A DNA stretch of 32,532 bases, taken from positions 1-32,532 of the forward strand of contig JAFWXX010000027.1 in assembly GCA_017522915.1 (NCBI GenBank). Direction: 5' to 3'. Each line of letters starts with the position of its first letter. Positions within the stretch are counted from its first letter, which is position 1. This document shows, piece by piece, positions 1 through 32,532 of this stretch. The notes below the pieces were generated by a model. That model ran no database searches and had not been told where the DNA came from. It saw only the letters and a list, made by a program, of their open reading frames with translations. Position numbers and translations under genes: made by a program. The stretch comes from Bacteroidaceae bacterium (lineage in GTDB: Bacteria; Bacteroidota; Bacteroidia; Bacteroidales; Bacteroidaceae).

Positions 1-136
1 AAATCTCGTATATCAATTTAAAATTGACGGTTCGTTTTTCGTTCCTTACTTTACACTTTACCGATAACTGAAAAACAGCCATCGGTGTTGTACTGCTTGT
101 CTGTATGGAATGTTTTCAAGGATCATCGTGCTTGAC

Positions 137-202
137 CGGCACGCAACCTTCGTTGTTTGCCGAAAGCGAATACAAAGGTAAGGCAAATTTCCGAACCACA
201 AA
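137..202 (-). promoter_or_regulatory. Probable leftward promoter with 5'-leader hairpin
   Basis: Read on the minus strand, TACCTTTG (173-180) matches the Bacteroidetes -7 element TAnnTTTG. TTTG (199-202) lies 18 bp upstream as a -33 element. Just past the expected start site, bases 162-137 can fold as CGGCA/TGCCG enclosing CAAC/GTTG with a 4-base loop. The transcript would run leftward out of the window, so bases 1-170 are probably the leader of a gene beyond the edge. No start codon is identifiable here. Inference from motifs only. Confidence 0.45.
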
Positions 203-248
203 AATATTTCAAGGATATTTTTAAACTATTTTTAAACCATTTTTACAC

Positions 249-341
249 ATGGCTAATTTTCAAGAAGTTATAGAGAAAACTTTTTTGAGCATAAAAATCA
301 TTGAAGAAAAGCCTGGAAGAGGCATAAGAAATCAAGCATAA
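249..341 (+). CDS. Possible 30-residue small ORF
   Basis: An ATG at 249 opens a 30-codon frame ending in TAA at 339-341. It starts MANFQEVIEK and ends GRGIRNQA, with a lysine/glutamate-rich middle. It lies in otherwise gene-free AT-rich DNA between the leftward promoter and the promoter of the DUF5686 gene. It has no recognisable domain, signal peptide or membrane segment. A frame of this length can occur by chance, so it is listed only because small proteins are easily missed. Confidence 0.15.
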   Translation: MANFQEVIEKTFLSIKIIEEKPGRGIRNQA

Positions 342-440
342 CATATATAATTCTTACCTTATTTATATATAAAGTGTACTTAATTGCTGTTTTTGAGACA
401 AAAGAACCCTTATTTAAATGATAAATAGACAATTTTTGAG

Positions 441-448
441 TACTTTTG
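441..448 (+). promoter_or_regulatory. Promoter -7 element for the DUF5686 gene
   Basis: TACTTTTG matches the TAnnTTTG consensus and lies 36 bp before the chosen ATG at 485. No good TTTG occurs at the expected -33 distance. The DNA upstream (200-440) is strongly AT-rich and contains three imperfect copies of a TATTTTTAAAC-like unit at about 214-247. Confidence 0.5.
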
Positions 449-484
449 CAAGAAATTTATACAAACAACAAGATTAATAACAAA

Positions 485-3061
485 ATGAAATACTTCATTT
501 TACATATTTTACTGCTATTTTTCTCAAGCACTACCCTGCTCGCCCAGAATGCTACAGACAGGATACGTGTATATGGAAAGATTACAGATGCTTCAACGAA
601 AGAGGCATTACCATACACATCTGTCAGAATAAGAAAGACTTCAAACGGATGCAGCAGCGACAACAACGGCAACTTCTCTTTCTTTGTAACCGCAATGAGA
701 GACACCCTTATCGTATCGAGTGTGGGATATACCGATGCCCGAATACCGCTCAACAACAGGACACGCATGCCGCTTAAGATTGAACTGAAGCCTACCGACT
801 ACAACCTGGCAGAGGTAACCATAAAGCCAAAAAAGGAGAAATACCGCAAAAAGGAGAACCCTGCAGTAATATTGGTAAGGAACATCATCAAAAGACGTGA
901 CGACAACTCTCCGAAGAACAAGGAGTTCTATAGCCGTGACAGGCATGAAAAACTGAATGTAGCTCTCAACAATTTCAGTACAGAGAAGGACAACCACTTT
1001 GGAAAGAAATTCAAGTTCCTTGGCGAATACATCGACACCTCATTGATTTCGGGAAAGCCTATCCTGTACATTTCGGCACGTGAGCTTCTTGCAACAGACT
1101 ACTACAGCAAGGACCCGCATATCGAAAGACAGCATGTCAAGGCTCGCAAGAGGAATGGTATTGACGACATGTTCTCTACTGGAGAAATTGAAGCGTTATA
1201 CGAAGAGACATTCAAGGATGTTGACATATTCCAGGACAACGTATCCCTGTTCGGAAGCAAATTTGTCAGCCCCCTCTCAAAGCTCGGACCCACATTCTAC
1301 AAGTATTACATAATGGATACTGTAGATATTGACGGAGAGAAATGCATCGACCTTGCATTCGCCCCCTTCAATACCGAATCGTTCGGATTTACAGGACACA
1401 TGTTTGTAACCGCCGATTCCACATTCTTCATAAAGACACTCCAGATGAACGTTCCTCATGACATCAACATGAACTTCATCGAGTACATGAATATAAGGCA
1501 GAACTTCAGCCGACTGCCCGACAACACAAGAATACTTGAAAACGAGTTGCTCGTATGCGAATTCAAGATTGTAAATGCTGTAAACGGTTTTTATGCACAC
1601 CGGCAAGTTACATACGACAACTACACCTTTGAAAACAAAGAAACAGCCCAGCATATCTTCGACAGCCCGTCACCGGTTGTAGAAGACGACAACTCCATGC
1701 GCATGGACGAAGCATTCTGGAATGAAAACCGATTGAGTGAGGTTACCGAAAAGGAGAAATCTGTAGGAAGAATGATGAAGCAGCTCCGTGCCACACCATT
1801 ATATTACTGGCTCGAAAAAGCCGTTGCATTCCTTTTTACAGGTTGGATTCCTATCAGAGATGTTGAACCGCCAATCTTCTACGGACCTGTAAACACGACT
1901 TTCAGCAAGAACGAGCTTGAAGGACTGCGCCTACGTACCGGTGCCATGACCTCGGCCTATCTCAACCCGCATCTTTTCGGAAACTTCTTTGTTGCATACG
2001 GAACAAAAGACAAGAAATGGAAGTACAAGGGAGAGGTTGAATACTCATTCAAGAAAAAAAAGGAACACCCCAACGAGTTCCCGATACACTCATTGCGAAT
2101 GAGCTATGAGAACGACATATTCCAATACGGACAGACATACCTCCACACCAACAAGGACAATATGTTCCTTAGCATCAAACGTATGGACGACGACAAGATT
2201 GGCTATGTCAGGAAAGCAGAGTTCACATACACGCACGAGATGTACAACCATTTCTCGTACTACGTGACATTCCGCAATAGGGTTGACATCGGAACACATC
2301 TTGTACCCTTTGTTCAGACAAGAACAATAAACGATGCGCTGGAAAGCAATATAGTTAAGAATCTAAAGCAGTCTGAAGTCGAACTCTGCCTCAGGTATGC
2401 TCCCAAGGAGAAGTTCACGCAATCGAAATGGAACAGGCATTCACTATTGCCCGAACACCCTGTTTACACCTTGAAGCACACTGTCGGTTTCAAAGGCGTG
2501 ATGGGAAGTGATTTCAACTATCATCACACCGAAGCAAGCTTCCAGAAGAGATTCTGGTTCTCGGCATTCGGATATACAGATTGCATAATAAAGGCCGGAA
2601 AAGTATGGAATAAAGTTCCATTCCCGCTACTGATAATACCTAACGCGAACCTTTCGTACACAATACAGGATGAATCGTATGCACTCATGAATGCAATGGA
2701 ATTCTTCAACGACGAATATGCATCATGGGACCTTACATATTACATGAACGGACTTATCTTCAATCGCCTGCCTCTTATACGCAAGCTCAACTGGCGTGAA
2801 GTAGTATCATTCCGCGGCATGTTCGGCAGACTGAGCGAGAGGAACAGGCCAGATCCGGCAAATACCGGTAACCTATACCTGTTCCCATATAAGGATGTAC
2901 AGTATCACTACATGACATCTACCCCATACATGGAATTCGCTGTCGGCATAGAAAACATATTCCGTTTCCTGCGAGTTGACTACGTAAGACGACTTACATA
3001 CCGAAATGTTCCGGGAATTGACAAATGGGGCATAAGAATACAGTTCCATATACAGTTCTAA
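485..3061 (+). CDS. DUF5686 / carboxypeptidase-regulatory-like outer-membrane protein
   Basis: This is a large secreted protein of about 858 residues. It begins with a signal peptide (MKYFILHILL...LLAQ). A carboxypeptidase-regulatory-like beta-sandwich follows at about residues 27-105, with the typical GKITDAST...ALPYTSVRI and DTLIVSSVGY strands. The remainder resembles the DUF5686 family, whose C-terminal half is rich in alternating aromatic beta strands and ends in phenylalanine (IQFHIQF), as expected for an outer-membrane barrel. The function of DUF5686 proteins is not established; a role in envelope assembly or transport is inference. An upstream in-frame TTG at 446 is rejected because it overlaps the -7 element and the ATG at 485 gives a clean signal peptide. 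The gene is monocistronic and ends at a strong hairpin shared with the convergent clostripain gene. Confidence 0.9.
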   Translation: MKYFILHILLLFFSSTTLLAQNATDRIRVYGKITDASTKEALPYTSVRIRKTSNGCSSDNNGNFSFFVTAMRDTLIVSSVGYTDARIPLNNRTRMPLKIELKPTDYNLAEVTIKPKKEKYRKKENPAVILVRNIIKRRDDNSPKNKEFYSRDRHEKLNVALNNFSTEKDNHFGKKFKFLGEYIDTSLISGKPILYISARELLATDYYSKDPHIERQHVKARKRNGIDDMFSTGEIEALYEETFKDVDIFQDNVSLFGSKFVSPLSKLGPTFYKYYIMDTVDIDGEKCIDLAFAPFNTESFGFTGHMFVTADSTFFIKTLQMNVPHDINMNFIEYMNIRQNFSRLPDNTRILENELLVCEFKIVNAVNGFYAHRQVTYDNYTFENKETAQHIFDSPSPVVEDDNSMRMDEAFWNENRLSEVTEKEKSVGRMMKQLRATPLYYWLEKAVAFLFTGWIPIRDVEPPIFYGPVNTTFSKNELEGLRLRTGAMTSAYLNPHLFGNFFVAYGTKDKKWKYKGEVEYSFKKKKEHPNEFPIHSLRMSYENDIFQYGQTYLHTNKDNMFLSIKRMDDDKIGYVRKAEFTYTHEMYNHFSYYVTFRNRVDIGTHLVPFVQTRTINDALESNIVKNLKQSEVELCLRYAPKEKFTQSKWNRHSLLPEHPVYTLKHTVGFKGVMGSDFNYHHTEASFQKRFWFSAFGYTDCIIKAGKVWNKVPFPLLIIPNANLSYTIQDESYALMNAMEFFNDEYASWDLTYYMNGLIFNRLPLIRKLNWREVVSFRGMFGRLSERNRPDPANTGNLYLFPYKDVQYHYMTSTPYMEFAVGIENIFRFLRVDYVRRLTYRNVPGIDKWGIRIQFHIQF

Positions 3062-3065
3062 AACT

Positions 3066-3109
3066 AAATACAAAAAAATGACAGAAATCGTCTGTCATTT
3101 TTTGTATTT
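3066..3109. terminator. Bidirectional terminator between convergent genes
   Basis: An inverted repeat pairs AAATAC (66-71), an A run (72-78) and TGACAGA (79-85) with TCTGTCA (91-97), a T run (98-103) and GTATTT (104-109), all within 3066-3109. The loop is AATCG. The A and T runs flanking the core give a U tract in both directions, so it can end both the DUF5686 and the clostripain transcripts. Confidence 0.85.
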
Positions 3110-3120
3110 ATGAGAATCTG

Positions 3121-4344
3121 TTACCAACCAGCCTCATTCCAGCCGGCGGCCGAATACCATTCTGTTGTTCTGAAATCGCTGTTAAACTGCTGGTTACGGC
3201 TATGAACACTTGGCATATAAAGCGACATACCTCCAGCGACAATCGTGTCATAGCCTATCATACGTCCACATATAGCAGAATACCATTTATGGGATGAAGA
3301 AACATATCTTACCGCTTTGTCAAACGCCTCACGCCAATAAGCATACTCACTTGGAGTCAGATACTTCAACATCACAGCGTTCATGTCAAAATACGAAGGA
3401 TAGGTCTTGCTGCCTGTATATTTTCCCCCAGGCAGATAAGAGAACACATCGGCATAATCGCGCTTCTTATCTACATTGAAATATTTAATAACATTAGCAT
3501 AAGTAGCATCAGCAAGATGCTGCATATCCTTTAAACTTACAACAGACAAAACAGCACCAGCTGATTCTGTCTCATATTCCTTTATATATGCATCCATTAT
3601 ACCCTCAGGGCCATCGGAGAAAAAGAATTGCGGTACAACAGTCGCATATGGAGCTCCATCACCTGGAATTTCAGCAGGCGAAGCTATCAACCAATCAGCA
3701 GCATGTCTCAATGCATAGGAACTCTCAACACACTGCATGAAACAGGCATCAAACATCAAACGGTTTACCTTAACAGGCAAATCCTCAAGCAACGCAGCCA
3801 ACTCTTCCATCTCAATTGTATTGGTTATGGTGTTGCTGAACGTATTCTTGCCATTGTCGATTCCGATTGAGCGTTGCGGAGCGGTATTTAAAGGCCCCCT
3901 CAGCCAACCGTCAGCATGCGACCACAACACAAGATCCAAAGACTCTGTAGGATAATCTTTCAATATAAAATCGAGTACTTCGGCCAGAGATGATACATCA
4001 CTTGAACACACATCATTGTCAAAAGGATGAAAGACGCTGCTGCCTACACTGCCGTCAGTCATTCCGAAGTAGTGAGTAATGGTCGGGAACGTATTGTCAT
4101 CGACATAAACAAACAGACGGCAATCATCGGGAACGTCTGCTGCAGCAGACAAAATTTCTTCGACATCGTAACCGGCATAATTGTTTAGGCTGTTTTCAGC
4201 CATCATATAAATCAGCAATGTCTTGTCCGCCTTTTCACCTTTGCCTACGACATTCGAAACAACCCTACTGCCCGACCCGCTGTCGCTACAGGACAAAACA
4301 CACAGTAAAAGCAAAAATAGCACTAAAACCTTTCTCACCGGCAT
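3121..4344 (-). CDS. Clostripain family (peptidase C11) lipoprotein
   Basis: This is a secreted cysteine peptidase of about 407 residues, related to clostripain. The N terminus is a lipoprotein signal (MPVRKVLVLFLLLLCVLSC, modified Cys at about residue 19). The C11 signatures are visible: a first strand TLLIYMMAENSL, the catalytic histidine in LVLWSHADGW (about residue 143) and the catalytic cysteine in MFDACFMQ (about residue 201). The family cleaves after arginine or lysine, often after autoprocessing; the substrate here is unknown. A TTG nine bases earlier overlaps the stop of the preceding gene, but the ATG at 4344 gives the better lipoprotein signal. It follows the small secreted protein by 5 bp and is almost certainly co-transcribed with it. 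Confidence 0.88.
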   Translation of the reverse strand: MPVRKVLVLFLLLLCVLSCSDSGSGSRVVSNVVGKGEKADKTLLIYMMAENSLNNYAGYDVEEILSAAADVPDDCRLFVYVDDNTFPTITHYFGMTDGSVGSSVFHPFDNDVCSSDVSSLAEVLDFILKDYPTESLDLVLWSHADGWLRGPLNTAPQRSIGIDNGKNTFSNTITNTIEMEELAALLEDLPVKVNRLMFDACFMQCVESSYALRHAADWLIASPAEIPGDGAPYATVVPQFFFSDGPEGIMDAYIKEYETESAGAVLSVVSLKDMQHLADATYANVIKYFNVDKKRDYADVFSYLPGGKYTGSKTYPSYFDMNAVMLKYLTPSEYAYWREAFDKAVRYVSSSHKWYSAICGRMIGYDTIVAGGMSLYMPSVHSRNQQFNSDFRTTEWYSAAGWNEAGW

Positions 4345-4349
4345 ATGAA

Positions 4350-4733
4350 TCAAGGTTTAACAAAACTGAACTTATCTCCTAAATACAGTACAGTCTTCCT
4401 CTCACGCTCCACAAGCCTTTCCTTAATCTTCATCTCTTTCTTTTCAAGAGTTGAACGTTTCTCCGAAAAATATATCACCGAAGTACGTCCGGGAAGATTC
4501 TCCTTGAAACTCATATAATCCTTGAGCTCGTAAGAATAATATTGCCGGTGAGGAAGATTGCCTTTCTCCAGTTTCACTCCTTCTATCTCCTGAATCTCGG
4601 TAAAATAAACCGTTGAATCCGTTACGGAAATTGATGCACCAAAAATATAGACAACATCTTTCTTGCCCTTAGCCTGCGCTACACATAGCGAAGAGACCAA
4701 CAGCAAGGCAAATATCATTAATCTTGTTTTCAT
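4350..4733 (-). CDS. Small secreted protein of unknown function
   Basis: This 127-residue protein has a clear signal peptide (MKTRLMIFALLLVSSLCVAQA) and a mature part of about 105 residues. The mature part has alternating short strands (VVYIFGASISV, STVYFTEI, TSVIYFSEK) and a highly charged segment near residues 90-112 rich in Lys, Arg and Glu. I do not recognise a named family. It lies directly upstream of the clostripain-like lipoprotein with 5 bp between them, so it could be a substrate, partner or inhibitor of that peptidase; this is guilt by association only. A TAAATTTG -7 element precedes it. Confidence 0.75.
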   Translation of the reverse strand: MKTRLMIFALLLVSSLCVAQAKGKKDVVYIFGASISVTDSTVYFTEIQEIEGVKLEKGNLPHRQYYSYELKDYMSFKENLPGRTSVIYFSEKRSTLEKKEMKIKERLVERERKTVLYLGDKFSFVKP

Positions 4734-4772
4734 AACAGTGTAATTATAAACTTATAATATCATTTCAATTTA

Positions 4773-4780
4773 CAAATTTA
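4773..4780 (-). promoter_or_regulatory. Promoter -7 element for the secreted protein-clostripain operon
   Basis: On the minus strand TAAATTTG matches TAnnTTTG and ends 39 bp upstream of the ATG at 4733. The surrounding 4734-4830 is very AT-rich. No exact TTTG is present at -33. Confidence 0.5.
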
Positions 4781-4837
4781 GAAAAATAAAATTCGTAATA
4801 AAAGAATATTGCAACTTTTAAGAAAATATAATTAAAA

Positions 4838-4868
4838 GCAACGGGCTACGCAGTAAAGCATAGCCCGT
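4838..4868 (-). terminator. rpoD terminator
   Basis: Twelve bases after the rpoD stop, ACGGGCTA (4841-4848) pairs with TAGCCCGT (4861-4868). The stem extends inward by a T-G wobble and a GC pair, leaving a 6-base loop. Read leftward, the hairpin is followed by a T-rich run (TTGCTTTTAATTATATTTT), which fits an intrinsic terminator. Confidence 0.8.
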
Positions 4869-4880
4869 AAAAGAAACATC

Positions 4881-5741
4881 TTATCCAAGATATGGTTTTA
4901 GAAGTTTACTTCGCTGATCTTGTTTCAAACGGCGAATAGCCTTTTCCTTGATTTGTCGCACACGCTCACGTGTCAGGCCGAAGCGGTCTCCGATTTCCTC
5001 AAGAGTCATCTCCTGCTGGCCAATTCCGAAGAACATCTGGATTATATCCTTCTCTCTGTCCGTCAAGGTAGATAATGCACGGTCAATCTCTCGTGACAAA
5101 GACTCATTCACAAGAAGATTGTCAGCCATTGGGGAATCGTCGTTCACAAGAACGTCAAGAAGACTGTTGTCCTCACCGTCAACGAACGGAGCGTCAACAG
5201 AAATATGTCTTCCCGAAACCTTCAAGGAATCCACAACCTTGTCAACAGGCAAATCCAACTGGTCTGCAAGTTCCTCTGCCGAAGGACGACGCTCATTTTC
5301 CTGTTCAAATTTAGAGAATGCCTTGCTTATCTTATTAAGCGAACCGACTTGGTTCAAAGGAAGGCGAACGATTCTCGCTTGCTCTGCAAGAGCCTGAAGA
5401 ATTGATTGTCTGATCCACCACACAGCATAACTGATGAACTTGAAACCACGTGTCTCGTCAAACTTTTCCGCAGCCTTTATCAAGCCGAGATTCCCCTCAT
5501 TGATGAGGTCGGGCAAGCTCAACCCCTGATTCTGATACTGTTTTGCTACAGAAACGACAAAACGCAAATTGGCTCTTGTCAACTTTTCCAACGCTCTACG
5601 GTCACCTTTTCTGATTCTTTGGGCGAGTTCAACCTCTTCCTCAACGGTAATGAGTTCCTCACGGCCAATCTCCTGCAAGTACTTGTCGAGCGATGCGCTT
5701 TCGCGGTTTGTGATACTTTTTGTAATCTTTAATTGTCTCAT
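4881..5741 (-). CDS. rpoD: RNA polymerase primary sigma factor (RpoD/SigA)
   Basis: This is the housekeeping sigma factor of the Bacteroidetes type, 286 residues, with no long region 1.1. Region 1.2 is [16 protein letters not shown] near the start. Region 2 carries the core-binding and -10 recognition helices ([53 protein letters not shown]). Region 3 follows. Region 4 ends with the helix-turn-helix [28 protein letters not shown]. The start at 5741 ([15 protein letters not shown]) is the canonical N terminus for this family; an in-frame start ten codons earlier would overlap the promoter. It stands alone, with its own promoter and terminator. Its presence agrees with the TAnnTTTG promoters throughout the window. 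Confidence 0.97.
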
Positions 5742-5768
5742 TGTGTTTCCTGGTACAATTTCAATTTG

Positions 5769-5800
5769 CAAAGATATAATTATCTATTTAGAAATACAAT
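5769..5800 (-). promoter_or_regulatory. rpoD promoter
   Basis: On the minus strand TATCTTTG (5769-5776) is a perfect TAnnTTTG -7 element. ATTG (797-800 of the 5.8-kb stretch) lies exactly 20 bp upstream and is one base from the TTTG -33 consensus. The expected start site is about 20 bases before the ATG at 5741. Confidence 0.7.
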
Positions 5801-5889
5801 TTTAAAGCATAAAAGTTGTGCAAAAACAATCATTAAAATGCATTAAAATGCCGATTCTGCATTTCTGTTTTTTGTCTTTAACCGTGTGA

Positions 5890-6084
5890 ACAAGACTACA
5901 AGAGCCACAGCCGCTGCCGGAAGCTGATGTACTGACGGGAAAAGTAGAAAGGACCACCAATACAAAACTTGTTGCCTACAAGCACAAAGGACGAGGTAAA
6001 AAAGCAGAAAACGCCCTAACTGCCTGGTTCACATTCTTTAAAGAACAGATAATACAAAATCGGCACAACTACACAAATTTCTAA
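5890..6084 (+). pseudogene. Probable 3' fragment of an unidentified gene
   Basis: A 64-codon open frame without any ATG start runs from just after a TGA at 5887-5889 to a TAA at 6082-6084. Its translation (TRLQEPQPLPEADVLTGKVE..., later KHKGRGKKAENALTAWFTFF, ending NRHNYTNF) has balanced, protein-like composition and G+C-richer codons than the flanking AT-rich spacer. It has no start and no recognisable domain. The best explanation is the decayed C-terminal end of a gene once present between rpoD and rnpB. The rest of the 5772-6209 gap holds only the rpoD and rnpB promoters and AT-rich DNA. Confidence 0.4.
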
Positions 6085-6186
6085 TACATCAATATAGAGC
6101 GGAATAATATCAAAATACAACATTATGAATTGTTAAACAATGTTAACAATACAACAAAATCCGTCCTAATGACAATTACATTTTTG

Positions 6187-6194
6187 TACATTTG
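6187..6194 (+). promoter_or_regulatory. rnpB promoter -7 element
   Basis: TACATTTG is a perfect TAnnTTTG element ending 15 bp before the first base of the RNase P P1 helix. No clear TTTG is present at the -33 distance. Confidence 0.6.
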
Positions 6195-6209
6195 CAAAAG
6201 ATAAAGAAT

Positions 6210-6554
6210 ACAGCCGTTCGGTCTGTCGCTGTTGCCGCAAGGCAAAAGAGGAAAGTCCGGGCAGCACAGAGCACTCCACTTCCTAACAGAAAGCTGCTTG
6301 CAAAGGCAGAGTAATGCAGAAGAAAATAACCGCCTCTTCAGAGGTAAGGGTGAGAAGGTGAGGCAAGAGCTCACCAGCCGTGCAGTGATGTACGGGCTGT
6401 GCATCTTGGAGGCTGCAAGTTCATGTAAACCGGCGTTTAAGGGTTGCTCGCCCGTGCCGGAGGGTAGAACGCTTTAGCACCTTGGTGACATTGTGCATAG
6501 ATGAATGACAGACACCCCGCAAGGGGTACAGAACCCGGCTTATAGAATGGCTGT
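6210..6554 (+). ncRNA. rnpB: RNase P RNA, bacterial class A
   Basis: This is the catalytic RNA that removes the 5' leader from tRNA precursors. The universally conserved P4-region blocks are present: GAGGAAAGTCCGGGC near the 5' end (from 6249) and ACAGAACCCGGCTTAT near the 3' end (from 6529), with AGATGAATGACAGACACC before the latter. The ends pair to form P1: ACAGCCGTTC (6210-6219) with GAATGGCTGT (6545-6554), including one G-U pair. The length of about 345 nt is normal for this class. A TAnnTTTG promoter lies just upstream and a hairpin just downstream. A chance open frame across it is not coding. Confidence 0.96.
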
Positions 6555-6560
6555 TGCTCA

Positions 6561-6588
6561 AAGAGGATGACTTTTGGGTCATCCTCTT
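6561..6588 (+). terminator. rnpB terminator hairpin
   Basis: AAGAGGATGAC (6561-6571) pairs perfectly with GTCATCCTCTT (6578-6588) around a 6-base TTTTGG loop, six bases after the end of RNase P RNA. The downstream U tract is weak (GTTATAGG). Confidence 0.7.
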
Positions 6589-7037
6589 GTTATAGGAGAT
6601 GGATAAATAGTAAAGTTCAAGGCTTGCGCATGCTTCAATACCTCAGTTTACTAAGCGTAAATAAATCGCCGATTTGCCAACCTTAAGTATCTACTTGTTT
6701 GCCAATTTGTTATATCAATATTTAAGAGTGTTGTCGAATTATTATCACATACAATTTGCATACAAAATCGGAGATTTTGGGAAAATAGTAATGCTAAAAT
6801 GCCACAACAAAATTTTCTGTCGTAATAGGCGATTATTTCTATTTTCTTTCACTTCCGACACCACTAAGGTATAAAAATAATGCTGACGAAAAGAGAAGTT
6901 GCAATGATTACTTTTTTCGCCAGCATATTTTGCGCTGTCAAAGCAAAAATAAGTTTAGTCCGTTTTGGGTATATAGCCAATGGGATAAACTAAACCTATT
7001 GGTAAATATGCCAGCACATCTACTATTCTCAGAAGTC
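6589..7037. other. AT-rich spacer between rnpB and the potassium genes
   Basis: No gene is recognised here. A 66-codon plus-strand frame at 6674-6874 starts with TTG, is low in complexity and does not look coding. The stretch contains two short self-complementary sites built on AAATC/GATTT (near 6665 and 6769), a TAGTAAA/TTTACTA pair (about 6607-6655), the ktr terminator at 6880-6926, and a minus-strand hydrophobic frame at 6955-7056 that overlaps the end of the truncated ktrA. Confidence 0.5.
6880..6926 (-). terminator. Terminator for the ktrBA transcript
   Basis: ATGCTG-A-CGAAAA (6880-6892) pairs with TTTTCG-C-CAGCAT (6914-6926), a 12-bp stem with one mismatch and a 21-base loop. Read leftward it is followed by TATTTTTATACC, a U-rich tail. 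It lies about 110 bp past the ktrA stop. Confidence 0.6.
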
Positions 7038-7457
7038 CTACAATAACTCTCCTGGATCATTTGAGAGTATCTTCTCGGCAAAAATACGAGCAGCATAACT
7101 CTCTGGTATCAGAATTTTCTTAATATCCATAGCCCTAAGAATTGAGGAGTGTGTTGTATCAAGTGCGCGTGCTATGATATTTTTCACCTTTAATTCTTTT
7201 AATGAAGCTACGGCTCTTAAAGAACTGTCCATACTCTGTCCTATCGCAACGATAACATAATCAATCTCATCCAAAGGCAAGCTCCGTAATGACACTCTTT
7301 CGGTTGCATCCATAATATATGCTAAGTCTACTCTATCTTTAATCTCTTCGATGCAATGCTCATTGCAATCTACTCCGATGACAGAGTGTCCCATATCGGT
7401 GAGAGCGGTGGCAAGGGTACTTCCAAAATTTCCTAATCCTATTACAAGGTATTTCAT
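7038..7457 (-). CDS. ktrA: KtrA/TrkA-type K+ channel gating subunit, C-terminally truncated
   Basis: This is the cytosolic regulatory subunit of a potassium uptake channel. Its 139 residues form a complete RCK_N (TrkA-N) Rossmann domain: the nucleotide-binding GLGNFG is at residues 7-12, the acidic residue ending strand 2 is in VIGVDCNE, and the middle reads DATERVSLRSL and YVIVAIGQSMDSSL. Family members of this type are about 220-230 residues and carry an RCK_C ligand-binding domain after the RCK_N domain. Here the frame stops right after the linker helix (RIFAEKILSNDPGELL), so RCK_C is missing. The stop lies where similarity to the family would be expected to continue. It follows ktrB by 14 bp. 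It may be a nonfunctional remnant or a minimal subunit. Confidence 0.85.
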   Translation of the reverse strand: MKYLVIGLGNFGSTLATALTDMGHSVIGVDCNEHCIEEIKDRVDLAYIMDATERVSLRSLPLDEIDYVIVAIGQSMDSSLRAVASLKELKVKNIIARALDTTHSSILRAMDIKKILIPESYAARIFAEKILSNDPGELL

Positions 7458-7471
7458 ACGAATTCGTTTTA

Positions 7472-9271
7472 TTAGTTTATTATTATATCTTCTTTGGGCA
7501 AACGGTATTTAGGCTGTTCATTTTGTGGCAGTATGCTCATAAGTACGGTAATGAAACCTACGCGTCCCAAGAACATAAGCACCACTAACAGAACTTTACT
7601 GATATCGCCTAAAAGTGGTGTAATGCCCAAGCTGGAGCCTACAGTGGAGAATGCCGACACACTTTCAAACAGCAGGTCAATTGATGGTATGCTCGGCTCT
7701 AACAGTAGTAGTGCGACATAGAAGAGCGCAATGATACATATTGAACCAAATACGACGACTAATGCTCTTCGTATCGAGCTATATGTGATCTCGCGGTTAA
7801 ATAGTGTTGTTGAGTGTTCGCCTTTAATCAGCGACTTCAACGAAGCGAGAGCCACTACAAATGTATTTACTTTGATACCTCCTGCCGTAGATTGCGAGCC
7901 ACCACCTATCCACATCAGCACCAAATATAGTATGATAGTCACTCTCGTAAAATCACTTATTGAAACGCTGTTAAAACCCGCTGTTCGTGGTGCCACGGCA
8001 TTAAACAGTGACTGCACAATCTTTTCACCGGCAGAGAATGAGGCAAATGCCCCATTCCACTCAAAAAGGGCGATGCCGACAGTTCCGATAAATATCAGAG
8101 CCAAAGAGGAATATAGTACAATCTTAGTGTTGATATCGACAATGTGCATATATCGTGATCGCTGCCCGTTCTTTCTGAGTACTTTATGCAAGAGTTTTGA
8201 GCCATAATATGAAAGAATCCTTTTTAAACTCATAAGTATAGGAAATCCGATACCGCCCAAAACTATAAGAAGCGAGATTACCAAATAGAAAATGTTATGA
8301 TTGTATAATATCAAATCATTACCGAGATTCCCTTCCAGCGTGGAGAATCCTGCATTGCAGAATGCTGATACGGAGTGAAAGAGAGAAAAGAATATCTCAT
8401 CTCGGAGGGTCATTCCCATTGTTGAATGAATACTAAGCCATATGAAAAGAGCTCCTATTATCTCTATCACGAAAGTAAACCCTAAAACATTTGTCAACAC
8501 AGATTTCAGTGATTCGGAACTTGACGCTATCATATTCTTCAGTGAGAATTGAGAATACAATCCGATGCCACCCATGAAAAACAGGGCAAAGAAACTCGTT
8601 ATTGTCATAATACCCAAACCTCCGATCTGAATCAACAGTGCTATGATTATTTGTCCCTCGATGGTAAATGTATGTGCAATCTCTACGGAGCTTAATCCCG
8701 TAACACAAACCGCACTTGTTGAGATGAAGAGTGCATCTACCACAGGTAGTCGGATATGCTCCAATGTGGAGCGAGGGAGCAAAAGTAGCAGAGCCCCAAA
8801 GGCTATTAACGTCATAAAACAGACTACAATTAAAAGCGCAGGATTTGTCCTTTTGTTTGCAAAGTTTACTATCCATTGCGATATTGTAATCAGCGACAAT
8901 AGACCAATGATGCTTATGATAAAATATTTATGAATCAGCACAGACCATAAGGTAGTGAGAATTTGAGTATCCCCGGGCGTAGTAAAAAACTTCGGTAATG
9001 CAGAAGCACAAAGCATAATGCCTAAAATAAGGGTAAATGACATCCCCTTACGCCAAACCTCACTCCAATGAACGATAATCTTATAAGCAAATGATATGAA
9101 ATAGACCCACCAACCAGCGTTATATACCGACAAGATGAACGACATCTCGTGGGCGTCAAGCACGAAACCATAATCAACTATTATGGCTGCGACAACAAAT
9201 ATAGATGTCAGTATAGAGACTATCCTTACAATATAGTCTGCTCTTGAAACAATAGGTTTAAGGTCAATCAT
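7472..9271 (-). CDS. ktrB: TrkH/KtrB family potassium uptake channel
   Basis: This 599-residue integral membrane protein moves K+ into the cell. All four selectivity-filter loops of the TrkH/KtrB fold are present: TSAVCVTG (about 185-192), SAFCNAGF (about 302-309), APRTAGFN (about 427-434) and SAFSTVGS (about 539-546). Each repeat has its two flanking membrane helices. About 130 residues with extra hydrophobic helices precede the first repeat, which makes it longer than a typical 450-residue KtrB but usual for Bacteroidetes members. The start MIDLKPIVSR is the only suitable one. It is followed 14 bp later by the gating subunit. Codon use looks more A+T-rich than in neighbouring genes. No promoter consensus is evident in the 200 bp upstream. 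Confidence 0.93.
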   Translation of the reverse strand: MIDLKPIVSRADYIVRIVSILTSIFVVAAIIVDYGFVLDAHEMSFILSVYNAGWWVYFISFAYKIIVHWSEVWRKGMSFTLILGIMLCASALPKFFTTPGDTQILTTLWSVLIHKYFIISIIGLLSLITISQWIVNFANKRTNPALLIVVCFMTLIAFGALLLLLPRSTLEHIRLPVVDALFISTSAVCVTGLSSVEIAHTFTIEGQIIIALLIQIGGLGIMTITSFFALFFMGGIGLYSQFSLKNMIASSSESLKSVLTNVLGFTFVIEIIGALFIWLSIHSTMGMTLRDEIFFSLFHSVSAFCNAGFSTLEGNLGNDLILYNHNIFYLVISLLIVLGGIGFPILMSLKRILSYYGSKLLHKVLRKNGQRSRYMHIVDINTKIVLYSSLALIFIGTVGIALFEWNGAFASFSAGEKIVQSLFNAVAPRTAGFNSVSISDFTRVTIILYLVLMWIGGGSQSTAGGIKVNTFVVALASLKSLIKGEHSTTLFNREITYSSIRRALVVVFGSICIIALFYVALLLLEPSIPSIDLLFESVSAFSTVGSSLGITPLLGDISKVLLVVLMFLGRVGFITVLMSILPQNEQPKYRLPKEDIIIN

Positions 9272-9300
9272 CGATTCAGAACTTTATGAACGATTATCGG

Positions 9301-9453
9301 TTATTTCATCTGTTTTAGCCATTTCTCGCGCGCATACGCTTGCTATTGTTCGTTGAACCATTGGCTGAGAGGTATTCGATTTGCAGTTAGGGTAAGTCGC
9401 TTGTCGTTATCTCGCATAATCTGTAAAGTGCTGCCAAATTCCGGATACCAGAT
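9301..9453 (-). pseudogene. Coding-like remnant between antiporter and ktrB
   Basis: On the minus strand an open frame without a start reads IWYPEFGSTLQIMRDNDK... to LSQWFNEQ (36 codons). It meets one TAG (9343-9345), then continues in the same frame as QAYAREKWLKQMK and ends at a TAA (9301-9303). The composition looks like real protein and the second part looks like a natural C terminus. I cannot assign a family. It is probably the end of a gene lost from between nhaP2 and ktrB. Confidence 0.3.
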
Positions 9454-9479
9454 TTACTTTTCAGCCACCTTCTTATTCT

Positions 9480-10964
9480 TTATTGTTCATTTACCTCAGA
9501 ACTTGCAATCGTGAGCAGGAAATCACCTTCGAAAAGCTCCATCGCACCATTGGGAACAAGATATTTATCGCCTCTTTTTACAAATACAACAAGCACCCCG
9601 TGAGGCAATGACAACGAAGCTATTGTATTCCCTTTCTCTTCAAGTAACTCCTTTGTCACCTCCACCTCTTTCTGTTCCCCGGCCTCTTCGGGAAGCTCTA
9701 CATCAAAATGCTTTTTATCCGTTGCCGGCAAAAGAAGGCCAAGCGCATTTGCAGCCTTGACAATTGTGCCACCCTGCAAAACGAGAGAGAGCAATGTTAT
9801 AAAGAATACAATGTTGAATATCGCATCACTGCCGGGAACATGCTCCACTACCGGATATATTGCAAATATTATAGGCACCGCACCTCTCAGACCCACCCAT
9901 GAGACAAGCAACTTCGCACGTACAGGAATATTGCCAAAAGGGAGAAGTGAAAGCATTACGCTTACCGGACGTGCTACAATCATCATGAAGATTCCTATCA
10001 AGAGTGCGGCAAAAGCTGTCTTCCACATCTCGCTCGGATCGACAAGCAAGCCAAGCAAGAGGAACATTCCTATCTGCACAATCCACGTCATGCCATCGAA
10101 GAAAGCCACAACTTGACGGCGGTCCTTGATTTTGTTGTTTCCGACAATAATACCCGCAATATACACAGCAAGATATCCGTTGCCGTCAAGCATATTTGTC
10201 ACCGAAAAAGTAAAGAAAACAATACTCATCAGCATTATCGAATAAAGGGGAATATTGTTCAGGTTCACCTTTTTCATCACCCAAACGGTAGCATATCCGG
10301 CACATGCACCAATCATGGCACCTGCAGCGAACTGCTGTACGAGAATCTTCAGTGAATCGACGATAATGACACTTGGCTCCATAACAGCAGCACCTCCACT
10401 TCCGACCGTCAAAGCCAAATCTATTAAAACGATTGTCAAAATATATGCCATCGGGTCGTTGCTTCCACTCTCCAATTCAAGCATCGGCTGCAGATTTCCT
10501 TTAAGGTTAATGCTCTTTCCACGAAGGATATTGAAAACCGTTGCCGAATCGGTTGACGACATGGTTGCCGCCAAAAGGAAACAGGTCACAAGCGGAAGTT
10601 CAAAGGGGATTGTGTCCCAAACAGACATTGCATATATAAAAAATCCGGTCAATACCGTTGTGAGAAGCACTCCAAGTGTCGAGAGGGTCAGCCCCGGCCC
10701 CAACACCGGTCTAATATCTGAGATTTTAGTTTCCAGACCACCTGTAAAAAGAATGACACAGAGAGCCACCATACCGACAAACTGTGCCTGCCTTACATTG
10801 TCGAAATGTATTCCGAGCCCATCACACCCAAACAGCATTCCCGCTACAAGAAAAAGCAGCAAGGTGGGCATACCGAAACGTCCGCCGGCTTTTGTAATGA
10901 GGGTACTGCAGAATATGAGTATCGACCCCATGAATATCACGTTTTCCGAAGTAAAGAAAGTCAT
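9480..10964 (-). CDS. Potassium/proton antiporter, CPA1 NhaP2/CvrA type
   Basis: This is a membrane antiporter of 494 residues, probably exchanging K+ (or Na+) for H+. About twelve hydrophobic segments cover residues 5-390, with the Na+/H+ exchanger signatures FTGGLETKISDIRPVLGPG, MSSTDSATVF and LELESGSNDPMAYILT. The last 75 residues form a soluble RCK_C (TrkA-C) domain (IASLSLPHGVLVVFVKRGDK...LFEGDFLLTIAS), the arrangement of NhaP2/CvrA. The ATG at 10964 (MTFFTSENVIFMGS) is preferred over the ATG at 11000 because the family starts close to the first helix. It lies upstream of ktrB on the same strand, separated by 208 bp of debris, so efflux and uptake functions are neighbours. Confidence 0.9.
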   Translation of the reverse strand: MTFFTSENVIFMGSILIFCSTLITKAGGRFGMPTLLLFLVAGMLFGCDGLGIHFDNVRQAQFVGMVALCVILFTGGLETKISDIRPVLGPGLTLSTLGVLLTTVLTGFFIYAMSVWDTIPFELPLVTCFLLAATMSSTDSATVFNILRGKSINLKGNLQPMLELESGSNDPMAYILTIVLIDLALTVGSGGAAVMEPSVIIVDSLKILVQQFAAGAMIGACAGYATVWVMKKVNLNNIPLYSIMLMSIVFFTFSVTNMLDGNGYLAVYIAGIIVGNNKIKDRRQVVAFFDGMTWIVQIGMFLLLGLLVDPSEMWKTAFAALLIGIFMMIVARPVSVMLSLLPFGNIPVRAKLLVSWVGLRGAVPIIFAIYPVVEHVPGSDAIFNIVFFITLLSLVLQGGTIVKAANALGLLLPATDKKHFDVELPEEAGEQKEVEVTKELLEEKGNTIASLSLPHGVLVVFVKRGDKYLVPNGAMELFEGDFLLTIASSEVNEQ

Positions 10965-11037
10965 ATCGTCATCTTTAATTAATAACACTCGCTGCCACAT
11001 ACCTGTCGAGAACAGTATTGCATACGATTTTCATCTG

Positions 11038-11068
11038 CAAAATTAATAAAACAGGCCGAAATTTGAAA
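11038..11068 (-). promoter_or_regulatory. Promoter for the antiporter gene
   Basis: On the minus strand TAATTTTG (11038-11045) matches TAnnTTTG. TTTC (11065-11068) lies 19 bp upstream, one base from the TTTG -33 consensus. It would give a leader of about 65 bases before the ATG at 10964. Confidence 0.55.
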
Positions 11069-11111
11069 CATGTACAGAAGTTTGGGCATCATACAGCCTT
11101 AAATACAGAAA

Positions 11112-11134
11112 GCGGGAGGTTATTGGCCTCCCGC
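11112..11134 (-). terminator. Terminator of the ansB-porin-dcu operon
   Basis: GCGGGAGG (11112-11119) pairs with CCTCCCGC (11127-11134) around a 7-base loop, 13 bp after the dcu stop. Read leftward it is followed by TTTCTGTATTT, a reasonable U tract. Confidence 0.8.
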
Positions 11135-11146
11135 ATGTCCATTAAG

Positions 11147-12442
11147 CTACAGCTGAATGAGCAGCAACCCTACACATATCGCGACAGCCGTCGCCACAAT
11201 GCCTGGAATCATAAAGGAGTGATTCAACACCCATTTGCCAATCCTCGTAGTGCCAGTACGGTCAAAATTAATTGCAGCAACTATCGTAGGATAATTAGGA
11301 ATGAAGAAATATCCGTTAACAGTAGGGAAAAGAGCAATCAGCAGCATCGGATGCAATCCCAAAGCTATTCCCAAAGGCATTATCGCACGCACTGTCGCAG
11401 CCTGGCTGTAAAGCAGAATAGACATTGCAAACAGCGCAAGGCCGAATAGCCACGGCATATCATTGACAACATGTTCAATGGAGCCTACAAGAGTTGTTAT
11501 ATTGCCGTTTATGAAAGTATCCCCCATCCAAGCAATACCGAATATCGCCACCACCGCCTGCATGCCGGCCGAAAAGACACTGCCCTTTACAGCCTTCATT
11601 CCGTCAGTCCCTGTCAGCAGTAATATTATCGCTGCCGTCGAGAGCATAAGCATCTCAATCAACGACGGCATTCCCAGCGGCACACCGCCGAACGAAGGAC
11701 GCAACGAAGGTATAGAGCCGAAAAAGACTATCAGCACCGTAGCACTGACAAACAACAGAACCGATGCACGAGCCTTGCCCTTGTTTGCAATATCGCTTAG
11801 TTCGTAGTGCTTGGTCTCTATCTCCCCGGCCTTGAGACGACGCTGGAATTCCGGGTCATCCACAAGCTCCTTGCCGACACGCATTGACACCAAAGAACCG
11901 GCTATGACACCGGCGATTGTTGCAGGGATACAGATTTTCAAAATATCGATGAGTGTTATGTCATAGCCGGCCAGCAAGCCCAGCAGAGCAACAGTAGCCG
12001 CAGAAATAGGAGAAGCCGTAATAGCCTGTTGAGAGGCTATTACAGCAATGCCCAGCGGGCGTTCGGGCCTGATTCTGGTTTCCGTTGCAACCTCTGCAAT
12101 GACCGGCAGTACAGAATATGCGACATGCCCCGTACCGGCAAGGAATGTAAACAGATAGGTCACAAGAGGAGCAAGAAGAGTGATGTATTGAGGATGGCTT
12201 CGCAATAGTCTCTCAGCAATTTTCACAAGATAGTCGAGACCTCCTGCCGCCTGCATGCATGCCGCAGCCGAAATCACGGCTGCAATCATCAGCATGACAT
12301 CCACAGGCGGTGCCGTAGGCTGCAGGCCGAACACGAATGTAAGGACCGACACGCCTACACCACCCATTACTCCTAAACCTATACCCCCTAAACGTGCACC
12401 GATAATGATGAACGCAAGTACAAACAATAGCTGAATGAGCAT
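11147..12442 (-). CDS. dcuB: Anaerobic C4-dicarboxylate antiporter, DcuA/DcuB family
   Basis: This inner-membrane antiporter of 431 residues exchanges aspartate, fumarate or malate for succinate during anaerobic fumarate respiration. It is hydrophobic throughout, with family stretches such as LAFIIIGARLGGIGLGVMGG, the segment VISAAACMQAAGGLDYLV, FLAGTGHVAYSVLPVI, and ASQQAITASPISAATVALL. The length is normal for DcuA/DcuB (about 430-446). It is the last gene of the ansB-porin-dcu operon, 11 bp after the porin, and is followed by a terminator. The family does not by itself separate DcuA from DcuB; linkage to a periplasmic asparaginase suggests aspartate uptake as a main job. Confidence 0.93.
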   Translation of the reverse strand: MLIQLLFVLAFIIIGARLGGIGLGVMGGVGVSVLTFVFGLQPTAPPVDVMLMIAAVISAAACMQAAGGLDYLVKIAERLLRSHPQYITLLAPLVTYLFTFLAGTGHVAYSVLPVIAEVATETRIRPERPLGIAVIASQQAITASPISAATVALLGLLAGYDITLIDILKICIPATIAGVIAGSLVSMRVGKELVDDPEFQRRLKAGEIETKHYELSDIANKGKARASVLLFVSATVLIVFFGSIPSLRPSFGGVPLGMPSLIEMLMLSTAAIILLLTGTDGMKAVKGSVFSAGMQAVVAIFGIAWMGDTFINGNITTLVGSIEHVVNDMPWLFGLALFAMSILLYSQAATVRAIMPLGIALGLHPMLLIALFPTVNGYFFIPNYPTIVAAINFDRTGTTRIGKWVLNHSFMIPGIVATAVAICVGLLLIQL

Positions 12443-12453
12443 GATTCAATCAA

Positions 12454-13647
12454 TTAGAACATCGGCAACTGATATATGAAGCCGACAGCCACTCTTTGTG
12501 TACTGTAGTTCTCATTGCCGAAAGCCTTTGCCCTCTTGGTAAAAAAGTTCGTCTGGCCTATGAAAGTGCAATAGAAATGCAGGTTTGAGTTTTCCATCGG
12601 ATAGAACTCCACACCGGCAAGGTAGCCCAATGATGTACGATAGTTTCCTTTTGTAACCGCACCGTCTTCCTTGAGCATTGCAGCACTCTCAAGCATACCC
12701 TTTACAAAAGCATTCCAACGCGGCTTGAAGCGGTAATTAATCTTCGTAACCAATGAATTGTACATTGTCTTGAAAACATTGTGTCCGTTAAAGGCAGCCC
12801 TGCCACCGAGCATATTCGTCATGATTCCTTTACGGTCAACATCCTCGAATGAACTCATGATATCGAAGTACATATCCCACTTTTTAGAGAAATTGAACTG
12901 GTTACCCAAAGCCACATAATACATATACTTGCCTTTGACCTCATCCATAAGCGATACCGACCATCTTGTCTGCCACTTCTTGTTGAAAAGGTTTGCATTC
13001 CAGTTCAAGGTATATACAAGAGGCATACGGTTCTCGCCGAGGTTCACACCATAAGTCTCCTCTTGAGAACTGTTCCGGCTGTTGAGTACCTGGAACTGCA
13101 ACTGCTGGTTTGGATTGAAGTCATAGATAAATGTTACACCAGTCATAAAGTTGCTCATGTTATTTATCATCTCGCTATACTGGTATATCTCGATAGGATT
13201 CAAGTCATACTCGATACCACCGTATGCAGCCGCCTGTTTACCTGCCATAAGAGAGAACTTCTCGCTGAGCTTTATCCCTATAGCTGCATAATCGATAGAC
13301 TGGGAGAGATTGTCAATGTCGTAACGTCCGTCATTGCTTCTGTTCAGTCTCTGTCTCCAGCGATAAGAAAGCCAGTCAGTGACCTTTCCTTTGGCTTCAA
13401 TTCTCAATTGGTTCATCTTGAACGCACCTTCATCCAATCCGTTCTTGCCGTTCTGGTTAAATGCAGCAGTGAAAGAACCGTTCATATTAAGATAAAGATT
13501 CAACCAGTCATTCTTTTTCTCTATTTTGGTAACACGCTCAAAAATAGACTCCTCCGAAGGAGCTGCCGCATTACGTGACTCCACTTGGGCATGTACCGAA
13601 GTAACGGCAAGTGCCAACAGGACAGCTGCAATGTTTCTTGCTTTCAT
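12454..13647 (-). CDS. Outer-membrane porin, phosphate-selective O/P type
   Basis: This protein of about 397 residues has a signal peptide (MKARNIAAVLLALAVTSVHA), a short helical, charged N-terminal segment and a beta barrel rich in alternating aromatic strands. It ends FIYQLPMF, a C-terminal phenylalanine signature of outer-membrane barrels. The pattern (LRIEAKGKVTDWLSYRWRQR, SLMAGKQAAAYGGIEYD, FYPMENSNLHFYCTFIGQTN) resembles the porin O/P-like family common in Bacteroidetes. An in-frame ATG 17 codons earlier is rejected because it would bury the signal peptide. It lies 10 bp after ansB and 11 bp before dcuB, so it probably passes asparagine or dicarboxylates through the outer membrane; the substrate is inferred from context. 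Confidence 0.85.
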   Translation of the reverse strand: MKARNIAAVLLALAVTSVHAQVESRNAAAPSEESIFERVTKIEKKNDWLNLYLNMNGSFTAAFNQNGKNGLDEGAFKMNQLRIEAKGKVTDWLSYRWRQRLNRSNDGRYDIDNLSQSIDYAAIGIKLSEKFSLMAGKQAAAYGGIEYDLNPIEIYQYSEMINNMSNFMTGVTFIYDFNPNQQLQFQVLNSRNSSQEETYGVNLGENRMPLVYTLNWNANLFNKKWQTRWSVSLMDEVKGKYMYYVALGNQFNFSKKWDMYFDIMSSFEDVDRKGIMTNMLGGRAAFNGHNVFKTMYNSLVTKINYRFKPRWNAFVKGMLESAAMLKEDGAVTKGNYRTSLGYLAGVEFYPMENSNLHFYCTFIGQTNFFTKRAKAFGNENYSTQRVAVGFIYQLPMF

Positions 13648-13657
13648 AGTATCCGAT

Positions 13658-14758
13658 TTAATAGTTATTGAAATATTTCTGAATTGTTTTCCAATCATCC
13701 GTCTTTGTCAAGGCAAGCATCAGCAGAATACGCGCCTTCTGCGGATTAAGTCCCCATGATGCGACAAAGCGGTATTTGTTGTCATCCACTTCTGCATCAA
13801 GAGTAGTTGCTCCTGTGGGCACTCGGCTCGAACGCACCACTACAATCCCATCTTCACGTGCCTTCTCAAGCAACGGAAACACATTCTTATGTATATTGCC
13901 ATTTCCGACACCGGCATACACAATACCTTTATAGCCTTTCTCAATCATCATCTCCACCACGTCGCCCTGCACATTAGAGTAACCGTATGCTATACCGACC
14001 TTCGGCAATGAATAGAGACCTTCCACATTGAAATACGGGGTTCTTGACTCATTGGAAAGAGAACCCTTATGAACATAGTCGGTACAGTCGTTGCCGCAAG
14101 ACGGAGCGTGATAGTAGAACACTTCACCATTATGGATATATCCCAAGGCACCCGAATTAGGCGACTGGAACGTCTCGACACTTGTCGTATTGGTCTTTGT
14201 CACGTCTGCTGCACCATAAACCTTGCCGTTCATGCAGACAAGCACGCCACGGTTCTTTGAAGCTGGTGACGCAGCCGTCACCACAGCATTATACAGATTG
14301 GCAGGACCATCGGCACTGATAGCAGTCGAAGGGCGCATTGCTCCTACAAGCACTACCGGCTTGTCACTCTTCACCGTGAGGCTAAGGAAAAAGGCAGTTT
14401 CCTCCATAGTATCCGTTCCGTGGGTTATTACCACGCCATTCACATCACCGCGTGAAAGCAGTTCCTTGACACGCTTTGCAAGCACCAGCCACACATCGTC
14501 ACTCATATCCTGAGAACCGATATTGACAACCTGTTCGCCCTCTACATTTGCAATATCCTTTATTGCCGGCACCGCGTCAAGCAAAGTACCTATCGCAACC
14601 TGACCCGCAGAATATTGTGTCTTGGTTGCAGAACCTCCGGCACCGGCAATGGTACCTCCAGTAGCAAGGATATACACCTTAGGCAACTCTTGTGCCGCCA
14701 CTGCCACAGCAAACAGCATAATGACAGAGAGTAGAGAAAATCTTTTAAGGAAATTCAT
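13658..14758 (-). CDS. ansB: Type II (periplasmic) L-asparaginase
   Basis: This enzyme of 366 residues hydrolyses L-asparagine to aspartate and ammonia. A signal peptide (MNFLKRFSLLSVIMLFAVAVAA) places it in the periplasm, as for type II enzymes. Both catalytic threonine motifs are present: TGGTIAG (residues 33-39) with the nucleophile, and HGTDTMEE (114-121) with the second Thr-Asp pair. The Lys-containing segment SDKPVVLVGAMRP and the C-terminal GVGNGNIH are also seen. It is the first gene of the ansB-porin-dcuB operon; 72 bp separate it from the SDR gene upstream, so it may also be read from that promoter. Some family members also act on glutamine. Confidence 0.95.
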   Translation of the reverse strand: MNFLKRFSLLSVIMLFAVAVAAQELPKVYILATGGTIAGAGGSATKTQYSAGQVAIGTLLDAVPAIKDIANVEGEQVVNIGSQDMSDDVWLVLAKRVKELLSRGDVNGVVITHGTDTMEETAFFLSLTVKSDKPVVLVGAMRPSTAISADGPANLYNAVVTAASPASKNRGVLVCMNGKVYGAADVTKTNTTSVETFQSPNSGALGYIHNGEVFYYHAPSCGNDCTDYVHKGSLSNESRTPYFNVEGLYSLPKVGIAYGYSNVQGDVVEMMIEKGYKGIVYAGVGNGNIHKNVFPLLEKAREDGIVVVRSSRVPTGATTLDAEVDDNKYRFVASWGLNPQKARILLMLALTKTDDWKTIQKYFNNY

Positions 14759-14830
14759 AATCGTTATGGTTTATTGTTATACTTTATATCACTCAAAAAA
14801 CATGCATGAGAACATATTTGTTCTTGGACA

Positions 14831-15640
14831 TCATTTTATCCTATAGAACAACCTCAAGCCCTTAGCAAGCAAACGGTACGGAACTACATGGCACACTTTA
14901 GCCAAAGCCACCTGAAACCACGGCCCCACCTTTGTCCTGAAAGGAGGATTCTTTCTTTCTACCAGACGGCACACAGCCTTGGCAAGTTTCTCAGGCTTCG
15001 AGCCTCCCTTCTCTTCCTTTTCGATTATAGCCATTGTACGTTTGAAACAACTGCCATATTCACTATTCAGAGTGGCCTCAGATACAGCCCTGTTCGCAGT
15101 GAAATTAGTCTGGAAATCCCCCGGTTCAACCACACACACCTTTACACCGAATGGGTATAGTTCCATAGAGAGAGCCTCGCTGTACCCCTCTATCGCAAAC
15201 TTTGACGCAGAGTAGAAGCCCTGGAAAGGAACAGCCATCACCCCAGCTATTGAACTAATGTTTATTATTCGCCCTTGACGTCTCATTCTCATTCCCGGAA
15301 TGACAGCATTGCAAACATTCACCATTCCCATGAAATTAGTATTCATCTGCCACTCGATTTCATCATATGTCGCAAGTTCAAGAGCACCGCTTATTCCGAC
15401 TCCGGCATTGTTTATCAACACATCAATACGTCCGCACTCCTCCATGACATAATTTACCGCAGCCGAAACCGATGGCCTGTCTGTAACATCCATGGACAAC
15501 ATCCTCACCCCATTGCCGAAATCGCATCCCTTTCGGCTTGTACCATAGACCGTGTATCCCCGTTTAACCAACTCTTCGGCAATCGCCTTGCCGAAGCCGG
15601 ATGATGCACCCGTAACCAATATGACTTGTGGTTTTATCAT
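14831..15640 (-). CDS. Short-chain dehydrogenase/reductase (SDR)
   Basis: This is a classical SDR of 269 residues, an NAD(P)-dependent oxidoreductase whose substrate is unknown. The Rossmann motif TGASSGFG is at residues 10-17. NNAG is at 77-80. The catalytic Ser-Tyr-Lys set is INISS (about 126-130) and YSASK (143-147). The C-terminal stretch VEPGDFQTNFT is typical. The ATG lies 2 bp after the glutaminase stop, so the two genes form an operon. There is no signal peptide, so it is cytoplasmic. Nothing in the sequence ties its chemistry to amide metabolism. Confidence 0.9.
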   Translation of the reverse strand: MIKPQVILVTGASSGFGKAIAEELVKRGYTVYGTSRKGCDFGNGVRMLSMDVTDRPSVSAAVNYVMEECGRIDVLINNAGVGISGALELATYDEIEWQMNTNFMGMVNVCNAVIPGMRMRRQGRIINISSIAGVMAVPFQGFYSASKFAIEGYSEALSMELYPFGVKVCVVEPGDFQTNFTANRAVSEATLNSEYGSCFKRTMAIIEKEEKGGSKPEKLAKAVCRLVERKNPPFRTKVGPWFQVALAKVCHVVPYRLLAKGLRLFYRIK

Positions 15641-15642
15641 AG

Positions 15643-16557
15643 TTAGAATATTGATTCTTTAGTTTCTGTCGTCAGGAGTTCAAGAGCTTTCATACCCATT
15701 ACCGAGTTGCCTTTTGCATTGAGTCTGGGGCTCCACACAGCAACCGAATAGCGCAATGGGTAAATGGCGACAATGCCTCCGCCTACACCGCTCTTTCCGG
15801 GAAGACCTACAAGATATGAGAACTCACCCGCCTCGTCATAGAATCCGCATGTCTGCATGACTGCATTCATTCGCTTCACCTGCGAAGAAGTCAGAGAGAC
15901 TCCCGAATAGCAGAAGCGGTTATTATGGTCTGCAAAAGCCAAGAACGCCTTTGCAAGTTCACGGCAGCTCATCTCGACAGAGCACATCAGGAAGTAGAAG
16001 TGCAATACCTGTTCCACATCGCCCTTTATTGAACCGTGATACTTCAACAGATTGGCAATAGCAGCATTAAGATAACCTGTTTCACGCTCCGAGGATGCGA
16101 CCTCAACATTATATCCGATATCATCAGAACCGGACACTGCACGCACAAATGCAAGGAAATCATCCTCCGGATTTTCAAGCACTGACAGCAATATGTCGGT
16201 CACGACCAATGCACCGGCATTCATAAAAGGATTGCGCGGAATGCCGTTCTCGGCTTCAAGCTGCACCAGAGAATTGAAGGCCGTACCCGACGGTTCCTTT
16301 CCTACACGGCTCCACAAATCCTCACCCATTACAGAAAGCGACATTGCAAGGGCAAAAACCTTTGAAATACTCTGAATAGAGAAACGCACATCAGCCCCCT
16401 CTATCGCATAGTCACAGCCATCAATAGTACAAAGACACATACCGAACTGGTCTGGATTCACTTTTGACAAAGCCGGTATATACCCTGCCTGCTCGCCAGT
16501 TTTAGAATATGGCTGTATATCTTTATAGATATTCTCCAATATCTCCTTATAGTTCAT
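15643..16557 (-). CDS. glsA: Glutaminase A
   Basis: This enzyme of 304 residues hydrolyses glutamine to glutamate and ammonia. It has the serine-hydrolase (beta-lactamase-like) fold: the SxxK motif SISK is at residues 63-66, NPFMNAGALVV follows, and GLPGKSGVGGGIVAIYP near the C terminus holds the third active-site loop. The start MNYKEILENIYKDIQP matches the family N terminus. The reading frame stays open for 67 more codons upstream but that part is not family-like; an ATG immediately before (16560) is equally possible. It has no signal peptide. It leads the operon with the SDR gene, near the asparaginase operon. On the minus strand a TATCTTTA (16695-16702) about 140 bp upstream is a near-consensus -7 element. 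Confidence 0.94.
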   Translation of the reverse strand: MNYKEILENIYKDIQPYSKTGEQAGYIPALSKVNPDQFGMCLCTIDGCDYAIEGADVRFSIQSISKVFALAMSLSVMGEDLWSRVGKEPSGTAFNSLVQLEAENGIPRNPFMNAGALVVTDILLSVLENPEDDFLAFVRAVSGSDDIGYNVEVASSERETGYLNAAIANLLKYHGSIKGDVEQVLHFYFLMCSVEMSCRELAKAFLAFADHNNRFCYSGVSLTSSQVKRMNAVMQTCGFYDEAGEFSYLVGLPGKSGVGGGIVAIYPLRYSVAVWSPRLNAKGNSVMGMKALELLTTETKESIF

Positions 16558-16774
16558 CATCACAAATTTCTGAAGGCGGATACCGCCCGATAATCCATAT
16601 ATCAACAGTGCGAATATACGAATAAACGAGTGAGAAACACCAAGCTTGCCTGAATATTTTTCAAAACGAGCGCAGAAGTTAGCTGCCCGTAAGGTAAAGA
16701 TACGAAAATTCCGGAACAAACATAGAATCCGTTGAAGAAGTTGTATGAATTTACACAATTACTGCAACATAAAA

Positions 16775-16806
16775 TTTGCATCAGCACCGCCATTAGGCTA
16801 TTTTTG
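16775..16806 (+). promoter_or_regulatory. Promoter of the TrmH-type methyltransferase gene
   Basis: TTTG (16775-16778) and TATTTTTG (16799-16806) are both perfect matches to the Bacteroidetes -33 and -7 elements, with a 20-bp spacer. The chosen ATG at 16841 lies 34 bp after the -7 element, so any earlier in-frame start would lie inside the promoter. Confidence 0.8.
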
Positions 16807-16840
16807 CAACATAGCATACACAATCAACATAACAGCCGAT

Positions 16841-17641
16841 ATGCCAATAATAGAGATAGAATCACTCACCCACCCCGGCATCGAGATATTCAGCACACTC
16901 ACCGAAGCCCAGCTGCGCAAGGAACATGAGAAGGAGCAAGGAATATTCATTGCCGAGAGTCCCAAGGTCATAAACGTAGCCCTTGACGCCGGACACGAGC
17001 CCGTTGCATTGCTATGCGAGAAAAAGCATATAGAAGGCGATGCTGCAGGAATCATTGCACGTTGCGGAGAAATCCCTGTTTATACAGGAGAACGCAGCCT
17101 GCTCGCAAGCCTAACCGGCTACACTCTTACGCGTGGCGTCCTATGTGCTATGAAACGCCCCACCGAGCCGGCCATAGAAGAAATCTGCCGTAACGCACAA
17201 CGTATTGTTGTAATAGATGGAGTCGTAGATACCACCAACACCGGTGCTATATTCCGCTGTGCGGCGGCATTGGGAATCGACGCAGTACTCCTCACCCGGA
17301 ATTCATGCGACCCTCTGAACCGCAGAGCAGTAAGGGTCTCTATGGGCTCGGTGTTCCTCGTACCCTGGACCTGGCTCGACGGCGGCATGGAGAAGCTAAA
17401 GGAACAGGGATTCACAACTGCAGCCATGGCACTATCAGACAACTCCATAGGAATTGACAGCCCGGTACTTGCCGAAGTCCGGCGTCTTGCGATAGTCATG
17501 GGAACAGAAGGAGACGGACTCCCCGAAGAGACAATATCAAAAGCCGACCATACAGTACGCATCCCCATGTCGCACAATGTAGATTCGCTCAATGTTGCAG
17601 CAGCTGCGGCCATTGCTTTCTGGGAACTGCGTAAAAAATGA
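16841..17641 (+). CDS. TrmH/SpoU family RNA 2'-O-methyltransferase
   Basis: This protein of 266 residues transfers a methyl group from SAM to a ribose 2'-OH in tRNA or rRNA. The N-terminal substrate-binding part (LTEAQLRKEHEKEQGIFIAESPKVI) is followed by the SPOUT domain. Its three knot motifs are present: DTTNTGAIFRCAAALGID (motif 1, Asn at about 133 and Arg at about 139), AIVMGTEGDGLPEE (motif 2) and IPMSHNVDSLNVAAAAAIAF (motif 3). The start at 16841 is fixed by the promoter just upstream. The exact RNA target cannot be told from sequence alone. It is separately promoted from the GH20 gene that follows. Confidence 0.92.
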   Translation: MPIIEIESLTHPGIEIFSTLTEAQLRKEHEKEQGIFIAESPKVINVALDAGHEPVALLCEKKHIEGDAAGIIARCGEIPVYTGERSLLASLTGYTLTRGVLCAMKRPTEPAIEEICRNAQRIVVIDGVVDTTNTGAIFRCAAALGIDAVLLTRNSCDPLNRRAVRVSMGSVFLVPWTWLDGGMEKLKEQGFTTAAMALSDNSIGIDSPVLAEVRRLAIVMGTEGDGLPEETISKADHTVRIPMSHNVDSLNVAAAAAIAFWELRKK

Positions 17642-17692
17642 CAACTGCTACATATTTCATAATAAAAATATGGTAAAACAAGACATTTTCAC

Positions 17693-17700
17693 TACATTTG
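17693..17700 (+). promoter_or_regulatory. Promoter -7 element for the GH20 gene
   Basis: TACATTTG matches TAnnTTTG and lies 36 bp before the ATG. TATG is found 20 bp upstream, one base from the -33 consensus. Confidence 0.55.
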
Positions 17701-17736
17701 CACAAATATAAATATAATAAACTAATTATAATTTAA

Positions 17737-19722
17737 ATGAAAAAAAGATTCCTATTCTTAGTGACAGTTCTCATGCTGTCCATGTCGGCAAACTTGTTTG
17801 CTGCTGAAAAAAAGAATGCCAAGCCTTTCGTCATTCCCGAAATACGCGAATGGAAAGGAGCTGCAGGCGAGTTTACAATCACAGAATCGACAAGAATTGT
17901 CTATTCAAACAAGAATACAGAACTTGCCGATGTAGCAAAGCTTCTGAGCGAAGACTACAAGAAGATGTTCGGCATTGAATTGCCGGTTGCAGAAGGCAAG
18001 GCAGCAAAGGGCGATATCGTTATCGGAATCAAGAACAACAAAAAAGTCGGCAACGAAGGTTACACAATCAACATTGCTGCTAATGTAAAGATTGATGCCA
18101 CCACCGTACGCGGTGCCATATGGGCAACACGTACGCTCCTGCAGATTGCAGAGCAGAACGAGGGCAAGAACTTGCCAAAGGGCGTTATTACCGACTACCC
18201 CGACTACGAAATGCGTAGTTTCATGCTCGACTGCGGACGCAAGTTCATCCCTATCAGCTTCCTGCATGAGTATGTTGACTTCATGGCATACTACAAGATG
18301 AACACATTCCACATCCACCTCAACGACAACGCTTTCAAGCAGTACTTCAACCACGACTGGAACAAGACGCCTTCGGGATTCCGCATGGAGAGCGACTTCT
18401 TCCCAGGCCTTGCATCACGTGACGGCTACTACACGAAGGAAGAGTTCATCGAACTCCAGAAGCATGCCGAGAAAGTAGGTGTGGAAATCATCCCGGAAAT
18501 AGACGTTCCAGCTCACTCGCTTGCATTTTCAAAGTTCCGTCCGGAACTCGGCAGCAAGGATTACGGCCTTGACCACCTCGACCTCTTCAACCCCGCCACG
18601 TACAGTTTCGTGGACTCACTTTTCATGGAGTACCTTGGCGGCGAAGAGCCCGTATTCCGCGGCCCACGCTTCCACGTTGGTACTGACGAATACTCAAACC
18701 GCGACACAGCAGTCGTTGAAAAGTTCCGTTACTTCACCGACCACTGCATACGCGAGGCAGAGAAGTACGGCAAGCAGGCTTGCGTATGGGGCGCGCTCAC
18801 TCATGCAAAGGGCAACACACCGGTAAAGGTTGAGAACGTGCTCATGTACGAATGGTACAACGGATATGCCGACCCTAATGAGATGATAAAGCTCGGTTAT
18901 GATGTCATCAGTATTCCCGACGGCCTTACATACATCGTACCTGCAGCCGGCTACTATTACGACTACCTCAACTGCAATAAACTCTACAACGAATGGACAC
19001 CGGCAGTAATCGGCAACCAGACATTCAAGGAGAAGCACCCGCAGATAAAGGGCGGTTCTTTCGCAGTATGGAACGACCATGCAGGAAACGGTATCAGTTG
19101 CAAGGATATTCACTACCGCGTATTCCCTGCTATGCAGACAATGGCAGTGAAGATGTGGACAGGTGCAAAGCCCACCGTTCCCTTTGAAGAGTTCGACAAG
19201 GCACGTCTCGCCCTCAGCGATGCACCGGGCGTGAACATCGCAGGACGTTTCAGCGGCGAGAAGAGAACAATCCTTGAGCTTGCAGAAGTAAAGCCAAAGA
19301 CAAGAATCATCGAGACAAGCGGCATAAGAGAAATCGGTTATGAGTACAACGTATCTTTTGACATCGAGTACAACAACGAACGTAACGGTACTGCGTTGTT
19401 CAGGTCACGCGATGCAGTCTTCTATCTTGCCGACCCGGCTGAAGGCAAGCTCGGTTTCTCACGCGACGGCTACCTCAACACATTCAACTTCAAGTTCTAC
19501 CCTGGCGAAAAGGCCAACATCACAATCAGCGGCAACCAGAGAGAGACAAAGCTCTATGTAAACGGCAAGCTGGTAGAGACGCTCGACAAGCAGACACTCT
19601 ATCACAACGAGGGCGGCAAGGACAAGATGTACTATGTACGCACACTTGTATTCCCTCTTGCAAAGACAGGCATGTTCAAGAGTAAGGTAAGCAACCTCAA
19701 GGTTGAAAACTTCTGCAAATGA
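17737..19722 (+). CDS. Glycoside hydrolase family 20 beta-N-acetylhexosaminidase
   Basis: This secreted enzyme of 661 residues probably releases terminal beta-linked GlcNAc or GalNAc from host or microbial glycans. A signal peptide (MKKRFLFLVTVLMLSMSANLFA) is followed by the small GH20b domain (about 35-150), then the catalytic TIM barrel opening at YEMRSFMLDCGRKFIP and running through FHIHLNDNAFK and EIIPEIDVPAHS. The catalytic Asp-Glu pair is in FHVGTDEYSN (D317, E318), with Thr where many relatives have Gly. The last 150 residues look like a laminin-G/concanavalin-like sandwich (VSFDIEYNNERNGTALFRS, ITISGNQRETKLYVNGKLVE). It is not next to a SusC/SusD pair here. It ends just before a 56-bp palindrome. 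Confidence 0.93.
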   Translation: MKKRFLFLVTVLMLSMSANLFAAEKKNAKPFVIPEIREWKGAAGEFTITESTRIVYSNKNTELADVAKLLSEDYKKMFGIELPVAEGKAAKGDIVIGIKNNKKVGNEGYTINIAANVKIDATTVRGAIWATRTLLQIAEQNEGKNLPKGVITDYPDYEMRSFMLDCGRKFIPISFLHEYVDFMAYYKMNTFHIHLNDNAFKQYFNHDWNKTPSGFRMESDFFPGLASRDGYYTKEEFIELQKHAEKVGVEIIPEIDVPAHSLAFSKFRPELGSKDYGLDHLDLFNPATYSFVDSLFMEYLGGEEPVFRGPRFHVGTDEYSNRDTAVVEKFRYFTDHCIREAEKYGKQACVWGALTHAKGNTPVKVENVLMYEWYNGYADPNEMIKLGYDVISIPDGLTYIVPAAGYYYDYLNCNKLYNEWTPAVIGNQTFKEKHPQIKGGSFAVWNDHAGNGISCKDIHYRVFPAMQTMAVKMWTGAKPTVPFEEFDKARLALSDAPGVNIAGRFSGEKRTILELAEVKPKTRIIETSGIREIGYEYNVSFDIEYNNERNGTALFRSRDAVFYLADPAEGKLGFSRDGYLNTFNFKFYPGEKANITISGNQRETKLYVNGKLVETLDKQTLYHNEGGKDKMYYVRTLVFPLAKTGMFKSKVSNLKVENFCK

Positions 19723-19730
19723 CTTGGGAT

Positions 19731-19786
19731 ACTTTAAGACATCAGTCCCGGTTTCGATATCGAAACCGGGACTGATGTCTTAAAGT
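19731..19786. repeat. Perfect 56-bp palindrome between convergent genes
   Basis: The two 28-bp arms (19731-19758 and 19759-19786) are exact reverse complements with no spacer, centred in CGATATCG. The right arm covers the last leucine codon and stop of the AlkD-like gene. It starts 8 bp after the GH20 stop. It could act as a bidirectional terminator, but neither side has a U tract, and the complete lack of a loop is unusual. Confidence 0.9.
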
Positions 19787-20592
19787 GCCGTTACTGTACG
19801 CGTACGGAACGATTCCCGCGCCTTGCGGACATAGAGCCTTACAACATCGGCAGGCAGCCGTGAACTCCGCACAAACAAGCGCGTCCGTTCCGGGAACTTC
19901 GCAAGAGCCGTTGCCAGCAGCCATGCAACACCCATACGTACATAATAAGGTGAAACGCCCTGCACGCATCCCTCCTGTACTTTTAAAGGTTTCCCTTTTA
20001 TTGTCCTGTATTCCGAAACAATATCATTGAAAGAGAGCATATCGATTCTTTCAAACACCCTATCAAGCCACTCTTCCTGCAGAAAGCAGCACATTGAAGC
20101 GACTATAGCAAAACGCACCTCGAACTCCCGGTGCGATGCGAACCAGGGTTGCAGGAAACGCCACAGAAACTCCTTATCAACCTTCAGCATCCATTTGGCA
20201 TTGGCACAATAGGCATCACACACAGCCCAGTTATCCATTATGGGTACATAACGGCTCAACATCTCCAACCTTTCATCGACGGTGTATTTTCCGTAGTTCA
20301 AGAGCAATCCCCATATAACAGTCTCTTCATAGAAGAGCGACTCACTTGGCACCTGTTCAAAACAACGTATTACCTCCTGTCCTGAGCAACAAGCAAGCTC
20401 TTTGCCACCAGGCAACTTTACAGCTGCACCATTTAGAGAAATTTCTTTTGCAACCCGCTTCATTTCGGGCGTATGAAGCCCTAAAACCTTACGCTCTGGC
20501 AACGCATTGATGACACGGAGATGCCCTTCACGGTAACGCGCATCATTCTTGAAACGCTCGCAAACAAGTGGATATAAATAGTGTTCTATCAT
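19780..20592 (-). CDS. AlkD-like DNA alkylation repair protein
   Basis: This protein of 270 residues is built of alpha-helical HEAT-like repeats, as in AlkD DNA glycosylases, which excise N3- and N7-alkylated purines without flipping the base. The residues that contact the lesion in AlkD appear conserved: Trp and Asp in IMDNWAVCDAYC (W122, D126) and Arg in REFEVRFAIV (R160). There is no signal peptide or membrane segment. The start codon overlaps the stop of the upstream GNAT gene (ATGA), so the two are translationally coupled. The 3' end, including the stop, lies inside the 56-bp palindrome. Confidence 0.88.
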   Translation of the reverse strand: MIEHYLYPLVCERFKNDARYREGHLRVINALPERKVLGLHTPEMKRVAKEISLNGAAVKLPGGKELACCSGQEVIRCFEQVPSESLFYEETVIWGLLLNYGKYTVDERLEMLSRYVPIMDNWAVCDAYCANAKWMLKVDKEFLWRFLQPWFASHREFEVRFAIVASMCCFLQEEWLDRVFERIDMLSFNDIVSEYRTIKGKPLKVQEGCVQGVSPYYVRMGVAWLLATALAKFPERTRLFVRSSRLPADVVRLYVRKARESFRTRTVTAL

Positions 20593-21149
20593 TCCCCGTG
20601 TTCATTTTCTTTTTGCATGTGCCACATATCCAGTCCTAAGAATGTTGTAGGATTCACACGCCTGAAGCCCAATGATGCATACATAGCCTCAGCCTTAGGA
20701 TTAGCAACATCGACAAGCAGACCGACCTTGCAAAATCCATTTTCAAAAGCCCTCCTGCATACATCGGCTAAAAGAGCACGCCCCACTCCACGACCGCGGT
20801 ACTCAGGCAATACGGCAAGCGAGTCGGCATAGAACTCGCCGGCCGAAGTCTCGTCCTCTATCTCAATAGCACGCCCGGTGCGTTTTTCCATAAGTTCGAA
20901 CAACGGTCTGCGCAGTTCGTGCAGCCTTGCTCCGTCATAACCGATAATGGCACCGGCAGGCTTACCGTCAAATTCCGCCACAATTGCATTCTTGTAGCTG
21001 TACTGCGAATCGTCGCGCGCAGCAAGCTCCTTGAATATTCCGGACAACAGATGTGAATCATCGGTATGCAATGCCATTAGCACAACCCGCCCCAGGAGTG
21101 CCGCATCCTCCGGCAAAGCCTCCCTGATTGTTATTCTATTGTTTTCCAT
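20589..21149 (-). CDS. GNAT family N-acetyltransferase
   Basis: This acetyl-CoA-dependent acyltransferase of 186 residues has an unknown acceptor. The N terminus MENNRITIREALPEDAALLGRVV is a typical GNAT start. The acetyl-CoA pyrophosphate loop is in LAVLPEYRGRGVGRALLADV. The last motif is KVGLLVDVANPKAEAMYASLGFRRV. An earlier in-frame ATG at 21188 would add a 13-residue hydrophobic stretch that is not family-like, so the start at 21149 is chosen. It overlaps the AlkD-like gene by 4 bp. Confidence 0.9.
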   Translation of the reverse strand: MENNRITIREALPEDAALLGRVVLMALHTDDSHLLSGIFKELAARDDSQYSYKNAIVAEFDGKPAGAIIGYDGARLHELRRPLFELMEKRTGRAIEIEDETSAGEFYADSLAVLPEYRGRGVGRALLADVCRRAFENGFCKVGLLVDVANPKAEAMYASLGFRRVNPTTFLGLDMWHMQKENEHGE

Positions 21150-21214
21150 GAGTGCTAAGATAAGAAAATTTGCAAAAACAAACAGCATAAGTATTATAGA
21201 TAAGCATCATTTGC

Positions 21215-21222
21215 TATATTTG
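21215..21222 (+). promoter_or_regulatory. Promoter -7 element upstream of the NlpC/P60-like gene
   Basis: TATATTTG is a perfect TAnnTTTG element. No TTTG is present at -33. The next good gene starts about 170 bp downstream, giving a long leader that contains a short broken frame (21255-21365). Confidence 0.5.
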
Positions 21223-21254
21223 CGCCAAACAGAACAGAAAAACTGCCTTACCGG

Positions 21255-21365
21255 ATGAATTTCGATAAAGAATCATTTTTCGGTTTGCATGTAACAAATT
21301 CCAATTCCGTTCGTCATTGAATTGAGAAGACACTGCAAGCACTGGATAGATTGCCACACATATAA
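21255..21365 (+). pseudogene. Short interrupted frame in the leader of the lipoprotein gene
   Basis: An ATG 33 bp after the -7 element starts a 21-codon frame (MNFDKESFFGLHVTNSNSVRH) that ends in TGA at 21318. The same frame then stays open for 14 more protein-like codons (IEKTLQALDRLPHI) to a TAA. Promoter distance and start context are good. It may be the remnant 5' end of a lost gene whose promoter now serves the next gene, or a leader peptide. I do not recognise it confidently. Confidence 0.3.
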
Positions 21366-21392
21366 TAAGGATAGTTCCCTAAAGTGATAAAA

Positions 21393-21995
21393 ATGAGAAT
21401 ATACATATTTATATTTCTATTATTGGCATTGACAAGCAGTTGCACTACCGGTATCGGCAATATTGAACTGCCGTATGACCAGCTGCGTGAAGGCGACCTT
21501 GTATTCAGGCGAGGCCGCAACATGACAAGCAATATCATTATTGCAAAGGACAGTTACAACTACAGCCACATAGGTATGCTGCACATGCAGGAGGACGGCA
21601 GCTGGCATGTTATCCATGCCGTAAATGAAGAATACGACTTCGAAGGCGATTTCGACAGGGTCAAGATTGACCCTATTGAAAGATTCTTCTCCGGCGAAAG
21701 AGCCTCGGCAGGAGCTATTGCACATAGTTTCATAGACGACAGCACGGCAAACGCCATGTCAAATCAGGCAATTCAATATGTCAAGGACAGCATACGTTTT
21801 GACGACAGTTTCAATCTTGATGACAGCAGTGAACTGTACTGCACCGAGCTCATATACAAACTGTATAAAAAAATTAACACCGATATAACAGAGGGGCGCA
21901 GGACAAAAGCCGGAATATTCGGTTTCCCTGATGAAATTATTTTCCCAAGTGATATATTGAAGAATAAAAAGTTAGAAATTTATTTTGTTTATTGA
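21393..21995 (+). CDS. YiiX/YebB-like NlpC/P60 superfamily lipoprotein
   Basis: This protein of 200 residues has a lipoprotein signal (MRIYIFIFLLLALTSSC). The mature part matches the permuted papain-like YiiX/YebB group: an N-terminal LREGDLVFRRGRNMTSNIII, the histidine in NYSHIGMLHM, and the catalytic cysteine in SSELYCTELIYKLY near the C terminus. Members are thought to cleave amide bonds, possibly in cell-wall peptides or lipids; the substrate is unknown. A GTG nine bases upstream is a less likely start. It is followed 59 bp later by the DUF4878-type lipoprotein on the same strand. Confidence 0.85.
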   Translation: MRIYIFIFLLLALTSSCTTGIGNIELPYDQLREGDLVFRRGRNMTSNIIIAKDSYNYSHIGMLHMQEDGSWHVIHAVNEEYDFEGDFDRVKIDPIERFFSGERASAGAIAHSFIDDSTANAMSNQAIQYVKDSIRFDDSFNLDDSSELYCTELIYKLYKKINTDITEGRRTKAGIFGFPDEIIFPSDILKNKKLEIYFVY

Positions 21996-22054
21996 AATAA
22001 ATCACTAAAATTGCAAACGAAATATAAATTTTGTCAAATTTAATTATTTAAGCT

Positions 22055-22444
22055 ATGAAAAAGTTATTTTTTATCTCATTGGCTGCTATTGCAATGATTG
22101 TTTGCATGGCAAGTTGCGGCGGTTCCAAACCGACTCCATCATCTATTGCTCAGGATTGCATTGAATACATGAAGAACGGTGACTATAAGGCATTCGTTGA
22201 GACACTGAACGTAAACGACGAGGAGAAAGCACAGTTCCAGCAGCTCCTTGAGGCTAAAGGCAAAGAAGCTATCGAACAGCAGAAAGGTATCGTAGCATAT
22301 CAAATTGTCAGTGAAGAGATAAGCGAAGATGGTTTGAAGGCTACTGTAAAGGCTGAGATTGAATACGGCAACGGCAAGAAAAAAGTGGAGAAGTTCCGTT
22401 TCGAGCAGGTCGAGGGCGAGTGGAAACAGGTTATCAAGAAATAA
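22055..22444 (+). CDS. DUF4878-like lipoprotein
   Basis: This small lipoprotein of 129 residues has a classic signal (MKKLFFISLAAIAMIVCMASC) followed by GGSKPTPSSIAQDCIEYMKNGDYKAFVETL. The helix-then-sheet layout (an amphipathic helix pair, then VSEEISEDGLKATVKAEIEYGNGKKKVEKFRF and EGEWKQVIKK) is that of the DUF4878/SnoaL-like cystatin fold seen in many Bacteroides lipoproteins. The function is unknown. A strong terminator starts 11 bp after the stop. Confidence 0.85.
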   Translation: MKKLFFISLAAIAMIVCMASCGGSKPTPSSIAQDCIEYMKNGDYKAFVETLNVNDEEKAQFQQLLEAKGKEAIEQQKGIVAYQIVSEEISEDGLKATVKAEIEYGNGKKKVEKFRFEQVEGEWKQVIKK

Positions 22445-22454
22445 CATCCACTAT

Positions 22455-22503
22455 ATATACAAGCAGAGCGGCAAAAGTTGTTTTTGCCGCTCTGCTTGTA
22501 TAT
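22455..22503. terminator. Bidirectional terminator between convergent lipoprotein genes
   Basis: Two 22-base arms (22455-22476 and 22482-22503) pair perfectly around a GTTGT loop. Inner AAAA/TTTT and G+C-rich GCAGAGCGGC sections sit inside an AT-rich base. The right arm ends one base before the stop codon of the minus-strand gene at 22504. Confidence 0.88.
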
Positions 22504-23118
22504 TCAATCCAGCAACGGGAGAATCTCCTTTTCAAAGATGCTTTTTTCTATTATGCGATAATGCGGGGCATAATGTTCATTATAAGCCTTGCTATGATGC
22601 ACGGCATAGAATCCTTGCTGCAACAATTCTCTGATGGCAAGAGCATCTGCCTCCGGGTTAGGGATTACGGCCTCCATATCCGATATCACCTCCTCAATCC
22701 ATTGCCATTCGGCCGCCCACTCTTTCACTTCATTGCTGCCTACCTCGCGTACGCTTGACAGGAAAGCATTAAGATAAACATCAAAAGGAACTCTTCCGTC
22801 GGCAACAACAGACAATGACACTCTATAGTAGTTCCCGTCACACCCTGTCGGCTCATAAAGCATAGCAACATGAGCACTGGTCTTTGACAGCTCCTCACGG
22901 AGATAAGCGGCCGCACGGGAAGTATCAGATACCATGTGCCCAGGGCCGAAACGGTCCTGAAAGAAGCTCTTGTATATATCCTGCAATGTCGAATGAGGAT
23001 AATCCCTCATTTGACGTTCAACCGCATTACGGACCTTTTCCCTACGCTCCTCTTCGGATGAAGAATGACACCCGATAAGGAAGAGCAGCAAGGAAAGCGA
23101 GAATAACAGACGCATCAT
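22504..23118 (-). CDS. Lipoprotein of unknown function
   Basis: This protein of 204 residues has a lipoprotein signal (MMRLLFSLSLLLFLIGC). The mature part is mainly helical and carries the motifs DIYKSFFQDRFGPGHMV and EPTGCDGNYYRVSL, which look conserved and may form an active or binding site with their His, Asp and Cys. I do not recognise a named domain. It starts 3 bp after the DUF362 gene, so the two form an operon. The second Met (one codon later) is an equally possible start. Confidence 0.78.
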   Translation of the reverse strand: MMRLLFSLSLLLFLIGCHSSSEEERREKVRNAVERQMRDYPHSTLQDIYKSFFQDRFGPGHMVSDTSRAAAYLREELSKTSAHVAMLYEPTGCDGNYYRVSLSVVADGRVPFDVYLNAFLSSVREVGSNEVKEWAAEWQWIEEVISDMEAVIPNPEADALAIRELLQQGFYAVHHSKAYNEHYAPHYRIIEKSIFEKEILPLLD

Positions 23119-23121
23119 AGC

Positions 23122-24099
23122 TTACTCGTCAATACTTTCAAGGAGATACTCACGTGAACCAAGGCCTATCTTGCCGGCATGTTCCAGGATATGCACACCA
23201 TGACGTGAGTTTATGCGCTCTATGAGTGCAGCCGCATTGTCGTCGTCGGTCGAAGGATAGTTGAACACGAGGTCAACGCAAGCCTGGTCAAGTGCTACAG
23301 GGTCAAGGGAAGCCAGAATACCGACATCCTTCATTTCGGGGTCGGCAGGGCTAGAATCGCAATCGCAATCTACCGAAAGATTGTTCATGACATTAATGTA
23401 TATGATACGGCCCTCGAAATAGTCGTGCACCGACTGCGCAGCAGCAGCCATCGATTCAATGAACTTGTCCTGCTCGGCAGTATGCTTCCATATAAGTTCC
23501 TTCTCCTCTATTGCACCGGCCGAATGGATATATGCCTTGCCGTTCGATGATGCTACACCTATAGACTGGTTCTTCAGCACACCGCCGAAACCGCCCATTG
23601 CATGCCCCTTGAAATGAGCGAGGTTAACCATCCAGTCGTAGTTAAGCATATTCTTTCCTACAATATTGTACTTGATATGCGTAGTATCCTTGACAGGAAT
23701 CTTGACCTCGTCGTAACCGTCAAGAAGGTCAACCGGAGCAATCGCAGTAAAGCCATGCTCCTCAAACACCTTCATATGTGTCTCGGTCTCGAAGCGAGGG
23801 CCCTTATATGCGGTATTGCACTCCACTATTGTACCGTTCACCTTATTTACAAGGTCTTTAATCAGCGACGGTTGCAGGAAGTTGTGTCCTCCTGGTTCTC
23901 CGGTAGAAATCTTGACTGCAACACGGCCTTCGGGAACAACACCTAATGCCTCATAGATTCTGACAAGAGCTTCCGGGGTTATCTCCTTTGTCATATACAC
24001 TACAGGCTTGTCACCTGCCCTATTCTTCTGTGCCTCGGCACATGATGCGAAAAGTGCTGTACACAATACAGCAGCTGTAATAATCTTCAAAAATCTCAT
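23122..24099 (-). CDS. DUF362 domain protein, secreted
   Basis: This protein of 325 residues has a lipoprotein-type signal (MRFLKIITAAVLCTALFASC). The body matches the DUF362 family: VAVKISTGEPGGHNFLQP, HIKYNIVGKNMLNYDWMVNLAHFKGHAMGGFGGVLKNQSIGVAS, and CDCDSSPADPEMKDVGILASLDPVALDQACVDLV. The cysteine cluster in VDCDCDSS may bind a metal, but the classical 4Fe-4S ferredoxin pair (CxxCxxC twice) found in some relatives is absent. Its biochemical role is unknown. It is the first gene of a two-gene operon and is divergent from the flavin reductase gene. Confidence 0.85.
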   Translation of the reverse strand: MRFLKIITAAVLCTALFASCAEAQKNRAGDKPVVYMTKEITPEALVRIYEALGVVPEGRVAVKISTGEPGGHNFLQPSLIKDLVNKVNGTIVECNTAYKGPRFETETHMKVFEEHGFTAIAPVDLLDGYDEVKIPVKDTTHIKYNIVGKNMLNYDWMVNLAHFKGHAMGGFGGVLKNQSIGVASSNGKAYIHSAGAIEEKELIWKHTAEQDKFIESMAAAAQSVHDYFEGRIIYINVMNNLSVDCDCDSSPADPEMKDVGILASLDPVALDQACVDLVFNYPSTDDDNAAALIERINSRHGVHILEHAGKIGLGSREYLLESIDE

Positions 24100-24215
24100 A
24101 TAATCAAAAACTATTTGATTTTCATAAAAAGTATAAACACACTACTGCCCACTGCATAAAAAAGCATGCTTAAGCTGTTATTTCGACATAATCTATGCGA
24201 AGATACTCAATCCCG

Positions 24216-24247
24216 TTTGCTAATCAAAGATTGATAACGTATTTTTG
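24216..24247 (+). promoter_or_regulatory. Promoter of the flavin reductase gene
   Basis: TTTG (24216-24219) and TATTTTTG (24240-24247) are perfect -33 and -7 matches with a 20-bp spacer, identical in layout to the promoter at 16775-16806. The ATG follows 20 bp later. Confidence 0.8.
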
Positions 24248-24267
24248 CATAACAAAATTCAAGCATT

Positions 24268-24825
24268 ATGAGAAAGGATTTCGGTTCAAAGACATGGCTC
24301 TACCCTATGCCGGTACTTATAGTAGCAGCCTACGACAGCGAGGGCAAGCCCAACGCCATGACTGCTGCATGGGGCGGAATATACACCGACGACAAGGTCG
24401 GTATATGCATCAGCGAAGGGCACAAGACAACAAGAAACATTCTTGCATCCAAGGCATTCACGGTGAGCATGGCCACGGCAAAAGAGGTTACAGCATGCGA
24501 CTACATAGGAATAACATCTGGCAACAAGGTCCCCGACAAGCTCGAACGTGCCGGCTTCCACACCGTTCCCTCGAAGCATGTAAACGCACCTGTAATCGAA
24601 GAGCTTCCAATGACCATGGAGTGCGAGTTCGTATCATACGACGAAGAGAGCAATTTCCTTGTCGGCAGAATCATCAATATAAGTGCCGATGAGAGCATAC
24701 TCACAGATGAGAGAATCGACATCGACAAGCTTCAGCCGATATCATACGACCCGGTAAGCCACAGCTACCGTACAATCGGGGAAAAGGCAGGAAACGCATT
24801 CTCCGACGGCAAGCAGTTGAAGTGA
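24268..24825 (+). CDS. Flavin reductase-like FMN-binding protein
   Basis: This protein of 185 residues has the flavin reductase-like split-barrel fold, which binds FMN and often reduces it with NAD(P)H. The FMN-binding segments are visible: LYPMPVLIVAAYDSEGKPNAMTAAWGG, VGICISEGHKTTRNILASKAFTVSMA, and FLVGRIINISADESILTDERIDIDKLQPISY. There is no signal peptide. It is a single gene with its own consensus promoter. The physiological partner is unknown. Confidence 0.9.
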   Translation: MRKDFGSKTWLYPMPVLIVAAYDSEGKPNAMTAAWGGIYTDDKVGICISEGHKTTRNILASKAFTVSMATAKEVTACDYIGITSGNKVPDKLERAGFHTVPSKHVNAPVIEELPMTMECEFVSYDEESNFLVGRIINISADESILTDERIDIDKLQPISYDPVSHSYRTIGEKAGNAFSDGKQLK

Positions 24826-24944
24826 TTCCGGCTATCCAAACAAAGGATAGAACCATTTGTTTATACATTGGCATAAAAGGATATATCTGTTGAGATTTAA
24901 TATTTTTTGTAAAACAAAAAACCCCGACAACGGATACAAATCAC

Positions 24945-24952
24945 TATCTTTG
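24945..24952 (+). promoter_or_regulatory. Promoter -7 element for the M3 peptidase operon
   Basis: TATCTTTG is a perfect TAnnTTTG element, 53 bp before the ATG at 25006. A TTTTTTGT/ACAAAAAA pair (about 24902-24920) lies upstream, where an AT-rich UP-like element might act. No TTTG is found at -33. Confidence 0.55.
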
Positions 24953-25005
24953 CGTTTGTTTTCATTCTGGCGCAAAAGGCAGAAAAACCAACAAACCGAT
25001 GTTTT

Positions 25006-27090
25006 ATGAGCGAACAGAAAAAAGAAAAAGATATATTGGCCGAAAACCCATTCTTCACACCATACGGAACACCATACGGTGCTATACCCTATGACCGCAT
25101 TCTGCTCGGACATTTCGTCCCTGCTGTAAAGGAAGGTATCAGAAGGGAAGAAGAAGCGATTGAAGCCATCTGCAGCAACGAAGAGCCTGCTACATTCGGG
25201 AACACCATAGCGGCTCTCGACAGAGCCGGCTTGATGCTGGGTGAAGTCATCGGTGCATTCAACGCACTTCTGAACGCACGCAGCAACGATGAGCTGCTTG
25301 CCGTTGAAGAAGAGATCGAGCTATTGCATACTGCACACAGCAACAACATAACACTTAATGAAAGGCTCTTCACACGTATAAAGGAGGTGTATGAGGGAGA
25401 TACCTCGCAGCTGTCTGGAGAACAGAAGAGGCTCCTTGAACAGACTTACAAGAGTTTTGTGCGCAATGGTGCCAACCTGCAAGGGGAAGAGCGTGAAGAG
25501 TACCGCAGGCTAACCGAAAGGCTTGCAGTTTTAGGGATAAAGTTCCAGGAGAACTGTATAAAGGATACCGATGCCTATACACTGCACGTAACAGAAGCCT
25601 CAGACCTTGAAGGGTTGCCTGCCGATGTAATCGATGCAGCACATAACAATGCCAAGGAGAACGGGCACGAAGGCTGGCTCTTCACGCTTCATCGCCCCAG
25701 CTACTTGCCGTTCATAACCTTCTGCCGAAACCGCGACCTTCGTAGGCAGATGTATATGGCATACAGTACAATCGGAGCAAAAGGCAACAGCCACGATAAC
25801 CGTGCAATAGTTGCGGAGACCGTCAACTGCCGCCTCAGGCTGGCACGTCTTTTAGGCTACAACACCTACAGCGACTACATTCTCGATGAGCGTATGGCGC
25901 AGAACAGCGATGCCGTATTCTCTATGCTGGGCAAGCTCACATGGTCGTATCTTCCTGTTGCACGCAAGGAGATGGACGAACTCATGGAATATGCCAGGGA
26001 GTGCGAAGGCGAGAGTTTCGTTTTCAAGCCCTGGGACTTTGCATTCTACTCCGAAAAGCTCAAGGAGAAGAAGCATGGCCTGAACGACAGCATGGTACGC
26101 CCCTACTTCGAGCTGAATCAGGTTATACACGGAGCATTCTACCTCGCTACAAGACTCTACGGCATAACATTCAAGCAGAACCATGATATTCCGCTTTTCA
26201 ACCCCGATGCAAAGGTATGGGAAGTTTATGATTACGACGGAACATTCCTTGCACTGCTCTACTGCGACTTCTATGCACGTAAAGGCAAGCATGCCGGTGC
26301 ATGGATGGATGCCATAAAGCCGCAGTACAAGGACCCGGACGGAACAGACCACCATCCTCACATAACATTGTCAACCAACTACCGCAAGCCGCTCCCCGGC
26401 AAGCCTACGTTGCTTAACCACGATGAGGTGAACACCCTGATGCATGAGTTCGGGCATTGCCTTCACGGAATATTGTCCGATGTCATCTATGCAAGCCAAT
26501 GCAGCCCCAATGTACTTTGGGATTTCGTGGAGATGCCTTCACAGATAATGGAGAACTTCGCAACAGAGGAGGAGTTCCTCAAAAACTTCGCTTTCCATCA
26601 CGAAACCGGAGAAGACATGCCTCAGGAGGTATTGCAGAAGATCAAGGACGCACGTACCTTCAATGCCGGCTACCAGTGTGTACGCCAGGTGGGGTTAGGG
26701 CTTATCGACCAGGCATGGCATAACATATCCCGGCCATTCGACGGCGATGTCATTGAATACGAACACTCTGTAACAGAGGCACTGCGTGTAATGAAACCCG
26801 TTGAAGGAACCGGCATAACGCCTCAGTTCGGGCATATAATGTCGGGAGGCTATGCAGCCGGCTACTACAGCTATAAATGGGCCGAGATGCTCGATGCCGA
26901 TGCCTTTGCACGCTTCAAGGAAGAGGGAATAATGAACATGAAGGTTGCACAGTCTTTCCGCGACAACATCCTGTCCAAAGGCGACAGCGAGCATCCCATG
27001 GAGCTTTACATAAGGTTCAGAGGGCACAGGCCTCAGATTGAGCCATTGCTCGAACGCGACGGAATAAAGACCATTTGTCCACATTTATAA
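25006..27090 (+). CDS. dcp: M3 family zinc metallopeptidase, Dcp type
   Basis: This cytoplasmic peptidase of 694 residues is related to peptidyl-dipeptidase Dcp and oligopeptidase A, and degrades short peptides. The zinc motif HEFGH is at residues 480-484 in VNTLMHEFGHCLHGIL, with the third ligand in the following ENFATEEEF region. The substrate-binding C-terminal part (GHIMSGGYAAGYYSYKWAEMLDADAF) is typical of the family. The start MSEQKKEKDILAENPF has no signal peptide. The length is normal for Dcp (about 680). It begins a run of closely spaced genes (12, 1 and 3 bp gaps): lipoprotein, dCMP deaminase and S41 protease. Confidence 0.93.
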   Translation: MSEQKKEKDILAENPFFTPYGTPYGAIPYDRILLGHFVPAVKEGIRREEEAIEAICSNEEPATFGNTIAALDRAGLMLGEVIGAFNALLNARSNDELLAVEEEIELLHTAHSNNITLNERLFTRIKEVYEGDTSQLSGEQKRLLEQTYKSFVRNGANLQGEEREEYRRLTERLAVLGIKFQENCIKDTDAYTLHVTEASDLEGLPADVIDAAHNNAKENGHEGWLFTLHRPSYLPFITFCRNRDLRRQMYMAYSTIGAKGNSHDNRAIVAETVNCRLRLARLLGYNTYSDYILDERMAQNSDAVFSMLGKLTWSYLPVARKEMDELMEYARECEGESFVFKPWDFAFYSEKLKEKKHGLNDSMVRPYFELNQVIHGAFYLATRLYGITFKQNHDIPLFNPDAKVWEVYDYDGTFLALLYCDFYARKGKHAGAWMDAIKPQYKDPDGTDHHPHITLSTNYRKPLPGKPTLLNHDEVNTLMHEFGHCLHGILSDVIYASQCSPNVLWDFVEMPSQIMENFATEEEFLKNFAFHHETGEDMPQEVLQKIKDARTFNAGYQCVRQVGLGLIDQAWHNISRPFDGDVIEYEHSVTEALRVMKPVEGTGITPQFGHIMSGGYAAGYYSYKWAEMLDADAFARFKEEGIMNMKVAQSFRDNILSKGDSEHPMELYIRFRGHRPQIEPLLERDGIKTICPHL

Positions 27091-27102
27091 AAAAAGATTA
27101 TT

Positions 27103-27531
27103 ATGAAAGATATTACAGTACTTATGAAGAGAACCATCCTTGCAATGATGATGTTCGCCACACTTGCATCCTGCAGCAAAGAGGATGATATAGATGACAT
27201 ATTCATCGAACGCGATTGGAAACTGGCATTCGTTCAGGAAGGAAGCATAAGAAGAAGCAACCCCGACAAGGAGTACAGCATACTGTTCGCTGAGAACACC
27301 TTTCAAGCGACTCTTCCAGGCGGAAAAAGCATCACAGGCAACTGGAAAGCCAATGGAGACACACGCGAGTTCCATTGTGCCAATGTCCGTGCCAACGGCA
27401 GCCTGGGGAACGACACCATAGCAAGAAAAATGCTTCAGATACTGACAAACGCACAGAGCTACGATGGAGACACACACTATCTGAAAATCAAGGAACAGAA
27501 CAACGTATATTTGCAATTCCACAACTATTGA
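27103..27531 (+). CDS. Small lipoprotein of unknown function (lipocalin-like)
   Basis: This protein of 142 residues has a lipoprotein signal ending TLASC, then an acidic linker (SKEDDIDDIFIE) and a domain of short strands (RDWKLAFVQEG, YSILFAENTFQATLP, SITGNWKANGDTREFHC, YLKIKEQNNVYLQF). The pattern is like small lipocalin-like or META-like Bacteroides lipoproteins (possibly DUF4847; not certain). The start at 27103 has A-rich DNA upstream, as usual in this phylum. A second ATG at 27124 would give a shorter, more standard signal peptide and cannot be excluded. It lies between the M3 peptidase and dCMP deaminase genes. Confidence 0.78.
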   Translation: MKDITVLMKRTILAMMMFATLASCSKEDDIDDIFIERDWKLAFVQEGSIRRSNPDKEYSILFAENTFQATLPGGKSITGNWKANGDTREFHCANVRANGSLGNDTIARKMLQILTNAQSYDGDTHYLKIKEQNNVYLQFHNY

Positions 27532-27532
27532 T

Positions 27533-27979
27533 ATGACAAACGAAGAGGAAAAACAGCATAAGCTCGACCTTCGCTACATGCGTATGGCGAAGATATGGGC
27601 CGAAAACTCATACTGCGTACGCCGTCAGGTAGGCGCACTTATCGTAAAGGACAAGATGATTATTTCCGACGGCTACAACGGCACGCCGGTCGGGTTCGAG
27701 AACATCTGCGAGAACGAGGATGGCTTTACCAAGCCTTACGTCCTGCATGCCGAGGCCAATGCAATAACCAAGATTGCACGCTCCAACAACAACAGCAACG
27801 GAGCAACGCTCTACGTAACTACATCGCCATGCATCGAGTGTGCCAAACTGATTATACAGGCCGGAATCGTACGTGTGGTATATGGCGAAGAGTATCACCT
27901 GACCGACGGCATCGACCTGCTGAGAAGAGCCGGCATAGAAGTCATTTATCTTGATTACAAGAACCAAGAACAGCAATAA
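27533..27979 (+). CDS. dCMP deaminase family protein
   Basis: This zinc enzyme of 148 residues converts dCMP to dUMP for thymidylate synthesis. The zinc and catalytic motif HAEANAI is at residues 72-78 (His72 ligand, Glu74 proton shuttle). The second motif TSPCIECAKLI supplies Cys100 and Cys103. RQVGALIVKDKMIISDGYNGTPVGFENIC is typical of deoxycytidylate rather than cytidine deaminases. It starts 1 bp after the lipoprotein stop and ends 3 bp before the S41 protease gene. Confidence 0.94.
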   Translation: MTNEEEKQHKLDLRYMRMAKIWAENSYCVRRQVGALIVKDKMIISDGYNGTPVGFENICENEDGFTKPYVLHAEANAITKIARSNNNSNGATLYVTTSPCIECAKLIIQAGIVRVVYGEEYHLTDGIDLLRRAGIEVIYLDYKNQEQQ

Positions 27980-27982
27980 CAT

Positions 27983-29596
27983 ATGAAGAAAGTAACAGCA
28001 GTATTTCTTGTCGCATGCGTAACATTAGGATTCCTTATAGGACTTAATGTTCCACGCCAAGGACAAACATATATAATAAACAACACCGACAACAAGTTAG
28101 GAGAGATACTCAACAACATACAGGCAAGATACGTCGAGGAGACCGACATCGACTCGATTATCGAGAAAAGTATCCCTAAGGTGCTCGAAGAGCTCGACCC
28201 GCATAGCGTATATATACCCAAGAACGAAGTCGAGAACAGCAATTCCGACCTGCAAAGCAGTTTCTGCGGAATAGGAATACGTTTTACTATACAGGAAGAT
28301 ACACTGCACATTAATGACGTGATACGAAGCGGACCTTCGGAAAAAGTAGGCATGCTTGCCGGAGACCGCATTATAAAAATCAATGATACCCTTTTCGTCG
28401 GCAAGGATGTATGCACCAACAGTGCAGCACTCAAGAAGCTCAAAGGAGAGAGAGGAAGCTACGTAAAGGTAAGCGTAGAGCGATACGGCGAAAAAGACCT
28501 GCTCGAATTCAATATACGCCGCGATGACATACCGGTCGAGAGTATAGAGGCGACCTACATGATAAACGATAAATGGGGATATGTACAGGTGGAGCGTTTT
28601 GCCGAAAATACTTATGCCGAATTCATACAGGCACTTGCACAGTTCATGGCATGGAATGCCAAGGGAATCATAATCGACTTGCGAGGCAACGGCGGAGGCT
28701 ATATGGGTGTAGCTCTTGAAATGGCAAACCAGTTCCTCGACAGGGACGAGATGATTGTATATACCGAAGGCTTCAACAGCCCCAAGAACGAAGAAAGAGC
28801 CAATGGCTATGGCCTGTTCAAGAAAACGCCTCTTGTAGTGCTGGTTGACGAGACATCGGCATCGGCCAGCGAGATTCTTGCCGGAACCATACAGGACAAC
28901 GACCGCGGCACAATCATCGGACGCCGCACATTCGGCAAAGGACTCGTACAGCAGCCTATTGAGCTTAAGGACGGTTCCTCCATGCGCCTTACCATTGCAC
29001 GATACTATACTCCATCGGGGCGTTGCATACAGAAACCCTATACCAAAGGAGACAATAAGGAGTATGCCATGGACCTTATCGAACGCTACAACAGAGGCGA
29101 ATTCTTTTCGGAAGACAGCATACACTTCAACGACAGCCTCATATACAAGACAAGAAACGGACGCATCGTATATGGCGGCGGAGGCATCATGCCCGACATA
29201 TTCATTTCAAGCGACACTGTTGACATGACAAAGTACACGCAAGAAGCATTCTCACGCGGACTTATTGCACGCTACGCAATGAAATACTGCGATGCCAACC
29301 GCCCTGTACTATCCAAGTTCAAGACCCATGAAGCACTTACGGCACACCTCAACGCTAAGCCTGTAGTAGAGGATTTTGTATCATTTGCCGACGGCAAGGG
29401 ACTCAAGCCCAATGCACAGCAAATAGCAAAATCACGCAAGATAATACGACGCGCTCTCTATTCGAACATAATCTACCAGATGGCAGGCATGCTGGAGCAT
29501 GTAAAGTATGTAAACCTCGATGACCCTGCAGTTCTGAAGGCTATAGAAGTCCTCGACAAAGGAGAAGCATACCCCAAGGCACCCGACAACAACTGA
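27983..29596 (+). CDS. S41 family C-terminal processing protease
   Basis: This serine protease of 537 residues is anchored or exported by an N-terminal hydrophobic segment (VTAVFLVACVTLGFLIGL) and acts in the periplasm. A helical N-terminal part precedes a PDZ domain (about 90-170, with GIGIRFTIQEDTLHINDVI and AGDRIIKINDT). The protease domain holds the Ser of TSASASEILAG (residues 291-301) and the Lys of RRTFGKGLVQ (K319), the S41 catalytic dyad. RGNGGGYMGVALE is also conserved. The C-terminal 150 residues are family-specific. It is the last gene of the dcp-lipoprotein-dCMP deaminase run. Confidence 0.94.
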   Translation: MKKVTAVFLVACVTLGFLIGLNVPRQGQTYIINNTDNKLGEILNNIQARYVEETDIDSIIEKSIPKVLEELDPHSVYIPKNEVENSNSDLQSSFCGIGIRFTIQEDTLHINDVIRSGPSEKVGMLAGDRIIKINDTLFVGKDVCTNSAALKKLKGERGSYVKVSVERYGEKDLLEFNIRRDDIPVESIEATYMINDKWGYVQVERFAENTYAEFIQALAQFMAWNAKGIIIDLRGNGGGYMGVALEMANQFLDRDEMIVYTEGFNSPKNEERANGYGLFKKTPLVVLVDETSASASEILAGTIQDNDRGTIIGRRTFGKGLVQQPIELKDGSSMRLTIARYYTPSGRCIQKPYTKGDNKEYAMDLIERYNRGEFFSEDSIHFNDSLIYKTRNGRIVYGGGGIMPDIFISSDTVDMTKYTQEAFSRGLIARYAMKYCDANRPVLSKFKTHEALTAHLNAKPVVEDFVSFADGKGLKPNAQQIAKSRKIIRRALYSNIIYQMAGMLEHVKYVNLDDPAVLKAIEVLDKGEAYPKAPDNN

Positions 29597-29651
29597 CAGC
29601 AACTGAAGAGAGAGACAGAATTATCCCTGACACGACAACATAAAGCAACAG

Positions 29652-30506
29652 ATGAACACAATCTGGATAGTAATGCCGATTCTGATTCTCCTCATGTTCC
29701 TTTTGGGAACAGAGCTTAACAAAGAATCATTTGTAAACGTAATACGAAATCCCAAAGCCGTAATTACAGGAATGGCAGGACAGATAATCCTGTTGCCTCT
29801 TATAGCCTTTTCCATAGCGTGGATATCCGGAATGCCGCCCGTATATTTCATGGGGCTGGTACTCATTGCGTGTTGCCCAGGAGGCAGTTCTTCAAATGTC
29901 TTCTCCATGCTTGCCAAAGGTGACATAGCTCTGTCAATAACACTGACTGCGGTGAGCAGCGTGCTGACCCTTTTCACGCTTCCGCTCATAATGGAGCTGA
30001 CATCGCATTTCGTTTCACACAATGCCGGCATCTCCATTGAGTTGCCTATGGGAAAACTGCTTGTGCAGAACATCGTGCTTCTGTTTGTACCGCTGCTTGC
30101 CGGGTTCCTGTTCCGTCGTATCAGCCCATACAAGGCAAGCAGAACCGGAAAGATGTTAGGGAAGATTGCCTTTCCGGCACTGATGACACTGGCATTTCTT
30201 TTCTTCCTGCAATACACCGAAGAGATAATTGCTAATTTCCGCCTTACAGGCATTGCATGTGCACTGCTTATAATTGCAAGCATGCTATGCAGCTCGCTGC
30301 TGTCGCGTTTTGCCCGGCTGACCGGTACTGTACGTCGCACCATAGTCATTGAGGTAGGAATGCAGAATGCGGCACAAGCCATAGCGATAGCCACCTCACC
30401 ATTCATATTCAACAGCGGTGAGATGGCCATTCCGGCAATAATCTATGCACTGATGATGAACGTCATACTGCTGCTATATGTCATGAAACTCAAATACTTT
30501 AACTAA
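29652..30506 (+). CDS. Bile acid:sodium symporter (SBF) family transporter
   Basis: This inner-membrane protein of 284 residues has about nine or ten hydrophobic helices. The two signature regions of the SBF/BASS family are present: LIACCPGGSSSNVFSMLAKGD (about 72-92) and EVGMQNAAQAIAIATSPFIF (about 235-254), which carry the crossover helices and sodium-site residues. In bacteria the family carries bile acids, pantoate, pyruvate or other organic anions; the substrate here is not determinable. It starts 55 bp after the S41 protease and ends 9 bp before ubiE. Confidence 0.9.
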   Translation: MNTIWIVMPILILLMFLLGTELNKESFVNVIRNPKAVITGMAGQIILLPLIAFSIAWISGMPPVYFMGLVLIACCPGGSSSNVFSMLAKGDIALSITLTAVSSVLTLFTLPLIMELTSHFVSHNAGISIELPMGKLLVQNIVLLFVPLLAGFLFRRISPYKASRTGKMLGKIAFPALMTLAFLFFLQYTEEIIANFRLTGIACALLIIASMLCSSLLSRFARLTGTVRRTIVIEVGMQNAAQAIAIATSPFIFNSGEMAIPAIIYALMMNVILLLYVMKLKYFN

Positions 30507-30515
30507 ACACACCTT

Positions 30516-31211
30516 ATGGCAAAGAAAGAGAAAATCAAGAGCCTGTTCGACAATATCGCTCCCGATTACGACAAGCTTAACCATATACTCTCATTGAACA
30601 TCGACAAAGGATGGCGCAAGAAAGCAGTCCGAGAAATAATCGATAGCAAAGAACCTCTAAAGGTTCTCGATGTAGCCTGCGGTACAGGTGACTTCACCAT
30701 AGAGATTGCCAGGAAAGCTGCTGAGGGAAGTTCCATAACAGGCATAGACCTTTCCGAAGGAATGATGAAGGTTGGGCGTGAAAAGATAAATGCCGCCAAG
30801 GCAAGAGCCACTCTTGAATACGGTGACTGCGAAGCACTCACCTACTCCAACGACCTCTTCGACCGCATATCTGTAGGGTTCGGTGTACGTAACTTCGAAC
30901 ATCTCGATATCGGGCTCAAAGAGATGTGCCGAGTACTGAAGCCTGGAGGCAAGCTTGTCATTCTTGAACTGTCAGTACCGTCAAACCCCATTATACGCTG
31001 GTGCTACAAACTCTATTTCCTGAATATTCTCCCCGCGATTGGCGGAATGGTATCGGGCAACCGCGGAGCATACGAATACCTTCCGGCATCGGTTCTGCAT
31101 TTCCCGGCTCCCGACAGGTTTATCGGCATGATGCGTGAGGCCGGTTTCAGCGAGGTAAGGCACAAGGCCTTCACATTCGGTATATGCCGTATGTATGTCG
31201 GAATCAAGTAA
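30516..31211 (+). CDS. ubiE: Demethylmenaquinone methyltransferase
   Basis: This SAM-dependent methyltransferase of 231 residues (UbiE/MenG) carries out the final C-methylation that turns demethylmenaquinone into menaquinone. UbiE-specific blocks are present: KSLFDNIAPDYDKLNHILSLNIDKGWR at the N terminus, the SAM loop VLDVACGTGDFT (about 50-61), VGFGVRNFEH, and MCRVLKPGGKLVILELSVPS. The gene directly follows the SBF-type transporter and precedes menA by 10 bp, so the last two menaquinone steps are co-transcribed. Confidence 0.95.
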   Translation: MAKKEKIKSLFDNIAPDYDKLNHILSLNIDKGWRKKAVREIIDSKEPLKVLDVACGTGDFTIEIARKAAEGSSITGIDLSEGMMKVGREKINAAKARATLEYGDCEALTYSNDLFDRISVGFGVRNFEHLDIGLKEMCRVLKPGGKLVILELSVPSNPIIRWCYKLYFLNILPAIGGMVSGNRGAYEYLPASVLHFPAPDRFIGMMREAGFSEVRHKAFTFGICRMYVGIK

Positions 31212-31221
31212 CACAAAATAT

Positions 31222-32103
31222 ATGGCAAAGAAGTGGATTGAAGCAATGCGTCTGCGCACTCTTCCCGTAAGTATTGCAGGAGTATTGGCAGGATGCGGAT
31301 GTGCTGTATGGCAAGGAAAGTTCTCCATTGTTCCGGCACTGCTATGCATTCTCTTTGCCATATCGGCCCAGATAGCCTCCAATTTCGGAAACGAATACTA
31401 TGATTTCAAGAACGGTATCGACCGCAAGGGACGTGAAGGCTTTCGTCGCGGAGTGACAGAAGGTGACATATCCCCTAAAGCAATGAAGCATGCGACATTC
31501 ATCATGCTTGGCATAGCAGCGATAATCGGATGTGCAATGCTCTTTTACGGCAGCCTATGGCTCATAGCTGCAGGATGCGCAATAATGCTCTTTGCCCTTG
31601 CATACAGCACCGGTCCATACCCTTTGTCACATCACGGGCTTGGAGACATCACTGTTGTCATATTTTTCGGAGTGATACCGGTAACGCTGACATGTTACCT
31701 TCAGACAGGAGAATGGAGCCATTTGCCGGAACTGCTAAGCACCTCTATAGCAACCGGCCTGCTTGCAGCAAATGTACTTATTGTCAACAATTACCGCGAC
31801 ATGGAGGATGACAAGGCTGTAGGAAAGATAACAACCGTTGTTATCTTCGGACGCACGGTAATGGGGCAAGCCTATCTGTTTTCAGGAATTCTGGCAATGG
31901 GTATAATGACACCTCTCTGGGTTCAAATGCCGGCATGGGCTCTATCTGTTCCTGTCATATATCTATTGCTGCACGTTGCTACATGGCGGAAGCTCAAACA
32001 GAGCAAAGGAGCAAAGCTCAATCCCCTGCTTGGCAGAAGCGCGATGAACCTGCTGCTATTCACGTTGCTCCTGCTTGCACTGCTTATTGCAAGATGCGTA
32101 TAG
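31222..32103 (+). CDS. menA: 1,4-dihydroxy-2-naphthoate polyprenyltransferase
   Basis: This UbiA-superfamily membrane enzyme of 293 residues attaches the polyprenyl tail to dihydroxynaphthoate, giving demethylmenaquinone. The first Asp-rich motif is in SNFGNEYYDFKNGIDRKGR (about 53-71) and the second in VNNYRDMEDDKAVGKITTVVIFG. The N terminus WIEAMRLRTLPVSIAGVLAG and eight or nine hydrophobic helices fit MenA. The ATG at 31222 (MAKKWIEAMR) is chosen; an ATG at 31195 would overlap ubiE by 17 bp and add nine unlike residues. It is the last protein gene in the window. Confidence 0.94.
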   Translation: MAKKWIEAMRLRTLPVSIAGVLAGCGCAVWQGKFSIVPALLCILFAISAQIASNFGNEYYDFKNGIDRKGREGFRRGVTEGDISPKAMKHATFIMLGIAAIIGCAMLFYGSLWLIAAGCAIMLFALAYSTGPYPLSHHGLGDITVVIFFGVIPVTLTCYLQTGEWSHLPELLSTSIATGLLAANVLIVNNYRDMEDDKAVGKITTVVIFGRTVMGQAYLFSGILAMGIMTPLWVQMPAWALSVPVIYLLLHVATWRKLKQSKGAKLNPLLGRSAMNLLLFTLLLLALLIARCV

Positions 32104-32195
32104 GAACGCATGCAATTATTGTTCACCATTCAGGAAACAGTGTATCTTCAATAAAATAAATTGCAAAACAGCATCACCCATTTAGAAAAATATTG

Positions 32196-32203
32196 TATCT
32201 TCG
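32196..32203 (+). promoter_or_regulatory. Probable tRNA-Gly promoter -7 element
   Basis: TATCTTCG differs by one base from TAnnTTTG and lies 19 bp before the tRNA. The 32104-32195 spacer after menA is AT-rich with no clear terminator. Confidence 0.4.
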
Positions 32204-32222
32204 CAAACGGAAATAAAGCTAC

Positions 32223-32295
32223 GCGGTAGTAGCTCAGTTGGTAGAGCATCAGCTTCCCAAGCTGAGGGTCGCGGGTTCGAGCCCCGTTTACCGCT
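32223..32295 (+). tRNA. trnG: tRNA-Gly (anticodon CCC)
   Basis: The 73 bases fold as a complete cloverleaf. The acceptor stem GCGGTAG pairs with TTACCGC (last pair G-U). The D arm is GCTC/GAGC. The anticodon stem TCAGC/GCTGA encloses the loop TTCCCAA, so the anticodon is CCC, reading GGG glycine codons. The T arm is GCGGG/CCCGT with loop TTCGAGC. CCA is not encoded. It is followed immediately by a hairpin terminator and then by tandem partial copies of its own 3' half. Confidence 0.95.
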
Positions 32296-32296
32296 C

Positions 32297-32338
32297 TTAA
32301 TAATGAATGACAGCCTTTAGGTTGTCATTTGTTATTAA
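32297..32338 (+). terminator. tRNA-Gly terminator hairpin
   Basis: TTAATAA...AATGACAGCCT pairs with AGGTTGTCATT...TTATTAA around a TT loop, with a G-U pair and one internal mismatch. It begins two bases after the tRNA. Confidence 0.75.
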
Positions 32339-32418
32339 ATAATATACATGGGAAGCTGAGGGTCGGAGTTCTTTGCAAGCAAAGCGACTGCGTCGGTTAC
32401 GAGCCCCGTTTACCGCTC

Positions 32419-32460
32419 TTAATAATGAATGACAGCCTTTAGGTTGTCATTTGTTATTAA
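32419..32460 (+). terminator. Second, identical terminator copy inside the tandem repeat
   Basis: This is an exact copy of 32297-32338, displaced by 122 bp as part of the array. It follows the partial tRNA copy. Confidence 0.7.
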
Positions 32461-32532
32461 ATAATATACATGGGAAGCTGAGGGTCGGAGTTCTTTGCAA
32501 GCAAAGCGACTGCGTCGGTTACGAGCCCCGTT

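Follow-up and report, generated by a model that had tools for sequence, protein, structure and literature searches.

Tandem tRNA-tail units with a double-hairpin insert behind tRNA-Gly(CCC) in a Bacteroidaceae genome

Here we analysed a 32,532-nucleotide stretch of the genome of a gut Bacteroidaceae bacterium (the window, which is contig C48 of 60 and is complete to the contig end) and found that it ends in a tandem array of units, each of which joins a copy of the 3' end of tRNA-Gly(CCC) to a pair of short hairpins set in the T loop. Units with this anatomy and T-loop position recur at six kinds of tRNA gene and at tmRNA. A near-identical tRNA-Asp unit is present in two species, one unit is a Gly/Asp hybrid, and on one contig a stretch of cargo is bracketed by modules. 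Our preferred reading, to which we give a probability of roughly one half, is that short attachment-site modules, poor in genes, have piled up in tandem in the T loop of tRNA and tmRNA genes; such a module is small and probably mobile, with tRNA ends as its landing site. The array combines two known kinds of arrangement, accretion at a tRNA end and a double-hairpin repeat, and is more widespread and more structured than was first visible.

ARAGORN calls one tRNA gene in the window, tRNA-Gly(CCC), and TRF reports a period-122 array at 32274-32532 with 2.1 copies and 99% matches. Identity at an offset of 122 is exact over 133 bp (32278-32410) and starts precisely in the T loop. The original prediction of a 122-bp tandem repeat 3' of this tRNA is borne out by all three results, and the 72 identical bp it described are the tail, hairpin and spacer segment listed twice in Table 1. 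That segment makes up only part of the unit. The other 50 bp (32350-32399), absent from the original description, comprise 13 bp from the anticodon-arm/variable region of the tRNA (AAGCTGAGGGTCG; 32353-32365 equals 32259-32271), a degraded T-stem strand and a 29-bp insert, TTTGCAAGCAAAGCGACTGCGTCGGTTAC. The insert lies between the TTC and the GA of the T loop, with its last C perhaps belonging to the tail, and can be folded as two adjacent hairpins. The 5' acceptor strand is absent from the unit, as judged by eye. The long hairpin behind the tRNA, described earlier as a terminator, is present and forms 19 pairs in the fold, but a simple terminator scan does not call it. The window shows two 122-bp units, of which the second is truncated where the contig stops; the third unit counted earlier was the tRNA's own tail. 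The hairpin insert, its distribution across tRNA genes and species, and the continuation of the array on contig C51 had been missed.

Table 1 Features of the array at the right-hand end of the window.
Feature	Position	Strand	Basis
Intact tRNA-Gly(CCC), head of the array	32223..32296	+	ARAGORN; Rfam tRNA 67.8 bits
tRNA 3' tail (T loop onward) with long hairpin and spacer; the copied 72-bp segment	32278..32349	+	122-offset identity
Long terminator-like hairpin 3' of the tRNA	32299..32336	+	fold
Unit 1, truncated tRNA-derived 5' border: AAGCTGAGGGTCG and degraded T-stem strand ending TTC	32350..32371	+	
Double-hairpin element, copy 1, T loop TTC^GA; last C ambiguous	32372..32400	+	
72-bp tail/hairpin/spacer segment, second copy	32400..32471	+	122-offset identity
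Long hairpin, second copy	32421..32458	+	122-offset identity
Unit 2, truncated tRNA-derived 5' border	32472..32493	+	122-offset identity
Double-hairpin element, copy 2	32494..32522	+	122-offset identity
Last 22 bp of the contig, shared with the reverse-strand start of C51, into which the array continues	32511..32532	+	

The first 22 bases of C51, read on its reverse strand, are identical to the end of C48, and from this overlap and the shared unit we infer that the two contigs are neighbours. The continuation opens with a Gly tail whose hairpin region is slightly variant. It is followed by the hybrid unit. On the left this unit matches Gly-type units from other species (AAAGCATCGCGGGTTC); on the right it has a tRNA-Asp tail, different at two letters, with an Asp-type hairpin behind it. 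Past the hybrid lie approximately 2.6 kb of cargo and then one further unit with a Gly tail (L009 11770-14500). One gene in the cargo encodes a methyltransferase (Methyltransf_11, E=2e-18), and a 185-aa ORF there has no Pfam match. On a third contig, C60, two units of 112-113 bp stand behind tRNA-Asp and carry the same double hairpin (L010 8940-9245). The array is not a chance arrangement: the core CTTTGCAAGCAAAGCG occurs six times without mismatch in this genome, and all six copies precede a tRNA 3' end, which in one case is truncated by the contig end. Allowing one or two mismatches gave seven more places, which looked like chance. Elsewhere on C51, a degenerate tRNA-Thr-like copy lies directly upstream of an intact tRNA-Thr(CGT) (L009 9328-9520).

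A contig that ends inside a repeat, with visible units that are identical, could also arise as an assembly loop around what is in truth one unit. We consider this very unlikely. The Gly tail on C51 has a variant hairpin region, and tandem units that differ from one another lie well inside contigs of 134 and 199 kb in other species. Since some tandem units sit inside such long contigs, an artefact does not explain the class, although it could still affect the exact number of units here.

The distribution of the double hairpin was determined with two covariance models. The first (R1), built from 10 sites, matched 10 of the 44 genomes of the genus at E<=0.001. The second (R2), built from 20 diverse sites, matched 26 of the family's 399 genomes; these belong to 9 of 30 genera and include two genus members that R1 had missed, and 26 is a lower bound, since strict filters were used. 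A pattern scan of named genomes gave 35 loci, which by eye comprised 20 real, 2 unclear (L080, L088) and 13 chance loci. The real ones are mostly from ruminant-gut Bacteroidaceae MAGs and from Prevotella or Prevotellaceae, and include the isolate Prevotella aff. ruminicola Tc2-24, whose unit is at tRNA-Met (L094). Among the units viewed, the host genes are tRNA-Asp, Gly, Ser, Met, Lys and Leu, and tmRNA; two tandem units follow tmRNA in SIG145 and likewise in RUG12758. At tRNA-Ser(TGA) in G062, three tandem units inside a 134-kb contig carry the insert in reverse orientation. Tandem modules are spaced at approximately 80-170 bp, mostly without a gene, and a direct repeat of the target gene's 3' end is present at each module boundary. 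Wherever the contig reaches, ARAGORN finds an intact target gene in front of the units; no tRNA is in view for several of the tail copies, which are on C51 or at the ends of contigs.

An origin as a phage attachment site was considered and rejected. Two scans of viral contigs returned 2 and 15 stretches, all of which looked by eye like chance or coding matches, and phage and plasmid records searched with 84 bp of the window's unit gave no match. In a Prevotella genome, an Asp unit starts with the 5' acceptor strand GGTGCGT and has a truncated second unit behind it (L109 7250-7420); because of this start, it could be folded as a whole tRNA-like RNA. In G023, a unit abuts by eye the 3' end of a uvrA-like gene on the opposite strand (L074, about 5180-5240), and the stop codon of that gene seemingly lies in the complement of the tRNA-Gly tail.

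The double hairpin spans 29-46 bp and is conserved at the inner end of the module, in the T loop. In an alignment of 20 sequences, 94.0% of cells pair, against at most 55.6% in slid controls, and 14 cells are changed on both sides, against a shuffled mean of 3.1 with none of 500 shuffles as high. Two of the five covariation measures are weaker: four pairs show changes in both partners, a value reached in 9 of 500 shuffles, and the tally of further pair types, reached in 79 of 500, is unremarkable. Larger sets of copies were scored for the first inner pair of hairpin 2. It is Watson-Crick in 58 of 78 flank-distinct copies, some of them chance or unclear loci (shuffled mean 20.1, maximum 32); with such loci taken out, the figure is 57 of 73 (mean 19.3, maximum 31), and among 64 distinct cores it is 48 (mean 15.7, maximum 26). 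Because pairing exceeds the shuffled controls, it is the stems that are kept and not the letters alone; the copies are related to one another, so these counts carry no formal probability. Single-strand DNA folds of three cores gave z-scores of -2.7, 0.05 and -0.92 relative to shuffles. Since only one of the three folds clearly better than its shuffles, the case for structure rests on covariation rather than on energy.

Covarying stems would also be expected if the units were a functional array of tRNA-like 3' RNAs, acting as a decoy for or regulator of tRNA processing and composed of a T-stem, two T-loop hairpins, an acceptor strand and the terminator-like hairpin. The idea of such an array was raised originally. 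The covariation of the hairpins speaks for it, and a Ser module that is alike in two genera and the Prevotella Asp unit with its 5' acceptor strand are consistent with it. However, the orientation of the insert with respect to the tRNA is not constant, being reversed at tRNA-Ser(TGA), and the window's own unit has no 5' acceptor strand. No promoter-like site was found on the unit's strand by a scan that does not cover Bacteroidetes promoters, the distribution is patchy (the 26 matching genomes above), and the same hairpins occur away from tRNA genes. This reading appears unlikely.

The original prediction had suggested searching related genomes for the same array next to tRNA-Gly, and extra tRNA-Gly tails were indeed found at 11 of 22 scored loci of the genus (10 by script and G019 by eye), in line with our preferred reading. 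There were 30 tRNA-Gly loci in all (L307-L336), of which 24 were scored after the weaker matches L331-L336 were left out; G007 and G009 gave no row, as the tRNA start pattern missed them. Six of the arrays carry the insert (G000, G019, G004, G023, G030 and G064), and in G064 the tRNA 3' half is perfect apart from the interruption by the insert. The remaining five (G003, G017, G034, G061 and G062) have only another, insert-free form, which is also the form of the first units of G004 and G030. Here an inverted piece of the T arm and a linker are followed by a hairpin directly before GGGTTCGAG; the hairpin is either GCGATGCnnnGCATCGC or another sequence in which the stem is kept. RNAalifold picked the outer inverted repeat of this form, with no double changes. 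That five of the 11 arrays hold only insert-free units counts against our preferred reading of piled-up attachment-site modules. Four of the 11 loci without extra copies (G035, G005, G067 and G028) end 28-243 bp after the tRNA; for two of them, G005 and G035, a unit with a Gly tail is present on a different contig. Within several species the tRNA and its units have the same hairpin/terminator, which differs between species; this supports the earlier idea of local amplification.

For tRNA-Asp, we surveyed 230 bases 3' of the gene in 30 loci, some of them shorter. Among the 30 loci shown, only G013 and G005 have Asp units; together with those of G000, the window's genome, each has the insert. 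An insert-free Asp unit was found in 0 of 399 genomes at up to one mismatch. In G000, two Asp units, with the same hairpin before both, lie by eye between tRNA-Asp and the flank, and in another species, G022, the outer Asp flank of G000 follows directly after the single hairpin. Similarly, the distal hairpin and flank of G013 and G005 resemble by eye those directly after tRNA-Asp in G062, G017 and G019. These comparisons are consistent with an old flank that was displaced outward, an argument weakened by the fact that hairpins and terminators may simply evolve fast. The Asp units of G000 and G005 are 98.2% identical over 113 columns, spacer and hairpin included, while their flanks are 61-69% identical upstream and 55% downstream. 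This near-identity points to horizontal transfer of the unit between the two species. Transfer is the simpler reading because hairpins here vary widely between other species; as the alternative, strong constraint could have kept the units alike. By eye, two genera share a Ser module without a difference over more than 40 bp, although the neighbouring hairpins differ.

The double hairpin also occurs as a dispersed repeat. Searching with a strict pattern gave 24 copies in G142, 23 in G360, 19 in G408, three in G139, one in G380 and none in four others, while the reversed control pattern gave none in all nine genomes. The copies in G142, G360 and G408 are mostly dispersed. When 30 of the 70 copies were viewed, four stood before a tRNA tail and 26 did not, with no tRNA within 600 bp. 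TTC precedes 79 of 81 copies in a search that required C alone, and 72 of 73 once chance or unclear loci are removed, most loci in both sets having been fetched with TTC in the pattern. Several copies sit in other repeats. At position 1501 of L251 and L255 (G139), a double hairpin interrupts another repeat at CCCCTTC^GACAGGCTCAGGGACCG, and no empty copy of CCTTCGACAGGCTCAGGG, which is part of this interrupted repeat, was found among the loci examined. Double hairpins are embedded in a repeat family with the flank TCTAAAGGCCCCAGTCGCC at L264 and L273 (G142), and in a family with the flank GCTGCTC..AAATTTG at L253 and L257 (G142) and L274 (G360).

Two ideas about the hairpin pair were considered and set aside. 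A preference for palindrome centres, suggested by eye, was rejected by flank shuffling, with 37 of 78 copies observed against a mean of 32 and a maximum of 43. An IS200-like or RAYT origin was rejected as well: the Y1 transposase PF01797 is present in 19 of 60 genomes and does not track the copies, being absent from G000, G062, G139, G142, G360 and G408, several of which are rich in copies.

Dispersed hairpins away from tRNA genes are not predicted by a role as attachment site alone, and they fit the main rival explanation, in which nothing was integrated. Here tRNA tails would have been duplicated by slippage or fold-back, a REP-like double hairpin would have landed at TTC^GA, and unequal recombination would have made the units tandem. 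The TTC that precedes nearly every copy, subject to the way most loci were fetched, agrees with such a landing, as does the interrupted tRNA 3' half of G064. The insert-free units begin with inverted pieces of their own tRNA, as fold-back would leave them, and in several species the hairpins of the tRNA and its units are alike. However, the same explanation sits poorly with the lack of any insert-free Asp unit in the family, and it would not lead one to expect near-identity across species, a Gly/Asp hybrid or bracketed cargo. The insert flanks are no more palindromic than shuffled ones, and the Y1 transposase is missing from several genomes where copies are plentiful. We regard this explanation as a real possibility, though with the odds against it.

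A recombinase next to the units was sought in 24 genomes, comparing 37 core sites with integrase hits on the same contig (G084, G321, G326 and G349 lay outside the search). An integrase over the cut-off occurs within 10 kb of only one of the 37 sites, 5.1 kb from the core site of a tRNA-Met unit in G139; an integrase beside the units was accordingly rejected as a general feature, although its absence is weak evidence since many sites are at contig ends. The G139 frame encodes a 383-aa tyrosine integrase and lies approximately 230 bp beyond a tRNA-Ser(TGA) gene (L167 67-1218) and 4 kb from the tRNA-Met unit, and it more likely belongs to that tRNA-Ser than to the tRNA-Met unit. The integrase gene that had been anticipated just past the right edge of the window was not found on C51 by a generic integrase search. 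Genes or remnants of a mobile type do occur near units, in favour of our preferred reading. An integrase-like fragment below the cut-off lies 87 bp from the Asp core of G005. In G019, a HigB toxin and HTH pair is found approximately 1.5 kb before a unit, and elsewhere in that genome a Fic/DUF4172 protein, accompanied by a weak integrase fragment that scores below the Pfam cut-off (E=0.017), lies near a unit. The possibility that the loci have a protein in common was also considered and rejected, as the 25 largest clusters (at least 3 of 52 loci) look like ordinary synteny genes. That no recombinase is tied to the units is a further point against our preferred reading.

The original prediction had named the tRNA 3' end as an attachment site, and several results speak for it: the location at tRNA and tmRNA 3' ends, the start in the T loop, the apparent position between tRNA-Asp and the old flank, the bracketed cargo and the near-identity of the Asp units. 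If the array is a pile-up of such modules, each module would bring its own copy of the tRNA tail; because it carries this copy, insertion would leave an intact tRNA in front and push the old tail and flank outward. The double hairpin would then be the inner end of the module in the T loop, next to the crossover. The insertions may have been performed by a site-specific recombinase supplied in trans, perhaps by a visiting phage or integrative element, and the module may pass through a circular form. Unequal recombination between repeats could subsequently have multiplied modules locally, giving the identical neighbours in the window. By analogy with integron attC, a further reading takes the double hairpin as a folded single-stranded recombination site in a system of horizontally mobile, mostly gene-less T-loop cassettes, which would have been inserted serially at many tRNA and tmRNA genes and would have exchanged tails, as in the Gly/Asp hybrid, and cargo across the Bacteroidaceae. 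We consider this doubtful.

The 3' ends of tRNA genes are classic landing sites for mobile elements. In E. coli tyrT, tandem 178-bp repeats behind the gene carry the 3' end of tRNA-Tyr. The arrays described here likewise consist of tandem tRNA-tail units behind a tRNA gene, but they occur at several loci rather than one and contain a double hairpin, and we know of no such insert in the tyrT repeats. REP elements are moved by Y1 (RAYT) transposases; they share with the double hairpin that they are short hairpin repeats, sometimes in tandem, and differ in that several copy-rich genomes here have no Y1 transposase. In the literature found, which covers the subject in part, neither this array nor any tRNA-tail hairpin repeat of Prevotella or Bacteroidaceae is described, and the visitors described at tRNA ends are gene-carrying islands, while the module here is approximately 120 bp. 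Should the module prove to move, it would rank among very small mobile units that target tRNA genes, and the way in which islands gain entry points could be learned from it. A double hairpin joined to a tRNA tail also marks hot spots for islands in the genomes of gut Bacteroidaceae; the assemblies of several of these genomes break exactly at these sites.

Parallels also come from three further systems. Mitochondrial double-hairpin, or repetitive hairpin-forming, elements are adjacent hairpin pairs present in many copies and suggested to be mobile (PMC2800124, PMC5910586). The element here resembles them in being a short pair of adjacent hairpins with many copies; unlike them, it is bacterial and TTC-adjacent, and the six perfect copies in the window's genome lie only in the T loops of tRNA tails. 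CIMEs are decayed integrative elements that have kept their attachment sites, have lost their recombination genes and accrete in tandem at the end of a target gene (PMC5704250). The units share with them the tandem accumulation at a target-gene end and attachment sites without recombination genes, and since CIMEs by definition lack a recombinase, modules of this kind would need a helper. Unlike CIMEs, most units here are only attachment-site-like DNA, exactly repeated in the window.

The ssrA islands of Dehalococcoides are inserted in the middle of the tmRNA T loop, with tmRNA 3'-end repeats piling up downstream and a conserved 15-bp motif directly before each repeat (PMC3146451). The islands carry genes; 16 have an integration module that includes serine recombinases, and some have no integration genes (PMC3146451). 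The arrays described here agree with the reported features in the T-loop position, the pile-up of 3'-end repeats and the motif before each repeat. In contrast to those islands, the modules are spaced at only ~80-170 bp, are mostly gene-less and use several tRNA genes, and the place of the 15-bp motif is taken by a covarying double hairpin.
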